DNA from: a virus
Length of the DNA: 56,022 nt
IMG/VR virus record: IMGVR_UViG_3300042731_003577
Location: 1 to 56,022 of that record
Strand: one strand, 5' to 3'
Shown here: one piece after another, positions 1-56,022 of the stretch
Numbering within the stretch: position 1 is the first letter of the stretch
Layout: the number at the start of each line of letters is the position of its first letter
Notes under the pieces: generated by a model
What the model was told of the DNA's origin: nothing
Seen by the model: the letters and a program-made list of their open reading frames with translations, nothing else
Database searches by the model: none
Made by a program: the position numbers and the translations under genes

Positions 1-875
1 ATATCAATACTATTGACGCGCGGAGTAATTCGGACCACCGGGTTGCCGATGGATACTGGCGGGTAGTTGACGGAGTAGGTTTGCACGCCTGACTGATCCG
101 AACGCTTCCAGGTACCACACTGCATCACATAGCAATCCTGCCGATCGATTCTTCCAGCGTCAGTCGCATAATCACGAGCCACCTTGTCTACAATGGCCGA
201 GTGGCCATGCCCAAAGCAAAATAATCTCACACCATGCATTGTGGCATACATCCGGTGCGCGCCACCCAGACCCTTGATTACCTGGCCACCCCATCGGCCA
301 TGGATTAAGAAGATATCGAGGCTGCCCCGGCGCTCATATTTGCTTTTGCCTCGTGATTTTGTGCGGAACCGCAACCGGATGCGGCACTTCCCGGAGTGTA
401 TAGCGCTGCAGCTGTGTGCTGATTCCCCCTCGATTGGGTTGGCCAGCTTGATCCAGTCGGTTTTGTGTTTCAGCGCCGCACAGGTGTCGCCAAGAAGGTT
501 GTAGCTGTGGCGCTTCAGAACAGCGTGCTCGTGATTGCCCGCGAGGCGGCACAGCCATTTGCGGCCCTTCTCAAAGTCAACCAGATGATCGCGTGTGGCA
601 TTCAGGCGCGCATCGTGCCCCGCCATCAGATCCGACGAGCTTGCCGTGAACCGCTTCAAATCGCCTGGCAAAATCAGATCGCTGGCGTCCCCTACGTCGA
701 CATAGGCCACCTTGTGGGGAGAATTGTCCAGCGCCCGGTAGAACTTCTTGAGTGCATCTCTGTCACATGTAGCGCTTTCCAGGTGCTTGTCAGACGTCGG
801 TACAAAATAGATAGGCTCACCGGCACGCTCCAACAAAACGTCATAAATCAGAAAACGATATGGTTGGTCCGTCAT
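1..875 (-). CDS. Calcineurin-like metallophosphoesterase (partial, C-terminus off window)
   Basis: The frame is open from ATG at 875 to the left edge, so the C-terminus is missing. The standard metallophosphoesterase motifs appear in order: D29-x-H31 in a SDKHL context, GDASD with D63, GNHEH at about residues 113-117, a HGRWGG segment near residue 185, and GHGHS near residue 210. These residues normally bind two metal ions and catalyse phosphoester hydrolysis. The natural substrate (nucleic acid end, nucleotide or protein phosphate) cannot be told. The start overlaps the stop of the upstream small membrane gene as ATGA, so translation is probably coupled. It lies at the distal end of the lysis and tail operon. 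Confidence 0.85.
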   Translation of the reverse strand, partial: MTDQPYRFLIYDVLLERAGEPIYFVPTSDKHLESATCDRDALKKFYRALDNSPHKVAYVDVGDASDLILPGDLKRFTASSSDLMAGHDARLNATRDHLVDFEKGRKWLCRLAGNHEHAVLKRHSYNLLGDTCAALKHKTDWIKLANPIEGESAHSCSAIHSGKCRIRLRFRTKSRGKSKYERRGSLDIFLIHGRWGGQVIKGLGGAHRMYATMHGVRLFCFGHGHSAIVDKVARDYATDAGRIDRQDCYVMQCGTWKRSDQSGVQTYSVNYPPVSIGNPVVRITPRVNSID

Positions 876-1231
876 TGCTGCACTTCCAGGACACGGGTGG
901 AGAGCACGATTGCGAGGATGGTCGATGCGAATGTCACGAACCCGACGAGCGCCATTCGCAGGGTCTGAAATCGGCGATACCTGGTGTATTCCTCCTCGAT
1001 CTTGGCGTATGATTGCTTCAGGGCATCGTAGTCAATGGTGAGGGCACCATACTTCAGTTTCCAGAAAACCGCCTTTTGTTTGTCGGGGTTGTCGGTAACC
1101 GATTCGGCAATCTGCCTTTCGAGGGACGGCGCCTTATTCGTAGCCCTCGCTGATATAGTCGTCGACGCGCTTAGCACGACTATCAGGGTCAGGATCGCGA
1201 GCAATCGCGCCCACCTGTGAATACATTTCAT
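872..1231 (-). CDS. Signal-peptide and C-terminal transmembrane protein, spanin-like
   Basis: The protein has 119 residues. An N-terminal signal or membrane segment covers about residues 8-30, followed by a charged helical region (about 35-85) and a second hydrophobic helix at about 90-112. The start at 1231 has a strong AGGAGG-type site; an upstream in-frame start is possible but lacks one. The first third lies inside the 3' part of the preceding membrane gene in another frame, an arrangement seen in Rz/Rz1 spanin pairs. No lipobox cysteine follows the signal, so it is not a typical o-spanin or u-spanin. A lysis role is inferred from position only. Confidence 0.6.
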   Translation of the reverse strand: MKCIHRWARLLAILTLIVVLSASTTISARATNKAPSLERQIAESVTDNPDKQKAVFWKLKYGALTIDYDALKQSYAKIEEEYTRYRRFQTLRMALVGFVTFASTILAIVLSTRVLEVQQ

Positions 1232-1364
1232 TCTTTGCCTCCTGTGTGTTGTTACTGTCTGTATCTTGTGGCCGTTTGCGACCACTCACTACAGTAAGAA
1301 TACCACCAATCGTAGCAACGATCAAGGCAAAACTGACGATGACCCATTTCCAGATTTTTCGCAT
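1134..1364 (-). CDS. Small N-terminal transmembrane protein in lysis cassette
   Basis: This 76-residue protein has one N-terminal transmembrane segment (about residues 7-27) and a hydrophilic tail, the topology of an inner-membrane spanin or antiholin. The start at 1364 follows AAGGAGG with good spacing. It overlaps the holin candidate upstream by 43 nt and the next membrane gene downstream by 98 nt in different frames. No sequence family is recognised. Confidence 0.6.
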   Translation of the reverse strand: MRKIWKWVIVSFALIVATIGGILTVVSGRKRPQDTDSNNTQEAKNEMYSQVGAIARDPDPDSRAKRVDDYISEGYE

Positions 1365-1624
1365 GCCTCATCCTCCTTTTGTTTCGGCGCTAGTACGGCA
1401 GCCACACGGCGCTTCATGGCCGTGATATGCTCTGCTGCATTACCACCACAGAATGTTACGTAAAACCCATTCAGGCCAATTATCGGCCACTTGAGCAATT
1501 CCGGCTCGATATCGAACCAGTAACCGACGATGGCAATCCCGACAGTCAGCATAGCCATTACAATTAGGCCAACGAACTTCCGGCTCACAAATTTACGATC
1601 GTCAACAGGTTTTTCAGATTTCAT
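1322..1624 (-). CDS. Putative holin
   Basis: The protein has 100 residues and two hydrophobic helices (about residues 18-36 and 44-62), with charged ends. The start at 1624 overlaps the end of the amidase gene; longer versions lack a good ribosome site. Phage holins are small two- or three-helix membrane proteins encoded beside the endolysin and open the inner membrane at lysis. That role is inferred from topology and position directly after the amidase, not from a recognised family motif. Confidence 0.6.
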   Translation of the reverse strand: MKSEKPVDDRKFVSRKFVGLIVMAMLTVGIAIVGYWFDIEPELLKWPIIGLNGFYVTFCGGNAAEHITAMKRRVAAVLAPKQKEDEACEKSGNGSSSVLP

Positions 1625-2351
1625 CGAGCAGCTCCGTTTGGGTGCGAATGTGATTGGTCCCATCGCCGACAGGACCGTCCATGTTCTTGAGAATACGCCA
1701 AGGAAACAATGGCCCTGGGTCCTTTTTCTTTCCCGGCGGCAGCGCAATATCCTGGTGCCCAACGACCCGGTTGAGTGGGATATCGAACAGCCTCACTAGA
1801 CGTTGCACCAGCTTGCGCACAGACGACAATTGAGGAGTCTTGTATGTCTCCCACCACCCCTCTATCGATTTGCCTGTGTCGTACGATATCCGGCCTCTCA
1901 CGGGCATACCGTATTTGGCGGCATTGTATTCGTGGATTACACCTCCGATCTCGTAGTACCACTGATTGTCGTTGTACTGTAGCAGTCCGTAGTTCGCAAT
2001 CTCGATGCCGATCGAGAAATAGTTTGGGTTGCACATCTCACCATCGCTATTTGCCATCTCTCCGTCGCCAGCATGCCAGGCACGTCGATCCAGGGGAACA
2101 GCTTGCACTATTGCCCCATCTCTGCCAACCAGGAAATGCGCGCTAGCCCGTGCGCGGGGGTCGCGGAACCACGTGTGACTGCCAGAGTGATGCCCACCAG
2201 CAGTGTAGTGGAGCACAATCGCGTTCCACGGATCGTGATTGACGGACTGATTTACAATTTGGCCATCATGATCGCAGTCCGCCGGACAATATTTGTTGCA
2301 GCGGTGCCGCAGTGGGCGGTGCTCGACCCATGGGTCGACTAACCATTTCAT
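1614..2351 (-). CDS. N-acetylmuramoyl-L-alanine amidase endolysin (PGRP/AmpD type)
   Basis: This 245-residue enzyme should cleave the amide bond between MurNAc and L-alanine of peptidoglycan to lyse the host. Expected zinc ligands are visible: the His of VLHYTAGG near residue 48, the His of GHQDI near residue 199, and an Asp in KKDPG about ten residues later (Asp as in AmpD rather than Cys as in T7 lysozyme). SIGIEIAN matches the family core. The first 40 residues form a cysteine-containing extension before the catalytic domain. The start overlaps the upstream membrane gene by 4 nt. There is no signal peptide, so it would need a holin. Confidence 0.92.
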   Translation of the reverse strand: MKWLVDPWVEHRPLRHRCNKYCPADCDHDGQIVNQSVNHDPWNAIVLHYTAGGHHSGSHTWFRDPRARASAHFLVGRDGAIVQAVPLDRRAWHAGDGEMANSDGEMCNPNYFSIGIEIANYGLLQYNDNQWYYEIGGVIHEYNAAKYGMPVRGRISYDTGKSIEGWWETYKTPQLSSVRKLVQRLVRLFDIPLNRVVGHQDIALPPGKKKDPGPLFPWRILKNMDGPVGDGTNHIRTQTELLDEI

Positions 2352-2665
2352 CGACCACGTCCACGGCGTTTGTATAAGGCTTCTTCTACACGTGTTAACG
2401 TCTTCTCTACTCGGTCCATTAATGCCTCCGTTTTCGTCAATCGTGCCTCGTGGTCCTCAATGCGCGCGCAGTTTGTGTCAATCCGCTTCTTAGTGGCCGT
2501 TTGCTTCTCCTTGGCTTGCGCCTTTGATTGATATACAAGATCGAGATTTGGCCTAATCACGCAGGACTGCACGGCAGTAAGGGTTGTCACGACCCCAAGG
2601 ATCACAGACAGGATCCAAGGTAACCAGGTGAAGACTTTCTTCCTGCGGTCGCTACGTTCTTTCAT
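2348..2665 (-). CDS. Membrane-anchored coiled-coil protein upstream of endolysin
   Basis: The 105-residue protein has a basic N-terminus, one transmembrane helix (about residues 13-33) and a long charged helix likely to form a coiled coil (about 45-95). This resembles an i-spanin or a holin-associated protein. GGGGAG precedes the ATG at 2665. It is translationally coupled to the amidase by an ATGA overlap, which supports a lysis role; the exact function is not known. Confidence 0.6.
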   Translation of the reverse strand: MKERSDRRKKVFTWLPWILSVILGVVTTLTAVQSCVIRPNLDLVYQSKAQAKEKQTATKKRIDTNCARIEDHEARLTKTEALMDRVEKTLTRVEEALYKRRGRGR

Positions 2666-2733
2666 TTAAAAACTCCCCATTTCTATTTCGTTTGTGCCGC
2701 GTCCATGCGAATTACAGCCCTACGGCCGATAGA

Positions 2734-3189
2734 TTATGCTGTTGCTGGATAAATCCATCCAGCAAAAACATAGTAATCTTTCTGTTTCAACAATTTTTCG
2801 AGTTCCTTGGCAATATCCATATCTGGAACAGTTGGGAAATCAGACACATCTAGCTTTTTAGGTTCAATCACGGATGGGACATGGTTCTTGTGGAAAAATG
2901 CATATATCGCTGGCACTTCACCATCCATCTGAATCCACGTATCATATTTTTCTGACTGGCTGTCAAGGTCGGGCAGAAACAGTGGTATAGAATCCCCACT
3001 TACGACCAGTGTAACCGTATCTTCGATTATTTGTACATCAACCGTACCGCCATCATCGTCAAAGAGAACGGCACTTGACCAGTTTACAACACCAGTGCCA
3101 TCCAACAACTTCTCCTTCTTCACCTTGTCTACCTTTGTCGCGCTTAATGACAACAACGGCTTTTTGTCAGTTGGCGCTGCCACAATCAT
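2734..3189 (-). CDS. Hypothetical protein at end of tail-fibre operon
   Basis: A 151-residue acidic, beta-rich protein of unknown function. The start at 3189 has GGGGGAG seven bases upstream; an ATG at 3213 overlapping the previous stop is possible but has no ribosome site. It follows the fibre/adhesin-like genes, so it may be a virion component or fibre chaperone, an inference from position alone. Confidence 0.6.
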   Translation of the reverse strand: MIVAAPTDKKPLLSLSATKVDKVKKEKLLDGTGVVNWSSAVLFDDDGGTVDVQIIEDTVTLVVSGDSIPLFLPDLDSQSEKYDTWIQMDGEVPAIYAFFHKNHVPSVIEPKKLDVSDFPTVPDMDIAKELEKLLKQKDYYVFAGWIYPATA

Positions 3190-3209
3190 TGTGCTCTCCC
3201 CCACGTGCA

Positions 3210-3689
3210 TCATTTCACGGAAACGTAGTCAAACTCAGCATATCCAGCGCCGCCGATCACTTGGCCGAACAAGCGGAGATGGTCATAGCTAGACGATGTG
3301 ACCAAAACCGAAAATGTTTGCCAGCTTGTAGATGTTGTTCCAACCCATGCGAATGTAGTGCCAACCCCGATTTCATAGAGCCCAATGGCCGGCTTCCACG
3401 AGCCATCGCCTCGCGCACGCCCGCGCACAGTGAATGATGATGGGAACGCAACATTCTGCCACGCATATGGGTATGTGGTCCCATTCCACGCCACCCGCAA
3501 TGCCTGCCCACCGACAATTGACTGCTTCGTCAGAACAGCGTTACTTCCCGCTGTCCAATCCGCAACACCAACTGCCTCCATATCCCAGTCAGTGACCAGT
3601 TCTGGCTTGGCAACGTTAATAATCCCCCATCCGTCGACCAATTCCGGATTGATCTCGGATGTCAGTTTGTGTTGCCAGAATAATCCCAT
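3210..3689 (-). CDS. Carbohydrate-binding-like jelly-roll protein (putative receptor-binding accessory)
   Basis: The 159-residue protein is rich in aromatic residues and short beta strands, in a pattern like carbohydrate-binding or discoidin-like jelly rolls (W-x-V-G-x-T-x-T-S-W near residues 113-122, ending in a F-D-Y-V-x-V strand). Such domains in tail proteins usually bind host glycans. The family call is from pattern only. It overlaps its neighbours by a few bases at both ends, in the fibre operon. Confidence 0.6.
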   Translation of the reverse strand: MGLFWQHKLTSEINPELVDGWGIINVAKPELVTDWDMEAVGVADWTAGSNAVLTKQSIVGGQALRVAWNGTTYPYAWQNVAFPSSFTVRGRARGDGSWKPAIGLYEIGVGTTFAWVGTTSTSWQTFSVLVTSSSYDHLRLFGQVIGGAGYAEFDYVSVK

Positions 3690-4057
3690 TATACTGTAGC
3701 CGCCTTCAGGGTGAAATTATCACCAGATGGGGATGTAAAGTCGACCGTCAGGCGTACATAGTCTGCTACAGTGACGTCATATCGAGTGCTAAAATTGACG
3801 TTGCCAGTCACCGCCAACTTGTCGCTGTAGAGACTAAGCGTCCCAACACCACCAGATATGTCCCGGCTGGTCAAGCGTGAGTAGTACGCGCCACTGTCGG
3901 TCGAGAATTCTGGTATAATTTCTACATGTGTCGCGGAGCCATGCGAGAAAAGAACCTCTACGAAAAGCTCGGTTTTGTTAGAAACATCGATCGTCGCCTG
4001 GCGCTCGGCTTCATCCGCGCCCGAGGAAACACTTCTAAGTAGTACTGTGTTTGCCAT
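3689..4057 (-). CDS. Hypothetical beta-rich virion-associated protein
   Basis: This 122-residue protein begins MANTVLLRSVSSGAD and consists of alternating hydrophobic strands without cysteines or membrane segments. It sits between the propeller fibre and the jelly-roll gene, and overlaps the latter by 1 nt. Its composition fits a structural tail-fibre or decoration domain. No family is recognised. Confidence 0.65.
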   Translation of the reverse strand: MANTVLLRSVSSGADEAERQATIDVSNKTELFVEVLFSHGSATHVEIIPEFSTDSGAYYSRLTSRDISGGVGTLSLYSDKLAVTGNVNFSTRYDVTVADYVRLTVDFTSPSGDNFTLKAATV

Positions 4058-4075
4058 TCTATTACCCCGTGTCTG

Positions 4076-5272
4076 TTAAGATAATTCTACAAGATCTGTG
4101 CCAGTATCCGATCTAAAAATGAGCGCATCACCACCACTCGTTCCGCCGACCAGCCACCAAACACCATCATACCCAATCGTGCTGAATATGGCGGCATTTT
4201 GCTGGAGTTGTCTCTGCCCCCATTTTTTGCCACTAACGGATGACACCAAATATGGCTCAGCCGAGATCACATTCCCCCCGGCGACGATAACGCCGTTGTT
4301 TGCGGATACACACTGTAAAAGTTCGTCTATCGGGTTACTGCGCTCCGTCCACGTCGTTCCATCCGGACTGGTGACTATGTATGCGTCTGTGCCGTCATTT
4401 TGGCCAACAGCAATAAACAACGCGTTAACTTCATCATAATCAACCCCATACAATGATAGATTACTGGCGTTGCTGCGTTCTGTCCAAGTGGTCCCGTCCG
4501 GACTGGTGACCATGTACGCATCCGTACCATCGGCCCCACCAACAGCGACAAACAAGCTCAGATCGGAGCTCCAGACTACGCTGTTCAGCGCGATATTTTT
4601 CGGATTACTGCGTTCTGTCCAGGTGGTCCCATCCGGGCTTGTAATTATATAAGCGTCGGTCCCGTCCGGATTTCCGACAGCAACAAACAAACTTAAATCG
4701 GAACTCCACACTACGCTGTTCAGTCTAAAGTTTTTCGGGTTGCTGCGCTCCGTCCATGATGCCCCGTTGCCACTGATTACATACGCGTCTGTCCCATCGG
4801 CATTTCCAACAGCAACGAATGTACCGGCCCCATCATTGGCAACACCCTGCAATGCAAAATTTTTCGCGTTTGCGGCTTCCGACCAAGTTATTGGGTATGT
4901 CCCCAATGTATCAGAATATATTGTGTACGCGTCTGTCCCGTCAGCCGCGCCTACCGCAACAATGCGCCCCAGTGATGGGTCAACCGACACGCCGTACAAA
5001 GCGAAAGATTTCGGATTAGATTGCTCTGCCCAGTTGTGTGTGACCGATGCAAGCGCCATTTTTGTTATCATTTTTGACAACTGGTGGTTATCAGATGTGT
5101 CAAGCTCTGTCCCAAGCTGCTCGCATGCGCCGGCGATTTCTTCCTGGACGGCGTTTGCCCAGTCGTCACTAACTGTGGTCGCGGCACCGGTCGGAGGCGA
5201 ACCCTCGGTGAACCCGTGCTTTCCGCTACCAAACAGATCTACCGCTTTGTCTGCTGTATTTATTCGCTGCAT
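4076..5272 (-). CDS. Tail fibre protein with seven-bladed beta-propeller
   Basis: The first 75 residues resemble phage tail-fibre N-termini (GFTEGSPPTGAAT, then a helical DNHQLSKMI segment), which normally attach to the baseplate. The rest is seven tandem units of about 45 residues, each with a W-T-E-R-S-N start, a F-V-A-V-G strand and a D-G-T-D-A-Y turn, as in BNR or WD-like propeller blades. Seven units suggest one closed propeller, probably the receptor-binding head. Three central units are closely similar at DNA level. It follows the baseplate gene with a similar propeller by 1 nt. Confidence 0.8.
   Translation of the reverse strand: MQRINTADKAVDLFGSGKHGFTEGSPPTGAATTVSDDWANAVQEEIAGACEQLGTELDTSDNHQLSKMITKMALASVTHNWAEQSNPKSFALYGVSVDPSLGRIVAVGAADGTDAYTIYSDTLGTYPITWSEAANAKNFALQGVANDGAGTFVAVGNADGTDAYVISGNGASWTERSNPKNFRLNSVVWSSDLSLFVAVGNPDGTDAYIITSPDGTTWTERSNPKNIALNSVVWSSDLSLFVAVGGADGTDAYMVTSPDGTTWTERSNASNLSLYGVDYDEVNALFIAVGQNDGTDAYIVTSPDGTTWTERSNPIDELLQCVSANNGVIVAGGNVISAEPYLVSSVSGKKWGQRQLQQNAAIFSTIGYDGVWWLVGGTSGGDALIFRSDTGTDLVELS
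4338..4742 (-). repeat. Three 135-bp direct repeats in propeller fibre gene
   Basis: Units begin at about 4338, 4473 and 4608 on the plus strand with the shared start ctgcgYtcYgtccaNgt. They encode successive 45-residue propeller blades. The two central copies are closely similar by eye; flanking blades at both ends are more diverged. Such repeats could allow blade number to change by recombination. Confidence 0.75.
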
Positions 5273-5273
5273 C

Positions 5274-6740
5274 TTATGTCCTCAGTGTGACCTCGTTCTG
5301 TTGTATTTCTGCGCTTGCGCCAATCACCACCCAACCATAATTTTCCATCCATGTCAATCCATTCAATTGTACCACAGGCGGACCATCGAGTGTCAATTGT
5401 TCCCAGGTGATTCCATCGTCATGCGACACCTGGCACTCCCCGGATGCGCCAACAGCCACAAACGACCACAGGCCGTTATGTCGCACGCCGTAGAAATTAC
5501 CACTATACGACCCTGCCGCCGTTCGTGCGGTCCACGTAATACCGTCCAGACTGGTGAAGATTTTGCCGCCATTCCCGACCGCTACGAATGTACCATAATC
5601 CGAATCTTGGGGGTAGTAGTATGCAACACCACGCAAGGTATCGCCTGATCCACCGCCCGTTACCCGCTGTGTCCAATTAATCCCATCCGGCGAAGTTTGG
5701 ATCTCGCCATTAAAACCAACCGCGACGAGCAGCGTCAGATCGGGCGCCCAACAGACGTCGTTGAATTGATTTGTGTACCCACCCGCTATAGTCCTCGCTG
5801 TCCAGCTCCCGCCAGTGTCTGGGCGCGTGAAGATGCAGTTGCTCCCCACTGCCACATGTAGCGATAGCTCCGGTGCATGGCACAGGCCATAAATACCGTT
5901 GCCGGTGGCAGAGATGTCCGTCCAGGTGACGCCGCCGTCAAGCGATTCTTGTGCATGACCAGACGTCCCACCGATGATGATTCTATTGTTCCCGGTTGTG
6001 ACCGCATACGCGGTGCGTGCCGATCCCGGCGTCTGTGTGGTCTGGTCGGTCCATGTTACGCCGTCCTCTGAAGTCTGTACACGTGGCCTATTCGTGGTTT
6101 GGTTTTGTCCGCAAATTATGTAGCGTTTCCCGTCGTTTGCGGCCCCAAAGAAAATGTTGGTGAACGACGCATCGGGCGTCTGTTGGTTCCAAGCACCGTA
6201 TTCCTCCTCGTGGAATTGCACGTAGGAGTGTAGCCGAACATTCGAGCGGATATTGCAACGTAGTAGTGTGTCCAGGGACGTAGAATCCGCAATGTAGTAG
6301 CATTTCCAGACGTAGTGCCAAAGGGTATTTAGCTGGTCCCCAACCTGAGAAATACCGACTTTGAACGGCGGATAGGGGTGCTTGTCCCACGCAATGCGGT
6401 CATATCCAACCGCCTCGGCAATTTGCTGATACGCTGAGGGTGATTGCCCAAGAGAACCACGAAGGCGCGCCACAATCGCAGCACGGCGCTCTCCCAGGAT
6501 AGTCGGCGTCACGCATGCAGTCGGGAGACCGCACATCTCCTCCCATTCGTCTATCAGCTCGGTCGTTGTTTGCGGATCGGCCTCATCGAGCAGCTCTAAA
6601 ACTCTCGTGTCTATCCGCTCCAGCTCCACAGCCAGCGCAGTGTATAGGTTATGCAGCACACTGCCCGATTCGATTGTCCACAAGTCCCCCGTTGGAGACA
6701 GCTGAATCAGGGCCTGTACATAATCGCCATATTCGCCCAT
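5274..6740 (-). CDS. Mu gp48-like baseplate protein (DUF2313/YmfQ) fused to a beta-propeller
   Basis: Residues 1-185 match the YmfQ/DUF2313 (Mu gp48) family, which connects baseplate wedge and fibre: it opens with YVQALIQLSPTGDLWTIE and continues with a long helical region and a C-terminal strand pattern. Family members are normally about 190-200 residues. Here a further 300 residues follow, made of seven tandem units with T-W-T starts and V-A-V-G strands, again a seven-bladed propeller pattern. The fusion would place a propeller directly on the baseplate. It is separated by 1 nt from the J-like gene. Confidence 0.87.
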   Translation of the reverse strand: MGEYGDYVQALIQLSPTGDLWTIESGSVLHNLYTALAVELERIDTRVLELLDEADPQTTTELIDEWEEMCGLPTACVTPTILGERRAAIVARLRGSLGQSPSAYQQIAEAVGYDRIAWDKHPYPPFKVGISQVGDQLNTLWHYVWKCYYIADSTSLDTLLRCNIRSNVRLHSYVQFHEEEYGAWNQQTPDASFTNIFFGAANDGKRYIICGQNQTTNRPRVQTSEDGVTWTDQTTQTPGSARTAYAVTTGNNRIIIGGTSGHAQESLDGGVTWTDISATGNGIYGLCHAPELSLHVAVGSNCIFTRPDTGGSWTARTIAGGYTNQFNDVCWAPDLTLLVAVGFNGEIQTSPDGINWTQRVTGGGSGDTLRGVAYYYPQDSDYGTFVAVGNGGKIFTSLDGITWTARTAAGSYSGNFYGVRHNGLWSFVAVGASGECQVSHDDGITWEQLTLDGPPVVQLNGLTWMENYGWVVIGASAEIQQNEVTLRT

Positions 6741-6741
6741 G

Positions 6742-7809
6742 CTATACCCAAGTAAAGCTCACCGTCCCAAGCGTGCCAACCTCGTCATCGTCATAGGTCA
6801 CGTCAGCAACTGGGCTAGTGAGTGTGTGGTAGTCCTCGCCTGTGGCGGTGGAAATCGCCTCTTTGATCCAAGACAGGCGCAGCGTCCCGCCTGGCTCCGC
6901 TTTGCGTTCGAGTAGGTCGGTAAGCTCTGCTTCGATTGCAGCCTCAACAGTGGCCTGAACAGCACCAGTTTCCAGTGATGCCGTGATCGACGGACTAAGC
7001 TGCACCTCTGTCGGAGCAAACACCGTTACAACTGCATCAATCGGCGCGACAGAGTCGATGTAAGTCTGGACATCGTCGACCTCTCCACTATCGGGGATTA
7101 TTGTGACATCATTGTCGCGGACAAACGTTACCGTCACCGTCCCAGTGCCGTCGCCGTGTCCAAATTCCCAGGCGCGCGTCACCCCCGCCACCTCTTTAGC
7201 CCATGCCACGTAATCGCCAGTCCCACCGCCTTTCGGCGGTTCTTGGATCGTCTCCAGTAACCGAGTGCGTAGTGCCTCGTCTGTTTCCCGGTCGGATCCG
7301 CCAGAAAGGCCACCAGACGCTACAACGCCATCCGTGTCGATTCCTGCAACGGGTGACGTTAGCGATGCGGTTTGCCCGGCATCAGCCTGCGTTTCAGCGC
7401 CTGTATCCTCGCTCGTAACCGCAACGGTTACGCTACCGGCCGCAACGGTGCCATCGGCATCAGTGGTGTATGTATAGTCACCAACCTGTATTTGTGTGGA
7501 GGCCGGCAGCAGTGTCCCGTTCGTGCCCGTAAACGTGCAGTTTCCAGTGGACACAGTGGCCTCGGTCCGAGTAACTCCATAGATCGACGCATGCCTTGAC
7601 AGAAAGGACGACTCGGCCGTGTCGATTATAATCTGATCTGCCATTTTGTCGAGATACCCATATATCCCATGGGCAATCTGCGCCATGATTTTGGCCATCG
7701 CGTTCTCAACGGACCGCCGCAGCCAGGCATCTGACCCTGTCAAATACGTCTGCAAATCAGTGCGGCACCTATCCATCAGCGCGCTCAGGGTTGGCCTGCT
7801 AAACGCCAT
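6742..7809 (-). CDS. Baseplate assembly protein J (Mu gp47-like wedge)
   Basis: The 355-residue protein matches the baseplate_J family: an N-terminal helical region ending in SSFLSRHASIYGVTR, a beta-rich domain, then the typical E-T-D-E-A-L-R-T-R-L-L and WAKEVAGVTRAWE segments at about residues 175-220. It forms the inner wedge of the contractile baseplate. It overlaps the gp46 gene by 11 nt. Length and order fit Mu. Confidence 0.93.
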   Translation of the reverse strand: MAFSRPTLSALMDRCRTDLQTYLTGSDAWLRRSVENAMAKIMAQIAHGIYGYLDKMADQIIIDTAESSFLSRHASIYGVTRTEATVSTGNCTFTGTNGTLLPASTQIQVGDYTYTTDADGTVAAGSVTVAVTSEDTGAETQADAGQTASLTSPVAGIDTDGVVASGGLSGGSDRETDEALRTRLLETIQEPPKGGGTGDYVAWAKEVAGVTRAWEFGHGDGTGTVTVTFVRDNDVTIIPDSGEVDDVQTYIDSVAPIDAVVTVFAPTEVQLSPSITASLETGAVQATVEAAIEAELTDLLERKAEPGGTLRLSWIKEAISTATGEDYHTLTSPVADVTYDDDEVGTLGTVSFTWV

Positions 7810-8248
7810 ATTCGCCCTCCCATACGGTTTCCCACTTCGGGGCCACCTTGTCCGGCTTTTTTATGTCTACTGTGATTTTCAGCACATCGGCACGGATATA
7901 GCTGGCGGTGGCGGCGACATCATCAGCCACACCATCGTCAATCATCCACTGCAGTGCCTCGCGAACATACTGCTCCGCAAGGCGTGGTGTGTCTGACGTG
8001 CTGGCTCGCCGTTGGCGCAATAGCCACAGGCGCGACCCGATCTTGTCATTCGCCACCTCGGCGTATGCATCGCCCCACCACCCTCGCCGTGCATTTGGCT
8101 CAACACCATCACCCTCGTCGGCTTCCCGATCAGTAAATAACGAGATCAGAATGGCGGTCTTCAGCTCATCGGCCTGGGCAATATTGCCGTTGTCACCGAC
8201 CACCAAATCGCCGGTCTGATCATCGTTATTGAATTGCATTCGTATCAT
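7799..8248 (-). CDS. Baseplate protein gp46 (Mu-like, GP46/gp25-related)
   Basis: This 149-residue protein has the GP46 signature: a short N-terminal strand, LKTAILISLFTDREAD, then RRGWWGDAY and a C-terminal I-T-V-D-I strand. In Mu it is a wedge component that helps attach the sheath to the baseplate. The ATG at 8248 has a GGTGG site; the ORF can also begin with GTG at 8254 within the preceding stop region. Confidence 0.9.
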   Translation of the reverse strand: MIRMQFNNDDQTGDLVVGDNGNIAQADELKTAILISLFTDREADEGDGVEPNARRGWWGDAYAEVANDKIGSRLWLLRQRRASTSDTPRLAEQYVREALQWMIDDGVADDVAATASYIRADVLKITVDIKKPDKVAPKWETVWEGEYGV

Positions 8249-8250
8249 CG

Positions 8251-8520
8251 TCACACCACCGGCACGTCAGTCCAAGACGACTCAGAACCAACTGAAGTGA
8301 GAACTCCATCTGTCCATGTAAAACTGCGTGTCTTGACCTGCAATGTCGTGCCATTGATACGCATATCCGTGTATAATGTCTCCGTCAGGGATTCTCCGGA
8401 TGCCGCTGTGTAGTTGTCTATGATAGAGTCACAAATGCCCTCGGCAGCGTCATCCGCTGAATTGTTAACGCCAAACAACGTTTGCATATCGCTGATCGCT
8501 TGTGCCTTGTTGAAACTCAT
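8251..8520 (-). CDS. Small baseplate-operon protein of unknown function
   Basis: An 89-residue protein with an N-terminal helix (MSFNKAQAISDMQTLF) and C-terminal strands, lodged between the spike and gp46 genes and overlapping the spike gene by 4 nt. Mu has no exact equivalent here. Its position suggests a baseplate or spike-associated part. Confidence 0.75.
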   Translation of the reverse strand: MSFNKAQAISDMQTLFGVNNSADDAAEGICDSIIDNYTAASGESLTETLYTDMRINGTTLQVKTRSFTWTDGVLTSVGSESSWTDVPVV

Positions 8521-9107
8521 GTCGCCTTTACCTTTGTCGCTGCAACCGATGCAGGTGTCCAGGTTGTAACCAATGGATTCGTGGTGGCACTTGTAGGGCC
8601 TGTTGGTGCAGGGTGTATATGCGTGGTCGCATGCGTCTTGATCGCGTCGATGTCCGATTTGATGTCATCCAGCTCCGACTTGACCTTATCAGCTAGCGCC
8701 ACAAACTCAGCGGCGCTTTTGGCACCAAGATGCACAACTCCACCATCGTCGTCAACAAACACCATGATACCGTTGGTGGCCGTATATAGTGCGACATCCT
8801 TTGTGTCGATGTCTTTGACGCGTACTGTGCGGTCCTCCACCGATATTGCCACCACATGCCCCTGTTGGCCGCCAACGGCCAGCAAAATGCACTCACTGTC
8901 GGGGGGCGGGTTGCTGGAGAATCCGTACTGTTGGAAACGCTCGACTCCATCGCGCACGCCATCGGCGAAACCGGCGGTTTGTATGGTTTGCAGCTTTTTG
9001 CTATCGTCGATTCGCTTGACAATTCCTCGTGAGATCATTGTCCGCACACGGGTGGCGACCGGGCGTACAATCTGGACCACCAATCTCCTAATCGTGTCGA
9101 ACTTCAT
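8517..9107 (-). CDS. Baseplate spike protein gp45 (Mu gpV-like)
   Basis: The protein has 196 residues. Residues 1-120 form the OB-fold region of Mu gp45-like spikes (FQQYGFSSNPPPDSE and ILLAVGG segments). The later part gives beta strands and a helix, then a THIHP motif near residue 165, reminiscent of the HxH iron-binding tip of contractile spikes. It would form the trimeric membrane-piercing needle under the hub. It overlaps the hub gene by 4 nt. Confidence 0.88.
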   Translation of the reverse strand: MKFDTIRRLVVQIVRPVATRVRTMISRGIVKRIDDSKKLQTIQTAGFADGVRDGVERFQQYGFSSNPPPDSECILLAVGGQQGHVVAISVEDRTVRVKDIDTKDVALYTATNGIMVFVDDDGGVVHLGAKSAAEFVALADKVKSELDDIKSDIDAIKTHATTHIHPAPTGPTSATTNPLVTTWTPASVAATKVKAT

Positions 9108-10198
9108 CTTGCCCCCCTTAGATGGTCAAACAGATTCCACGATCCATTTTTCTTCGGCGCAGCCTTGCCCTTCGGAAGCTCATCCACCGTAAAGGCCTCC
9201 CGGCCGGTCAGCTCCAAGCGCGTGATCGTGCCAACATCACCGGACCGCTCAAACGTCACGCTCACAATGATCAGGTCCTGGTTGATGATACCATTCAGTG
9301 GGTCGTACACCTGGACCATACGGTTGGGCATCCACAGCTCTTGGCCATCATGGGTCCAGTCCTTGACTACATAGGACAATCGCTGCGATCGACCAGCCCT
9401 CGTATTGCGTTCCCAGATTGCCCGCTCGTTGGCCTGCTGCGTCGTACATTCGTCCTCCGCCATCACTACCACAGGCCGATATCGCTTCACCAGGCCATCC
9501 TTTGCTGTACCCGTTATCTGCGCAGCCGATGCCCCGAAAAAATCGTCTGTGCCCGGACTTTGCCCCTTTACAATGTAATCTGAGTACCGCTCTCGCATAG
9601 ACCCAGTTCGATTGCCCGCTTTGATGTTGACCCCATACTCAAGCTTGGTGCTAATTCGCTTCGTACCCGCGCGGGTAAACACGACGTTTTTCCCACCATC
9701 CGACATCAACAGCAGTCCGCGAAGCCGAGCCGCCCGTGTCAGCGTGTCAAAGCATGTTTCGCCATCGGCCAGGGCAAACCGTGCGAAATTTGCACCTGCG
9801 GGCGCCTCCATCTTTACCCCACAGCCAAATGGCTTAACCAGGTCTTTCGCAATTTGTTCGATGGTTCGGTCTTTCCATTGCCCGCTCTTGTACACAGCAG
9901 CACAATCAACCAGATCGGCAACCTTGCTGCGCCCCGATACGGTAGACCGATGTGTCCGGGCATCATATCCTACGCCAGTTTCATCAACCCAGGCTTCGAT
10001 GATGGCATTATCGTTGAGTAACACCGCACAGTCGTCACCCTCTGAGATTTGCCGAGGTGGCCCCATGTCGACATCGAATTGCTCTGTAATTGACGACGAA
10101 AAAGTGCCCGCCAATTGTTCCATTGACAGGGTGACCACCACCTGCTTCCAGGCCGTGTATTTTTCGCCATCAACCGACAGTGCAAACGTGTCATTCAT
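9104..10198 (-). CDS. Baseplate hub protein gp44 (Mu gpP-like)
   Basis: The 364-residue protein matches the Mu gpP/gp44 tail hub family, equivalent to T4 gp27 and phage GPD proteins. The region with SGRSKVADLVDCAAV and the following GCGVKMEAP segment (about residues 85-135) are typical, as is a second beta domain. It sits between tail tube and spike in the particle. It overlaps gpN by 8 nt. Confidence 0.9.
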   Translation of the reverse strand: MNDTFALSVDGEKYTAWKQVVVTLSMEQLAGTFSSSITEQFDVDMGPPRQISEGDDCAVLLNDNAIIEAWVDETGVGYDARTHRSTVSGRSKVADLVDCAAVYKSGQWKDRTIEQIAKDLVKPFGCGVKMEAPAGANFARFALADGETCFDTLTRAARLRGLLLMSDGGKNVVFTRAGTKRISTKLEYGVNIKAGNRTGSMRERYSDYIVKGQSPGTDDFFGASAAQITGTAKDGLVKRYRPVVVMAEDECTTQQANERAIWERNTRAGRSQRLSYVVKDWTHDGQELWMPNRMVQVYDPLNGIINQDLIIVSVTFERSGDVGTITRLELTGREAFTVDELPKGKAAPKKNGSWNLFDHLRGAR

Positions 10199-11588
10199 CA
10201 GCCAACACCTCCAAATCTTCCCCGCCCCTTACAAACAAGGGGTGGAACACGTTGTTCCGATCGACCAAATCATCTGCCTCGGTTGCGTCTCGGTACACAA
10301 TCTGGGCCGCCAACGCTGAGGGCATGGTAACGGGCGGCGTGTAATACTGAATCCGTGGCAGATCCTGCGCCGTCTCTTCAAAGTGTAGCACAACGGCAGC
10401 TCGCAAATTGCGTAGCGATTCAAACGACTCGTCTGTTGTCAAATCGTCCTCGATTAGATCGTCAATAGCGTCCGTCAATTCGTCGCGGGCGGAACTCGCA
10501 TAGCCCCAGCTGGGCATTGTCAGATTGGCCATTGCGCGACATGTCTCTATGGTCGCCGCCGCCTGGTGCAGCCTCTGTGTGGCTTGCTGGCTCTGCAGCT
10601 GTTTCTCGCGAGTGGGTGTGGTAGTGGGGGCGTCTACGTACTCATCGCCCCATACCGACATCTCTCGAAAGGCCTCCATTGTGAGGTCTGCGCGGGTCCT
10701 CTGCCCGACTTCCGCACTATCGCGGGCTTCAATCGCGGCATCAATTTCATCCTGGGTGGCGGACGACAAATCGAGCGCAACACCAGTATCCGGGTCGCGG
10801 AGAGTATTGTCCTCGTCAACGCCATATGCCGCTGCGACAGTACTGACAACACCGGCCGGGATATTCATGATTCGTGATACCAGCCCGCGCACTGTATTGG
10901 CCAACGAGGCGGGCACAGACGCAATCACCGCAATCAGGTCGCCGTATTTCTCAATCTCGGCAACCACGGCATTGACATTCTCAATTACGGCGCCGATTTT
11001 GCCCAACACAGCGCGGAGCTTAGATTGGCCAGCAGCCAGCTGGTCGCGAAGATTCGACTGCAGGTCCCCAGGGATCTCGTCGTACACGTAGGTCGTCTCA
11101 AACACAACCTTTTCCGCATCGAGGGCCTCATCGCATGCTTCTTCAACGCGCGCAACGGTATCCTCGCGCTCTTTCTGCTCCAGCTCTTCAGTAGCCACCA
11201 CCACAGGGACGGTGAAAAATGCAGCACCACCAGCTGTCGTTGAGTCCTCGCGGAGCCGAACATTACCAACAATGGTGACGACCATCTGGCCATACCAGGG
11301 ATGGACCAGTTCCCCGCTCCCCTGTTTCTCGAACTCCGCAATCAGGCGATCGCGCTCGTATGCATATGTGCTGGACGGCTCTTGCCCACCAACAGACGCG
11401 TCAATTACAACGCAATCGAGGGTGAATCGCCGAGGGGCACGTCCGATGTCTTCCACAATCGGCTTGTCTTGGCCAGGGAATTCATGTAGAATCGTGCGCC
11501 GCCCGAACTCATACTCGTATCGTGGCACGTGGAACGGCACACCACGAAAAGATGCGCCGTCTATATAATTGTCAGTCCAGTGTCCCAT
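10191..11588 (-). CDS. DNA circularisation / tail protein gpN (Mu gp43-like)
   Basis: The 465-residue protein has the Mu gpN (DNA_circ_N) N-terminal domain, with ASFRGVPFHVPRYEYEFGRR near the start and RFTLDCVVIDASV around residue 50, followed by a long helical middle and a C-terminal part. In Mu this is a baseplate hub-associated protein. It lies between the tape measure and hub genes as in Mu; the stop overlaps the hub start. Confidence 0.9.
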   Translation of the reverse strand: MGHWTDNYIDGASFRGVPFHVPRYEYEFGRRTILHEFPGQDKPIVEDIGRAPRRFTLDCVVIDASVGGQEPSSTYAYERDRLIAEFEKQGSGELVHPWYGQMVVTIVGNVRLREDSTTAGGAAFFTVPVVVATEELEQKEREDTVARVEEACDEALDAEKVVFETTYVYDEIPGDLQSNLRDQLAAGQSKLRAVLGKIGAVIENVNAVVAEIEKYGDLIAVIASVPASLANTVRGLVSRIMNIPAGVVSTVAAAYGVDEDNTLRDPDTGVALDLSSATQDEIDAAIEARDSAEVGQRTRADLTMEAFREMSVWGDEYVDAPTTTPTREKQLQSQQATQRLHQAAATIETCRAMANLTMPSWGYASSARDELTDAIDDLIEDDLTTDESFESLRNLRAAVVLHFEETAQDLPRIQYYTPPVTMPSALAAQIVYRDATEADDLVDRNNVFHPLFVRGGEDLEVLADE

Positions 11589-13765
11589 CAGAACCCCGCA
11601 GGTATTGACATTCCGGCGTCAACCATAATGTCATAATCACCAGATTGCTCGACGCGGGCCTCCTTGACTTGCCCTGTTTCCTGATCGATTTTAAGCTGCA
11701 CCTGAAGCTTCCCACCCGGCGATTGTTGGTCGGGCGTAGCAGCGTTATATCCGGCCGACCCTGTATCGTAAATCTCGGAGGCAATACCACCCACGTACTG
11801 TCCAATTGGTGCCGCAGCAGCAAGATTTGTGCGTCCTATTGCTTTTAAGGCGTCAAGCGCCCCAGCTCCCGCAGCAGCCGTTGCCGGTCTGGTTGCAGCC
11901 AGGTTTGCGCGACCAATAGCGCCGACCACGTTTGGGCCACCCGTCAGCATGCGGCCCATTTTCATGATCGCCGCACCACCAATCATGGTCCACGCTGTCT
12001 GAACATAGCGATTGGTAGCTAACTTCTGTGCCCAGTCAATCAGACTTTTGAACTTGTCGACGATATCGTCAACAACATCACCAACAGTGATGCTGCCATC
12101 TACGAAGCCCTCAATCTGTTTGGCAAGTCCAGCAATTGCGTGGGCAGCGGCCCCCATTGGACCAACAACAACCGCAGCAGCGGCAGCTATCGCAATCATG
12201 ACAGCCTTTGCTCCGAGGGACGCCATCGTAAATCGCTCCCAGGCGCCTCGGAACCACCGATGGATCGGTTCCCAATTGCGGTAAATCACATACGCTAAGC
12301 CACCAACGATAGCGATTGCAGCAGCAGCGATTGCAATTGGTCCAGCAGCCGCCCATGATGCAGCGCCAACTGACACCATGGCCGATTTGCCGGCTATGAG
12401 TGCGGTCTTGAGCCATGTGAGCGTCTTGGCCATAATCATTGCACCCGTGACGTTAACGCCCATCGCCGTCGATGCGACCGCAATCACACTTGCGAAAGTG
12501 GACATGGCCAGCAATGCACCTGTCAGCCCTGTGGCCAACAAGGCTACCGCGCCAACAGCCACCATAACGCCGGTAGAAAATACTGGGAATCGCTCTGCTA
12601 GCTTGGTCAAGATAATGAATACATTCGTTAGCATGGTGCGCAGGATGCCCAATACAGGAGCCAATGACTTGCCGAGAACGATATACAAACCCTCGGCTGC
12701 ACTGGCCATCTCCATGGCCCCCGACTTCGCAGATGTCCGTTGCATTTCTGCAAGGGATTGCGTTCGTTTTTTGCTCTCGGCGATCTCTTTTTGGAGCTTG
12801 ACGAACTTATCAGTATCCAGCGCAGCCATCATTGTCAGAACACCAGTGATGGCCTGTTTCCCAAAGATGCGTGTTAACGCCATCTTCTTCATTTCGGGGT
12901 TCATCTTTTTGGTAACGTTTCGGATGTCGCGCAAAATGTCAAAAACATTGCGCTCGACGCGCTTGCCATCATCGCCAAGCTTTGTCAGCGCAACACCCAT
13001 CGTTTTGAGGGCTTTACGCCCAGGACCACGAGCTGCACCCCCAAGATTCAAAATCATAGCTCGCAAACTGGTACCAGCCATCGACGCGTCAAGCGAACTA
13101 TTGCCAAGCATCCCCGCCATCAGGGCAAGATCCTGAAATGGAATCTTGCTGTCGGCTGCAACTTTCCCAGCGAATTTATACGTCTCTCCGAGAGTCCGGA
13201 GTGTCGTTTTGGAGCCCGTGAAGGTGGCCGTCAGCACATCTGTTACGGATTCGGTATCTTTTGCCTCTATGTTGAACTGCCCCATGATCCCGGTGGTAAT
13301 TGCAATAGCTTCGGCAAGGGGCACTTGCGCTGCGGTAGATAGATTGAGGTTTGCAGGCATTGACGCTATTGACTGGGCTGCATTTTGGCCAGCCATACCC
13401 AGCTCGCTGAACCCCTTGGCTGCATCCAGTGCGGTGAATTCGCCCAGCTCACTCCCAAGTCGCCGCGCCTCGTTGGTAACCTTCTGATAATCTTTGGCAC
13501 TCAGGTTCATCAACCCGCGCACGCGCAGCATCTCGTGTTCAAAGCCCTGGAAGGCGTCGGTTGGGACCGTCACAGCCCGTCTGGCGAACTCGGCAACTTT
13601 CCCGGCCGCAACTGCAGCCTCAGCGAGATGTGCAGCAGTCCGCTGCGAAGAAGCAGCCGTGGTGCCCATTTTGGAGTTGATAGAGTCGAGTGTGCCAGCA
13701 ATGCGCCCCAATACACCAGAAGCGGCGTCTTGCGCAGTGACTATAAGGGACGCTTTAAGAGCCAT
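11588..13765 (-). CDS. Tail tape measure protein
   Basis: This is the largest gene in the window, 725 residues. It has an N-terminal helical domain, the conserved TP901-type core (GFSELGMAGQNAAQ, LPLAEAIAITTG-like, then GNSSLDASMAGTSL near residues 225-240) and several glycine/alanine-rich hydrophobic helices in the middle (about 385-560). It sets tail length and is threaded in the tube lumen. The size predicts a tail somewhat over 100 nm under the usual 1.5 angstrom per residue rule. It follows the frameshifted chaperone gene. Confidence 0.93.
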   Translation of the reverse strand: MALKASLIVTAQDAASGVLGRIAGTLDSINSKMGTTAASSQRTAAHLAEAAVAAGKVAEFARRAVTVPTDAFQGFEHEMLRVRGLMNLSAKDYQKVTNEARRLGSELGEFTALDAAKGFSELGMAGQNAAQSIASMPANLNLSTAAQVPLAEAIAITTGIMGQFNIEAKDTESVTDVLTATFTGSKTTLRTLGETYKFAGKVAADSKIPFQDLALMAGMLGNSSLDASMAGTSLRAMILNLGGAARGPGRKALKTMGVALTKLGDDGKRVERNVFDILRDIRNVTKKMNPEMKKMALTRIFGKQAITGVLTMMAALDTDKFVKLQKEIAESKKRTQSLAEMQRTSAKSGAMEMASAAEGLYIVLGKSLAPVLGILRTMLTNVFIILTKLAERFPVFSTGVMVAVGAVALLATGLTGALLAMSTFASVIAVASTAMGVNVTGAMIMAKTLTWLKTALIAGKSAMVSVGAASWAAAGPIAIAAAAIAIVGGLAYVIYRNWEPIHRWFRGAWERFTMASLGAKAVMIAIAAAAAVVVGPMGAAAHAIAGLAKQIEGFVDGSITVGDVVDDIVDKFKSLIDWAQKLATNRYVQTAWTMIGGAAIMKMGRMLTGGPNVVGAIGRANLAATRPATAAAGAGALDALKAIGRTNLAAAAPIGQYVGGIASEIYDTGSAGYNAATPDQQSPGGKLQVQLKIDQETGQVKEARVEQSGDYDIMVDAGMSIPAGF

Positions 13766-13770
13766 AGCGG

Positions 13771-14216
13771 TTACTCCTTGGTGGGTAGGAAGCGGAGGGC
13801 CTGGGCATGCCAGCGCAGAAGCTCGGACCGGGTGAAATCGTCTAGCGCTCGTAGGTCAGCGCCACCAAAGGCGGCCGCGATATTGCCCTGGACGTTGTCC
13901 AGGTCCCCGATCACTTTCCCCAGACAGTCTCCACGAACTCCATCAGACGCGCAACATCTTTGCCGCGCATCTCATCAAGCTCGGATGGGGTAATACCAGC
14001 AAGGGTCGCATGGTATTTAGCAAGCGCATCACCTGTGTCTTTCGGGGCGCCCCACAGGATCCGGTAGTGCTTCCCTTTGGGTTCCATAACATGCAGCTGC
14101 ATAACGTCGTTTCCAAACGTGCGAAACGATTTGGTCAACGGGAAAATGGCGCGCCCCTGGTCGTCAAACTGCACTGCCTTGTCTTCAAACATGATCTCTT
14201 GCTTTTCTTCGTCCAT
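13771..14216 (-). CDS. Tail assembly chaperone, long form made by programmed -1 frameshift
   Basis: Slippage at GGGAAAG (13914-13920) lets ribosomes bypass the stop at 13911-13913 and enter the -1 frame. That frame then reads VIGDLDNVQG and continues through FTRSELLRWHAQAL to TAA at 13771, giving about 148 residues. The extension ends just before the tape measure ATG. This is the gpG/gpGT arrangement of lambda and the gp41 arrangement of Mu: the long form recruits the tape measure and the short form coats it. The protein sense of the extension supports real use. Confidence 0.88.
13887..13920 (-). promoter_or_regulatory. -1 frameshift signal: slippery heptamer plus stem-loop
   Basis: On the minus strand the heptamer G GGA AAG lies directly before the zero-frame TGA. 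Ten nucleotides downstream of the heptamer is a perfect 7-bp hairpin, CCTGGAC-AAC-GTCCAGG (13887-13903), at the right distance to stall ribosomes. The heptamer is the same as in the lambda G/T genes. Confidence 0.88.
13911..14216 (-). CDS. Tail assembly chaperone, short form (Mu gp41-like)
   Basis: The 101-residue zero-frame product starts at ATG 14216 after a GGAG site; longer frames upstream have none. The sequence (FPLTKSFRTFGNDVMQLHV, then a helical ITPSELDEMRGKDVARLM) resembles Mu gp41-type tail chaperones (phage_TAC family). It should keep the tape measure soluble during tail assembly and be absent from mature particles. It is encoded between tail tube and tape measure. Confidence 0.88.
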   Translation of the reverse strand: MDEEKQEIMFEDKAVQFDDQGRAIFPLTKSFRTFGNDVMQLHVMEPKGKHYRILWGAPKDTGDALAKYHATLAGITPSELDEMRGKDVARLMEFVETVWGK

Positions 14217-14317
14217 CGTGGTCTCCTTTTTTTGGTTTAATCGTCCGGGTATATCGGGGTCACCGGACGCATCGGCCACTGGGAAGGAGGCGAAACCCAG
14301 CCCGAGCCGCACACTAA

Positions 14318-14336
14318 GCCACCCGCCTCAGGTGGC
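14318..14336 (-). other. Intergenic stem-loop between tail tube and chaperone genes
   Basis: GCCACC pairs with GGTGGC around a 7-nt loop. There is no U-run after it, so it is not a standard terminator. It may influence stoichiometry of the abundant tube mRNA by RNA processing, an inference. The rest of 14217-14344 shows only the chaperone ribosome site. Confidence 0.45.
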
Positions 14337-14344
14337 GTTACAGA

Positions 14345-14701
14345 TTACGCTCCGTCCTTCTCGGCGGCATCCCCGCCCATCTTCAGTGCGATGTTGCCGT
14401 CTTCCATCTCCAAGACATCAGTGGTAACCGCGTTGGTAATCACCCAGGTCACACCTGTGTCAGTCTCAAATTTGATGGTAGCACCAACCCAGTCGCGCAT
14501 CGTGTCGATATCGACATTGGCGGTATGTGGCACGGTACATTCAATACCGCCCTCCATATACTCCTCCTGATACCCAATGACACGCCCACCGGCCTTTTTC
14601 AGGACACGCTGGAAACCACCAAAGATGATCTTGGCGCCCTTCTCACTCTCGACAACTTTTCCGTCTACGCGGATGTAGACGATTCCGGTTACTTTAGCCA
14701 T
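14345..14701 (-). CDS. Tail tube protein (Mu gpM-like)
   Basis: The 118-residue protein fits Mu gpM-type tail tube proteins: an initial beta strand (AKVTGIVYIRVDGK), an alpha/beta core with the YMEGGIECTVPH segment near residues 47-58 and a strand-rich end (ETDTGVTWVITNAV). Hexamers stack to form the tube inside the sheath. It is located after the sheath gene as in Mu. Confidence 0.9.
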   Translation of the reverse strand: MAKVTGIVYIRVDGKVVESEKGAKIIFGGFQRVLKKAGGRVIGYQEEYMEGGIECTVPHTANVDIDTMRDWVGATIKFETDTGVTWVITNAVTTDVLEMEDGNIALKMGGDAAEKDGA

Positions 14702-14709
14702 TTCTCACC

Positions 14710-16191
14710 TCACAGCAAAAACTGATTGCGGACCGCAACCACACGCAGGGCGTTGATCACGTCTGTCGGCAACAGGATATTCACGCGGTTCGGGTCGCTG
14801 TCATCGCGCTCAACAAGCAATTCTTCGTTGAACTGCGCAAATCCCTCAACATGCCCAGCCTCTTCCTGTGCTCGGAACCACCCCAACACCTCGGCACGAA
14901 TATCCAGGGGTGTCACAGCCGCAACACCAGGCGAGAATCGGGTACCGTCGTCAGCAAGCTTGTAATTCGGGAACCGCAAGGCAATCCACACATTGAGCGT
15001 GTAACGCAAGTACGCCAACGTGCGCACGGTCGTCACATCGCGGTAGCTCGTGTCAGCCACACTCAGGCTATTGGTTTGGTAAGTGGTAACCAATCGCTCG
15101 ATCGAGATGTTGCCGGCATTGTCAACGCGAAACGTCGAGATGCCATCACTCAGCAATACCTCACGTTCGGCTCGCGTAAACTCGGAACCCTGCGCGGGGG
15201 CCAATACGCCCTTCAGCTGCGTACCTTGGCGAGGCCGAGACACGTCGGTCTGACACTGGCGTGCATCCTTGGCGCCAACCGCAGCAGCCCACAGCCAATA
15301 AGGGGTCGGGCTATTGTTGTAGCCCATCACGCTGATGTGCTGGCTGTTGCGTGCATTGCCGTATGTGGTTAGATTGGCCTGCGTGTCATCCTTGGCCGTA
15401 TAGGCCATACCTTCGATTTGCTCCAACGGTCCCCAGCGGTCGCTAAGCTCCGCTTCCCACTTGGCGATCTCGGTAGCGTCATTAGTGCCGAGGATAATCG
15501 TGTTGAATTGCGTATCACCCATTGCCGTGATTGCGTCGGCATGGTCGGGAGCATTGGCGCCAGAGCTGAGCTTGTCGGCGGCAATCGTCACAGTCAAACC
15601 GGCCGGGGTTTTCTGCCCTTGCAGGTAGTTTTGCTGTAGATCAATACCGTTGCCACTCGGCCCTTCCCAGCGAGCCGTAAAAGTCACAGTCCCGGCAGCA
15701 TTCACGCCGATGGCTGCAATACGAGGCTCGGCGTCTGATGCGGCGTCGAGGGCATCAGCCACGGTGGTCGCACCAGCGTCACCACTGGAAACCACTGCCG
15801 ACAAATGCACACCACCCACATACACGTCCACGGTACCGTCTTCGGTGGCGGTCCCACTAAACACGACTGTCCCGGTGGCAGCAACGCCAGACGCGTCGTC
15901 CTCAAGGCCGATCGCCCACAGCTCAGTGTAGGGGTCGTTTTCCTTGTACTGGCGGCACATCTCGGCAACTTGTGAGCCAACACCAAATTTGGTCTCAGCT
16001 TCATCACCACTGGCAATGGCCTGCAATGTATTCACAGCAGCCGTACCAGAGCCGCTCGTTTTCACCTGGCCCACAATCAGCGCCTTGTGAGGCACCGCAG
16101 CCAAGCCCTGAACAGCGCGCGAGTTGTCAAACTCGGTGTAGACCCCCGGAACCAACACAGTCACGGGGATACTTTGGAAGCTAATAGCCAT
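14710..16191 (-). CDS. Tail sheath protein (Mu gpL-like)
   Basis: The 493-residue protein belongs to the Mu gpL tail sheath family. It begins with the conserved VPGVYTEFDNSRAVQGL segment and ends with a helical C-terminal region (PLDIRAEVLGWFRAQEE onward) and a hydrophobic tail. Its presence defines the particle as a contractile-tailed myovirus. The start overlaps the DUF2635 gene by 1 nt. Confidence 0.95.
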   Translation of the reverse strand: MAISFQSIPVTVLVPGVYTEFDNSRAVQGLAAVPHKALIVGQVKTSGSGTAAVNTLQAIASGDEAETKFGVGSQVAEMCRQYKENDPYTELWAIGLEDDASGVAATGTVVFSGTATEDGTVDVYVGGVHLSAVVSSGDAGATTVADALDAASDAEPRIAAIGVNAAGTVTFTARWEGPSGNGIDLQQNYLQGQKTPAGLTVTIAADKLSSGANAPDHADAITAMGDTQFNTIILGTNDATEIAKWEAELSDRWGPLEQIEGMAYTAKDDTQANLTTYGNARNSQHISVMGYNNSPTPYWLWAAAVGAKDARQCQTDVSRPRQGTQLKGVLAPAQGSEFTRAEREVLLSDGISTFRVDNAGNISIERLVTTYQTNSLSVADTSYRDVTTVRTLAYLRYTLNVWIALRFPNYKLADDGTRFSPGVAAVTPLDIRAEVLGWFRAQEEAGHVEGFAQFNEELLVERDDSDPNRVNILLPTDVINALRVVAVRNQFLL

Positions 16192-16400
16192 CAGCTGTCA
16201 CCTTTCAATTTCTTCGCGGCCTTGGGCTTTTCGGGCACCTCGACAACGTCGCCGTCTTTGAATCGACGTCGCCAATATGTGCCACCACGGCCATACCACG
16301 GCTTTTTCTCGCCCTCTTCGGCAAGCGGCTTTTTCGTGATTGGATCCACCACACGAAGGCCGGGCCGAGCGGGCTTCAAAATTTTGTAATCATCTCTCAT
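16191..16400 (-). CDS. DUF2635 protein (Mu gp38-like)
   Basis: A 69-residue basic protein with the DUF2635 pattern, including RVVDPITKKPLAEEGE and YWRRRFKDGDV. Mu-like phages carry this gene just before the sheath. Its molecular role is not established; it overlaps gp37 by 4 nt and is probably translated with it. Confidence 0.88.
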   Translation of the reverse strand: MRDDYKILKPARPGLRVVDPITKKPLAEEGEKKPWYGRGGTYWRRRFKDGDVVEVPEKPKAAKKLKGDS

Positions 16401-16948
16401 GTATATAACCCCGTTACGCTCGAAAGCATGTGTTCGTCGTCCTCGGTCGCTGTGTCCCAGTCTCCGTGTACCTCTTCAAGGTTGTCAAGCGTGGAGCCCT
16501 CCACATCGGTAAAGCTGTACGGCTGGTCCCACGTTATCATCGCAAGCGCGGCATGGCGCTTGTCTAGTTCGGTTGAGAAAAGGTTATCATCAGCAATATT
16601 TGTAGGCGCAGAGGCCTCATCAAGGCCCCACGACGTTGCATTAGTTATCGTCGCCAGAACCGCTTGTGTCAATGTCAACGCCTGCACATCCCGACGCTCG
16701 GTTGATTTCCCCGTTGTCAAGATGAATGCCGCCATCTTCCGCACTGTGCGCCTGTCGGAACCGACACCCGCATACGCGCCATCAGTGGTCCCGCCAAGGT
16801 CCGCAACAATACAGCACGGCGCTTTCGTGGTCAGCCGCTCGATGTCTTTCAGACCATATCGGCCACGTCCAGTCTCAACGGAACGGAAATCCGATACAGC
16901 ACTTGAAATTGTACTCACAACGGCATTTCGAAGGGCTACCAAGGTCAT
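16397..16948 (-). CDS. Gp37-like tail terminator/completion protein (DUF1834)
   Basis: The 183-residue protein matches Mu gp37 (DUF1834), with a helical start, a region around KAPCCIVADLGG and a C-terminal WDQPYSFTDVEGSTLDNLEEVHG segment. The family lies between gpG and the sheath and is thought to close the tail or link it to the head. It overlaps gpG by 4 nt. Confidence 0.87.
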   Translation of the reverse strand: MTLVALRNAVVSTISSAVSDFRSVETGRGRYGLKDIERLTTKAPCCIVADLGGTTDGAYAGVGSDRRTVRKMAAFILTTGKSTERRDVQALTLTQAVLATITNATSWGLDEASAPTNIADDNLFSTELDKRHAALAMITWDQPYSFTDVEGSTLDNLEEVHGDWDTATEDDEHMLSSVTGLYT

Positions 16949-17385
16949 AGCACCCCTCCAAGCACATCGTCGATCCAGTCCTCAATCACGGCCGTCAGCT
17001 CCCGTTCATTCTGCGTCGAGATACCAAGATACGGTCGAGCGGGGATATCTCCATGCCCATACTGGTGCACAGCAGCATACGCGCGATTTGAGCCAATCTC
17101 CACGGCGCCACCCACAATATTGTGGGTGATGGAGTCGTGCAGGTGGCCGTCATTCATCAGTAGACTGTGATTGGCACGTCGAGTCCGCGCATAGCCAACG
17201 GACCACGGCTTCCACTGTGACCCGTCCGGCGCCGTTTTCTCATCATGTATACGTTGTCTTGTCTGCGATGCAATGACTGCCCCGGCCTGGTCCAACAGCT
17301 CATCCATGGCGCTGCGATTGAGTCGCCGCAGCCTTTCGGAGGCCTCATGGAGTCCAGAAACCTGGAATGTCAACGCAGCAGGCAT
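16945..17385 (-). CDS. Virion morphogenesis protein gpG (phage_tail_S)
   Basis: The 146-residue protein has the gpG/tail-completion signature: helical LDQAGAVIASQTRQRI, then PDGSQWKPWSVGYARTR (about residues 52-70), LHDSI, and the GSNRAYAAVHQYG stretch followed by RPYLGIS. In Mu, gpG is needed to join or complete head and tail. It follows gp36 directly. Confidence 0.92.
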   Translation of the reverse strand: MPAALTFQVSGLHEASERLRRLNRSAMDELLDQAGAVIASQTRQRIHDEKTAPDGSQWKPWSVGYARTRRANHSLLMNDGHLHDSITHNIVGGAVEIGSNRAYAAVHQYGHGDIPARPYLGISTQNERELTAVIEDWIDDVLGGVL

Positions 17386-17805
17386 TCAAAATCTCCGCAT
17401 ATAGGTGCGCGTGAAAATACGGTCATTCGGATAATTGGTTAGCACAGCCTCGCTATTGCTGGCCAGCTCAGGCGTTGTCAAACTGACTTTGCCGGCTGCG
17501 ATTTTGCCGAGCCAGCTATACCAGCGGTTAAAACGAGTCTTGCGCTCTTCATCATATCTATCAGCGGCATCACCAAGGTAATACATGGCGATGTCGGAGC
17601 AACAGTGTTCAAGGATGTCAGGCGGACTTGACAGCGGCAAATCGTAACGCTCGCCAATGAACGAGTCAATCAGGTTTGAAGCATCTGCTAACGCGTTCGT
17701 TACGGCATCAGTATCGTTAGAGCCATCTCCATCGCGGTCGGCAACGTTGCCGACCTCTTCAGCACCAAAACGAGCAGTTAGATTTGCCTCTGTCGCGTAC
17801 GCCAT
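17386..17805 (-). CDS. Head-tail connector gp36 (DUF1320)
   Basis: The 139-residue protein matches DUF1320 (Mu gp36): MAYATEANLTARFGAEEV, ALADASNLIDSFIGERYDLPL and a helical CSDIAMYYLG region. These are typical of neck connector proteins related to gp6 of HK97. It lies between the gp35-like protein and gpG as in Mu. Confidence 0.9.
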   Translation of the reverse strand: MAYATEANLTARFGAEEVGNVADRDGDGSNDTDAVTNALADASNLIDSFIGERYDLPLSSPPDILEHCCSDIAMYYLGDAADRYDEERKTRFNRWYSWLGKIAAGKVSLTTPELASNSEAVLTNYPNDRIFTRTYMRRF

Positions 17806-17813
17806 TGTCTACC

Positions 17814-18299
17814 TCAGATCTTCACGGCAATGTCTTTGATCCGCAGGGCAGGCTCGCCACGCAAGCGCTCCAGTGCCTTGGGCTCAATCTCCGAAATCGG
17901 GATGTCCAGCGGTTCCCCGCCGAATACGTATCCACAACGTCGGAATTCCTTCCCCGTGCGAGTCCGGACACTAATGGCCCGTACCATGCAACTGGTGTCG
18001 TCCGCTTCCATCGCAGCACGATGGGCAGCTTCGATCTCGTCGCAGGCCGCTTCACGTGCAGCGAGCTGCTTTTCCAGCTCTTCGCAAGCCTTCTCGCGCT
18101 CTTTCAGACGATCAGAAATTTCCTGAAGGTCTTTTCGATTGCGGTCCAGCTCATCTTGCTGCTCTTGCTGCAGCTCCTCAAGCGCCTTGAATTCTTCCTC
18201 GCGGCTGGGCCTTTTGGACACATCCGGTTTTTGCGCTTGGGGCTGCTCAATAGCCTTGGACAAACCATTTTGTCCAGCGGTTCGCGTTTTACGAGCCAT
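17814..18299 (-). CDS. Mu gp35-like head protein with coiled-coil insertion
   Basis: The 161-residue protein has a conserved C-terminal piece (EFRRCGYVFGGEPLDIPI and a short basic helix) like Mu gp35/HI1506-type proteins. The first two thirds, about residues 30-95, form a highly charged coiled coil that is unusually long for this family. It is next to the major capsid gene, so it may be a head-neck component. Confidence 0.75.
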   Translation of the reverse strand: MARKTRTAGQNGLSKAIEQPQAQKPDVSKRPSREEEFKALEELQQEQQDELDRNRKDLQEISDRLKEREKACEELEKQLAAREAACDEIEAAHRAAMEADDTSCMVRAISVRTRTGKEFRRCGYVFGGEPLDIPISEIEPKALERLRGEPALRIKDIAVKI

Positions 18300-18317
18300 T
18301 AGTGCCTCCTATACAGC

Positions 18318-19205
18318 TTAGTAGCTGGCTTCCATGTGAGGAGTGATCAACAGGTCCATCGACTTGAAATTGACGTTGCTGGCGCCGGAGGCGTCATACT
18401 CGGCTTTCAAGACGGTCAGGGCCTGCTTGCGATTCGACGGGCCACACACGAGCAAATTGGGCTTGATATTCAAGGGGCGTCCATCGTCATCAGTAAAAGC
18501 CATCATCGCTTCAAGTGCAGTATCATAGTTGGTCTGGTTCAAGGTATCCTTGGACCCGTATGCCAACTGCCACAGCCCGTAGCCTGCATTGACACGGGCG
18601 TCAACGCCGTACTTGAATTCGTCGCGCATAAACACGTTCTCATCTTTCGGGTTCTCAAAGGCCTTGAAATTGTAATCGCGGCGCTTTTGGAAGATGAACG
18701 GTTTCAGCGGGCGGCTGGTATCTAGCAGCATCCACGCGTTACCGGAGCCACCACCATCATTGCTGGCAGTGCCAGACCCAACGGGGTGATCGGTATCAAA
18801 GAAATACTGACCATCGTAGCATTCGGTGCTGAATCCATCCTGAACGAGTTTGTAAATCATCTCATTAGGATGATTGCCAGCACTGCGGCCCATCTCGGCC
18901 ATGTATGGCTCAAGGGCGCCAACAGTATCGTCTTCGATTTCGTCACGATCGACCTTGAAGCTCATCTCGAACTTGCGGTTTGTGATCGTGTAGTCCTGGG
19001 CTTCCAAATCGTGGAAGATCCGGTCTCCCAGCCATTCGCGCATTTTCGGGAAGCGCTTCAGCCATCCGTACAGATTGCTCTTGCCAGTACTGCGCACGAG
19101 CATTGCGATCTTCTTCCAGTCGTCTGGAGCGCCATCAAACCCGATCTGAAACGATTTGTCGAAATTGACAAAGATGGTTTCGAGCGTAGAGGTATTGATA
19201 ATCAT
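18318..19205 (-). CDS. Major capsid protein (Mu gpT-like)
   Basis: The 295-residue protein matches the Mu gpT major head family: N-terminal ETIFVNFDKSFQIGFDGAP, then VRSTGKSNLYGWLKRFPKMREW (shortened here to its core), DYTITNRKFEMSF, and the long C-terminal region ending MEASY. The family uses the HK97 fold and forms the icosahedral shell. It lies between the decoration gene and the gp35-like gene, as expected. Confidence 0.93.
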   Translation of the reverse strand: MIINTSTLETIFVNFDKSFQIGFDGAPDDWKKIAMLVRSTGKSNLYGWLKRFPKMREWLGDRIFHDLEAQDYTITNRKFEMSFKVDRDEIEDDTVGALEPYMAEMGRSAGNHPNEMIYKLVQDGFSTECYDGQYFFDTDHPVGSGTASNDGGGSGNAWMLLDTSRPLKPFIFQKRRDYNFKAFENPKDENVFMRDEFKYGVDARVNAGYGLWQLAYGSKDTLNQTNYDTALEAMMAFTDDDGRPLNIKPNLLVCGPSNRKQALTVLKAEYDASGASNVNFKSMDLLITPHMEASY

Positions 19206-19208
19206 TGA

Positions 19209-20039
19209 TTAGTCCTCGATGGTGATGATGAGTTCGGCGAACGCATCGGTGTCAGTGTTTGCACCGCCAACGGTAAAGCTGATGTAGTCGCCGGCCGCAA
19301 CCGTATTGGCAGCGCTAGGAGACGCAAGGTCAACATCGCCAACTGCACTACCGGATTGCGTGATCGTCACCACACCACCAGTCACACCCACTCCACCGAT
19401 TGCAGCGGTGATGGTGGCATCGCCACCAGCCAGGGCCGCTTCGTTCAGAACGGTGCGGATAGCGGTGATGTCGCCAGCTACTGGAGCAGGAAGGCCATAA
19501 ACCTTGGCGTCAGCCGCAACCAGATTGCTGATGCGCACGGCAATGTGGTGCTCGTCTGCACCAATATTCTCGCGGGCATCGGCAGCAGTTACATCACTCA
19601 GGTTGTTGGCCGTCAAACAAGCACCGGACGGATTGGCATTTGCCGGGGCATGGATTTTGACCCACACGCCGTCAGAACTGATGTCGGTCATGTACCCAAC
19701 CACGGAGTTGGTGCCGCTGGTCTTGGCGACAGTCTCGTCGTCCTCGGTGTAAACCACGGAGCCGATGTCGGCCTTGGTCACCGGGTCAGAACCGCTGTTC
19801 TCCAGCAGGAATTCGCCAACACGAACCTTGATCGTTTCGGCGGCAGCAACCGTCGAAGTTTTGGACTCCTCGGCAATACCGACGCAAATCTTGCCGGTAG
19901 CGGCGGTGGCGGGCTCGGCATTGCCAGAGCTGTCCAAAACCACCACAGCGCCCTTGTAAAACGTTTTGCTCGCAGCGCACGGGTAGACGTAGTAGTCACC
20001 TGCGCGCATCTGAGTCTTTTTGTCAGCAGATAGAGCCAT
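19209..20039 (-). CDS. Capsid decoration/head fibre protein (DUF2190-like N-terminus)
   Basis: Residues 1-115 resemble DUF2190-type capsid decoration domains (FYKGAVVVLDSSGNA, ICVGIAEES, KVRVGEFLL). Residues 150-276 are a beta-rich domain with TITAAIGGVGVTGGVVTIT and a N-T-V-A-A-G-D-Y-I-S-F-T-V strand, common in phage head fibres. It probably binds the capsid surface. The gene lies between protease/scaffold and major capsid and is separated by only a few bases from the latter. Confidence 0.82.
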   Translation of the reverse strand: MALSADKKTQMRAGDYYVYPCAASKTFYKGAVVVLDSSGNAEPATAATGKICVGIAEESKTSTVAAAETIKVRVGEFLLENSGSDPVTKADIGSVVYTEDDETVAKTSGTNSVVGYMTDISSDGVWVKIHAPANANPSGACLTANNLSDVTAADARENIGADEHHIAVRISNLVAADAKVYGLPAPVAGDITAIRTVLNEAALAGGDATITAAIGGVGVTGGVVTITQSGSAVGDVDLASPSAANTVAAGDYISFTVGGANTDTDAFAELIITIED

Positions 20040-21166
20040 TACAGGCGTCCTTCCTCGCGCAGCTTATTGCGGTGTGCGATGTATTCGTCTTTCTTCATTT
20101 CGAAGACTTTAAGTCCTTCCTTCTCTTCAGTGGTCAGCGCAGTGTTTTGAGCCGTTGCCGCCCTGGCGTCTCTCGAAGCATTTTGGGCCGAGGCAGTATC
20201 CTGGGATACCAGCACGGGGGCAGCTTCGACGAATTCACGAAAGGTTTCCAACCCACCATCCAAGCGGCACATGGCCAGGAATTGATCTTTGTTGGCTGGG
20301 GCAACCTTCCCGGCCTCCATGGCGGATTCAACGGCTTCAACGATCTCGGCCTCGTGCTGTTCGGCTTTCAGTTCATTCAACGCATTCTCGGCGATTTCAG
20401 CCCGGTTGTTGGCCTGGGCGACGAGACTGTCGTGGGTCTGCCGAGGGACGTACAGCTCAAGATTGACGGCGTTTTGCGCAATCGCGGGCTGGTCCTTGTC
20501 GGCCTTCAGGGTGGCCAATTCGTTGGTGAGGGTGACGATCTGATTTTGGGCAGTCGCCAGGCCGGTCATCTTCGAATTGACAGCGAGCTTGACCTCTTCC
20601 TCGGACGCACTCTCGGGCAGTCCCAGAAGGTCGAGCAACCATTTCGGCATGTCCTCTCTCTCCTCTGTCAGTTGTGCCCGATTCAGGGCGCTTACATATA
20701 GATTAGGCTGATTTGTCAGCCCAACAGAAACAATCCCAACGATCTCATTCGACTTTTTGTCGAACACAATCGTCGGGGACAAATACCGGTATTCTCCGGA
20801 TTCTACTGATTCGCGGCCCGATGCATTCCACTCGACCTTACCCCAAATCGCTCCATCGCGTACCTGCAGCTCAGTCACCCAAGCAGCGGCGGGGGCCTTC
20901 TCGCCCATCGCGCCTTTGCGCTGTGTGGCGTGTTCCCAGTCGAAGGGAATATCTTGCCCAAACGAGGCAAACCACTTGAGGATTTTTTGGGGGTCTGAAT
21001 TCTTCCATTGGCGCCCGTCGCGCCCTTCCACCGTATTACCAGCGGGGAGCAGCTCAACCCACTCTGGGGCATCGCGCAGCTCTTGGCGGCTGCACAGGGC
21101 CGCCTCCTCGAACTGGGTTGCATTGAGTGCAATCTGTAGACGTAGATCTTCCATCACGGGATCCAT
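20039..21166 (-). CDS. Prohead protease/scaffold (Mu gpI-like)
   Basis: The first ~190 residues match the Mu gpI protease domain (LPAGNTVEGRDGRQW, PFDWEHAT with the likely catalytic His, YRYLSPTI, and VSVGLTNQPNL), a serine protease related to HK97 fold maturation proteases. The remainder is helical and lysine/glutamate-rich, as expected for the internal scaffold. ATG at 21166 or 21154 is preferred over the upstream frame start at 21241, which would run into the control region. It is the first gene of the leftward virion operon. Confidence 0.88.
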   Translation of the reverse strand: MDPVMEDLRLQIALNATQFEEAALCSRQELRDAPEWVELLPAGNTVEGRDGRQWKNSDPQKILKWFASFGQDIPFDWEHATQRKGAMGEKAPAAAWVTELQVRDGAIWGKVEWNASGRESVESGEYRYLSPTIVFDKKSNEIVGIVSVGLTNQPNLYVSALNRAQLTEEREDMPKWLLDLLGLPESASEEEVKLAVNSKMTGLATAQNQIVTLTNELATLKADKDQPAIAQNAVNLELYVPRQTHDSLVAQANNRAEIAENALNELKAEQHEAEIVEAVESAMEAGKVAPANKDQFLAMCRLDGGLETFREFVEAAPVLVSQDTASAQNASRDARAATAQNTALTTEEKEGLKVFEMKKDEYIAHRNKLREEGRL

Positions 21167-21205
21167 TCTATGGCGTGTGTGCCCAAACACGAGGTTTGCG
21201 AGACA

Positions 21206-21244
21206 AACCAAACGGAAACACACGCAACCAAACGGAAACACACG
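21206..21244 (+). repeat. Two 19-bp direct repeats in divergent control region
   Basis: The unit aaccaaacggaaacacacg occurs at 21206-21224 and 21226-21244, a 20-bp period (about two helical turns). It lies 24 bp upstream of the rightward promoter and about 40-80 bp before the leftward protease gene. The arrangement looks like a tandem operator for a regulator of both directions. Confidence 0.8.
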
Positions 21245-21267
21245 TGAAATTTTTTGTCAAAAAAGAC

Positions 21268-21319
21268 TTGCGGTGGTCTCGCTACTATGGCATAGTATCT
21301 AATGTAAGGCGGAAACGCC
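21268..21319 (+). promoter_or_regulatory. Sigma70-like promoter with 5' stem-loop, drives 21338-22385
   Basis: TTGCGG (21268-21273), 17-bp spacer and TGG-CATAGT (21291-21296, extended -10). It is followed by ATCTAATGTAAG and the hairpin GGCG-GAAA-CGCC at 21308-21319. The same downstream motif recurs at 32.76 and 35.95 kb. It lies 42 nt before the first plus-strand ATG. Confidence 0.75.
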
Positions 21320-21337
21320 ACAACCAAGGAGACGACG

Positions 21338-21592
21338 ATGAACGTAAACGATATCAAAGAAAAAACAGCCAACTTCAACTACAGCCTGGCATGTGCGAAT
21401 GGGCGGGAAACCGATTGTCTATTAGAGTCAGAGGCTCCTGCTTGGCTAGACCAGATTGATGATGCCCTATATGTGGACGCAGACGAGAACTATGAGGCAA
21501 CGCATTTTTTTGTGTTGGACCACAACACGTGGGAATATGTTGAATTCGATTGTGACATCCTCGACGAACCCGAATACAAACTCCACAAATAG
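21338..21592 (+). CDS. Hypothetical acidic protein, first gene of short rightward operon
   Basis: An 84-residue acidic protein (DDALYVDADENYEATHFFVL) of unknown function. AAGGAG precedes the ATG, and the promoter cassette at 21268-21319 lies directly upstream. It is one of few plus-strand genes in the window, transcribed away from the virion operon, so it may belong to an earlier expression class. Confidence 0.75.
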   Translation: MNVNDIKEKTANFNYSLACANGRETDCLLESEAPAWLDQIDDALYVDADENYEATHFFVLDHNTWEYVEFDCDILDEPEYKLHK

Positions 21593-21626
21593 GCTTGTGT
21601 TGGTCGACGAATAGGAAGGAGAAACG

Positions 21627-21845
21627 ATGCGAGGCGACAAACAGAAATTAACCATCCACAAAAACGGCCGAATCACCTATTGGTCTGCAGCGAGGATGTG
21701 TATAGTCCGACAGCGGGACGTGATGCCAGTGAACTTCGAGCTGCGGTTGATGTCAGAAGAGGACAAAATCCGTTTGGCCAAACACTTCTATTCATGCACA
21801 GATGACGATGACGCCAAGCAGGTTCTCAAAGAACTAGGGGTATAG
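21627..21845 (+). CDS. Hypothetical small basic protein
   Basis: The 72-residue protein starts with a basic beta-like segment (KLTIHKNGRITYWS) and ends in a helical acidic region. GGAAGGAG precedes the ATG. It is second in the rightward operon. No family is recognised. Confidence 0.7.
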   Translation: MRGDKQKLTIHKNGRITYWSAARMCIVRQRDVMPVNFELRLMSEEDKIRLAKHFYSCTDDDDAKQVLKELGV

Positions 21846-21854
21846 GAGAGGCAA

Positions 21855-22385
21855 ATGAAAGAGCTAGAATGCAAGATGTTTGGGCGTGGTACCGTTGAGG
21901 TAATTGAAGACAGCCGCAAGCCACACCTTGATGTAGTGTGCAAGGTTGGAAAATTTCTTTGTTGGGCGAAGCGTGACATCAACCACCTTATGCCATTCAG
22001 GGAAGGGTATGAGATTGGTTTTCTCTGTGGGTCATCCAGCTGGTACCCAAAGGAAAACGTGCGCAACCTGGTATGGCTCAACCAAACGAACAAGCGAGAA
22101 TTAACCATTCAACATCTGGAAAACCACCCGAAATACAACGGATGGCGAATGCAGCGTGTTGTCGACAACTGTGAAGTTGGGTGCGACGATTTTATCGCCC
22201 ATCTCCTCGGCGCATACGTTCCCGTTTATGTCGATGTAAATGGTGACCTACGCTTTTCTAGGCCAAAAGGTCCCAATGCAATGTTTGGCGACTTGTGGGG
22301 GAAATGCCCACTTAATCCTCAGGCCAGCCAGGATACTGCGACGGGCACATCTCGTGCATGTATTGGCACAGTGACTTGCGAGTAA
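21855..22385 (+). CDS. Hypothetical protein, last gene of short rightward operon
   Basis: A 176-residue protein with paired cysteines and aromatic-rich segments (GFLCGSSSWYPKENVRNLVW). AGGAG precedes the start. Its last ~74 nt overlap the 3' end of the convergent HTH gene on the other strand, so the true C-terminus and any terminator are shared with that gene. Function unknown. Confidence 0.68.
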   Translation: MKELECKMFGRGTVEVIEDSRKPHLDVVCKVGKFLCWAKRDINHLMPFREGYEIGFLCGSSSWYPKENVRNLVWLNQTNKRELTIQHLENHPKYNGWRMQRVVDNCEVGCDDFIAHLLGAYVPVYVDVNGDLRFSRPKGPNAMFGDLWGKCPLNPQASQDTATGTSRACIGTVTCE

Positions 22386-22551
22386 TTCGTACCGTCCTCT
22401 CGCCAATCGTGTACCTCACCAACCATCCCTGGTCTACCAACTCGTAGACCTTATTGCGGCCGATCCCCAGCCACTTCGCTGTCTCATCAATCGAAAAATC
22501 ATCGGCAGGGCGACACTCGCCCGTCTCAGATCCATGCAACCCGTCGCCCAT
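22312..22551 (-). CDS. Excisionase/MerR-like winged-helix DNA-binding protein
   Basis: The 79-residue protein contains one helix-turn-helix of the HTH_17 (excisionase/AlpA) type: SIDETAKWLGIGRNKVYELV (about residues 20-39), then a wing-like GERTVRITRKSL. It probably binds DNA as a regulator or architectural protein. The start at 22551 has GGAGG; an ATG five codons earlier does not. It lies about 1.1 kb from the tandem repeats at 21.2 kb, a possible target, which is inference. Confidence 0.78.
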   Translation of the reverse strand: MGDGLHGSETGECRPADDFSIDETAKWLGIGRNKVYELVDQGWLVRYTIGERTVRITRKSLCQYMHEMCPSQYPGWPED

Positions 22552-22606
22552 TTTGCCTCCAAACATGCTTGATTATTGATTCAATTCTATGCGGGAATCT
22601 ACCCAG

Positions 22607-22846
22607 CTAGTATCCGCCAGCGCCGATTATATACCGCATTGAAACGTGCCACCCAGTCCAGGCAGCGTCTCTGATGTGTCGGCCTTCCAGGGTCCACCAC
22701 AGAACCAAAGCAGGCCCGTACAGAGCAAGAAATGCATCCAGAAATGGACACAATCCCATTACGGCGGGCGCTGCAGCCAACAGGGCAGAGTACACTGCCA
22801 CGACGAACAGCACCTTGAACAGATTACAAACGAAATACACCATCAT
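22607..22846 (-). CDS. Small two-helix membrane protein
   Basis: The 79-residue protein has two hydrophobic helices (about residues 5-25 and 32-50) and a short soluble tail. The start overlaps the previous stop as ATGA, with GAGG upstream. Function unknown; possibly a membrane-acting accessory protein. Confidence 0.65.
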   Translation of the reverse strand: MMVYFVCNLFKVLFVVAVYSALLAAAPAVMGLCPFLDAFLALYGPALVLWWTLEGRHIRDAAWTGWHVSMRYIIGAGGY

Positions 22847-23145
22847 TTCGCCTCGTTTATTGCACAAACTTCGCGCACCAGTTGGTCTTGGATATTGATT
22901 TTGTTGGCTGCAGCGCACTTCACAATGTGTTCGTGCAACCGCTGTGAGCCGACATTAAATGTCGTTCGGCCATCGACACCCTTAAGAACCAATTCCATAT
23001 CGCTCGGGTGATACAGCACTACTATTCCACCAATTTTGGTGTGATACACACTGTCGCCAATAAAACGTGTGGAGCGCCATCCATCATGGAGCAACAGCCG
23101 CTCGACCAACTCGTCTGGTGCCGCTCTTAGTCCTCTCATCGCCAT
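22843..23145 (-). CDS. Hypothetical protein, paralogue of the next upstream gene
   Basis: The 100-residue protein resembles the gene at 23155-23424: both share DELV near the N-terminus, a G-D-x-V-Y-x-T turn, and a later D-G-x-x-T-F-x-V strand, in the same order and spacing. They probably arose by tandem duplication. AGGAGG precedes the ATG. Function unknown. Confidence 0.72.
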   Translation of the reverse strand: MAMRGLRAAPDELVERLLLHDGWRSTRFIGDSVYHTKIGGIVVLYHPSDMELVLKGVDGRTTFNVGSQRLHEHIVKCAAANKINIQDQLVREVCAINEAK

Positions 23146-23154
23146 ATTTGCCTC

Positions 23155-23424
23155 CTATGTGGTTGCCTTTTGAAGGAGGCGCTGGGGGTGCACCGCCTGT
23201 GCCTCAACGATACATTCCGACGCGTATACCCGTAGGCGATCAATTGTTTCCAAGCAAACGGCAAACGTCGCAGCGCCATCCTCGTCCTTTAGATTTACAT
23301 TCCAGAAATCCACGCTCACATCCACCCCATTGACGCTTGTGGAATACACATCTCCATCTTTGGTGACCTCTCGTTTCCAGGATTTTTTTTCGAACAACAG
23401 ATCAACCAATTCATCAATCTTCAT
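23155..23424 (-). CDS. Hypothetical protein, paralogue of adjacent gene
   Basis: The 89-residue alpha/beta protein starts MKIDELVDLLFEKKSW and shares the layout of the following gene. AGGAGG precedes the ATG. It is placed directly upstream in transcription and separated by 9 nt. Function unknown. Confidence 0.72.
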   Translation of the reverse strand: MKIDELVDLLFEKKSWKREVTKDGDVYSTSVNGVDVSVDFWNVNLKDEDGAATFAVCLETIDRLRVYASECIVEAQAVHPQRLLQKATT

Positions 23425-23432
23425 CAGGCCTC

Positions 23433-24134
23433 CTATGTGTCCCGCCCGTGCAGCTTCCTGTGCAGGTCTTGCAGCCCTGGCGGGACGCGTTGTTTTCCGT
23501 GGTTGTGGTCCCAGCCTGGATCAGTTCCATATGGGTGCACCACGCGCTTTCCGGTCCCTTTGTGTGTCCATACCCTTGGTGGCGTTTCCGGTCGCTCTGT
23601 GACCCCACCACGCTCCTCTGTGGCGTATTTTGTTAGTTGTGACACAGTGCACTTGCAACCAAAGCCATTCGGTGGCATGTGGGTGCTCCAAAATGGGTCA
23701 TCTACCGGCAACAAGGTTCCCTCCAAATCAACATGTTCTGGACGGTGCCGCGCTGACGGCCCAAGCTGATACACCAGGTACGGGAGTGCTTTCTTCGTGC
23801 GCTCGATTCGCTGCCATTGCCCAGCCGAGTGTGCAGTACGGAGATTCGTGTCATAGATCAGTTTGAGTCGTGTTGGCGTGTATTTCGGGGCCTGTGGAAG
23901 CCAGCCACGATCGCGCAATTTCGGTTCGAGCTGTTTCCGGAATTCCTTGAATGGCACACCATTCTCGATGGCATCGTCCATCGCCGCCTTGACGTCGGTC
24001 AGCACGTCAGTTCGCGCCTCATGTGCGATCGTGAACGCAACACGGTGTTCCTCCCCCCAGACCGTATCAAAGGAGAACGAAGGCGTGATTTTCTTGCGCC
24101 TGAAATACTGCACTGCTTCCTTTGGTACCACCAT
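23433..24134 (-). CDS. Phage head morphogenesis protein (Mu gpF-like minor head protein)
   Basis: The 233-residue protein matches the phage_Mu_F family: helical first half with WLPQAPKYTPTRLKLIYDTN, then the signature YQLGPSARHRPEH, HMPPNGFGCKCTVSQL and a C-terminal WDHNHG segment. The Cys pair and His residues are typical. It associates with the portal and is needed for head assembly. Mu gpF normally lies beside portal and protease; here small genes lie on both sides. Start overlaps the previous stop (TGATG). Confidence 0.92.
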   Translation of the reverse strand: MVVPKEAVQYFRRKKITPSFSFDTVWGEEHRVAFTIAHEARTDVLTDVKAAMDDAIENGVPFKEFRKQLEPKLRDRGWLPQAPKYTPTRLKLIYDTNLRTAHSAGQWQRIERTKKALPYLVYQLGPSARHRPEHVDLEGTLLPVDDPFWSTHMPPNGFGCKCTVSQLTKYATEERGGVTERPETPPRVWTHKGTGKRVVHPYGTDPGWDHNHGKQRVPPGLQDLHRKLHGRDT

Positions 24135-24505
24135 CAATGCACCTGTATGTTTCCGGCCCTGGTCCGCTCATCCAGCAACGCAGCTTCGAGCCTAGCAACT
24201 TTGTCTTCGAGCTGTTGGTACTCATCGATCGTGGCCTCGAATTGCGCGGCCATTTGGCGAACCACCTGCACAATCGACATGCCGTCAAAGGACGCCCGCG
24301 CATCGCCATCGGAGAGTAGATCGAGCAGGATAGTCTCGATTTCGGCCAGTGTTTCAAGCGCCGTTCCTGACGTGTACGGTTCGCCGGGCCTGCATGCATC
24401 ACAATCACCAGCCAAACAGCACGCGTCGCAAACGTTCTCACAAAAGGCACCCATAAAGGGCTCCTCGCGCTCGTCAAATACCGTTCCACACTTACTACAG
24501 TTCAT
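24134..24505 (-). CDS. Zinc-ribbon and coiled-coil protein
   Basis: The 123-residue protein has several CxxC-type pairs in the first 40 residues (CSKCG, CDACCLAGDCDAC), likely zinc-binding, followed by a helical coiled-coil domain (about 55-115). GGAGG precedes ATG 24505. It follows an extended -10 promoter at 24526-24531 and leads into the gpF-like gene. Function unknown. Confidence 0.68.
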   Translation of the reverse strand: MNCSKCGTVFDEREEPFMGAFCENVCDACCLAGDCDACRPGEPYTSGTALETLAEIETILLDLLSDGDARASFDGMSIVQVVRQMAAQFEATIDEYQQLEDKVARLEAALLDERTRAGNIQVH

Positions 24506-24525
24506 GGTGTCTACCTCCAACACCA

Positions 24526-24531
24526 ATTATA
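24526..24531 (-). promoter_or_regulatory. Extended -10 promoter candidate
   Basis: TATAAT preceded by TGC on the minus strand, 20 bp before the zinc-ribbon gene start. No convincing -35 box is present. It could drive the zinc-ribbon and gpF-like genes. Confidence 0.5.
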
Positions 24532-24556
24532 GCACAGATGTCATTCAAAACCGGTT

Positions 24557-24573
24557 GTCATTTAATAAATGAC
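24557..24573 (-). other. AT-rich hairpin between genes
   Basis: A perfect 7-bp stem with 3-nt loop (GTCATTT/AAATGAC) between the Cys-rich gene end and the -10 box at 24526. It is followed by AACCGGTTTTG on the minus strand, so it could act as a weak terminator or insulator. Confidence 0.4.
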
Positions 24574-24603
24574 TGGCGTTCGAATATGTCATCCCACAAC
24601 ACA

Positions 24604-24867
24604 TCATCTCTCTCGCTTATAATCGGAACAGCCACACTCTGGGTGGCCACTACAGTCACCACGTCGTATGCAAGTCTCGCTCTGCTCGCTGGCCGGGACG
24701 TCCGGTCCAATATCCCACTTCGCCCAGTCAGTGCCATCATCTGGTTGGCGCTCCAGTGCGCATTCCCAACAGCTCGTCATCCTGCCACAGCATCGCATGC
24801 AGATGCCCTTGCAGTGTTCCCACTCGGGCGCACCATCCGGCACGCCACATAGTTCACATGAAACCAT
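24604..24867 (-). CDS. Cysteine-rich putative zinc-binding protein
   Basis: An 87-residue protein with many CxxC pairs (CELCG, CMRCCGRMTSCWEC) and a C-terminal CSGHPECGC. It probably binds two or more zinc ions. The start at 24867 has a CGGAG site and overlaps the upstream stop region. Function unknown. Confidence 0.65.
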   Translation of the reverse strand: MVSCELCGVPDGAPEWEHCKGICMRCCGRMTSCWECALERQPDDGTDWAKWDIGPDVPASEQSETCIRRGDCSGHPECGCSDYKRER

Positions 24868-24869
24868 CG

Positions 24870-25388
24870 TCAATACTCCGTTGTGCACAAAAATCCGACG
24901 CCATTCAGCGCAGCCCACTCCACGGCCCGTTTGGTCTCCGTCGGTCCATCCCGATCATACTCCACAATGGTGATCGGTTGGTCGTCCGGCACTTGGTCCA
25001 GCGGGTAGTAATCCTCTTTTGTGTAATCCTTCAGGTCTTCCTGCAAGTCCACTTCGAGGTACTGTTGCCACACCTCCCACGCGTGATCTTGATCATGTGC
25101 CACAATCGTATCTGTGCCGTTGGTGTAACAGTGTAGCTGGAACTTGTCGGCCCACTCCTGCTCGTTCATGCACAAAAACCGATCCATCGCTGGGTCCAGG
25201 TGACCATAGTATCGCTCAGCTGCATCCTTCAGCGCCTGGTTGGGCTCATCGGTTTCCTCGGCATCGACAAACTTGTCGAAGTCTCGTTCGGATAGCGTCA
25301 ACACCGGTTTGCGGCCAAATGTCGCATCCCAGTTGTCTCGATACGCCTGTGTGCGGGCGGTGATTTGCACTGATCCAGCCTCACTCAC
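24870..25388 (-). CDS. Hypothetical protein with TacA-antitoxin-like (DUF1778) segment
   Basis: About 172 residues from GTG 25388 (alternative ATG 25400). The N-terminus contains YRDNWDATFG, a motif seen in many small phage proteins. Residues about 30-65 (VLTLSERDFDKFVDAEE, then PNQALKDAAERY) resemble the toxin-neutralising C-terminal part of DUF1778/TacA antitoxins, without their DNA-binding domain. The rest is acidic. The similarity is by motif only; an anti-toxin role is a hypothesis. Confidence 0.62.
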   Translation of the reverse strand: MSEAGSVQITARTQAYRDNWDATFGRKPVLTLSERDFDKFVDAEETDEPNQALKDAAERYYGHLDPAMDRFLCMNEQEWADKFQLHCYTNGTDTIVAHDQDHAWEVWQQYLEVDLQEDLKDYTKEDYYPLDQVPDDQPITIVEYDRDGPTETKRAVEWAALNGVGFLCTTEY

Positions 25389-25777
25389 TGTTGCCCCCAT
25401 CCATCGTTGGTGTCAATCTTCGACTCCAGATCTCGGATCTTCGCCTGCAATTTCTCGTTATTATCCTTTTCCCAGGATTCGTCATTTGCTTTGGCCTCAA
25501 TCATCTGGATGAGCCACAACACGATTGCTGGATCTGCCTTGGATGAGATGTCAGAGTCAAACAGTTCATACAAAGCATCGTCGTCATCGAGCGGAACGAC
25601 ACTACACGCCCTGCGCCAATAAGGTGCTCCCAGGGAATCCTTGTCGTGACGCTCTATCACATACTCTGTGTTGCCATTCTCGTAAAAGCATCGCACCAGC
25701 CTGTACTTTGAGCCCCACTCGTTTGGGCTGCTCTGCCTGTCTCCCACTACCAGCGTGTTTTTTGGTTCATACATCAT
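25385..25777 (-). CDS. Hypothetical protein sharing a GAPYW module with 50918-51331
   Basis: The 130-residue protein has a segment V-I-E-R-H-D-K-D-S-L-G-A-P-Y-W near residues 40-55 that resembles F-I-E-E-R-S-V-D-L-L-G-A-P-Y-W of the gene at 50.9 kb, so the two share a domain. The C-terminal 40 residues form a charged coiled coil. AAGGAGG precedes ATG 25777. Function unknown. Confidence 0.68.
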   Translation of the reverse strand: MMYEPKNTLVVGDRQSSPNEWGSKYRLVRCFYENGNTEYVIERHDKDSLGAPYWRRACSVVPLDDDDALYELFDSDISSKADPAIVLWLIQMIEAKANDESWEKDNNEKLQAKIRDLESKIDTNDGWGQQ

Positions 25778-25949
25778 TTCTGCCTCCTTCGGTTGCGGTT
25801 TTGGCACCAACAGCTAGATTATACTCCACCGTTGCGCCACATTTGCACTCAGTATGCCGCAATACGAGGATTTTGTCAAGGGTGAGATCAGTAGGCACAT
25901 CAACAAGAATTCGCGCCTTACACGATGGGCAGGATATAGCTTGTTTCAT
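25767..25949 (-). CDS. Small zinc-ribbon protein
   Basis: A 60-residue protein with CPSC and CKCG pairs separated by about 30 residues, a zinc-ribbon pattern. The ATG at 25949 follows the previous stop by 1 nt, so translation is probably coupled; longer frames lack a start site. Function unknown. Confidence 0.6.
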   Translation of the reverse strand: MKQAISCPSCKARILVDVPTDLTLDKILVLRHTECKCGATVEYNLAVGAKTATEGGRNDV

Positions 25950-25950
25950 G

Positions 25951-26136
25951 TCAATATTCGTATGGGAATTGCATGTGCAATTCGGCGTCTTCGCAGTCAA
26001 CACATATAGCCTTGCATCCGAGGTCCGATATGTACCAATCGCTAACCACGATTTCGTGCTGACCACCACACACCAATTCTGAAATGACCAGTATGGCCGC
26101 CTTATATGCGGCCTTCTCCTTTGTGTCCCTCACCAT
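25951..26136 (-). CDS. Hypothetical small protein
   Basis: A 61-residue protein, helical N-terminus and a CVDCEDAELH segment near the end. GGAGG precedes ATG 26136, which lies inside the end of the upstream gene. Function unknown. Confidence 0.62.
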   Translation of the reverse strand: MVRDTKEKAAYKAAILVISELVCGGQHEIVVSDWYISDLGCKAICVDCEDAELHMQFPYEY

Positions 26137-26456
26137 ACGTCCTCCGAAAACAGCATCTTTTTGGGTTTATCAATCTGCCCAGCCACCAGAGCGATCTCCA
26201 TAGCGGTCACCCGGTCTACAAACCGGCCAGCTAGCGCCCCGTGTCGTGGCCACCCGACCCAAAACCCCTGGTGTGATTGTGGGAGGGTGGCGCCCGATAC
26301 AGCGTGATCGCGCATATACTGCAGTAAGTGGTGGTGTCGCAACGGTGCCAGTCCAAACCATGCATCCATGCAATTATGGCACATAATTGCGACACCACGC
26401 ACAACCTCGCTACTCGTTGGTTCCGTCCATATCTGTCTATTGGCCAGGAAAATCAT
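26130..26456 (-). CDS. Uncharacterised phage protein ending in FSEDVW
   Basis: The 108-residue protein has the layout of a widespread uncharacterised phage family: HHHLL, then QGFWVGWPRHG, GRFVDRVTAMEIALVAGQI and a terminal L-F-S-E-D-V-W. The core is the last 75 residues. The start at 26456 has GGAG and overlaps the previous stop (ATGA); an internal ATG at 26384 is less well placed. The function of the family is unknown. Confidence 0.72.
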   Translation of the reverse strand: MIFLANRQIWTEPTSSEVVRGVAIMCHNCMDAWFGLAPLRHHHLLQYMRDHAVSGATLPQSHQGFWVGWPRHGALAGRFVDRVTAMEIALVAGQIDKPKKMLFSEDVW

Positions 26457-26719
26457 GATTTCTCCAATTCAAACGGATACATAGCGGAACAGTTAATCCC
26501 AACAACAAAAAAAGCCCACCCCGTTGGTGTGAGGCGCACATTAACCGACACACATGGGTCACCCTCACCAAGCATATCTGCCGCAGCCTTACCCGCCTCT
26601 GCTGCCGCACGCATTCGATTTTTGCTAGTAATCCACCATCCATCTACATCGCCACGCATGATTGCCTCGGCGGGTGTAATCTCGCCAATTGTAATAGCCT
26701 GTTTGGTTGCGTCATTCAT
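26453..26719 (-). CDS. Hypothetical protein
   Basis: An 88-residue protein, mixed helix and strand, with GDVDGWWITSKNRM and a hydrophobic C-terminal strand. GGGGGAG precedes ATG 26719; it overlaps the end of the dUTPase gene by 4 nt and is probably co-translated. Function unknown. Confidence 0.65.
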   Translation of the reverse strand: MNDATKQAITIGEITPAEAIMRGDVDGWWITSKNRMRAAAEAGKAAADMLGEGDPCVSVNVRLTPTGWAFFVVGINCSAMYPFELEKS

Positions 26720-27354
26720 TTCCCCGTACTCCCCCATCCGCCTTCACCGCGTTCGGTTCCGCTGATATTCTCGGAATCGATATAGACCGGCGTCAAAACG
26801 GGCACAATCACGATCTGAGCGATCCTATCGTACGGCTGTACGTAGGCTACCTGCGCCCCGATATTTCGCAGTAGCACCCCGATATCGCCCCGATAATCGC
26901 TATCGATGACGCCGCCAAAAGCTTCGATGCCCTGGCTCTTGGAAAGGCCGCTGCGGGGTCGAATCAAGCCGACATGGCCGGTGGGAATCTCCATTGACAA
27001 CCCAGTCGGCACCAGCAACCGGGCACCGGGTTCGATGTTGACGGGATGGTCCAGTAGTGCAAACAGGTCTGCACCGCCAGCCCCCATACTGCCGTACTGT
27101 GGCAGTCTCGCGCAGTTGCTGGTGCGGACAACCTTAACCATGGGGGTTGTGGCGATAGTCATGGATGCCTTCTTTACTGCCTTGTATTGCTCCATGTTGG
27201 TCAGCCTCGGATTCGGCTTCGGTGCCACACACGGAAACCCTTTGTGGGGCGGTGGGAACGGATCAGCCTTTGCCATCATAGTGTTGATGTAGGACTGTGT
27301 CAACCCCTCGTTCTTTGGGTGACCACCTTCGTCAAACGGCATGAAATTATCCAT
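26716..27354 (-). CDS. dut: dUTPase with N-terminal extension
   Basis: Residues about 75-212 carry all five motifs of trimeric dUTPases: GAGGADLFA, RPRSGLS, GGVIDSDYRGDIGV (with the catalytic Asp), DRIAQIVI and RGEGGWGSTGK. The enzyme hydrolyses dUTP to dUMP and pyrophosphate, keeping uracil out of phage DNA and feeding dTMP synthesis. Motif 5 has Trp in place of the usual Phe. A 70-residue N-terminal extension (proline-rich PFPPPHKGFPC) is unusual. Start ATG at 27354, with GAGG upstream. Confidence 0.95.
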   Translation of the reverse strand: MDNFMPFDEGGHPKNEGLTQSYINTMMAKADPFPPPHKGFPCVAPKPNPRLTNMEQYKAVKKASMTIATTPMVKVVRTSNCARLPQYGSMGAGGADLFALLDHPVNIEPGARLLVPTGLSMEIPTGHVGLIRPRSGLSKSQGIEAFGGVIDSDYRGDIGVLLRNIGAQVAYVQPYDRIAQIVIVPVLTPVYIDSENISGTERGEGGWGSTGK

Positions 27355-27371
27355 CACGGTCCTCGCTCATT

Positions 27372-27602
27372 TTAACGTCCTCCTTTCCGTATGATTTGTG
27401 CCACAGTCACCTGATTGAGTCCCACACTGCGGGCAATCGTGGCCGTGGTGACCCCAGCGCGGGCATCGCGTAATACTCGTTCAATAACCTCATCGGTCAG
27501 GTGTTCTGGCTTTGCAGTGGGATGGTCAGTCGGATCGGCGATAGCGCCACCCAATTCGGCCATTGCATTCAAAATCACTAGTGCCTTTGCGCTATTCATC
27601 AT
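27372..27602 (-). CDS. Helix-turn-helix protein (resolvase/Hin-like HTH)
   Basis: The 76-residue protein ends in one helix-turn-helix (VTTATIARSVGLNQVTVAQI, about residues 51-70), as found in C-terminal domains of Hin-type recombinases, but no catalytic domain is present. It is probably a small DNA-binding regulator. AAGGAGG precedes the ATG at 27602. Confidence 0.72.
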   Translation of the reverse strand: MMNSAKALVILNAMAELGGAIADPTDHPTAKPEHLTDEVIERVLRDARAGVTTATIARSVGLNQVTVAQIIRKGGR

Positions 27603-27975
27603 AGTCCTCCTTGTTAATCGTGAATGGCGGTTCGTCACCAACCACCGTGCTTTTCAGCAACACGGTGTATGTGGTTCCCTGTTTGCCGAAATAGAATACA
27701 CCACTGATGACGCCTCGATCCATGTACGGTATGCAGTCAGTGAAGGCAGCGAGTGTCATGCAAAAGCGGCGATCGTTGTCGTCGGCAAAATGGATTGTTA
27801 CCCGGCTTCGGCCCTTCTCAAAACCGACATAGGTCAGGTTGCCTGCCCAAAAGTGGTTATCAGCCCACAGATATGTCTGGTGCGGCCAAGGTGCGGCCAA
27901 GGTTGACGCCATACAGCTGTGATAGTGCAGCATATCGCCGTCCGCATTGAACGGCACTTTGAGTTTTGGATTCAT
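27592..27975 (-). CDS. Hypothetical protein
   Basis: The 127-residue mixed alpha/beta protein has a strand-rich core (VTIHFADDNDRRFCMTL) and an acidic end. The start at 27975 follows TAGGATG just after the previous stop; the long upstream frame extension lacks a ribosome site. Function unknown. Confidence 0.65.
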   Translation of the reverse strand: MNPKLKVPFNADGDMLHYHSCMASTLAAPWPHQTYLWADNHFWAGNLTYVGFEKGRSRVTIHFADDNDRRFCMTLAAFTDCIPYMDRGVISGVFYFGKQGTTYTVLLKSTVVGDEPPFTINKEDYDE

Positions 27976-27976
27976 C

Positions 27977-28330
27977 CTATCGCATCCCGGTCTTCGCGCA
28001 AATACACTCGCTGATTGGCGAGTTGCAAATGCCGCATGTGTCATCTTCTTCTTCGCACACATCTTGTTCCGTTTCACAGGCCGACAACATATGGTGGAGT
28101 GTCGCGCCAACCCGAGTCTGTGCGTCCCCACACATCTTGTTGAACAGCTCGTCAAATGCAGACTGGTGTAACGCGTTGGCGCTGTTGATGCGCTCTATGT
28201 GGCGTTGCAGTCGCTTTGCCAGATCGGGGTTGCCAGCGATATACAGCGCGTCAGCCAACTCCCCAATATCCTCGGAGATACAATCCAGCATCCACTTTGC
28301 CTCGGAATTTTTTTCCAGATATGCACTCAT
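27977..28330 (-). CDS. Hypothetical helical protein with C-terminal zinc motif
   Basis: A 117-residue protein, mostly helical, ending in CGICNSPISECIC, a likely zinc knuckle. GGGGGCG precedes the ATG at 28330, which overlaps the previous stop (ATGA). Function unknown. Confidence 0.67.
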   Translation of the reverse strand: MSAYLEKNSEAKWMLDCISEDIGELADALYIAGNPDLAKRLQRHIERINSANALHQSAFDELFNKMCGDAQTRVGATLHHMLSACETEQDVCEEEDDTCGICNSPISECICAKTGMR

Positions 28331-28527
28331 TTCACGCCCCCGTCGATCCGCGTGATAACGTCCCATCGGCAGTCTTTGTTTTTGATCACATCGCCAACAC
28401 GCAGGTGCCTCGCCTCATGGCTCTTGCCTCCGCGCGTCGGGACCAGCGACGTTGGGAACCATGATACAGGGACGCCCCGCTCCCAGAAGTGGAACACAAG
28501 CTTCTGCTGTTCTGTTTGCCAGTCCAT
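28327..28527 (-). CDS. Hypothetical small protein
   Basis: From ATG 28527, which has a strong GAGGAGG site, this is a 66-residue protein with WERGVPVSWFPTS and a beta-like C-terminus (RVGDVIKNKDCRWDVITRI). An in-frame ATG at 28584 overlapping the lipoprotein stop would add 19 residues. Function unknown. Confidence 0.6.
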   Translation of the reverse strand: MDWQTEQQKLVFHFWERGVPVSWFPTSLVPTRGGKSHEARHLRVGDVIKNKDCRWDVITRIDGGVK

Positions 28528-28583
28528 ATTCGCCTCCTCGCCTCCAACATCGAGGCCAAGTTGTTCTGTCACAGTTTGCCACA

Positions 28584-29090
28584 TTATGGGCCAGCCGTCA
28601 AGGTGCACATGCCGTCTTTTAGGTCGCGCTCCATTGCCCAAATATCGCCCTCGTGGTCTGGATCGCGCAGGTTTTCACCAGCGGCCTGGTAGAGATGCAT
28701 GAATTCGTGTGTGATCGCAGTCTCGCACAGATCCACTGTGGGCTCGGCGTACACTTCGACGGTGTACGATATTGCATCGCGCTGCGAGTAGCCGACAACC
28801 CAGAACAGGCCCGCAAATTGCTCACCTTCGTATTCGAGTGGTGCGGAGCTAAAAACGACCTTGGTGGCCACCTTCTCACCAACAACGCCATGGAAGTTAA
28901 CACCGTAGATGGTACTTCCCACATCCAGGAGATAGTCAATGGCAAGGTCAACCTCGCCGACATCGTAGCTGGTGCTGTCGATACCCTCCACACACACGCC
29001 ACTGGACAGCGTAGTGCCTCCACTATTCGCACACCAGTCACTACAACTGATAGCTGCCAAACACACCAGGGCCAAGATTACACTTTTCAT
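28584..29090 (-). CDS. Lipoprotein with zinc-metallopeptidase motif (HExxH)
   Basis: The 168-residue protein starts with a type II signal peptide: a hydrophobic segment ending AAISC, so it should be a lipid-anchored periplasmic or outer-membrane protein. Near residues 128-148 it has THEFMHLYQAAGEN followed by DPDHEG, i.e. HExxH plus a downstream His, typical of zincin metallopeptidases. A second lipoprotein with the same layout is at 48509-48982. The ATG at 29090 follows AGGAGG. Target unknown. Confidence 0.75.
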   Translation of the reverse strand: MKSVILALVCLAAISCSDWCANSGGTTLSSGVCVEGIDSTSYDVGEVDLAIDYLLDVGSTIYGVNFHGVVGEKVATKVVFSSAPLEYEGEQFAGLFWVVGYSQRDAISYTVEVYAEPTVDLCETAITHEFMHLYQAAGENLRDPDHEGDIWAMERDLKDGMCTLTAGP

Positions 29091-29141
29091 CATCACCTCC
29101 TATTGTTGGTTGCTTACATAATATATAGGGATGTGGGCGGT

Positions 29142-29423
29142 CTATGGGAGCGGTCGCTGTCCCAGGGACTTCCTCGCATTTTCGATTTGCCCCATAGCCG
29201 CGAATGTCACGTTCATTAGCTCTTGTAAACGCACCGACAGCTTTTCCAGGCCCATAACCTCGGCTGCGTCGGCGAGATCAGATAATTGGTTGTCAAGCCC
29301 ACGCAACAAGGCCATCGCTTCGGACATGTGTTTTTTGCTTTGCTTGTGTTCCATCGTTGTTGTCTCCCATTTGATATTTACAAAGTGGCTGGCTTCAAGC
29401 CCATATCTTGTTTTCGTTTTCAT
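29142..29423 (-). CDS. Hypothetical helical protein
   Basis: A 93-residue protein with an extended N-terminus and a long amphipathic helix (about residues 33-85, LRGLDNQLSDLADAAEVM). AGGAGG precedes the ATG. Function unknown. Confidence 0.66.
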   Translation of the reverse strand: MKTKTRYGLEASHFVNIKWETTTMEHKQSKKHMSEAMALLRGLDNQLSDLADAAEVMGLEKLSVRLQELMNVTFAAMGQIENARKSLGQRPLP

Positions 29424-29510
29424 CGTCGCCTCCTGTTGGTTATTAACTCCAAACTATGGCGCGGCCTTACATGGTACAGCGCCACAGTCATGCAATCAAC
29501 AAGCTCAGGC

Positions 29511-29789
29511 CTAGTAACCTAGTGCGTCATTATATGCTTGTATGCCCAGGCCCATGCCTACCTGCATTGCGTACTCACGGCATTCATGGGGCTTGTAAAA
29601 TAGTGGATTTTTGCGGATCATTCTGGTGCCATCGTCCCCTTCCAAGAGGATGTATTCGGTGCTGCTGTCTTTTGTCTGGGCCTCATATGCAAGGATTGCC
29701 TCTTTGAGCGAGTCATATTCCGAACCAGTCCAACAGTCGTCATTTCCTAGATCTGGGTGGCTCCCGTGCTCTGTTACTGAATAGCTCAT
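29511..29789 (-). CDS. Hypothetical protein
   Basis: A 92-residue protein from ATG 29789 (second of two adjacent ATGs after AAGGAG). It has an acidic N-terminal half and a conserved-looking LFYKPHECREYAMQVG segment. Function unknown. Confidence 0.65.
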   Translation of the reverse strand: MSYSVTEHGSHPDLGNDDCWTGSEYDSLKEAILAYEAQTKDSSTEYILLEGDDGTRMIRKNPLFYKPHECREYAMQVGMGLGIQAYNDALGY

Positions 29790-29800
29790 CATCGTCTCCT

Positions 29801-30145
29801 TTATTTGGTGTCTACAAAGTGCCAGTCTACCACGAATCCGGGGAAGCGTTCTTCTTCGAGGTGGCTGGCTTTTACTTCGTTCGCGTCCATGGCGCTTACC
29901 AGGTCTGCCCGGTTCAGGCCAATCAGGCCGTCTTGGTTGGCCACACACAACAGGCTGGCTGCGTCGGTGCGTCCAAATCCGAGGGCTTCGAGTTCGTCAA
30001 GAATACCGGCGATGAATGCGCGTTTGCCAAATTTGCGGGCGGTATAGTTGGCGATGGCCTGCACATATGCTGCGAACCCTTCCATGTCCACCTTGCCTGC
30101 TGCTACTTGCCGTGCTTTGCTCATTTGTTGTGCCGTCAATTTCAT
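29801..30145 (-). CDS. Hypothetical protein, first gene after promoter at 30.17 kb
   Basis: The 114-residue protein is helical in its first half and has hydrophobic repeats (LDELEALGFGRTDAASLL). AGGAGG precedes ATG 30145, 21 bp downstream of a promoter -10 box. Function unknown. Confidence 0.67.
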   Translation of the reverse strand: MKLTAQQMSKARQVAAGKVDMEGFAAYVQAIANYTARKFGKRAFIAGILDELEALGFGRTDAASLLCVANQDGLIGLNRADLVSAMDANEVKASHLEEERFPGFVVDWHFVDTK

Positions 30146-30165
30146 TTCGTCACCTCCTATTAGAC

Positions 30166-30194
30166 ACTATGCCAGGTCTGATCATCGGGCGCAA
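30166..30194 (-). promoter_or_regulatory. Sigma70-like promoter for 30145-28327 gene group
   Basis: TTGCGC, 17-bp spacer and TGG-CATAGT on the minus strand, followed by GTCTAAT and the ribosome site. It belongs to the same promoter family as those at 21.27, 32.76 and 35.95 kb, but has no 5' hairpin. Confidence 0.68.
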
Positions 30195-30225
30195 GTCTTT
30201 TTTTGTTGTGGATGTCGTTTTTTTG

Positions 30226-30345
30226 CTAAGGCAGCGTAAACAGTGTGAATATAGAAATCAGATCGTGGATGAGAACCCACAGCAGGAGAGCAACGGGGAT
30301 CGCAACGGCGAGATCGTCGGCCAGGCTATACGTCGTCTGTCGCAT
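30226..30345 (-). CDS. Small transmembrane peptide overlapping portal 3' end
   Basis: A 39-residue ORF starts at ATG 30345 inside the portal gene and ends at 30226. It encodes a short polar start and a hydrophobic helix (VAIPVALLLWVLIHDLI). No strong ribosome site is visible, but overlap with the portal stop would allow coupling. It fills the 80-nt gap before the next promoter. Confidence 0.42.
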   Translation of the reverse strand: MRQTTYSLADDLAVAIPVALLLWVLIHDLISIFTLFTLP

Positions 30346-31945
30346 CGCCAAGACCACGGGCCATAAACATCTGTGTTGCCAGTCGGCCTACAAGGGTTTT
30401 GGTATCGATGGTGGTGGCCAGCTTGGCAATTGCCCTGTCCAGGTCCTCGTAAGAGGTAGCTTCGTTTGCGGCCTCAAAGATTGGCTGCATAATGGGGTCT
30501 GTCTGGCGCTCCCAGTCACGAAGGCCCATATCCACCAACTCGTCAATTGCGTCCTCGTAGCGCTTGGTGTTCAGTGCCGTAGCGCGGTTTCGGGCCTTGT
30601 CGTCATCCTCGCCTTCCTGCCCATTGTCAGGTTCGCCAGGCGTCGGCGGTGTTTTGTCATCGTCATCATCGGGCTGCCCTTCGGCGGGGGCCTTCCCCTT
30701 CGGATGCATGATCGCTGCACCATCGGCAGGTTCCGTCAGATTCATCCGGTCAAGAACCTGTGATACCTCAATCGGCACACCACGGTCAGCCAACTCGCAC
30801 GCGTTCCCAACAAATTTCTCGGTATCTTCCTGCTCTTCCTCTTCGATGACAATCCGCAGGTACCTCTTCTGGGGGCCATAGTTGAGCTGTTGCCAGACGC
30901 GCACGAATTGATTGCTCAGGGTTGCCGCCACTTGCTTCGCGTCATCGTCACGGATATCCTGCCTCACCTCATTGTGGATTTTGGCTTGGGCAAGGCTGGA
31001 GCCGTTATCGGCGGTCATCGTCTGCCCCAAAACGAGCTTGCTGGTCTGCTCGTCCCAGTAATCAGCGTTTTCCTTGTGTGCGTTCTTGCCATTGCGCACT
31101 TGGTTGCTTGGGAACTCGATGTCCATCGTAGCCGGTAATACCGCACCAGCATCCGTCGCGAGATTGCTGATTGCCGTGCGCAGCCTACTAATATCCGCTT
31201 TGCTTGCGCCAACGGCATATTTGCCGACACGTAGCGGTATGCCGTACACTTCGAGGAATGCCTGCCAATCCTTTATAGTGTAAGACTTGCACATGTGCGC
31301 AAATGCCATCGGCAGCGCTAGGCCGCGACGTAACGGAATCCCAGTTTTTAGCAATGGCTCATGCACCAAAAATTTACCTGGCACCAGTGGGATGCCGTTG
31401 ACCATGTCAGACTCATCGCGCAACCGAATCTCGGTTCCAGTCTCCCGATCGTACTGGAACATATGCGGATCGCGCCAGTGGAATCGCGGCCACCATGCAG
31501 TCTTGCTGTACTGCCAGTCCATTTCGATACCGGAGTATCCCTTGCCCAATCCGTCAAGGAGATCAAAGACCACCTCTCCCATGTCGCAGTCTGCAAGGCG
31601 CTCGCGAAGGTCGTCCGCCATCTTTTCTTCTTTTGCGTCTTCTGTGTGGCACACGACTTTTAGCGGGAGGCGCTTAACAGCGGTCTTGCGGACGTGCAGC
31701 ACGCTACGGTAGTGCAGATCGCGCTCTTCAATCTCTTCGGCGAGGGTAAGGTACTCGTCAGCGGCAGATCCTTGGCCGTCTTGCTCGCGGATTTTGGCGA
31801 GGATTGAGCCTAGCTGGTAGGGTGTAAGGCCAGGCGCAACGGCCTGGTGCCACACGTCGCGAACATGCGCGACAGATGGGGTTGCAATCTCGTCGGACAG
31901 CTCCGAAGCTTGGATCGGGCGTCCCAGGTGGTCCAAAAGCGGCAT
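30326..31945 (-). CDS. Portal protein (Mu gp29-like, DUF935)
   Basis: The 539-residue protein matches DUF935 phage portals: PYQLGSILAKIREQDGQG, EEIEERDLHYRSVLHVRKTAV, GLGKGYSGIEMDW and TLSNQFVRVWQQLNYG segments in order. It forms the dodecameric DNA entry ring of the head. The C-terminal third is acidic with a PPTPGEPDN-rich linker. An extended -10 box lies about 40 bp upstream. In Mu it directly follows the terminase; here three small genes intervene. Confidence 0.94.
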   Translation of the reverse strand: MPLLDHLGRPIQASELSDEIATPSVAHVRDVWHQAVAPGLTPYQLGSILAKIREQDGQGSAADEYLTLAEEIEERDLHYRSVLHVRKTAVKRLPLKVVCHTEDAKEEKMADDLRERLADCDMGEVVFDLLDGLGKGYSGIEMDWQYSKTAWWPRFHWRDPHMFQYDRETGTEIRLRDESDMVNGIPLVPGKFLVHEPLLKTGIPLRRGLALPMAFAHMCKSYTIKDWQAFLEVYGIPLRVGKYAVGASKADISRLRTAISNLATDAGAVLPATMDIEFPSNQVRNGKNAHKENADYWDEQTSKLVLGQTMTADNGSSLAQAKIHNEVRQDIRDDDAKQVAATLSNQFVRVWQQLNYGPQKRYLRIVIEEEEQEDTEKFVGNACELADRGVPIEVSQVLDRMNLTEPADGAAIMHPKGKAPAEGQPDDDDDKTPPTPGEPDNGQEGEDDDKARNRATALNTKRYEDAIDELVDMGLRDWERQTDPIMQPIFEAANEATSYEDLDRAIAKLATTIDTKTLVGRLATQMFMARGLGDATDDV

Positions 31946-31985
31946 ATTTGCTCCTCGTGGTGTTTAGTCGACTATCACGAGGTCT

Positions 31986-31991
31986 ATTATA
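31986..31991 (-). promoter_or_regulatory. Extended -10 promoter candidate for portal
   Basis: TATAAT preceded by TGG on the minus strand, 41 bp before the portal ATG. There is no clear -35 box. The sequence resembles the -10 in front of the tRNA cluster (35641-35646). Confidence 0.5.
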
Positions 31992-32009
31992 CCACAGACA
32001 GCAAACTGG

Positions 32010-32246
32010 TTATTCTGGCATACACTCAACCATTCCGAGGGTGTCGTTGTCGGCCACTTCCTGGAATTTTGTGTAGAGCTTGGTGCCGTTGTAATACCAT
32101 GCCCGCTTGATTGTTATACGGATGTACGCGGCATTTTGTCCGCTCGGTTCCATCGTGTATGCCTCCTCAGCCGCTGCAAGGGCCGGGCCGAACAATCGTT
32201 GGGCACGTAGCCGGTCACACAATTGACGCAATTCTTTGGGGTTCAT
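32010..32246 (-). CDS. Hypothetical helical protein
   Basis: A 78-residue basic helical protein (LRQLCDRLRAQRLFGPALAA) with a strong GAGGAGG site before ATG 32246. The helix-loop layout is TPR-like. Function unknown. Confidence 0.66.
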   Translation of the reverse strand: MNPKELRQLCDRLRAQRLFGPALAAAEEAYTMEPSGQNAAYIRITIKRAWYYNGTKLYTKFQEVADNDTLGMVECMPE

Positions 32247-32257
32247 CGTTGCCTCCT

Positions 32258-32449
32258 CTAGGTTATGTATTTCGACCTTGTTTCCAGCCTTTTGACAGCA
32301 GCCATATGGCGTCGCGCCTGGGACAGTAGCTTGTCCTGCCGGGCTGGGTCGGTGCAGTTTTCGGCTGCGGTCAAGTAATAATCGACCTTTTGTAGTGTCT
32401 CGATGATCGTCTTTTCCAGCGTCTTTTCCAACGTCTTAGTGATCTGCAT
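32258..32449 (-). CDS. Hypothetical coiled-coil protein
   Basis: A 63-residue all-helical protein (KTLEKTLEKTIIETLQKVDY). The ATG at 32449 has AAGGGA upstream and overlaps the previous gene by 14 nt. Function unknown. Confidence 0.62.
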   Translation of the reverse strand: MQITKTLEKTLEKTIIETLQKVDYYLTAAENCTDPARQDKLLSQARRHMAAVKRLETRSKYIT

Positions 32450-32717
32450 TGTGATTCCCTTGCGCAAAACCCTTAAACCGCTCTAGGGTCAATTGACCGT
32501 TTGCAACCATCCGCGCGCGGCGCAGGACACCAACGGCATCATGACGATCCATGATGTCGGAATCGCTGTATCGCCGACCACTGCTGCGCATAATGCCAAG
32601 GACGCGTTCCTGTGATTCAATCGCCATGGTGAGGTGTGTTTTTGCGCGCGTTATAGGCGCCTTGCACAGCCAAGTAAGAGCGAATTGGTATGCATCGGTT
32701 TTATTGGTGATCATCAT
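32436..32717 (-). CDS. Hypothetical basic helical protein
   Basis: About 93 residues, starting in a run of three ATG codons (32720, 32717 or 32714) after GGAGAG. The protein is helical and basic (MDRHDAVGVLRRARMV). It is the first gene after the promoter at 32758-32786. Function unknown. Confidence 0.65.
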   Translation of the reverse strand: MMITNKTDAYQFALTWLCKAPITRAKTHLTMAIESQERVLGIMRSSGRRYSDSDIMDRHDAVGVLRRARMVANGQLTLERFKGFAQGNHNADH

Positions 32718-32734
32718 CATTCTCTCCTGGTTTC

Positions 32735-32786
32735 GGCTTCGTTGCCTTACATTAGATACTATGCCATGGCTGAGGGGTGGTGTCAA
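32735..32786 (-). promoter_or_regulatory. Sigma70-like promoter with 5' stem-loop after terminase
   Basis: TTGACA (32781-32786), 17-bp spacer and TGG-CATAGT (32758-32763), followed by ATCTAATGTAAG and the small hairpin GGC-AACGAA-GCC (32735-32746). The start region is nearly identical to that at 21291-21305. It serves genes 32717 to about 32010. Confidence 0.78.
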
Positions 32787-32826
32787 ATATCTTTTTGCGG
32801 CGGGTGTTGTTTTCCAGGAACCCGGC

Positions 32827-34374
32827 CTACAGCATGCCTTTGCCGAGACCGAAGCCAGCGGTATGGTGGATCGGACGCTCATCCTCGGCATCAAAAACGT
32901 CACTTGGACAAACAGAGCCGCCTCGGTCATCGCTCGGCAGGCCCTCTGATTCGAGCGTCATGTAGTAGCCCAGCATTGCGGCAATGGCGCTATCCCCATG
33001 GCGGTCACCCTTGCCAGTTTTGTGTTTGGGCAGGCGCGGGATGCCGTCAATTTTCTGGATGGCGCGCAGATCGCTCTTAATGTTGTCGTCCCTAGGGATG
33101 AGCAACCGCCTGGACTCCAGCGCACCACGCAATACCGGCATCATCTCGTTGTAGTGATTGAGCGTCAACTTGACCATCTGGATCGGCTGACTAGCGTCTT
33201 TGATCGACTTACCTGGGTGATTGTACAGCTGGGCTATCCGCTCAGCAAGGGATTCGCCGTTGCCGGTGGCATCAAATGCCGCCGAGACGAAGCGCGGTAG
33301 ACGGCCAATCACGTATTTGGCGATCTGGTATTGCTGGTCATGTGGGACGTTGACCATCTCCACCACCCACGGGGCCACACGCACCATATCCCGACGCATC
33401 GTGAGTGGCATCAACACCGACACATCACTGATGCGCCCAAAATCTTGGCCCAGGAAGTGGCGGCAGTCTTTGGGGAGCGCATTGACATGCGGTGCAAGCT
33501 CTTCTCGAATCCAATCGTCGACAAAGCGCTCACGTGCAGTAGCAGACTGGAGTACAAAATCGTCGTCGCAACGCAACTCCAGCACGTCGCCGTCGATCTG
33601 GCACTGCTCAATCACAGGTCCGGGGATGTAGAGGCCACCAGACCGGGTTGGAATGCAGTCAAGCTCCTCGGCGCTGTCGTAGAGGTACTGATTGTAGATT
33701 TTCTGGACAAAGGCCTGCTCTTTCTTTGGCGTCCATTCCTCGCCGTTTAGTAGGCACATTCGCTTGTAAAGACCCTCATCGATCGCGCGCATGAAGGGGA
33801 TGCGGTGGACACTTCCCTCCTCGCGCTCTTTGGACCGAATCTCGCCGACAATCCGGTTGAATGCCGATCCCTCCCCGTTGTGAGTGCTAATCAGGGTGAC
33901 ATTTCCACCCCAAATCGAGAGGGCATTGGCGCTCTTGAGGGTTGCATCGAGATCGTCATGGAAAGCCGCCTCGTCAACTACGACATCACCCTTACGACCA
34001 CGGAGTGACCGAGGATTGCCGCTTAGAGCCACGATACTGTGCCCTGACGCCATCTTAATCATGAACGCAAGGCAACTGTCGCGCTCTGGCCCACGAAGCA
34101 GCTCTGATGAGATATCGGCCAGCTCCATGGCCAGCCTGAAATCGCGGCACCACTGCGCGCAGGCGGCAATGTATTCCCGCGTGATTTCTTTGTCGTAGCA
34201 GATGTATGAGATGTTGCGGCCCTTACGGCCTTTGCGGGCGCAGCTGAGGACGTTACGGGCGGCTTCGGTCCAGGTTATCCCCGTACGTCTGCCCTTTTCA
34301 GCAACGCGGAAGGTCGATTGGTCTGCGAACCACTCTTGCTGATATGGTAGGAGTATTTTGGGTGCATCCGACAT
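32827..34374 (-). CDS. terL: Terminase large subunit (Mu gp28-like)
   Basis: The 515-residue DNA-packaging motor has an N-terminal ATPase with EKGRRTGITW (Walker A-like, residues about 26-36) and DVVVDEAAF (Walker B), followed by ISTHNGEG (coupling motif). The nuclease domain shows GQDFGRISDVSV, FDATGNGE and GDRHGDSAIA acidic clusters. It matches the Mu gp28 family. The gene follows the tRNA-like RNA at 34397-34587 by 22 nt. Confidence 0.93.
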   Translation of the reverse strand: MSDAPKILLPYQQEWFADQSTFRVAEKGRRTGITWTEAARNVLSCARKGRKGRNISYICYDKEITREYIAACAQWCRDFRLAMELADISSELLRGPERDSCLAFMIKMASGHSIVALSGNPRSLRGRKGDVVVDEAAFHDDLDATLKSANALSIWGGNVTLISTHNGEGSAFNRIVGEIRSKEREEGSVHRIPFMRAIDEGLYKRMCLLNGEEWTPKKEQAFVQKIYNQYLYDSAEELDCIPTRSGGLYIPGPVIEQCQIDGDVLELRCDDDFVLQSATARERFVDDWIREELAPHVNALPKDCRHFLGQDFGRISDVSVLMPLTMRRDMVRVAPWVVEMVNVPHDQQYQIAKYVIGRLPRFVSAAFDATGNGESLAERIAQLYNHPGKSIKDASQPIQMVKLTLNHYNEMMPVLRGALESRRLLIPRDDNIKSDLRAIQKIDGIPRLPKHKTGKGDRHGDSAIAAMLGYYMTLESEGLPSDDRGGSVCPSDVFDAEDERPIHHTAGFGLGKGML

Positions 34375-34396
34375 TTACCACCGGTAGTTAAAAACC

Positions 34397-34587
34397 TGGG
34401 GACGCCGGGGTTCGAACCCGGACGGCGTTTGCCTTCGTGCGCAGGGCTGATGCGCTCCATGTTGCGCGGCGCTGCACGAGGTGACCACCCTCTACACTCT
34501 TGGCGAAACACACACCTGGTTAAGGTGCAGCTCTGCCGACCGCGATGACTGGAGGTCAACTAGTCACGGTTTTTGAGCTACGTCCCC
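34397..34587 (-). ncRNA. tRNA-like RNA with structured insertions in D-loop and variable region
   Basis: The ends form a perfect tRNA frame: acceptor GGGGACG (34581-34587) with CGTCCCC (34398-34404), T-arm CCGGG-TTCGAAC-CCCGG (34405-34421), TA at positions 8-9, D-stem GCTC/GAGC, and anticodon arm GCACC-TTAACCA-GGTGT (anticodon would be AAC). Two extra domains make it 191 nt: a D-loop hairpin at 34539-34570 (ACCG/CGGT and TGACT/AGTCA) and a large variable-region domain at 34427-34509 closed by GTTTcGCC/GGCAAAC with two inner hairpins. Without both, about 76 nt of canonical tRNA remains. It may be a real intervening-sequence tRNA, a tRNA-derived regulatory RNA or a degraded tRNA. Confidence 0.55.
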
Positions 34588-34594
34588 ACAATTC

Positions 34595-34984
34595 TCAATC
34601 GTACGAAGAAGCCAAGTGCCATCCAATCTTGCTCTTCGGGTCCTTAATTCCAAGCCACGTTGCAAACCGAACCAGCTGGTTGATATGCTTCTCGGGGATA
34701 TCCGGCATCGTAGTCGGAACCATTTCCGAGCCATAGTCTGAGGCACAAAAACTCAAAACGGATGCACAGTGCGTTGGGTACTCACAATGTCCGAAACTCC
34801 ACAACTCAATATCTGGGCAATGAACCGCGCGAAGCTGGTTATTCAGCCAACAGTGTTCCGAATCGTCGAAGCTCCCATGGTCTCTATCGGCCCACGAATA
34901 ATAGCCATCGACAGGCCCGATTCCCTCCTCACAATCCAGTACGATTAGCCCATAAAACAGGTGGGCGCTTGATGACATGCCCAT
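34595..34984 (-). CDS. Hypothetical protein between tRNA genes
   Basis: The 129-residue protein is rich in aromatic, His and Cys residues (CWLNNQLRAVHCPD, LWSFGHCEYPTHC). ATG 34984 follows GGAGGCG; the much longer open frame upstream runs through tRNA sequence and is not real. It lies between the Thr tRNA and the tRNA-like RNA. Function unknown. Confidence 0.7.
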   Translation of the reverse strand: MGMSSSAHLFYGLIVLDCEEGIGPVDGYYSWADRDHGSFDDSEHCWLNNQLRAVHCPDIELWSFGHCEYPTHCASVLSFCASDYGSEMVPTTMPDIPEKHINQLVRFATWLGIKDPKSKIGWHLASSYD

Positions 34985-35008
34985 TATTCGCCTCCAAAGT
35001 TTGTTCTG

Positions 35009-35079
35009 GGCAGGCGACCGGACTCGAACCGGTGTCTTATCGATACAATCAATGGCTTTCCCAATTAAGCTACACCTGC
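35009..35079 (-). tRNA. tRNA, probably Thr (UGU)
   Basis: Acceptor GCAGGTG/CGCCTGC pairs fully, TA follows, D-stem GCTT/AAGC with a GGG-containing loop, T-arm ACCGG-TTCGAGT-CCGGT. The anticodon stem is weak (four pairs and one mismatch) around loop ATTGTAT, giving TGT. An extra G at 35080 could pair with the discriminator C, as in tRNA-His, but the anticodon does not fit His. CCA is not encoded. Confidence 0.75.
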
Positions 35080-35080
35080 C

Positions 35081-35436
35081 AAGCGTGCAAAGTTGACGGC
35101 GGCGATTCCCTGATCGCCACACGCTACGACACCTCCAGCTGCCGACCAACCGCGATTCCGGTATCTGGCAGCGGGGGTTGACATCCAAGGGGTGGCCAAG
35201 CCCGATGGACCCGACAAGTGCCGCAGTGTGTGCATGGGTGTCAATCCATGGCCTTGGTTTTCCCAAGGCAACACCGTCATGTGGGGTTTCATCCCCAATC
35301 AAAGGGCTTTGTGTGCGTGAGGGCTTCCGCCAACTCGTCCACGCACAATCAGCCCAGCATATCCTGGAGAGGTGCATGGTGTTGTAACACCTGGGCCTGG
35401 GGGCGACGTCAACACACCAGACTCTACACCTCATGA
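35081..35436 (-). other. Hairpin-rich non-coding stretch between two tRNAs
   Basis: No convincing gene is seen in these 356 bases. On the minus strand there are many perfect stems: GCCTTGG-GAAAA-CCAAGGC (7 bp, about 35251-35269), GGCGAT/ATCGCC, GCTGCC/GGCAGC, GGTGTT/AACACC and GGGG/CCCC pairs. It is probably transcribed with the tRNAs. It may hold small structured RNAs or processing sites. Confidence 0.5.
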
Positions 35437-35507
35437 TTGCGGGTGGGGGAGTTGAACCCCCAACTCTGGCTTATGAGGCCAGCGCCTTCCCGTTTGGCTA
35501 ACCCGCG
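35437..35507 (-). tRNA. tRNA-Met (CAU), initiator-like
   Basis: Acceptor CGCGGGT/ACCCGCA forms six pairs and leaves C1 opposite A72, the hallmark of bacterial initiator tRNA. TA at 8-9, D-arm GCC/GGC with GG in the loop, anticodon arm CTGGC-CTCATAA-GCCAG (anticodon CAT), T-arm GGGGG-TTCAACT-CCCCC, A73. The last three anticodon-stem pairs are all G-C, though not the exact GGG/CCC. It lacks the A11-U24 pair of initiators. CCA is not encoded. Confidence 0.9.
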
Positions 35508-35640
35508 TCAAGATGGGCCATTTATAGCGACTGGCCCAAATCGCGCTCCGGTGTCTCTTTATACCCAGCACGGCTGGGGACTCTTTGGTCGGACTCGATG
35601 GACACCGCTTTCGCGGCCCGGCTCATATCCACCCAACACC
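35508..35640 (-). other. Structured leader between tRNA promoter and first tRNA
   Basis: This 133-nt segment contains CCGC-GAAA-GCGG, CCCAGC-CGT-GCTGGG and GGGCCA/TGGCCC hairpins, and a 7-bp CGGTGTC/GACACCG closing pair around the second. No ORF or tRNA T-loop is visible. It could be a processed leader or an independent small RNA. Confidence 0.5.
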
Positions 35641-35646
35641 ATTATA
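35641..35646 (-). promoter_or_regulatory. Extended -10 promoter candidate for the RNA cluster
   Basis: TATAAT preceded by TGG on the minus strand, just before the structured leader and tRNA-Met. No good -35 box. It is the nearest promoter-like sequence upstream of the cluster. Confidence 0.5.
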
Positions 35647-35706
35647 CCACAAATCGAACAGCAGACTACTCACATTCGCCATTTGCTGCAGCAAGCGCGA
35701 CCATCC

Positions 35707-35907
35707 TCAAAGCTTTTCCTGCTTGATATAGAATCCACCTGTACCATTAGATTCGTCTAGCCATTCATCCAAGCACTTGTGGAGGAACTCTCTGTATTTC
35801 AAATTGATGTTGTTGAAATCACATTTTGGTGGGCATATATCAGAATGGACGTTCTCCCCATTTGGACGAGTATATTCGATCTCGGCATGTACTGATTTCG
35901 TTGGCAT
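35707..35907 (-). CDS. Hypothetical small protein
   Basis: A 66-residue protein from the second of two ATGs after AAGGAGAGG. The C-terminal half is helical and charged (REFLHKCLDEWLDESNG). It is the only gene between the 35.95 kb promoter and the tRNA cluster. Function unknown. Confidence 0.65.
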   Translation of the reverse strand: MPTKSVHAEIEYTRPNGENVHSDICPPKCDFNNINLKYREFLHKCLDEWLDESNGTGGFYIKQEKL

Positions 35908-35925
35908 CATCCTCTCCTTGGTTAT

Positions 35926-35978
35926 GGGCGTCTTGCCCTTACATTGGAGATTATGCCATGGGTCGTATTGGGTGTCAA
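35926..35978 (-). promoter_or_regulatory. Sigma70-like promoter with 5' stem-loop
   Basis: TTGACA (35973-35978), 17-bp spacer, TGG-CATAAT (35950-35955), then CTCCAATGTAAG and the hairpin GGGC-AAGAC-GCCC at 35926-35938. The ribosome site of the next gene follows at once. It is the best-conserved member of the promoter family. Confidence 0.8.
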
Positions 35979-36005
35979 GGATTTTTTTGCGGGAATCTAC
36001 CAAGT

Positions 36006-36025
36006 CCGGAATTTTTTTATTCCGG
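36006..36025. terminator. Hairpin over a stop codon, possible terminator
   Basis: CCGGAAT pairs with ATTCCGG around an A6 loop (T6 on plus). It contains the TAA stop of the gene at 36017. There is no U-run after the stem, so intrinsic termination is uncertain; it may separate the operon from the next promoter. Confidence 0.42.
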
Positions 36026-36244
36026 CAGTGTATGACGGTTCTCTGACAATCTCGCCTCAAATTTTAACGAGTATTTGAGTTGTTGGCTGCCGTCGAACGC
36101 CTCGCCGAAGTCCTTTTCGATCATCGCCACCATGTCCTTGAATTCCGCGATCATCTCGTCAAGGTACGTGTATCCGGTCACGCCGCACATTGCTCCCTCG
36201 CCAGACGAGAGCAGGTCATACAGTGCTGGTCTGTCCTCGGTCAT
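36017..36244 (-). CDS. Hypothetical protein
   Basis: A 75-residue acidic protein with a helical centre (DEMIAEFKDMVAMIEKDFGE). GGAGG precedes ATG 36244, immediately after the DUF5131 gene. Its stop lies in a hairpin. Function unknown. Confidence 0.66.
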   Translation of the reverse strand: MTEDRPALYDLLSSGEGAMCGVTGYTYLDEMIAEFKDMVAMIEKDFGEAFDGSQQLKYSLKFEARLSENRHTLPE

Positions 36245-36247
36245 CTG

Positions 36248-37003
36248 TTACACCTCCGGGAATTCTTGGTATCGCACACCATCAATTAGGTCGCCAGCGG
36301 CCTTCTTTCCTACACGCCCGCCATTTTCATCAAACTCACCCCACTGCTTGAAAAAGAATGGCACCTGCAGCCCATACTTGGTGCGGTTCCACAGATCCAT
36401 CACCCACTGTTTTTGCATGGGGCGCGCTTTTGGGCCACTCTCCCCTGCCACGATTACCCAATCGATTGGATACGGACCGCCGTCGGTGGGCAGCCATACC
36501 GGTCCAACAAGGGGCTCGCAACTGAGGAAGCGAACCGGGGCGGCCAGTTCCGTCAGGATTGGTATGCGCTCATCGGCGGCCGCTTGGTTTTCCACGGTGA
36601 CACCTGCCCACACGTTGTGTGGGACATTTGGCAGCGAGTTGAACCAAGCCCGCATCCGAATAGGTCGTTTCGTGAGGACCAGGAAGGTGTGTTGCTGGGT
36701 CGATTCCGATAGCATCACCTCGAAAACCCTCGTGATAAAATAATCGGACACGTCATCGTGGAAAAGGTCCGACATCGAACACACGAAGATCTTGCGCGGG
36801 CGTTTCCACCGCTTCGGCTGGTCCAGCATGTGTGGGTGGCATGTGACCCTGAAGCCATTGGCATAATTTCGCTGCCCCATTGCTTGCAGTCGGGTGGCCA
36901 CTCGTTCGGCATAGCAGTTCCGGCAGCCATCACTGATTTTTGTACAGCCAGTGACTGGGTTCCACGTTGCGTCGCACCAGGCTATTTTGGATTTGTCGCC
37001 CAC
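36248..37003 (-). CDS. Phage Gp37/Gp68 family protein (DUF5131, radical-SAM-like)
   Basis: The 251-residue protein is of the DUF5131 (phage Gp37/Gp68) family. It has the Cys cluster CTKISDGCRNCYAE near residues 20-33, similar to a radical-SAM iron-sulfur motif, then RWKRPRKIFVCSMSDLFH, VLTKRP, NVWAGVTVENQ, RFLSCEPL and VIVAGESG. The biochemical role is not established. The start is GTG, just after the deoxyribosyltransferase-like gene. Confidence 0.92.
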   Translation of the reverse strand: MGDKSKIAWCDATWNPVTGCTKISDGCRNCYAERVATRLQAMGQRNYANGFRVTCHPHMLDQPKRWKRPRKIFVCSMSDLFHDDVSDYFITRVFEVMLSESTQQHTFLVLTKRPIRMRAWFNSLPNVPHNVWAGVTVENQAAADERIPILTELAAPVRFLSCEPLVGPVWLPTDGGPYPIDWVIVAGESGPKARPMQKQWVMDLWNRTKYGLQVPFFFKQWGEFDENGGRVGKKAAGDLIDGVRYQEFPEV

Positions 37004-37004
37004 C

Positions 37005-37442
37005 TCAGTTTTGCCTTTCGCCGGGACCGTCTACAGTGAATTCTGGCACTGTACGGCCTAACCTTGCCAGGTCTTCGCGCAACGATGCCGCCAGAATCTG
37101 CGCTGTGATACACGCCGCCTTCTCCGACTCCAGCGATCGGATCTCCACCGGGCGCTTACCACACACAGCGTCGATAATTCCCATGCGCATGCCGTTACTG
37201 ACGCCATTGTCGATGTAGACTACGGTGGCATCTAGACGCTCGGCGATTGCAAACCCGGCCACAATCCCGTGTTCTCGTTCTGATGGCACGTTGTCATTCA
37301 GCACACCAGGCTGCGTATACAGCAGGTGGCTCGCAAATGGTGCCTCACCGCGTTTCAGGCAGTCGGCCATAGCCATACGTGCATACGTCTCGTTTTTTGC
37401 CACAGCGCCCGCATATGGGCTTTCTAGCACTACTGTTCTCAT
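37005..37442 (-). CDS. Nucleoside deoxyribosyltransferase-like protein (DUF7768-type)
   Basis: The 145-residue protein has a Rossmann-like pattern: VVLESPYAGAVAKNETYA at the start, then SHLLYTQPGVLNDN and TVVYIDNGVSNGM. This resembles phage DUF7768 proteins related to nucleoside 2-deoxyribosyltransferases. It may act on nucleotides or nucleotide-derived signals. It is coupled to its neighbours by overlaps, next to DUF5131. Confidence 0.8.
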   Translation of the reverse strand: MRTVVLESPYAGAVAKNETYARMAMADCLKRGEAPFASHLLYTQPGVLNDNVPSEREHGIVAGFAIAERLDATVVYIDNGVSNGMRMGIIDAVCGKRPVEIRSLESEKAACITAQILAASLREDLARLGRTVPEFTVDGPGERQN

Positions 37443-37651
37443 TTAGTCCTCATTCCATCCACGAGTTTTCCCATCTCGACGCTCGTGTCATAGGTGTCGC
37501 CATTGTCGAAGTGCAGCACCCCTGTGCCTTCCTTGCTTTTGGTGATGTACATCACCTTGTTAGGGTTGAACGCACAATACACGTCGTTTTCTTCGTCGGC
37601 GCACAAGTGCCAAGCCACCCCAATTTCTTGCTTCCACGCCCAGTCACTCAT
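37439..37651 (-). CDS. Hypothetical small protein
   Basis: A 70-residue beta-rich protein (WAWKQEIGVAWHLCADEEND). GAGGTG precedes ATG 37651; it overlaps both neighbours by 4 nt. Function unknown. Confidence 0.64.
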   Translation of the reverse strand: MSDWAWKQEIGVAWHLCADEENDVYCAFNPNKVMYITKSKEGTGVLHFDNGDTYDTSVEMGKLVDGMRTK

Positions 37652-37932
37652 TCTGTCACCTCCTCTTGTTGTTTCTCAACGAACACAAGCGGCAGATCCG
37701 CGTTGCGAAATATCGTTGGAATGAATCTGTCGCAATCCCTCGCAAATGCCTTTGGCACAACCATGTGCAGCTCCACCATGCCAGCGCCGGATGACACATC
37801 GATATCCACCCACGTCTCGCAGGTGGCTTTGTACGCGGCAACCGCCAGCTCGTCGAACTGTTCGTCCGTTAAGTGCCCTTGATACCAGTATGACACATAA
37901 ACGCGGCTCACTTTTCTGTATTCCGTCTTCAC
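37648..37932 (-). CDS. Hypothetical protein
   Basis: A 94-residue alpha/beta protein beginning with GTG at 37932 after GGAGG, overlapping the previous stop (GTGA). It has an initial strand (VYVSYWYQG), a helical DEQFDELAVAAYKA and a central MVELHMVVPK strand. Function unknown. Confidence 0.66.
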   Translation of the reverse strand: MKTEYRKVSRVYVSYWYQGHLTDEQFDELAVAAYKATCETWVDIDVSSGAGMVELHMVVPKAFARDCDRFIPTIFRNADLPLVFVEKQQEEVTE

Positions 37933-38156
37933 TCGTCCTCCAGCAGCTCGATTTCAAGCGCCTCGTCGCCGAAATCGAGTTCGCATTGGTCTGCTTCAAA
38001 CCCCCATTCACCAGCCCTGTGGTCTCCGTTCGGGTACCCTATAGGCCCCTGCCAAGGGGCAGCCTCTGCAGCCTTGATGGCCTCCTCTTCGCTATTGGCC
38101 TCAACCTCCACAAACGACGTCCCTGCAACTTTTGCGAATACGGTGTATTTTGCCAT
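37929..38156 (-). CDS. DpnD/PcfM-like small protein
   Basis: A 75-residue protein with KYTVFAKVAGTSFVEVEANS and EEEAIKAAEAA, typical of the small DpnD/PcfM-type domain in phage and plasmid genes of unknown function. A second protein with the same start is at 39113-39340. It overlaps the previous stop (TGATG). Confidence 0.74.
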   Translation of the reverse strand: MAKYTVFAKVAGTSFVEVEANSEEEAIKAAEAAPWQGPIGYPNGDHRAGEWGFEADQCELDFGDEALEIELLEDE

Positions 38157-38596
38157 CACTCGTCATCCTTACATCGTACGTCAGCGGGGATCTCCAAGTC
38201 TCGACCCAAGGCGCGCTGTGCTAGGTCCAGACCATCCTCCCAATGTGTGGCACTGCCATCACTTCGAACGCTGCAGCGCTTCCCGAGCCGGTCCTGTAGG
38301 GCGATCAGGCATGCAGTCACAACCTCGTCGTATAGACATCGCCCAGTCTTGCAAAAATCAAACTTGCAATACAGATGTGTGTCTGGTAGTCGGAATGTTT
38401 CATAGTGTTCATCTGCCGAAGCATCCCCATTGAAAGACACAACGCCCGGTACAATTGGGTCACGGCCATTCCACCCCTTCAGCGCAATCCCATCATCGAT
38501 GGCCTGTTCCATGATTGCCAGGCAGTCCTGACGTGCGGCCAGGTACTTCTCCGGACACTTCGTAGCGTCATATTCCCAATAGTGTGTGTAACCCAT
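38156..38596 (-). CDS. Conserved phage hypothetical protein (MGYTHYW family)
   Basis: The 146-residue protein begins MGYTHYW and has FNGDASADEHYETF, then FDFCKTGRCLYDEVV, features of a phage protein family without known function. AGGAGG precedes the ATG, downstream of the promoter at 38639-38667. Confidence 0.78.
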   Translation of the reverse strand: MGYTHYWEYDATKCPEKYLAARQDCLAIMEQAIDDGIALKGWNGRDPIVPGVVSFNGDASADEHYETFRLPDTHLYCKFDFCKTGRCLYDEVVTACLIALQDRLGKRCSVRSDGSATHWEDGLDLAQRALGRDLEIPADVRCKDDE

Positions 38597-38614
38597 AAGA
38601 GCCTCCTGTGTTTT

Positions 38615-38667
38615 GGCGATATCGCCGTTGTTGTTGGTAGTGTACTACAGGGCTGGGTGGGTGTCAA
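38615..38667 (-). promoter_or_regulatory. Sigma70-like promoter with 5' stem-loop; -35 overlaps a stop codon
   Basis: TTGACA (38662-38667), 17-bp spacer and TACACT (38639-38644), followed by the perfect hairpin GGCG-ATAT-CGCC at 38615-38626. The TGA of the upstream gene (38664-38666) lies within the -35 box. It drives genes from 38596 leftwards. Confidence 0.76.
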
Positions 38668-39116
38668 GGACAATTTTGACGGATCCATTCGTCGACATCG
38701 ATTGTCTCGCGCCAAACCCCGAGATATGTGTCTTTCTGCTCATCAAACACGTATCCATGCAGCTCAATTTCATGTGGCAAGTCCCTGTGCCCGAGCGTGG
38801 CTATTTCGATGATGCCGTGTTCCCTGATGGTGGTCAGATACTCTCGGATCGCCTCATCCTTGTCTGTGTGGATTTCCCCACCATGCGGACAGTCGCCACA
38901 CTGCCAAAACTCTGGCATCTCGTAGTTTTCCCAATACTCCGCGAAAGTATCCTCACCAGGGATAACATGGTGTCTAGCGAGGTAGTCCACCAGACAGGCG
39001 ATTTGGGAGCTTCTCATGCCAGATTCCGAGCCACGTTGTGCTTTATACTTGTCTTTATTTAATTCCCACAGAATTTCAAGGTTTTTCATATGGTCGATTG
39101 GTGATTCTATTTTCAT
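38664..39116 (-). CDS. Hypothetical protein
   Basis: The 150-residue protein has helices in the first half and a putative CGDCPHGGEIH metal site near residue 72, then ELHGYVFDEQKDTYLG. The start overlaps the DpnD-like gene (ATGA), with AAAGGA upstream. Function unknown. Confidence 0.7.
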   Translation of the reverse strand: MKIESPIDHMKNLEILWELNKDKYKAQRGSESGMRSSQIACLVDYLARHHVIPGEDTFAEYWENYEMPEFWQCGDCPHGGEIHTDKDEAIREYLTTIREHGIIEIATLGHRDLPHEIELHGYVFDEQKDTYLGVWRETIDVDEWIRQNCP

Positions 39117-39340
39117 TTGTTATCCTTTCCAAAATTGCCACGGAACTCGCCACAAAGTCCCCAGACGTTGCCTTGTTGGTCCTCTACTTCGCACTGGTCT
39201 GTAAAGTCGACATCCCATTCAATCTCATTGGGCTCGCGCTCATACACCTCAAGCGCCTTTTCCACAGCCTCTCGTGGGCTGGATGCCTCGACTGTCACGT
39301 CGCCACTCTTCTTTGCCTCCAAATGTACGTTATATTTCAT
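39113..39340 (-). CDS. DpnD/PcfM-like small protein (second copy)
   Basis: A 75-residue protein starting MKYNVHLEAKKSGDVTVEAS and continuing SPREAVEKALEVYE, the same domain type as 37929-38156. It has a distinct acidic C-terminal half (EIEWDVDFTDQCE). The start lies inside the previous gene after GAGG. Function unknown. Confidence 0.72.
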   Translation of the reverse strand: MKYNVHLEAKKSGDVTVEASSPREAVEKALEVYEREPNEIEWDVDFTDQCEVEDQQGNVWGLCGEFRGNFGKDNK

Positions 39341-39581
39341 CACCATCCTCAAAGCCTTCACAGAGATAATCGTTGGTGACAATCAGCTCACCACCAACCG
39401 CTACAAAGTAGCAATCGTTTTTTACGTACCCGATCAAATCAAAACTGTCGGGCAGTTCCTCATCCCGTTCGTCATACGTATCCAGAAACGCACGTATTGC
39501 GCGTTCTTTCGTCCTGTGGTAGCCGACTATGCGACGTGTACTTGTCTCGCACCTGAACACTATCTGTTGGTATTCACTCAT
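39330..39581 (-). CDS. Hypothetical small protein
   Basis: An 83-residue protein with FRCETSTRRIVGYHRTKERA and a C-terminal beta/acidic part. ATG 39581 after GGGG overlaps the zinc-finger gene end. Function unknown. Confidence 0.65.
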   Translation of the reverse strand: MSEYQQIVFRCETSTRRIVGYHRTKERAIRAFLDTYDERDEELPDSFDLIGYVKNDCYFVAVGGELIVTNDYLCEGFEDGDEI

Positions 39582-39780
39582 CGCTTTCCCCTTTGCACTT
39601 GACACTGTGGTGTTGGTGCGCTTCCATGGGGCACAGGGTGCCGTTCAAATTGCGGGTGAACACGGTGATCGGCCGTAGCTCGACCACCAGTTGTTCGCCA
39701 GTCTTGTAGTGGGGCAACACAAGCACCGGACGTCCACAGACGTCGCAAGTGCTGTGCTGGCCGAATATGGGGTTGCTCAT
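39574..39780 (-). CDS. Small zinc-finger protein
   Basis: A 68-residue protein with CDVCG near residue 12 and a later C-P-M-E-A-H-Q-H-H plus Cys, likely binding zinc. It overlaps the preceding gene by 4 nt (ATGA). Function unknown. Confidence 0.65.
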   Translation of the reverse strand: MSNPIFGQHSTCDVCGRPVLVLPHYKTGEQLVVELRPITVFTRNLNGTLCPMEAHQHHSVKCKGESDE

Positions 39781-39974
39781 AATCCCAAAATCCCCTCATC
39801 GTAGTCGTTTGGGTCAAGTGGCGCCAGCTTGGTCAATGCCTCCTCAATCCGGTCAAGCAACGATTTGACTTCGGCTAGCCGTGTTACACCGCATTCATCT
39901 GCAAGCACGTCCTCATATTCCGAAAGAAATCCACAGGCCTCACTCAGCAGGTCATACAAGCTTTCGTTATCCAT
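39777..39974 (-). CDS. Hypothetical helical acidic protein
   Basis: A 65-residue acidic helical protein (LLSEACGFLSEYEDVLADE). GGATAG precedes the ATG. Function unknown. Confidence 0.64.
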   Translation of the reverse strand: MDNESLYDLLSEACGFLSEYEDVLADECGVTRLAEVKSLLDRIEEALTKLAPLDPNDYDEGILGL

Positions 39975-39976
39975 AT

Positions 39977-40417
39977 CTATCCATTTGCCTTAGCGGGGTC
40001 GCTGTTGCGGTCGATTTTGCCCGTCAACACACCACGGACGAACGCATCAGCGCTTCTACTGGATGTGAATGGTCGCACCTTTTCGATAAAATCAAGTGCG
40101 TCCTTCTCGGACCACCCGAGCTTATAGATAAGCGACAGTGGGTTGTGTGCATAAACGACCTCGTTCACTATCGTGTTAACCATGTGGTCGGAGATTTCTT
40201 GCTGTGTTGGCAGGTCGATGTCATCAAGCCCGTTTTTCGGTGGTTCCTGCCACGGACCACCGTCCACGCGGTACCGCACCACATCGCAGATGATCCCGTT
40301 CTTGTTCACATAGATGAACTCTCCACCAAGTTCCAGATCGCCACCGGCGTCGATCTCGTACGCTGGCGCTATTGCAATGCCTCTTTGCGAGCCCTTTGTC
40401 TCATACTCGATTTTCAT
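39977..40417 (-). CDS. Hypothetical protein
   Basis: The 146-residue protein has a beta-rich first half (GGEFIYVNKNGIICDVVRYRV) and a helical second half (LGWSEKDALDFIEKV). AGGAG precedes the ATG. It is coupled to the upstream gene by ATGA. Function unknown. Confidence 0.68.
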   Translation of the reverse strand: MKIEYETKGSQRGIAIAPAYEIDAGGDLELGGEFIYVNKNGIICDVVRYRVDGGPWQEPPKNGLDDIDLPTQQEISDHMVNTIVNEVVYAHNPLSLIYKLGWSEKDALDFIEKVRPFTSSRSADAFVRGVLTGKIDRNSDPAKANG

Positions 40418-40740
40418 CCCAAATCTCCTGTCAGGATGTCGATAATCTCTTCCGCGACCTTCTCGACATGGTACAACTTGTCTCCGCTAATCATGGCGCG
40501 CGCGGCAACAATCTCTCTGGCGCGGTCCAAGACTTTGCTGCGCTGTGATTCCAGATCACCAAGTCTTTTAAGGGCGGAGCGTGTCACAGTCGATCTGTCG
40601 AAATCCATTCTGTGGTGAAAGGCCCAGTGCTCCTCCCCCATTGCATCCTTTTTTCGCTCCTCGACAACCAATTCGGCCGCCGCCGCCTCCACGATGCGAT
40701 AGCTGCCGTCATTAAAAATGATTCTCGGAAATCTAATCAT
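40414..40740 (-). CDS. Hypothetical helical protein
   Basis: A 108-residue protein, beta start (MIRFPRIIFNDGSYRIVEA) and then charged helices. AAGGAGG precedes ATG 40740; the longer frame upstream lies across the next gene and is not used. Function unknown. Confidence 0.66.
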   Translation of the reverse strand: MIRFPRIIFNDGSYRIVEAAAAELVVEERKKDAMGEEHWAFHHRMDFDRSTVTRSALKRLGDLESQRSKVLDRAREIVAARAMISGDKLYHVEKVAEEIIDILTGDLG

Positions 40741-41101
40741 CCCAAACCTCCTTGATTCGTGTTTTGTTTCTTGCCAATACCATACGTGCCCGACAACGCG
40801 GGCATTTGCTCCACAGTAGCACATAGCTGGCGTGCATGTCAACCCTACCGTCGTGATCTTTTTCTGGCAGGTAGTCGATATTTGGGGCACTGTAGGGCGA
40901 TTGGTGGTTGCCCGTGCGCCGGTTGATTTCGGCAGCGAGGGCGTCGTGTCGCCACTGCATGGCTGTGGGCTCGATTTGGCCATATCGCCCAGCGACCGAG
41001 TGGTGTTTCTCGAAATTGTGTTTGTGCTTGTGTAGCTCTGAGTGTTCGCCACTGAGGTGCGCGCCACACATGAGTCGAGGTGGTACCATCCACATTCGCA
41101 T
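40733..41101 (-). CDS. Pyrimidine dimer DNA glycosylase-like protein
   Basis: The 122-residue protein resembles pyrimidine dimer glycosylases such as T4 DenV (endonuclease V): MRMWMVPPRLMCGAHL at the start, GEHSELHKHKHNFEKH where the DenV catalytic Glu lies in EYRELP, and RHDALAAEINRRTG. It would excise UV-induced dimers by glycosylase/AP-lyase action. The C-terminus has a CPRC pair. The family call is by motif and length. Confidence 0.65.
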   Translation of the reverse strand: MRMWMVPPRLMCGAHLSGEHSELHKHKHNFEKHHSVAGRYGQIEPTAMQWRHDALAAEINRRTGNHQSPYSAPNIDYLPEKDHDGRVDMHASYVLLWSKCPRCRARMVLARNKTRIKEVWDD

Positions 41102-41119
41102 TAGTTGCCCTCCAGTCGT

Positions 41120-41446
41120 CTATGCTTCCAAAAAGGTGTAGCTTTCGCGCTCCAGCAAATCAAGGAGTTCGAAGGCTTTAATCACCCGCTCGCCATCGAG
41201 TGTCGGCAAATACCCGCTGCTCGTTGAGTCGCCGTAGTGGTGTTGTTCTGGGATGACCAGACTACGTATCTCAAGTGCATGAATCGTCTGGGTAGGGCGA
41301 CGGTCGTAACCAATGGCGCCATCAGGCACGTCGTTGTGATGGTTGATCCATTCCAATACATCAATCATCCGATTATTAAGCCTGAAGGTCGCGATGTAGT
41401 CTTTCAGTTGCCTTTGCAAGGTCTTCTCCATCTCGGTGTTACTCAT
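41120..41446 (-). CDS. Hypothetical protein
   Basis: A 108-residue protein with a helical first half (LQRQLKDYIATFRLNNRMID) and a mixed second half (RRPTQTIHALEIRSL). ATG 41446 follows AAGGAGG and the promoter at 41477-41506. Function unknown. Confidence 0.67.
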   Translation of the reverse strand: MSNTEMEKTLQRQLKDYIATFRLNNRMIDVLEWINHHNDVPDGAIGYDRRPTQTIHALEIRSLVIPEQHHYGDSTSSGYLPTLDGERVIKAFELLDLLERESYTFLEA

Positions 41447-41476
41447 CAGTTGCCTCCTTGGCAGGTTGTTGTGTTG

Positions 41477-41506
41477 ATGGTAGCACGGATGGGGTGTGGA
41501 TGTCAA
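41477..41506 (-). promoter_or_regulatory. Sigma70-like promoter; -35 overlaps a stop codon
   Basis: TTGACA (41501-41506), 18-bp spacer and TACCAT (41477-41482). The TGA of the MazG-like gene (41503-41505) is inside the -35 box. A short stem GCC-AAGGA-GGC includes the ribosome site of the following gene, so it may limit its translation. Confidence 0.68.
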
Positions 41507-42171
41507 GGCTTTCGGAAAAGGTCGTAGCATTTCTCGAATTTTTGGAAGGCGCTGCGGACGTTTTCAAGTGTTTCAAGGGCTTCATCGCGCTCAGCTTTGA
41601 GGTACTCTATCTTGTTCACCAAATCAAGCTTGTCCTGCACAGCCTTGTCGTACTTGTGTACGACATCCTCGTGTTGATTTACGGCTTTCTTATTCATTTT
41701 CTTCAGTTCAAGATTTTCCTCTTCCAGCCTATTACAGCGGCCTTGTAAGCCTTCCTCTACTCTTTTGTGTCCCATCAACCTTTCTTCAACCCAAGTATAC
41801 TTACCGGCAAGATCATTGTGAATTTCCTCGCGTTCCGTAAGCTTCACCGCTAATCGCCGGTTCTCCTTCTCAAGCGCCTCATTTTTTTCCAAAGCATCAA
41901 GGTACAGTGCCTTGAGTTCGTTGGCGTCCTTTCGTTCTTCAATCTCTTGGCGCAGATACTGGACCAGGTCCATGGCCTCTTGATAGGCGTCAATGAGTGC
42001 GTCACGACCGTTGTTGGTGTTCAGCCGAGTGCCGTACTTCTTTGCCCCAATCTCCGCGCGCTCCTTCAGGTCGGCGATTACCAAATTGGTGACGTCCTTG
42101 TCCCAAGGTTTCGGCGGGGTTGGTTGTGGTTGTTTTTGTTTTTCGTTCAGTACATTTGGGTGGGCTGGCAT
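41503..42171 (-). CDS. MazG-like pyrophosphohydrolase with long coiled-coil tail
   Basis: Residues about 25-80 match the phage dATP/dGTP diphosphohydrolase-type MazG domain (LKERAEIGAKKYGTRL, then DALIDAYQEAMDLVQYLRQ, with the metal-binding acidic helices). These enzymes hydrolyse nucleoside triphosphates or alarmones. The remaining 140 residues form one long charged coiled coil, not usual for the family. ATG 42171 follows GAGGAAATA; the 222-residue size results. Confidence 0.82.
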   Translation of the reverse strand: MPAHPNVLNEKQKQPQPTPPKPWDKDVTNLVIADLKERAEIGAKKYGTRLNTNNGRDALIDAYQEAMDLVQYLRQEIEERKDANELKALYLDALEKNEALEKENRRLAVKLTEREEIHNDLAGKYTWVEERLMGHKRVEEGLQGRCNRLEEENLELKKMNKKAVNQHEDVVHKYDKAVQDKLDLVNKIEYLKAERDEALETLENVRSAFQKFEKCYDLFRKP

Positions 42172-42218
42172 CACTATTTCCTCACCCGCGAATGCTCCAG
42201 TCTTCCACTTGTCTGATT

Positions 42219-42647
42219 TCACACATATACTCCTGTTTTTTCGTTTTGATAGAGAAGTTTGTTGCCCCACATATCACGCAGCGCATCGTGGTGCTGGTTG
42301 TGCATATCCCAAGCCTCCTCCTTTGACGATGCCCGCCACGGGAAAACGTAGGAGCAGTTGGTGCAAATAACCCTACAATTCGCAAGTGAATACCCCAGCT
42401 TGTGCTTGTGGCATCGCGGGCAGGGCGCGTTTGGTTTGCGGTAGGGGAATACATCATTCTCGTCTGGTTCGTCATGGGTGTCGTCGGTATACTCCGCGAG
42501 AAAGAATTTTCCGTCTTCGGCCTCCGCAGCCGACCCGCCCGGTTTTGGGGCTGGTTTGAAGAATAGCCCGGCAGCCCACCCGGCCTCAACATATCCCCTC
42601 ATTCGCCTTACGGCCTGCAGCCACGCCTTACGCTTGTTTTCGTTCAT
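42219..42647 (-). CDS. Zinc-finger protein (Lar/restriction alleviation-like layout)
   Basis: The 142-residue protein has a C-terminal CPRCHKHKLG followed by CRVICTNCSYVFPW and SSKEEAWDMHNQ, the layout of Lar-type phage zinc-ribbon proteins (CPFCG, then IICxxCG, then A-W-N). Lar proteins can counter type I restriction. The N-terminal half is a hydrophilic linker. The match is by pattern only. Confidence 0.68.
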   Translation of the reverse strand: MNENKRKAWLQAVRRMRGYVEAGWAAGLFFKPAPKPGGSAAEAEDGKFFLAEYTDDTHDEPDENDVFPYRKPNAPCPRCHKHKLGYSLANCRVICTNCSYVFPWRASSKEEAWDMHNQHHDALRDMWGNKLLYQNEKTGVYV

Positions 42648-42933
42648 CGTTCATCCAGGTCAAGAATTTGTAAAGGAACCAACCATCTTCAGTTTGAAGT
42701 ATGAGGTATGGGTCGTCATCCGCCCGCCCAGCAATGCCCAGTCGGCAAAGAGTATCAACCTCTTCAGTCTCGTCGTCTCCAATCACCATTGCACAACCCA
42801 TTTCTCTGTCGTACAGGTCGTCGAATAGCCACCAATCAGGGTCTGATAGCTCATAGGCATCAATGTATTCCCGGATCGCCTTAACTAGGCTTGACCGTCG
42901 ATTTTGGTCACTCATCAGAAGTTCGTTATCCAT
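42628..42933 (-). CDS. Hypothetical acidic protein
   Basis: A 101-residue acidic protein (DPDWWLFDDLYDREMG) with a helical N-terminus. GGAGG precedes ATG 42933; it overlaps both neighbours. Function unknown. Confidence 0.66.
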   Translation of the reverse strand: MDNELLMSDQNRRSSLVKAIREYIDAYELSDPDWWLFDDLYDREMGCAMVIGDDETEEVDTLCRLGIAGRADDDPYLILQTEDGWFLYKFLTWMNDERKQA

Positions 42934-43180
42934 CAAAATCCTCCATTTCGCAATTGCCTCCTTGCGCGCCCATCACGTACTCGGCACGAAGCCCACTGCG
43001 CCCGCACTCCATACCAGCGGACAGTGCCAACCCAATTGCGTCATCTTCGGTATAGGCCACCACAATCCGGTGGACATTACCAAATCCGACGTATCCATTG
43101 TAGACACGCCACACCTTCAGGTCTTCCACCCGTTCCTCCGGGAACAGAAGGATGTGATCCAAATCAGGGTCATGTGCCAT
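42926..43180 (-). CDS. Hypothetical protein
   Basis: An 84-residue protein with beta strands (HRIVVAYTEDDAIGLALS). GGAG precedes ATG 43180. Function unknown. Confidence 0.64.
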   Translation of the reverse strand: MAHDPDLDHILLFPEERVEDLKVWRVYNGYVGFGNVHRIVVAYTEDDAIGLALSAGMECGRSGLRAEYVMGAQGGNCEMEDFDG

Positions 43181-43425
43181 CACCACTCTCCATATCTGTT
43201 GCGCTCGCGGAATTCCTCGTAGTCTTCGGCAAATATGCGATAGGTTGCATCCTTCTCTTCGTTTGCATGGCGATACAGGAATTTGTGGTTCAGATCGTCA
43301 TACTCCTTCAGTGGTGCCTTGAGCACAACCCCGGTTTTCAGCACGATGACAGTGTTGCTGTCGGTGCGCACGATAGCATCAATCGCATGCAGGTCAAGAC
43401 GTATGTCCCTCGCTTCAATCACCAT
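43180..43425 (-). CDS. Hypothetical protein
   Basis: An 81-residue protein, initial beta hairpin (DSNTVIVLKTGVVLKAPL) and an acidic helical end. It starts at ATG 43425 after GGGGGC. Function unknown. Confidence 0.64.
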   Translation of the reverse strand: MVIEARDIRLDLHAIDAIVRTDSNTVIVLKTGVVLKAPLKEYDDLNHKFLYRHANEEKDATYRIFAEDYEEFRERNRYGEW

Positions 43426-43786
43426 TGGCAAGCCCCCAATCGGTGGCGCGCATCGTCTTCGCGGGAATCGTATACTGCGGGGTCCCCTTACTTGACACGA
43501 TCGTCCCGCGTTTATTCATCTCCCAATAGTAGCCGGTCGGCCAGGTGCCACGTCGGACCTTGTATCCTGCACAAAGGGCCGTGTATGCCGTTGCCCAACC
43601 AAATCCATCCCAGGACTCCCGTGGTTGCGGCTTCCTCGCCACCCCAGTGATTGTGATGTTCGACTCATTGTTTTTGTAAATCGACACATTTTCAACCACT
43701 TCAGCATCCCTGTACACCCTTACTGCGCCGTTGTGATTGACGTGCAGGTCACCATCAATCAGGTGCATTTCCAGATTATTCGCCAT
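43415..43786 (-). CDS. Protein with Tad2/DUF2829-like C-terminal domain
   Basis: The 123-residue protein has a beta-rich N-terminal half. Residues about 60-120 look like DUF2829: WATAYTALCAGYKVRRGTWP, then a YYWEMNKRG strand and YTIPAKTMRATDW, matching the F-x-x-A-L-x-x-G-K-x-V-x-R-x-x-W and A-x-D-W pattern. DUF2829 includes Tad2 sponges that bind Thoeris signalling molecules. The call is by motif only; the N-terminal extension is not usual. Confidence 0.6.
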   Translation of the reverse strand: MANNLEMHLIDGDLHVNHNGAVRVYRDAEVVENVSIYKNNESNITITGVARKPQPRESWDGFGWATAYTALCAGYKVRRGTWPTGYYWEMNKRGTIVSSKGTPQYTIPAKTMRATDWGLANGD

Positions 43787-44096
43787 CATCACCTCCATTA
43801 AGTATCCGTGTTGCGTGCCAAATCGCGGCTTCGAGATCCGTCGTCTCTCCATACCGCGCATGCTGCAACATACACTCTACCACGCGTGCCTGGTCCCAGT
43901 CAAGCTTATATTTGTCCCTCAGCTGGGCCAGGTCGGCGAATATGCCCTCTTTCTCGCTCGGGCATGGGTAATCCGCCTGGTAGTGGTCGAAATTGTTGCA
44001 TGGCGTGTCAGCCACACAGCCACCACAGGCAGCGACATCTACCGGGTCGGTCTCGTCGCTCCAGTTAAACAAACACGTTGCGCAATCTTTTTCCAT
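43776..44096 (-). CDS. Cysteine-rich putative zinc-binding protein
   Basis: A 106-residue protein with CATC, CGGC and further Cys in the first 50 residues (two likely zinc sites) and a helical C-terminal half. AGGAG precedes ATG 44096. Function unknown. Confidence 0.66.
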   Translation of the reverse strand: MEKDCATCLFNWSDETDPVDVAACGGCVADTPCNNFDHYQADYPCPSEKEGIFADLAQLRDKYKLDWDQARVVECMLQHARYGETTDLEAAIWHATRILNGGDDGE

Positions 44097-44329
44097 CACA
44101 TTGCTCCTATAAATTGCAAGATGGCTATGCCGCCTGTGACCGCCGTGCCACCCGCAAAGACCATCGCGAGCAACAATGTTGGCCAGTCGGTTGTTGGTTC
44201 GTGCGCTACAGGCTCAAACTCGAAGGGCTCCTGCGCCCTGGCCCACTCCGCCTCTTCCTCGCGCGTCCAGTATGGGTCGAATGGGCAGGTTCGCAAGTAG
44301 AGCCTACGAGCCGTCTTTTTTTTGACCAT
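44096..44329 (-). CDS. C-terminally membrane-anchored protein, 5' part possibly lost by frameshift
   Basis: From ATG 44329 it encodes 77 residues with a basic start, an acidic middle and a C-terminal hydrophobic helix (LLLAMVFAGGTAVTGGIAIL). The same frame stays open upstream and encodes a charged coil-like stretch (SRKDAEKERRRDAERERAAE) but has no start codon. That stretch would join the N-terminus read in the neighbouring frame from ATG 44439 if one base were shifted near 44385. Confidence 0.6.
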   Translation of the reverse strand: MVKKKTARRLYLRTCPFDPYWTREEEAEWARAQEPFEFEPVAHEPTTDWPTLLLAMVFAGGTAVTGGIAILQFIGAM

Positions 44330-44439
44330 TTCGGCCGCCCGTTCCCTCTCTGCATCTCGGCGCCGTTCTTTTTCGGCATCCTTTCTCGATATTCTGCCAT
44401 CGACTTCATGAGTTTGGCTTTGTGTTCATTGGCTTTCAT
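44206..44439 (-). pseudogene. Frame 5' to the membrane-anchored protein, likely frameshifted
   Basis: ATG 44439 has a strong GGAGG site and encodes a plausible helical start (MKANEHKAKLMKSMAEYRE). After that the frame turns into a basic, serine/arginine-rich sequence typical of out-of-frame reading, while the -1 frame continues as a normal charged helix into 44096-44329. A single-base indel or an unrecognised -1 frameshift near 44385 would explain both. No good slippery heptamer is visible. Confidence 0.5.
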
Positions 44440-44665
44440 CAGTTTCCTCCCACCCACAGGCCCTCTCCCATGCCTGTATGGCATCAGCCATCTGTCCGAG
44501 ACAATCGCGGCAAATGAACGTATTGTCGTCCATCATATCCACCACCACCACACCGACGCCATCCCTGCCGCAGTAGTCGCATTCAACATTGCAGAATACC
44601 TCTGTGTTGACTTTGCCGATGGTAAAAACGTTCGCCATGGGGTGCGCGGTCTTGCATTCAGTCAT
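44426..44665 (-). CDS. Zinc-ribbon protein
   Basis: A 79-residue protein with CNVECDYCGRDG and CRDCLG about 20 residues later, a zinc-ribbon pattern. GGAGGAGG precedes ATG 44665. Function unknown. Confidence 0.66.
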   Translation of the reverse strand: MTECKTAHPMANVFTIGKVNTEVFCNVECDYCGRDGVGVVVVDMMDDNTFICRDCLGQMADAIQAWERACGWEETDESQ

Positions 44666-44882
44666 CAACGCCTCCTCCAAAATAATACCGAGTGGCCCCA
44701 CCAAGCGACGCCACCAATACGTCGATCTCTGCGGCAGATTCCTTGACGTCTATGTAACCCTCTGAAGGGATGTAAACAGTGGCGCCGCCATCAACCCGGG
44801 GTCCATACACCTCGATACTGTCGAGGTTATGCCGCCGCTCTTTGCCATCCATGGTTGTCAACCCAATAAACAATTTACTCAT
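44658..44882 (-). CDS. Hypothetical small protein
   Basis: A 74-residue alpha/beta protein (MSKLFIGLTTMDGKERRHNL). AAAGGAGG precedes ATG 44882, which overlaps the preceding small gene. Function unknown. Confidence 0.65.
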   Translation of the reverse strand: MSKLFIGLTTMDGKERRHNLDSIEVYGPRVDGGATVYIPSEGYIDVKESAAEIDVLVASLGGATRYYFGGGVDD

Positions 44883-45045
44883 CAATCACCTCCTTTGGTT
44901 GTTCGATCAGGTGCGCGGGCTCGCCGTACATGGCTTTTGCTACGCACACGTCGTGGATTAGTTCGTCACGGACGCGTTCGACACTGCCGTCGCTGAATTT
45001 GAGTTCCCAAATGATGTCGCCGGTGGTTGTTTTGGTGGTTGGCAT
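44875..45045 (-). CDS. Hypothetical 56-residue protein
   Basis: This short ORF begins MPTTKTTTGDIIWELKFSDG and ends in an acidic KEVIDE. AGGAGG precedes ATG 45045, directly after the hairpin and promoter at 45059-45110. Its stop overlaps the next gene. Composition and context support a real gene. Function unknown. Confidence 0.68.
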   Translation of the reverse strand: MPTTKTTTGDIIWELKFSDGSVERVRDELIHDVCVAKAMYGEPAHLIEQPKEVIDE

Positions 45046-45058
45046 TGCGTCCTCCTAT

Positions 45059-45110
45059 CGGGCTTTGTGCCCGTTATTAAGGTTATAGCAGGACGCTAGG
45101 TGGGTGTCAA
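45059..45110 (-). promoter_or_regulatory. Sigma70-like promoter with 5' stem-loop; -35 overlaps a stop codon
   Basis: TTGACA (45105-45110), 17-bp spacer and TATAAC (45082-45087), near consensus. Then the hairpin CGGGC-ACAAA-GCCCG at 45059-45073 and a ribosome site. The TGA of the 23-residue ORF (45107-45109) is within the -35 box. Confidence 0.82.
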
Positions 45111-45178
45111 GAATTTTTTTTAACGTTGAGAACACGGGCGATTTGGGCAATGTCTTGTGGAGACAGTTCAGTATCCAT
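45107..45178 (-). CDS. Very short ORF (23 residues) upstream of promoter
   Basis: ATG 45178 lies inside the end of the membrane protein gene with AGGAG upstream. The peptide is helical and polar (MDTELSPQDIAQIARVLNV). The stop is in the -35 box of the next promoter. Without homology it is a tentative call. Confidence 0.45.
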   Translation of the reverse strand: MDTELSPQDIAQIARVLNVKKNS

Positions 45179-45533
45179 CACATATCTCCTGATATTTCTT
45201 GCGACATTCGTCCATGGCATTGGTATAACACGGCGTGTGGTAGACCGCGACATCGCCAGTATCTCCACTTACTCGACATTTGACCAGTGCTTTGTGCCCA
45301 CACTCCATCTCAATCATGTTGTGCTTGCCAGTGTACCATGTCTTTACCTTGTCGCCATCGGGGATGCCAAGAAACAGTACCAGTGACACAGCCAGTAGCA
45401 CGAGGCCAATACCAAGCCATTTCTCGCCCTCCCTCTCGACACAATAGACAAGTATGGCGATACACCCGCCCAGAAAGGTCAGCATAGTCAGCATCCATCC
45501 CAACGCCAACAACCTCTCAATTATCGTCAACAT
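45168..45533 (-). CDS. Two-helix membrane protein with soluble domain
   Basis: The 121-residue protein has two transmembrane helices in the first 55 residues (about 8-30 and 40-55) and a Cys-containing C-terminal domain (MECGHKALVKCRV, CYTNAMDEC) that may form disulfides in the periplasm. GGAGG precedes ATG 45533. It follows terS. Function unknown. Confidence 0.67.
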   Translation of the reverse strand: MLTIIERLLALGWMLTMLTFLGGCIAILVYCVEREGEKWLGIGLVLLAVSLVLFLGIPDGDKVKTWYTGKHNMIEMECGHKALVKCRVSGDTGDVAVYHTPCYTNAMDECRKKYQEICDGY

Positions 45534-46119
45534 CACCATCCTCCTTTTTCTGGTTCACACCCAATATCTGTTCGACAATAAAGGTGTGGTCCTGGTCGGA
45601 TATACCGCGCTCGGTCTTGATCGGCCCACCATCCTTGCCGGTCACCTCGTTGACCTTTTTCTCCACGGCAATACCAAGGTGGCGACACAGCAGCGTTAGT
45701 GCTCGGATCTTGTCGTGAGTCTTGATGGTGGTAGTAACGCCCTGGCGGCTACGTGTCTCGCTGACCTCCTTGATTGCGGCAGTGACATCTTCGTCGAGTT
45801 GGTCGCTATCGACCAGCGTAATCTGGTTACCAGACCACGTCACGGCGTCAGTGATGTTCGACAGCCCGATCCTCTCCAGCTCCTTTATCACGCGATCGGC
45901 ATCAACACCGGTGCGCTCGGCCCGCTCGTCTTTTAATTGTTGTATGGCAGCTTGCACTTTAGGATTCTTCAAGAGGCCACACCCCTGTGCGTGGGCCGAT
46001 TTCGGGCTATAACCGGCCTGAATTGCCGCCTTGGTGGCGTTCAATTCGATCATGTATGCCTCTACAAAGGCCTGCTGCTTCTCCGTGTTGAGGCCGTATT
46101 TGAGCTTCTTACGTGGCAT
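45517..46119 (-). CDS. terS: Terminase small subunit (XtmA/terminase_2 type)
   Basis: The 200-residue protein matches terminase_2 small subunits: LNTEKQQAFVEAYMIELNATK, AGYSPKSAHAQGCGLLKNP (helix-turn-helix), VQAAIQQLKDERAERTG, and VIKELERIGLSNITDAV. It recognises the packaging site and loads the large subunit. It lies about 11 kb from terL, unusual since the two are normally adjacent. AAGGGG precedes the ATG. Confidence 0.92.
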   Translation of the reverse strand: MPRKKLKYGLNTEKQQAFVEAYMIELNATKAAIQAGYSPKSAHAQGCGLLKNPKVQAAIQQLKDERAERTGVDADRVIKELERIGLSNITDAVTWSGNQITLVDSDQLDEDVTAAIKEVSETRSRQGVTTTIKTHDKIRALTLLCRHLGIAVEKKVNEVTGKDGGPIKTERGISDQDHTFIVEQILGVNQKKEDGDVDDN

Positions 46120-46130
46120 CGGCGTTCCCC

Positions 46131-46340
46131 TTAAAATGGCTCATATCGGCTGGTGCCATAATATTTTATCTGGTGCTCATTGCACCAACTCATTAACCCA
46201 TAAACCATTTTTGTCAAACATTCCATGCAAATATGCTCTGTTATATTTCCCATATACCCATCGGGAACAGTGTTGCTAACAACCGGCCTATGGGTATCGC
46301 ATTTATCGCAATACCCAACGCTGCACTCCAGACTTTCCAT
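46131..46340 (-). CDS. Small zinc-binding protein
   Basis: A 69-residue protein with CDKC and CMEC about 26 residues apart, a likely zinc ribbon. GGGGGGTGAG precedes ATG 46340. It is the gene just upstream of terS. Function unknown. Confidence 0.65.
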   Translation of the reverse strand: MESLECSVGYCDKCDTHRPVVSNTVPDGYMGNITEHICMECLTKMVYGLMSWCNEHQIKYYGTSRYEPF

Positions 46341-46522
46341 CACTCACCCCCCAGCTCGTCGCGCATGACTTTGATGGCGTTGCGCATTTCTGCTACGGCA
46401 GCGTTAATTTCTGCCAAGGTATCCATAAGTCTGTTATTCAGGTCGAGGATGCGTGGGGCAGCATCCGCCAGCTCCCGGCAAATGGTGCAGTACCTGTGCC
46501 ACACATAGTCGTCCTCATCCAT
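46340..46522 (-). CDS. Hypothetical helical protein
   Basis: A 60-residue protein with a CTIC pair and a long helix (LNNRLMDTLAEINAAVAEM). GGAGGG precedes ATG 46522. Function unknown. Confidence 0.63.
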   Translation of the reverse strand: MDEDDYVWHRYCTICRELADAAPRILDLNNRLMDTLAEINAAVAEMRNAIKVMRDELGGE

Positions 46523-46791
46523 CACTCACCCTCCTTTGGTAGCAGAACAGGTGGCCCCAGCCACTTGTCGCAAATGAGGCAGCCCTTGCGCTCTGCGAAG
46601 GTTCCATCTGCCTCCTTGAACACCAATTCGGGTTGCGCGCAGGTGCACCACTCGTTGTCGGGACGCTCTAGCCTTTCCCCGCATCTGGTGCATCTGAAAT
46701 CATGGGTGTCAATTCGGACATCATACCCCTTTGCAAGGGCATCTCTAGCAGCTCCCAACGCCTTATCCAATGCTTCCTTACGTGTCGTCAT
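46522..46791 (-). CDS. Zinc-finger protein
   Basis: An 89-residue protein with CTRCGERL, CTC and CLICDKWLG elements after a helical N-terminus (TRKEALDKALGAARDALAKG). It probably binds two zinc ions. GGAGAGG precedes ATG 46791. Function unknown. Confidence 0.67.
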   Translation of the reverse strand: MTTRKEALDKALGAARDALAKGYDVRIDTHDFRCTRCGERLERPDNEWCTCAQPELVFKEADGTFAERKGCLICDKWLGPPVLLPKEGE

Positions 46792-47126
46792 CAATCCTCT
46801 CCAATCTCCAACAGGAACCGTCCATCCTTCGGCACCCATCTGCCACCAGTATACTGCATCTTGTTTCCATAGCTCCCCTGCAGATCGTAGCCAATTTCGT
46901 TTGCGGCGGCCCTTAGAGGGTCTACGTGGTGGTGGTTGCTGCAGTGATCCCACAAATCCTGTAGGCGTGCGCCAAGTACTTCGACCGGTTCTTCGATGTC
47001 CTCGATTACCACACGTTTTTTCCGGATGCGCACATCGCCGTTGTGCGTACTGGGGTAGTCGCTCTGTAATTGTCGGAGCCAATACGGGCTGCAGTCGTTG
47101 AATGTCTCAAAAACGATTCGCCCCAT
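46791..47126 (-). CDS. Hypothetical protein
   Basis: A 111-residue mixed protein with a basic strand RKKRVVIEDIEEPVE and a DLWDHCSNHHHVD segment, which could bind metal. GGGAG precedes ATG 47126. Function unknown. Confidence 0.66.
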   Translation of the reverse strand: MGRIVFETFNDCSPYWLRQLQSDYPSTHNGDVRIRKKRVVIEDIEEPVEVLGARLQDLWDHCSNHHHVDPLRAAANEIGYDLQGSYGNKMQYTGGRWVPKDGRFLLEIGED

Positions 47127-47344
47127 CAGTCGTCTCCCATCAGTGCACGTCTTGCCAGGCAGGGGATACACGGACCATGTCGTGATCCAAAATGTGGGCA
47201 GTCATCGCCATATCGGCAGTCCATTTCGGCCAGCTCCCCGACAAGCTGCAATGCATCCTCGATAGAATCGTAATCCACCAGCCACCCATCCTTATCTCGG
47301 ACCGGTTTTCCTTCCCAGTCGAGATGATATCGAATGATCGTCAC
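47126..47344 (-). CDS. Hypothetical protein with C-terminal Cys motif
   Basis: A 72-residue protein starting at GTG 47344 after GGAGG. The N-terminal part resembles W-x-G-K-P-V-R-D phage sequences; the end has CPHFGSRHGPCIPC, a possible zinc site. Function unknown. Confidence 0.63.
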   Translation of the reverse strand: MTIIRYHLDWEGKPVRDKDGWLVDYDSIEDALQLVGELAEMDCRYGDDCPHFGSRHGPCIPCLARRALMGDD

Positions 47345-47512
47345 CTAGTCATCCTCCACACACTTGCTTTTGCCCATACATCGCTGGATACAGCAAGAGT
47401 TTTCTGGTCCACATGCCTCAACACATTCTGGTCCGGTACACGTTTCAGCTGCAGCAATGAGGCATAGCGCCGCGAAAGCAATCAGCATCCAAACGAACCA
47501 TCCGTCACTCAT
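47345..47512 (-). CDS. Exported cysteine-rich peptide
   Basis: The 55-residue protein has an N-terminal hydrophobic segment (MLIAFAALCLIAAAE) and then about 32 residues with seven cysteines, including ECVEACGPENSCCIQRC. The order C-x4-C-x3-C-x5-CC-x3-C-x5-C resembles disulfide-knot peptides. It is either secreted or membrane-tethered in the periplasm. GGAGG precedes ATG 47512. Function unknown. Confidence 0.65.
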   Translation of the reverse strand: MSDGWFVWMLIAFAALCLIAAAETCTGPECVEACGPENSCCIQRCMGKSKCVEDD

Positions 47513-47781
47513 TTCGCCTCCATGCATTGGCTGCAGTAATTGATTTCTGGCGACCACACTGTGCCACACTTTGGGCATTCCCACCCGGTCTTTGGTCGCG
47601 CAGTTTGTTCATCGTCAGGTGGGCTGAAGTCGGCGATAGCCGTAGTTGTCCAATAACCCCTTGGCTGCGAGAAGCAGTCACAAGACGGCCTCGACGGCGG
47701 TGGAAAAACACCCCACCAGGGCGATTCTACATAAATAGGCGCGCCACAGCGCGGGCATGCCCCAGATTGCACAAACATCAT
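47509..47781 (-). CDS. Double zinc-ribbon protein
   Basis: A 90-residue protein with CPRCG near the start, CDCF in the middle and CPKCG plus CSQC near the end; it probably folds as two zinc ribbons around a proline-rich linker. AGGAG precedes the ATG. Function unknown. Confidence 0.67.
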   Translation of the reverse strand: MMFVQSGACPRCGAPIYVESPWWGVFPPPSRPSCDCFSQPRGYWTTTAIADFSPPDDEQTARPKTGWECPKCGTVWSPEINYCSQCMEAK

Positions 47782-47787
47782 AATCTC

Positions 47788-48507
47788 CTACAGTGGTATT
47801 GCGTTTTTCTTCAGTTTCGGTTTTGGTTTGGCTGTTGGCTTTGCGTCTGGATTGCCGCATGAGAACACGAGCAGCACATAAATCTCGTCAGGTAGGTCGA
47901 CGAATACCTTGCCACTCTTCGCCATCCAATGGATCGGGCGCAAGATGTGATCGTTGTAGAATAGCACGGGAATCCGGAATGGGCCACAATGCTCCTCGGC
48001 CAGCTTTATGGCGTTCTTCTCGCCAGCCCTGTTTTCGGCGATGTTATTAGTGAGCTGGTAAATTACTCCCACCGTTTCGCGTTCCTTGTAGATCGGCTTG
48101 AAAATCTGCGCGCGTGGTGTGGCATCGGTCTGCGCGTCGGTGGTCGGTGGCCGAATCACAACCACCGGGCTTGGCGCAGCGGAGCAACCACCCGACATAG
48201 CCAATAGTAGCATGAACGCGACAAAAACCGCCGTGGAGATTATAGGCCCAAACGAGAGCACACGGCCACACAGCCTTGCCCGTTGTTCAATTACGGCTGA
48301 CACCACCACCAAGACAAGAACAGTCGAACCGCAGAGCAGCGCTGCCCAGTACATATCCTCCGCAAGGAATACCACCGCAGCGAATAGAGGCAGAAGTCCA
48401 ACAAGTATGACAACCACATTCGCTATATGCGCCTTTTTCTTTTTCTCCTCATCTCTGAGCGATTTCTGAATTCCCCGTGCAATTTCGGGCGCCATCCATT
48501 CCAACAT
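47788..48507 (-). CDS. Multi-pass membrane protein next to lipoprotein metallopeptidase
   Basis: The 239-residue protein has an N-terminal amphipathic part, three or four hydrophobic helices (about residues 27-50, 55-75 and 85-108), then AMSGGCSAAPSP, which looks like an internal lipobox, and a soluble C-terminal half ending in a proline/lysine-rich tail. AGGAGG precedes ATG 48507, one base after the metallopeptidase gene. The two may work together at the envelope. Function unknown. Confidence 0.68.
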   Translation of the reverse strand: MLEWMAPEIARGIQKSLRDEEKKKKAHIANVVVILVGLLPLFAAVVFLAEDMYWAALLCGSTVLVLVVVSAVIEQRARLCGRVLSFGPIISTAVFVAFMLLLAMSGGCSAAPSPVVVIRPPTTDAQTDATPRAQIFKPIYKERETVGVIYQLTNNIAENRAGEKNAIKLAEEHCGPFRIPVLFYNDHILRPIHWMAKSGKVFVDLPDEIYVLLVFSCGNPDAKPTAKPKPKLKKNAIPL

Positions 48508-48508
48508 T

Positions 48509-48982
48509 TCAGCCTCCTGACTGGTCTTGGATCCGCTGTCGTATACGGTGCTCAATGCTGTTTGCGCCGAAAAATCGCGGATCGTGTGGTTCGGTTATAC
48601 CCATACGGCGCTCTATTGCGTCGAAATAGGCGTGTATCAATTCGTGTGTCAATGACGTCTCGTGCAGCGGTGTTCCTTGTGGGACGTATACCTCGATGTG
48701 GTAGTCGCCGTTTGGATACCAACAGGCGCCCATAACCTCCCGTCCGTCCATGTATACGTAATTGTCCCGCAACACCACCTCTAACCTGTGGTTTTTGAGA
48801 AACGTCGAGACGTGCTCTGACTCGCCAAGTGGCGCGGCTTCTACGATCGCCGCTTCTTCAAACAGTATAACATGTGTGTAGATCGCTGAGTCGTGTAGAT
48901 CGGTTTCGTTCCCGACCACATACAGTCCAGGTGGGTCACCGCAGGCAGACAGCAAAGCCAATATGAATATCGCGCGGATCAT
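48509..48982 (-). CDS. Lipoprotein with zinc-metallopeptidase motif (second copy)
   Basis: The 157-residue protein starts with a short lipoprotein signal (FILALLSAC). Residues about 112-135 hold LTHELIHAYF followed by EPHDPRFFG, i.e. HExxH plus a downstream HD, typical of zincins. Layout and length resemble 28584-29090: lipobox, about 100 residues, T-x-T/L-T-H-E, then a second His. They look like distant paralogues. The start overlaps the previous stop (ATGA). Confidence 0.75.
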   Translation of the reverse strand: MIRAIFILALLSACGDPPGLYVVGNETDLHDSAIYTHVILFEEAAIVEAAPLGESEHVSTFLKNHRLEVVLRDNYVYMDGREVMGACWYPNGDYHIEVYVPQGTPLHETSLTHELIHAYFDAIERRMGITEPHDPRFFGANSIEHRIRQRIQDQSGG

Positions 48983-49395
48983 TTGTTCGCGTTATATTTC
49001 GCGATGAATTTTGCGGCGTTCATGGAGGCGTTCCAATCGCCGGTCATGATTGACTGATGTGCCATTGAGACGGCGACTCGGATGAGCGGGCGCAGTCCGA
49101 TTTTCAGGTAGTAATGCCGATCTTCCTTCCAGTCGTATCCCTGGCCCTTGTAGTATGCCTCCATCACACGCAGCGTTTCTTTGCGCGTGATCTGTTTGGA
49201 CCGCCGCTCCTTATCCTTGCGGATGGTCTCTTTGCGGCGTCGAATCTTCGCGTCCGAGTTGACGTTGCTGTCGAGCTTGGCAATCGACGTAACTTCCTCA
49301 ACTTTCTCTTTGACGATGTCCTTTTGGATGACTTGCTCAGCCTTATCCGCCTCGATGTTTGCGTCCACGAATGCAGCTGCCAGTGATTGTGCCAT
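48979..49395 (-). CDS. Hypothetical basic coiled-coil protein
   Basis: A 138-residue protein with an acidic first third, a very basic helical middle (RRRKETIRKDKERRSKQITR) and a C-terminal helix. GAGGAGG precedes ATG 49395. It could bind nucleic acid. Function unknown. Confidence 0.66.
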   Translation of the reverse strand: MAQSLAAAFVDANIEADKAEQVIQKDIVKEKVEEVTSIAKLDSNVNSDAKIRRRKETIRKDKERRSKQITRKETLRVMEAYYKGQGYDWKEDRHYYLKIGLRPLIRVAVSMAHQSIMTGDWNASMNAAKFIAKYNANK

Positions 49396-49476
49396 TTTCG
49401 GCCTCCTCGCGCACGTTGGCGCCTCGTTTGGTTGCTGATGGGTTGCCTCATCAGGCACTGGGGACCACCCAGCACG

Positions 49477-49492
49477 ACGCCCTTTCGGGCGT
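49477..49492 (-). other. GAAA-loop hairpin between genes
   Basis: ACGCCC-GAAA-GGGCGT on the minus strand, just after the stop of the 49499 gene. No U-run follows. It resembles the 5' hairpins of the promoter cassettes, but no promoter lies before it; it may mark a processing site. Confidence 0.5.
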
Positions 49493-49498
49493 TTCGGC

Positions 49499-49705
49499 TT
49501 ACTTGCTTTCGTCGGCCTTCATGCGGCGATGGACCAGTCGCGCGATTGCAACACCGCGCTTTTTGTACGCTGCCCCTTTCTTGTTGCGGAACTTACTGGC
49601 TTGGCGCGTGGTCGGCTTGATACGGGCAAGCTCACAGGCCTCCTGGAAGAGTTCCACGATTTCGGCACAGTGGGCATTGTTGAGGTGTTGCAGTTTGGTC
49701 TTCAT
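49499..49705 (-). CDS. Hypothetical basic helical protein
   Basis: A 68-residue basic protein (RQASKFRNKKGAAYKKRG), probably nucleic-acid binding. AGGAG precedes ATG 49705, after the hairpin and promoter at 49724-49776. Function unknown. Confidence 0.66.
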   Translation of the reverse strand: MKTKLQHLNNAHCAEIVELFQEACELARIKPTTRQASKFRNKKGAAYKKRGVAIARLVHRRMKADESK

Positions 49706-49723
49706 GATGGTCTCCTGTTGTTG

Positions 49724-49776
49724 GGCTCCATTACCCTTGTGCATACAGCCTACCACGCAATCGGATCGGATGTCAA
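49724..49776 (-). promoter_or_regulatory. Sigma70-like promoter with weak -10 and 5' stem-loop
   Basis: TTGACA (49771-49776), 18-bp spacer and TAGGCT (49747-49752), then a small GGG/CCC stem at 49724-49737 and a ribosome site. The -35 matches the family; the -10 is poor. Confidence 0.58.
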
Positions 49777-49790
49777 CAGGAAAATCGAGA

Positions 49791-49886
49791 TTATTTGATA
49801 TACAGGTCTAAGAATATGAGATTGTTGCCGAACTTTTGCAGCCAGTTTGCGATGAATAGCCACCGCTGGATTACGTGTTGATCCAT
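49791..49886 (-). CDS. Short hydrophobic peptide ORF
   Basis: A 31-residue ORF from ATG 49886, overlapping the nuclease gene end, reads MDQHVIQRWLFIANWLQKFG and ends in NNLIFLDLYIK. It is amphipathic. GGGGTG lies about 10 nt upstream. Tentative. Confidence 0.4.
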   Translation of the reverse strand: MDQHVIQRWLFIANWLQKFGNNLIFLDLYIK

Positions 49887-50179
49887 TTATCAGTCACCCC
49901 GATCATCTCTAGGGCCTGCTCCACACTTTCAATTAGGTGTATCGGCGCCCTATTCTTCACCTCGGTGATGAACACCATTTCATCTTTGGTGAGCTTCCGC
50001 TGTGATGGGCGTTTGGCACCATCCTTTATCTCCACAATCCACCACGTGCCCTTATATCCGACGAGAATATCAAATGGGCCGCCCACATGGACATACGCTC
50101 CAGCGGCTCTCAGCGCTTTGACGATTTCCTTTTCATTTGCATCGCGCCGTTGGGCGCGCCGTGCTTGTTTGAAGCTCAT
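49871..50179 (-). CDS. PD-(D/E)XK nuclease-like protein (VRR-NUC/resolvase-like)
   Basis: The 102-residue protein shows the PD-(D/E)XK core: an N-terminal helix with ANEKEIVKALRAAGA (Glu), GGPFDILVGYKG (Asp) and WWIVEIKDG (E-x-K), then KLTKDEMVFITEV. Such small phage nucleases are VRR-NUC or Holliday-junction resolvase-like and act in recombination or DNA repair. It lies upstream of the replication genes in the same array. Confidence 0.82.
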   Translation of the reverse strand: MSFKQARRAQRRDANEKEIVKALRAAGAYVHVGGPFDILVGYKGTWWIVEIKDGAKRPSQRKLTKDEMVFITEVKNRAPIHLIESVEQALEMIGVTDKWINT

Positions 50180-50403
50180 TGGTCGATCAAAGCTCGTGTG
50201 ATGAGGAAGTAAGCTTCTTCCCAGCTCTCAGCAAGCGTTTTCATCACCTCCACTTTTGCCCTTTCCTTATTGAGTTCGGCTTGCAATACGATGCACTTTT
50301 CCAGCAATGTCTTACAGTCTGCCCACTTAACCCAGTCACCTTTTTTGCTACTGACCATGGTTCCGGCAGAGCGACTGTATCGGTCTATTCTCGGATCAAT
50401 CAT
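50176..50403 (-). CDS. Hypothetical protein
   Basis: A 75-residue helical protein with TLLEKCIVLQAELNKERAKV. The start at 50403 overlaps the previous gene end. Function unknown. Confidence 0.62.
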   Translation of the reverse strand: MIDPRIDRYSRSAGTMVSSKKGDWVKWADCKTLLEKCIVLQAELNKERAKVEVMKTLAESWEEAYFLITRALIDQ

Positions 50404-50794
50404 CGACAAAATCCCAGCATTGTTGACGGGGCTGCCAGTCAAAGAAATCAGGGTCGTGCCCATTCCGGATCCACAGTACCAGTTTTACCGGCCAGGAATA
50501 CCCCCAGCGTTCTTTGATCTGATCGGGTGAGATCTTCAGCAACGATCGGCGGATCTCCTCAATCCCTTTTCTGCGGACCCAGTCCTCACATAGATCCGGA
50601 AACTCGGCAATCAATCCGGATAGGGTGCTCTCGCAGTCCGCCCACCAAATCACTGCGTCTGGGTCTCCCTTCTTCGCATACTCCAGGTAGTCCTTGGCAA
50701 TTCCGCCCCAAAACAGGATGGCCTCCTCTGCCTCTTCAAGAGCCTCCTCATTCAGGCTGTAGCCATTCCTTGCCAAATCAACAGCGTCAAACAC
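50396..50794 (-). CDS. Hypothetical protein
   Basis: A 132-residue acidic helical protein (LNEEALEEAEEAILFWGGI) with a C-terminal WPVKLVLWIRNG strand. It starts with GTG 50794 after AGGAGG. Function unknown. Confidence 0.67.
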   Translation of the reverse strand: MFDAVDLARNGYSLNEEALEEAEEAILFWGGIAKDYLEYAKKGDPDAVIWWADCESTLSGLIAEFPDLCEDWVRRKGIEEIRRSLLKISPDQIKERWGYSWPVKLVLWIRNGHDPDFFDWQPRQQCWDFVDD

Positions 50795-50804
50795 AACTCA
50801 CCTC

Positions 50805-50915
50805 CTACAAATAGATTTTCAATAGCAACAATACGATGATAACACACAGCGCTAACACACCCAACAGGGAATACTGCCAAATTGCAAACAGAAAATTCAA
50901 ATCTTCCATACCCAT
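50805..50915 (-). CDS. Small single-pass membrane protein (36 residues)
   Basis: ATG 50915 follows GGAG with good spacing and sits directly after the previous stop. The peptide has a short polar start and a transmembrane helix (LLGVLALCVIIVLLLLKI). It fills the gap between two genes and is well supported by context. Function unknown. Confidence 0.62.
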   Translation of the reverse strand: MGMEDLNFLFAIWQYSLLGVLALCVIIVLLLLKIYL

Positions 50916-50917
50916 TA

Positions 50918-51331
50918 TTATCTCCAATCGTCCGGGTTGTAGTCTAACCGTTGGGACGCACATACCTCATCCCAGCTAACGCGCGACCCCTGATAATAAT
51001 CACGGGTCGCAACATCCTCCAGTTGCATCTGTATCGTATCATAGGCCCATTTGGGCGGGTGATCATATTCGGGCCAATCATCGGCTTTCTCGTGGTCTAA
51101 CATGGGATGTTCAAGCGACGCTTCCACCGCGCGGCGGTATAAGGCCAGCTCCTTCGCAGCCTCAATTAGCAATCTTTCTACCGGTGACCCTCCAGACAAG
51201 TCAAGTCTTTTACCTCGACCCCAGTATGGCGCACCGAGGAGATCCACCGACCTTTCTTCAATGAAATAACCATCCTTGGTATAAACAATTCGCATGTCTC
51301 CGAACCGATACAAAAATTTACCCTCGCTCAT
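50918..51331 (-). CDS. Hypothetical protein sharing a GAPYW module with 25385-25777
   Basis: The 137-residue protein has the segment F-I-E-E-R-S-V-D-L-L-G-A-P-Y-W near residues 23-37, related to the protein at 25.4 kb. The middle is helical, the end acidic (LDYNPDDWR). GGAGGCG precedes ATG 51331, which overlaps the end of dnaB. Function unknown. Confidence 0.68.
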   Translation of the reverse strand: MSEGKFLYRFGDMRIVYTKDGYFIEERSVDLLGAPYWGRGKRLDLSGGSPVERLLIEAAKELALYRRAVEASLEHPMLDHEKADDWPEYDHPPKWAYDTIQMQLEDVATRDYYQGSRVSWDEVCASQRLDYNPDDWR

Positions 51332-52652
51332 ATCCGCCTCCATATTTGCTGTCCAAATCAGTGAATAGAAAATACTGCAACTGCGCTGATAGCTGTACAA
51401 CGCCAGTCTCTCCATGCCGGTTTTTTCCGATGATTGCCTCTACCTTTCCCTTGACGCTTGGGTCGTGTGGATTATGCATCTCTTCTCGATACAAAAGTAC
51501 AATAAAGTCCGCGTCCTGCTCAATTGCGCCCGATCCACGAAGATCACTAATCATCGGACGTTTGTCCGCGCGATTTTCAGACATTCGGTTAAGTTGAGCG
51601 AGGGCCACCACCGGTATTTCCAAATCTTTAGCAAGCAATTTCAGTTGCCTTGATATTTCTGAAATCTCCTCCTCCTGGCTGTTGACACGTGTCCCCAATT
51701 TCATCAGCTGTAGGTAATCAACGATCACCATATCTAGGCCATGCCGGTTTGACTGCTGTTTGCACAGTAGCCTAATCTCCGACGGGTTGATGTCGGCTTT
51801 ATCGCAAACCCAAAGTTTGGCTTTGGCGATTCGTTCCGCGCCCTTTGTGATGTCTTTCCATTGCACGATATTGATATTCGCGGTGACAAGGTCGCGATGC
51901 GGGACGCGCGATTGCCCTGACAACAATCGGTAGATCAGTTCCGTCCGGAACATTTCCAGCGAGAATATCGCCACATTTTTGGGCTCTACGTCGCCAACAC
52001 CGAGCGCAGCATTCAAACCAGCACAGCAGGCGAGGGCGGTCTTGCCTGTCCCTGGTCGGCCAGCAATAACGGTCAAATGGCCAGCGTGGAATCCGCCAGT
52101 CATGGCGTCGAGGTCGGTGAATCCAGTCAGCACGCCCGCCTCTCTGCCATGCTTGAATGTATGACTTAACTCACCAAAAACGTCACGCATCGCAATGTTT
52201 GAATCTACCAATTGACCAGCCTGTTGGTCGTACAGCCTAATCAGGTGAGCTTCAGCGTTTGCCGCTATTTCATTTGGGTCTGCGGTGTTCGACGATGCCT
52301 TGGCAGCCATTTCTTTGCCGATCCGGACTAGCTCTCTGTTTCGGGACGCCACCTTCACCAGCTTGGCGTACGTCGGGTATGCCTCAGCCGCCCCTGTGTA
52401 GTCCGCCATTGTGGCGATATACGGCGTTCCGCCAACGGTGTTGAGCGTGCCATCCATGCGCAGCCTGGAGCACACGGTAATTTCGTCGATATCGTCACCG
52501 GCGTCCGACAGGGCCAGTATTGCCGCCCATATGACGCCGTTGCGTTCGGTAAAGTCACCAGGCTGTAAGCTCAGCTCAAGCAAGACCTTGGAATCCATTA
52601 GAACAGCGCCTATTAGGGCGCATTCCGCATGTAGAACTTGGTTGTTATCCAT
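51318..52652 (-). CDS. dnaB: Replicative DNA helicase (DnaB-like)
   Basis: The 444-residue protein is a DnaB-type hexameric helicase. Residues 1-150 form the N-terminal domain (HAECALIGAVLMDSKVL). The RecA-like domain has the Walker A GRPGTGKT near residue 198, IFSLEM, Walker B DMVIVDYLQLM, the VVALAQLNR loop and DLRGSGAIEQDADFI, then KNRHGETG. It unwinds the replication fork 5' to 3'. It is followed in order by loader, initiator and methyltransferase genes. Confidence 0.95.
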   Translation of the reverse strand: MDNNQVLHAECALIGAVLMDSKVLLELSLQPGDFTERNGVIWAAILALSDAGDDIDEITVCSRLRMDGTLNTVGGTPYIATMADYTGAAEAYPTYAKLVKVASRNRELVRIGKEMAAKASSNTADPNEIAANAEAHLIRLYDQQAGQLVDSNIAMRDVFGELSHTFKHGREAGVLTGFTDLDAMTGGFHAGHLTVIAGRPGTGKTALACCAGLNAALGVGDVEPKNVAIFSLEMFRTELIYRLLSGQSRVPHRDLVTANINIVQWKDITKGAERIAKAKLWVCDKADINPSEIRLLCKQQSNRHGLDMVIVDYLQLMKLGTRVNSQEEEISEISRQLKLLAKDLEIPVVALAQLNRMSENRADKRPMISDLRGSGAIEQDADFIVLLYREEMHNPHDPSVKGKVEAIIGKNRHGETGVVQLSAQLQYFLFTDLDSKYGGGYERG

Positions 52653-52664
52653 TTTGGCCCCAAA

Positions 52665-53123
52665 TCAGCTCGTGGTGTAATTTTTTTCCGAAACTAATGC
52701 CGAGGTAGCCACCCCACCATCTTTTTTGTGTGGCGGCACGATTTGGCCCGTTTCCGTCGATTCTGCACTTGACTTGTTGGCCGGGATGTCGAGCTTGCCA
52801 ATATTCGCGGAGATACCTGCCACGGCTGATGCAATTAGTTCTCGCGCCCTGTGCGGTTCTATGCGATCAGGTTTCGGCTGTCTGGCCTGGCAAGCGTGCT
52901 TCATGATGTCACGGTCACGCATGCGTCGGATTGTATTGAACGTCGGCATCTTGTCACCATTCTTTATGTATTCCAATGCGTACTTCCGGAACTCTTCAGC
53001 GCTCATCTCACCATCCACAAGCTCGATCCAGTCGGCAAGGTGGTCTCCGCTATGCCAAACGCCATAATGACGGTATAGCATGCCCGCATATTTGCTAACC
53101 ACCGTTGAGTCGTTTTTGTTCAT
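52665..53123 (-). CDS. Possible helicase loader / replication accessory protein
   Basis: The 152-residue protein has a helical N-terminal domain with LYRHYGVWHSGDHLADWIEL and FRKYALEYIKNGDKMPTFNTI, then a basic linker and a disordered end. It sits between initiator and DnaB, where phages often encode helicase loaders (lambda P position). It lacks a Walker motif. The loader role is inferred from position only. Confidence 0.6.
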   Translation of the reverse strand: MNKNDSTVVSKYAGMLYRHYGVWHSGDHLADWIELVDGEMSAEEFRKYALEYIKNGDKMPTFNTIRRMRDRDIMKHACQARQPKPDRIEPHRARELIASAVAGISANIGKLDIPANKSSAESTETGQIVPPHKKDGGVATSALVSEKNYTTS

Positions 53124-53988
53124 TCCGTTTTTCCCATATTTTTATGGCGTCATCCGCCGCAGTGTATTTCGGGAGCTGGTATTTTGGCACACGTCCGGCC
53201 CCTGGTACGTCTTCCATTTTGCCATTGTACTCCGATTCCAGTGCGCTTGTCAAGGCCCACCAGCTAATTTTTTGCGATTTTTTGCGCATGTATTCGATAG
53301 CTGCGTTGACTCGGGCGCCATCCATAGGCATGACAGCACACAGGCGCTCTCGAAGTGTTTTGCCGTCGCTGTCTCTTGCCTTCGTGTTTGGCACCTGCCG
53401 CAATTCCCCCCAAAAATGCGCTTCAAGGTCGGCGGCTGTCACGGGTCGGCCTGGCACAAACAACGCTCGCGCGCCTGCGTGATCGGTATCTACAAGATCA
53501 GATATATTATTCTTGATCTCTTCTTGTTTTTCTTTTTCTACTCCAGATTCTACTAGATGCCTCGGAGTAGATGTTAGTTCATCTGAGTAGTTCGGGTGTA
53601 CTGGTTCCACCTCGACAGGTGTACTGGTTACACTCCGAGGTGTAATAGTTACACTTCGAGGTGTACTCAGTCCACCGTTCGCCATACGTTGCGATAGGTG
53701 TACTGATTCCACCGTGGGGTGTACTAGGTCCACCGATACGAGGGTGTACGTCGTCGAACGGCGTTTTCCTTTGTTTGTCGTAATTATACCAATGGCTTCG
53801 AGCACTTTGATTGTGTTAATTATTGTTTTCCGTGTCAACCCAGTGCATCCACAAAGGCGGTTAATACTGGGCCAGCACTCACCATGGCCATTGGCATGGG
53901 TTAGTAGCGCGGCCAATACGCACCGTTGCGTTGTCGATAAATTGCACTTCGGAGAATATATTGCCCTCAGCCACAGGTTTGTGTCCAC
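53095..53988 (-). CDS. Replication initiator with winged helix (lambda O-like)
   Basis: The 297-residue protein starts at GTG 53988. Residues about 1-95 form a winged-helix domain (LSTTQRCVLAALLTHANGHG, INRLCGCTGLTRKTI, TNKGKRRSTTYTL). Residues about 85-135 are a repetitive linker encoded by the iterons at 53596-53757. The C-terminal 120 residues form a second domain that probably contacts the helicase or loader. The arrangement matches lambda O, which binds iterons within its own gene. Confidence 0.82.
   Translation of the reverse strand: MDTNLWLRAIYSPKCNLSTTQRCVLAALLTHANGHGECWPSINRLCGCTGLTRKTIINTIKVLEAIGIITTNKGKRRSTTYTLVSVDLVHPTVESVHLSQRMANGGLSTPRSVTITPRSVTSTPVEVEPVHPNYSDELTSTPRHLVESGVEKEKQEEIKNNISDLVDTDHAGARALFVPGRPVTAADLEAHFWGELRQVPNTKARDSDGKTLRERLCAVMPMDGARVNAAIEYMRKKSQKISWWALTSALESEYNGKMEDVPGAGRVPKYQLPKYTAADDAIKIWEKRNEQKRLNGG
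53490..53757 (+). other. Candidate replication origin: iterons with adjacent AT-rich DNA
   Basis: Six copies of GGTGTAMTNRKTHCACY start at 53596, 53619, 53640, 53661, 53698 and 53719, with a half copy at 53744; most are spaced 21 bp. Each is an inverted repeat (GGTGTA/TACACC-like). An AT-rich stretch lies at about 53490-53575 next to them. As in lambda, the array is inside the initiator gene. Confidence 0.82.
53596..53757 (+). repeat. Iteron array (six copies plus a half copy)
   Basis: Copies: 53596-53612, 53619-53635, 53640-53656, 53661-53677, 53698-53714, 53719-53735, and a half site from 53744. The consensus is GGTGTACTGRTTCCACC, with TTACACT variants in copies 2 and 3. In protein they encode S-T-P-R-S-V-T type repeats. 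Confidence 0.88.
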
Positions 53989-53991
53989 CGA

Positions 53992-54717
53992 TCAACCCTC
54001 CTCGTCACCATCGAAATCAGCCATACCTGGCAGTTGTGGCGACCACGGTTTTTCAATACGTTGTTTGGCCTTTTTGTATGTATTGGGATCCATTTCAGAC
54101 GTGATACAACTGCGCCCCATTTCGCGAGCAGCGATCGCTGTTGTGCCTGACCCACAAAACGGGTCCACTATGAGGTCACCCGGTAGCGTGTAATCGCGGA
54201 TTAGGGCCGACATTAGTGCCACGGGCTTTTGCCCGACGAATCCATGGAACCGTTCGGAGGGAGGGGCTAAGCCAGTAATGTACCAGCCTGGCCGCGATCC
54301 GGAGCGCTTGCTAGGCTCTTCGGACGGAAGTTTCCCACGCCTGCGTGATATGGATATATACTCTACCTGTGATGCTGGACCATCGCCACTCATCCTTGGT
54401 GCGGCCCCACGCTTCGTCCAGATCACGGGGCGGAATGAAAGCCATCCAAGTCGGTCCATTTCACGCATATATGTTGCGTTTGTCTCGTAGTCTCCAAAAA
54501 AAATTGCCCACCATCGGCAAACTTCGGCAACCCACTCACACAACTCAATTCTATCGGTAATCCCAAATGCAGAATAGCCATCAATCTTTTGCTTTCCGCT
54601 TCCGCTCAGGTAGTTCTCGTGTGTGCCATCGCTATACGGCGGGTCGCACATCACAACATCGCACTCTGTCACGTCGGCAAGGGCGTCCTGCCACCGGCCC
54701 AGTCGTAAGTCAATCAT
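53992..54717 (-). CDS. DNA adenine methyltransferase (N6, DPPY type)
   Basis: The 241-residue protein has the catalytic motif DPPYSDG near residue 26 and the AdoMet-binding VDPFCGSGTT near residue 187, in the order of the beta class (catalytic motif first, TRD between). DPPY indicates adenine N6 methylation. No restriction partner is adjacent, so it probably protects phage DNA or marks the origin. AAGGAGG precedes ATG 54717; the TGA overlaps the initiator leader. Confidence 0.92.
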   Translation of the reverse strand: MIDLRLGRWQDALADVTECDVVMCDPPYSDGTHENYLSGSGKQKIDGYSAFGITDRIELCEWVAEVCRWWAIFFGDYETNATYMREMDRLGWLSFRPVIWTKRGAAPRMSGDGPASQVEYISISRRRGKLPSEEPSKRSGSRPGWYITGLAPPSERFHGFVGQKPVALMSALIRDYTLPGDLIVDPFCGSGTTAIAAREMGRSCITSEMDPNTYKKAKQRIEKPWSPQLPGMADFDGDEEG

Positions 54718-54811
54718 AGGTCCTCCTTTCGCGGACGGTTTGCCTACCAGTATGGCACATGTGGACTGACGACGCAAGCGAAATTTTTTCTCGCATCAAG
54801 CGAAATATTCT

Positions 54812-54863
54812 TGACAGGGCGGGGTAGTTGGTGCTACAACCAATATAGCTGCACAAAGCAGCA
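54812..54863 (+). promoter_or_regulatory. Sigma70-like promoter with 5' stem-loop for rightward operon
   Basis: TTGACA (54812-54817), 18-bp spacer, TGC-TACAAC (54836-54841, extended -10), then the perfect hairpin GCTGC-ACAAA-GCAGC at 54849-54863 and AGGAGG. It diverges from the methyltransferase gene. The 54718-54811 part shows nothing else except A/T-rich runs. Confidence 0.82.
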
Positions 54864-54875
54864 TAGGAGGCGACA

Positions 54876-55100
54876 ATGTCAGTCTGGCCATACACCACCC
54901 GCAAGCCGTTCACGATTGGTGCGCACAAGTGCCATCTGTGCCAGCGCACATTCGATGATATCGGCACACTGGAAGACCACCTCGAATGCGAGCATGATTT
55001 CCTCGATCACGTAGAATTCCGTGTTGCCCTGGCAGACGAGACCGAAAACCCCAACCCATGGGACGAGTATCGTGATATACTGGAGGACCTGGGATGCTAA
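54876..55100 (+). CDS. C2H2-type zinc-finger protein
   Basis: The 74-residue protein has CHLCQRTFDDIGTLEDHLEC followed by EH, i.e. C-x2-C-x12-H-x4-H, a classical C2H2 finger, and an acidic tail. Its N-terminus has a GAHKCH lead. It is the first gene after the 54.8 kb promoter and may bind DNA or protein. AGGAGG precedes the ATG. Confidence 0.78.
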   Translation: MSVWPYTTRKPFTIGAHKCHLCQRTFDDIGTLEDHLECEHDFLDHVEFRVALADETENPNPWDEYRDILEDLGC

Positions 55101-55324
55101 ACTGGAAACACTGCTATTACCGTGCACACGCCCACATGGCCCGGCAAGACCTGTCGCTCGCTCTGTCCTGGGCCGACTATGCTGCAGCACTCAGCCCGTC
55201 AGCTAAAACCAAGGGCCTTGTGAAAATGATCCGCAAGGAGATCAAGCTCAAATACAAGCGAGAAGCCACAAAGAGACTGCCCCAAGCAACCAAGCCGTTG
55301 GGGCGAGGATACAACCCAAAATAG
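55094..55324 (+). CDS. Hypothetical basic helical protein
   Basis: A 76-residue basic protein, helical in the first half (AHMARQDLSLALSWADYAAA, TPR-like) with a lysine-rich C-terminus. GGAGG precedes the ATG, which overlaps the zinc-finger gene by 7 nt. Function unknown. Confidence 0.68.
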   Translation: MLNWKHCYYRAHAHMARQDLSLALSWADYAAALSPSAKTKGLVKMIRKEIKLKYKREATKRLPQATKPLGRGYNPK

Positions 55325-55333
55325 GAGGCAGAT

Positions 55334-56022
55334 ATGGCGTTCAAAAAGGCCACCAAAAAGCAATCGCGTTTGCGTGCTGGGGTGAGCGGGCCAGCTGGAT
55401 CGGGCAAAACACTAACGAGCATTAAGATTGCACGAGGCTTGTGTGGAGACGAAGGCAGGATCGCGGTAATCGACACTGAGAAGGGCAGCGCCTGTAAGTA
55501 TGGCGGAAAATTCGATTTCGACGTGTCGGAGATTTCCGACTACTCCGTGACTTCGATGATCAGCGAGATCCAAGAGGCTGCGAGAGCCGGATACGACGTG
55601 CTGATCGTCGATTCATTGACCCACACTTGGCAATGGGTCAAGGCTGAGGTAGACGACTACGCAAGAAAGCGCTGCAAGGGCAACACCTATATGGCATGGA
55701 AGCATGGGACACCATTGTGGGACGGCGTGATTCAAGCGATTCTAGATTACCCCGGCCACGTCCTGGTGACGATGCGTTCAAAGATGGATTATGTGCTTGA
55801 GGAGTACGAGGTTGGTGGATACAAGAAAACCCGGCCAGTCAAAGTAGGCCTAGCACCTGAAGCTCGGAATGGTACAGAGTACGAGTGGGATGTGCAAATT
55901 GACATGACGCACGATCACCTTGCCACCGTCAGTAAAGACCGAACTGGGACAATCGACGGGGAAGTGTTTGACAAGCCAGGCCGTGAGGTGGGCGAAAAGC
56001 TGGCAGCATGGCTAAACGACGG
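55334..56022 (+). CDS. Sak4-like / AAA_24 recombination ATPase (partial, C-terminus off window)
   Basis: The frame is open from ATG 55334 to the right edge (229 codons). The Walker A is GPAGSGKT near residues 19-26, IDTEKGSA follows, and VLIVDSLTHTW gives the Walker B region. The architecture fits Sak4/AAA_24-type RecA-fold proteins that work in single-strand annealing with phage SSB. AGGAGG precedes the ATG. Third gene of the rightward operon. Confidence 0.86.
   Translation, partial: MAFKKATKKQSRLRAGVSGPAGSGKTLTSIKIARGLCGDEGRIAVIDTEKGSACKYGGKFDFDVSEISDYSVTSMISEIQEAARAGYDVLIVDSLTHTWQWVKAEVDDYARKRCKGNTYMAWKHGTPLWDGVIQAILDYPGHVLVTMRSKMDYVLEEYEVGGYKKTRPVKVGLAPEARNGTEYEWDVQIDMTHDHLATVSKDRTGTIDGEVFDKPGREVGEKLAAWLND

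What the first reader, a model, noticed from the sequence alone, without database searches (positions are those of the whole stretch)
34397..34587. tRNA-like RNA carrying two structured insertions
The acceptor stem (7/7), T-arm, D-stem, TA at positions 8-9 and an anticodon arm are all present, but a hairpin sits in the D-loop and an 83-nt multi-hairpin domain in the variable region, each closed by its own helix. Taking both out leaves about 76 nt of canonical tRNA. This could be a new class of intervening sequences in a phage tRNA, a tRNA scaffold carrying a regulatory RNA, or a degraded gene that still folds. The predicted AAC anticodon is unusual for bacteria, which argues against ordinary decoding.
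Basis: partly seen in the sequence, partly recalled or inferred. Interest (0 to 1): 0.8.

Follow-up and report, generated by a model that had tools for sequence, protein, structure and literature searches.

The report
Phage tRNA with two extra arms
A phage from a metagenome carries a valine-type tRNA gene whose core is intact but which has an extra hairpin in its D-loop and about 85 extra bases in its variable region, an oversized tRNA that the standard tRNA finder (ARAGORN) and Rfam miss; similar extra D-loop hairpins turn up in other phage and some bacterial tRNAs, where they are clearly under selection.

Summary
The feature is real and lies on the minus strand (34587 to 34397), filling the 220-nt gap between a small ORF and the terminase large-subunit gene, downstream of two ordinary tRNAs. 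The tRNA core is intact: acceptor 7/7, D-stem 4/4, anticodon stem 5/5, T-stem 5/5. ARAGORN and Rfam miss it as it stands; with both inserts removed ARAGORN calls tRNA-Val(AAC). A strict scan gives no such hit in 120 simulated window-strands. The D-loop insert (32 nt) closes on a 7-bp helix and the variable region is 90 nt long, but the interior of the inserts is no more stable than shuffled sequence, so the 'multi-hairpin domain' is not shown. No homologue of this gene was found, so covariation cannot be tested here. The architecture does recur: many phage tRNAs carry D-loop hairpins and a few carry variable-region hairpins. In Solirubrobacterales and phages a tRNA-Glu D-loop hairpin covaries in 6 of 7 pairs, and in several genomes it is the only UUC-anticodon tRNA found. 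I read the window gene as a valine-type phage tRNA with retained extra arms; A34 and C37 make ordinary decoding doubtful. A decaying tRNA gene is the main rival.

The parts
34397..34587 (-). Whole tRNA-Val(AAC)-like gene with two inserts, 191 nt including discriminator A73 (34397); no encoded CCA
34581..34587 (-). Acceptor stem 5' strand GGGGACG
   Evidence: sequence; 7/7 pairs with 34398-34404, pair probability 0.74-1.0
34398..34404 (-). Acceptor stem 3' strand CGTCCCC
34575..34578 (-). D-stem 5' strand GCTC (preceded by TA at 34579-34580, positions 8-9)
34534..34574 (-). Expanded D-loop, 41 nt (normally 7-11)
34539..34570 (-). D-loop insert, 32 nt: ACCGUGA/UCGCGGU 7-bp helix with an inner hairpin; lies before the conserved GG
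   Evidence: pair probability 0.92-1.0; insert alone p about 0.05 against shuffles
34530..34533 (-). D-stem 3' strand GAGC
34512..34528 (-). Anticodon arm GCACC-TTAACCA-GGTGT; anticodon AAC at 34519-34521; C at position 37
34422..34511 (-). Expanded variable region, 90 nt (normally 4-5, or up to about 24 in class II tRNAs)
34427..34509 (-). V-region insert closed by GUUU.GCC (34502-34509) with GGC-AAAC (34427-34433); interior fold uncertain
   Evidence: pair probability 0.74-0.77; 9 closing pairs reached by 0.7% of shuffles; insert alone p about 0.19
34405..34421 (-). T-arm CCGGG-TTCGAAC-CCCGG
32827..34374 (-). Terminase large subunit, starts 22 nt after the RNA's 3' end
   Evidence: phrog_2 8.6e-32; 45% identity to phage PhiKM, 40% to Mu
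34595..34984 (-). Small ORF (129 aa) upstream; its stop lies 7 nt before the RNA; start ATG preceded by GGAGG
   Evidence: the longer mechanical ORF 34595-35434 runs through tRNA-Thr and has no family match
35008..35079 (-). tRNA-Thr(TGT), ordinary
35437..35507 (-). tRNA-Met(CAT), ordinary
35950..35978 (-). Sigma-70-like promoter TTGACA-17-CATAAT with extended TG, 11 of 12, upstream of the tRNA region
   Evidence: two promoter-like sites found, two expected by chance, but this one is 11/12

Best explanation
It is a valine-type phage tRNA gene with two retained extra arms. One hairpin has been inserted in the D-loop, before the GG that contacts the T-loop, and one long segment in the variable region, closed by its own helix. 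Both are places where tRNA length normally varies, so the L-shaped core can still form around them. The gene is probably transcribed in the minus-strand operon that runs from a promoter near 35950 through tRNA-Met, tRNA-Thr and the small ORF into the terminase gene. It would be cut out by the host's tRNA-processing enzymes and given CCA, with the inserts staying in the RNA as extra arms. Shown: the anatomy, the intact core, the strand and position, the valine identity bases, and that D-loop hairpins are present and conserved by compensatory changes in other bacterial and phage tRNAs. Inferred: expression, retention of these two inserts, and function. My best guess at function is an accessory tRNA tuned to survive host tRNA-targeting defences, with altered anticodon-loop bases and arms that hinder nucleases or modifying enzymes, rather than a routine decoding tRNA.
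For: Intact core with no chance hits in simulations; ARAGORN calls tRNA-Val(AAC) once the inserts are removed. The valine identity elements listed for bacteria in PMC9976931 (A73, G3-C70, A35, C36) are present; U4-A69 is not, the pair being G4-C69. The RNA fits exactly between two genes and lies with two normal tRNAs on one strand, downstream of an 11/12 promoter match. Precedents: D-loop hairpins in many phage tRNAs, e.g. L101 tRNA-Val(GAC), where the hairpin also precedes the GG and position 37 is also C. Variable-region hairpins occur in L502 tRNA-Thr(CGT), 41 nt, z -2.8, and in L098/L182/L206, 74 nt, z -2.5, anticodon AUA with A34. The D-loop hairpin of a tRNA-Glu group covaries in 6 of 7 pairs, 98.8% paired; no shuffle of 500 reaches the whole-structure scores. 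It is the only UUC-anticodon tRNA found in G001, G002, G042, G044 and G059, while four other genomes of the same order carry the normal form. Engineered tRNAs with hairpins on the V-arm can remain active (PMC7590224). Phage tRNAs are argued to evade host tRNA nucleases through anticodon-loop changes (PMC10264068).
Against: No homologue of this gene, so no covariation or conservation for it. The insert interiors are no better folded than shuffles. A34 in a valine tRNA and C at position 37 are very unusual, which fits decay as well as specialisation. The precedents are analogies: they have one insert each, and none is homologous to this gene. PMC7590224 also notes that V-loop aptamer tRNAs showed only marginal activity. 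Nothing shows expression.
Confidence: 0.52

Rival explanations
1. A decaying tRNA gene (pseudogene): a phage tRNA-Val hit by two recent insertions that has not yet lost its stems.
For: A34 and C37 in the anticodon loop; insert interiors not better folded than shuffles; no relatives keep it; phage tRNAs turn over fast (general knowledge).
Against: Every stem is perfectly paired and nearly all invariant positions are intact; two independent insertions at just the two tolerated sites, each closed by a helix, is more than random damage would be expected to give; similar expansions in other tRNAs are under selection.
Confidence: 0.25
2. A tRNA-shaped non-decoding RNA: a processing or punctuation element that lets RNase P and 3' processing enzymes separate the terminase mRNA from upstream RNA, or a scaffold that presents the V-region domain as a regulatory RNA.
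For: Placed 7 nt after one stop codon and 22 nt before the terminase start; tRNA-Thr sits in the same way before the small ORF; odd anticodon loop; the V-insert is larger than the tRNA itself.
Against: No data on processing; the valine identity bases and the anticodon loop need not be kept for punctuation; no conserved element in the V-insert could be found.
Confidence: 0.12
3. The two inserts are intervening sequences that are removed to give a normal tRNA-Val.
For: Removal gives a tRNA that ARAGORN accepts; archaeal tRNAs with introns in the D-loop appear in the same searches.
Against: Inserts of 32 and about 83 nt are far too short for group I introns and no Rfam intron matches; the folds show no bulge-helix-bulge; relatives of its structural genes are from phages of Pseudomonadota, hosts with no known enzyme for such splicing; excision would still leave A34 and C37.
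Confidence: 0.07
4. Chance folding, or a fusion of two tRNAs by deletion.
For: The V-insert fold is not significant; tandem-duplication artefacts do occur elsewhere (e.g. L371, L396).
Against: 0 hits in 120 simulated window-strands; no second copy of either insert in the window; one acceptor stem pairs 7/7 across the whole RNA.
Confidence: 0.03

Closest known systems
Bacterial and phage tRNA-Val
   Same: 7/5 acceptor and T-stem, D-stem, A35, C36, A73, G3-C70, all tertiary-contact bases checked
   Different: 41-nt D-loop, 90-nt variable region, anticodon AAC instead of GAC or UAC, C at position 37
Phage and Solirubrobacterales tRNAs with D-loop hairpins (e.g. tRNA-Glu of 95 nt; L101 tRNA-Val)
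   Same: A hairpin inserted in the D-loop of an otherwise normal tRNA; L101 also has it before the GG
   Different: Most have it after the GG and have a normal variable region; different sequence, not homologous
Phage tRNAs with long variable-region hairpins (L502 tRNA-Thr, L098/L182/L206 with anticodon AUA)
   Same: A tRNA with 41-74 nt in the variable region; L098 also has A34
   Different: No D-loop insert; their V-inserts fold better than shuffles; not homologous
Class II tRNAs (Leu, Ser, Tyr)
   Same: A structured variable arm
   Different: Arms there are about 10-24 nt; here 90 nt, in a tRNA with valine identity
Archaeal and red-algal tRNAs with introns in the D-arm or variable region
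   Same: Insert positions
   Different: No bulge-helix-bulge motif in the fold; phage of a bacterium

Membership tests
Bacterial-type tRNA (canonical) | 7-bp acceptor, 5-bp T-stem with TTCRA loop, D-stem, 5-bp anticodon stem with T33 | tested here: met
Bacterial-type tRNA (canonical) | D-loop and variable region of normal length, recognised by tRNA finders | tested here: not met
   D-loop 41 nt, V 90 nt; not called by ARAGORN or Rfam RF00005
tRNA-Val | A73, G3-C70, U4-A69, A35, C36 (PMC9976931) | tested here: inconclusive
   four of five met, U4-A69 is G4-C69; charging not testable here
tRNA able to decode | purine at position 37, anticodon used in bacteria | tested here: not met
   C37, AAC
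tRNA with D-loop hairpin (group described here) | hairpin inside the D-loop of an intact tRNA | tested here: met
   7-bp helix, pair probability at least 0.92; fold p about 0.05
tRNA with D-loop hairpin (group described here) | helix kept by compensatory changes among homologues | not testable with these tools
   met for the tRNA-Glu group; no homologue of the window gene found
Archaeal bulge-helix-bulge tRNA intron | two 3-nt bulges on opposite strands around a 4-bp helix at the splice sites | tested here: not met
   read from the predicted folds
Group I intron in tRNA | insert of 200 nt or more with the conserved core, in the anticodon loop | tested here: not met
   inserts of 32 and about 83 nt outside the anticodon loop; no Rfam match at E up to 1
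tmRNA | no D-stem, tag-peptide ORF | tested here: not met
   D-stem present; ARAGORN finds no tmRNA

The most novel reading that the evidence does not exclude
Phages and some bacteria use a so far overlooked class of tRNAs with retained, selected extra arms in the D-loop and the variable region, of which this two-armed tRNA-Val is an extreme member; in phages the arms serve to escape host tRNA-targeting defences or to give the tRNA a second, non-decoding role.
Probability: 0.3. Interest if true: 0.75.

Novelty: new variant of a known kind. Interest (0 to 1): 0.52.

Why it matters
Standard tools miss such tRNAs, so phage and bacterial tRNA sets are incomplete; some genomes would wrongly seem to lack a tRNA for glutamate. 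If the extra arms are retained, they show that the ribosome, aminoacyl-tRNA synthetases and EF-Tu tolerate large additions at the elbow and variable side of tRNA in nature. That bears on engineered tRNAs and on how phages protect tRNAs from host nucleases.

Tried and rejected
Close relatives of this phage: terminase and portal as single queries in viral contigs (none); terminase alignment (80 loci, 38-45% identical, none with a tRNA upstream); 399 genomes of a bacterial phylum (35-45% identical). The anticodon-arm 16-mer gave only L002, a chance match in an unrelated contig. A pattern for both inserts plus an NACC anticodon loop gave only L101 (D-insert only, in a tRNA array) and L524 (chance, spanning two tRNAs). 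The insert-free core has no blastn match in GenBank phages. A copy of either insert elsewhere in the window: none. ARAGORN's own intron mode on the full sequence: no call; a tRNA-Gly call on the version with the D-insert removed looks spurious, because a better anticodon arm exists. The first census of tRNA-Glu in Solirubrobacterales used a wrong base in the pattern and was replaced. The first D-loop fold script had an off-by-one in its pattern and was replaced.

Full report
Observation. The feature reads on the minus strand, 34587 to 34397: GGGGACG TA GCTC [41-nt D-loop] GAGC T GCACC TTAACCA GGTGT [90-nt variable region] CCGGG TTCGAAC CCCGG CGTCCCC A. ARAGORN and Rfam find only the two ordinary tRNAs nearby, Thr at 35008-35079 and Met at 35437-35507, on the same strand. 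With the inserts removed, six out of six splice variants are called tRNA-Val(AAC). A strict scan (acceptor 7/7, T-stem 5/5, T8, A14, A21, GG, D-stem at least 3/4, anticodon stem 5/5, T33) hits this place alone in the window, nothing in 120 simulated window-strands, and nothing in 0.71 Mb of fetched phage loci. Base-pair probabilities support all four stems. The tRNA core is therefore not chance.

Inserts. The D-loop insert (34539-34570) lies before the conserved GG and closes on ACCGUGA/UCGCGGU. The V-region insert closes on GUUU.GCC/GGC-AAAC. The whole RNA folds better than shuffles (z -3.0), but shuffling only the inserts leaves the energy unchanged (z -0.24). Alone, the D-insert reaches p about 0.05 and the V-insert p about 0.19; the V closing helix is reached by 0.7% of shuffles, a test chosen after the fact. 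The closing helices are plausible; the inner multi-hairpin domain is not demonstrated.

Context. The window is a 56,022-base virus record with a Mu-like portal, terminase and head protease and a contractile tail; the relatives named there are mostly phages of Pseudomonadota, so a bacterial host is likely. The RNA fills the 220-nt gap between a 129-aa ORF (stop at 34595) and the terminase large subunit (start at 34374). An 11/12 sigma-70-like promoter with extended -10 lies upstream at 35978-35950 on the same strand. GTT is 28% of valine codons in the main genes, so there is no strong codon need for an AAC tRNA.

Identity. PMC9976931 lists A73, G3-C70, U4-A69, A35 and C36 for bacterial valine; the window RNA has all but U4-A69. 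A34 in a valine tRNA and C37 are both very unusual in bacteria (general knowledge), so normal decoding is doubtful.

Relatives of this gene. None: GenBank phages, viral contigs by terminase, portal, anticodon arm and double-insert patterns, and 399 genomes of one phylum. Covariation in this gene is therefore untested.

The architecture elsewhere. In L101 a tRNA-Val(GAC) has a D-loop hairpin before the GG, and C37. Variable-region expansions are rarer: L502 tRNA-Thr(CGT) with two hairpins (41 nt), and L098/L182/L206 with 74 nt and anticodon AUA. In prokaryote genomes the same D-loop pattern finds archaeal tRNAs (known introns), Bacteroidales tRNA-Gly and Solirubrobacterales tRNA-Glu.

Retention in working tRNAs. 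Twelve distinct 95-nt tRNA-Glu sequences from Solirubrobacterales and phages align without gaps. Their D-loop helix has changes on both sides in 6 of 7 pairs and 98.8% paired cells; for the whole structure no shuffle of 500 reaches the observed scores and slid structures fall to 34-49% paired. In G001, G002, G042, G044 and G059 this is the only UUC-anticodon tRNA found, while G008, G023, G031 and G043 of the same order have the ordinary form. These are draft genomes and the pattern is exact, so absence is not proof. It nevertheless makes retained D-loop hairpins in working bacterial tRNAs likely. A 2020 review of non-canonical tRNAs (PMC7609411) does not mention phages, and the passages shown describe no D-loop hairpins of this kind; several literature searches found no report, within the limits of the library.

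Mechanism. Best reading: a valine-type phage tRNA with two retained extra arms, processed from the operon transcript, probably an accessory tRNA rather than a routine decoder. Evasion of host tRNA nucleases is a reasonable role (PMC10264068 argues this for anticodon-loop changes) but is inference. V-arm additions can be tolerated in engineered tRNAs, though earlier V-loop fusions were nearly inactive (PMC7590224). Main rivals: a decaying gene, or a non-decoding processing or scaffold element. Splicing and chance are unlikely.

Verdict. Observation confirmed; interpretation partly supported; a new variant of a known kind. The wider pattern, D-loop and variable-region hairpins in phage and bacterial tRNAs that standard tools miss, is the more important result.

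Noticed in passing
L552, L553, L556, L566, L568, L569, L570, L576 (genomes G001, G002, G003, G042, G044, G048, G050, G059); L172, L244, L249, L275: tRNA-Glu(UUC) of Solirubrobacterales and of phages carries a 7-bp covarying hairpin in the D-loop; in several genomes it is the only UUC-anticodon tRNA found.
   Followed up: yes
window 49437-49499, minus strand: Hammerhead ribozyme type II (Rfam RF02276, 48.2 bits, above gathering score), at the start of an ORF, far from the tRNAs.
   Followed up: no
window 35080-35436 and 35510-35650, minus strand: Two non-coding stretches flanking tRNA-Met with many hairpins (fold z down to about -2.7 on the minus and -3.5 on the plus strand) and no Rfam family; possibly structured RNAs in the same transcript.
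   Followed up: partly
L502:8066-8174 (-): tRNA-Thr(CGT) whose variable region carries two clean hairpins (41 nt, z -2.8); the only tRNA of that locus and not called by ARAGORN.
   Followed up: partly
L098:105-244 (-), L182:682-821 (-), L206:8880-9019 (+): Identical tRNA with anticodon AUA and a 74-nt variable region, one base from tRNA-Val in a phage tRNA array.
   Followed up: partly
L094:678-803 and 816-942 (+): Two neighbouring tRNA-like genes share a 60-70-nt insert in the anticodon-arm region (AAACCCGT ... ATGGTTACC); looks like a small intron-like element.
   Followed up: no
L322 and L324 (cellular contigs, Bacteroidales): tRNA-Gly(CCC) genes with a 40-nt D-loop insert that folds strongly (z below -4).
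   Followed up: no
window 45517-46119 (-): Terminase small subunit (Terminase_2) lies 11 kb from the large subunit; with DnaB helicase at 51318-52652 and a Mu-like head this is a mosaic phage.
   Followed up: no
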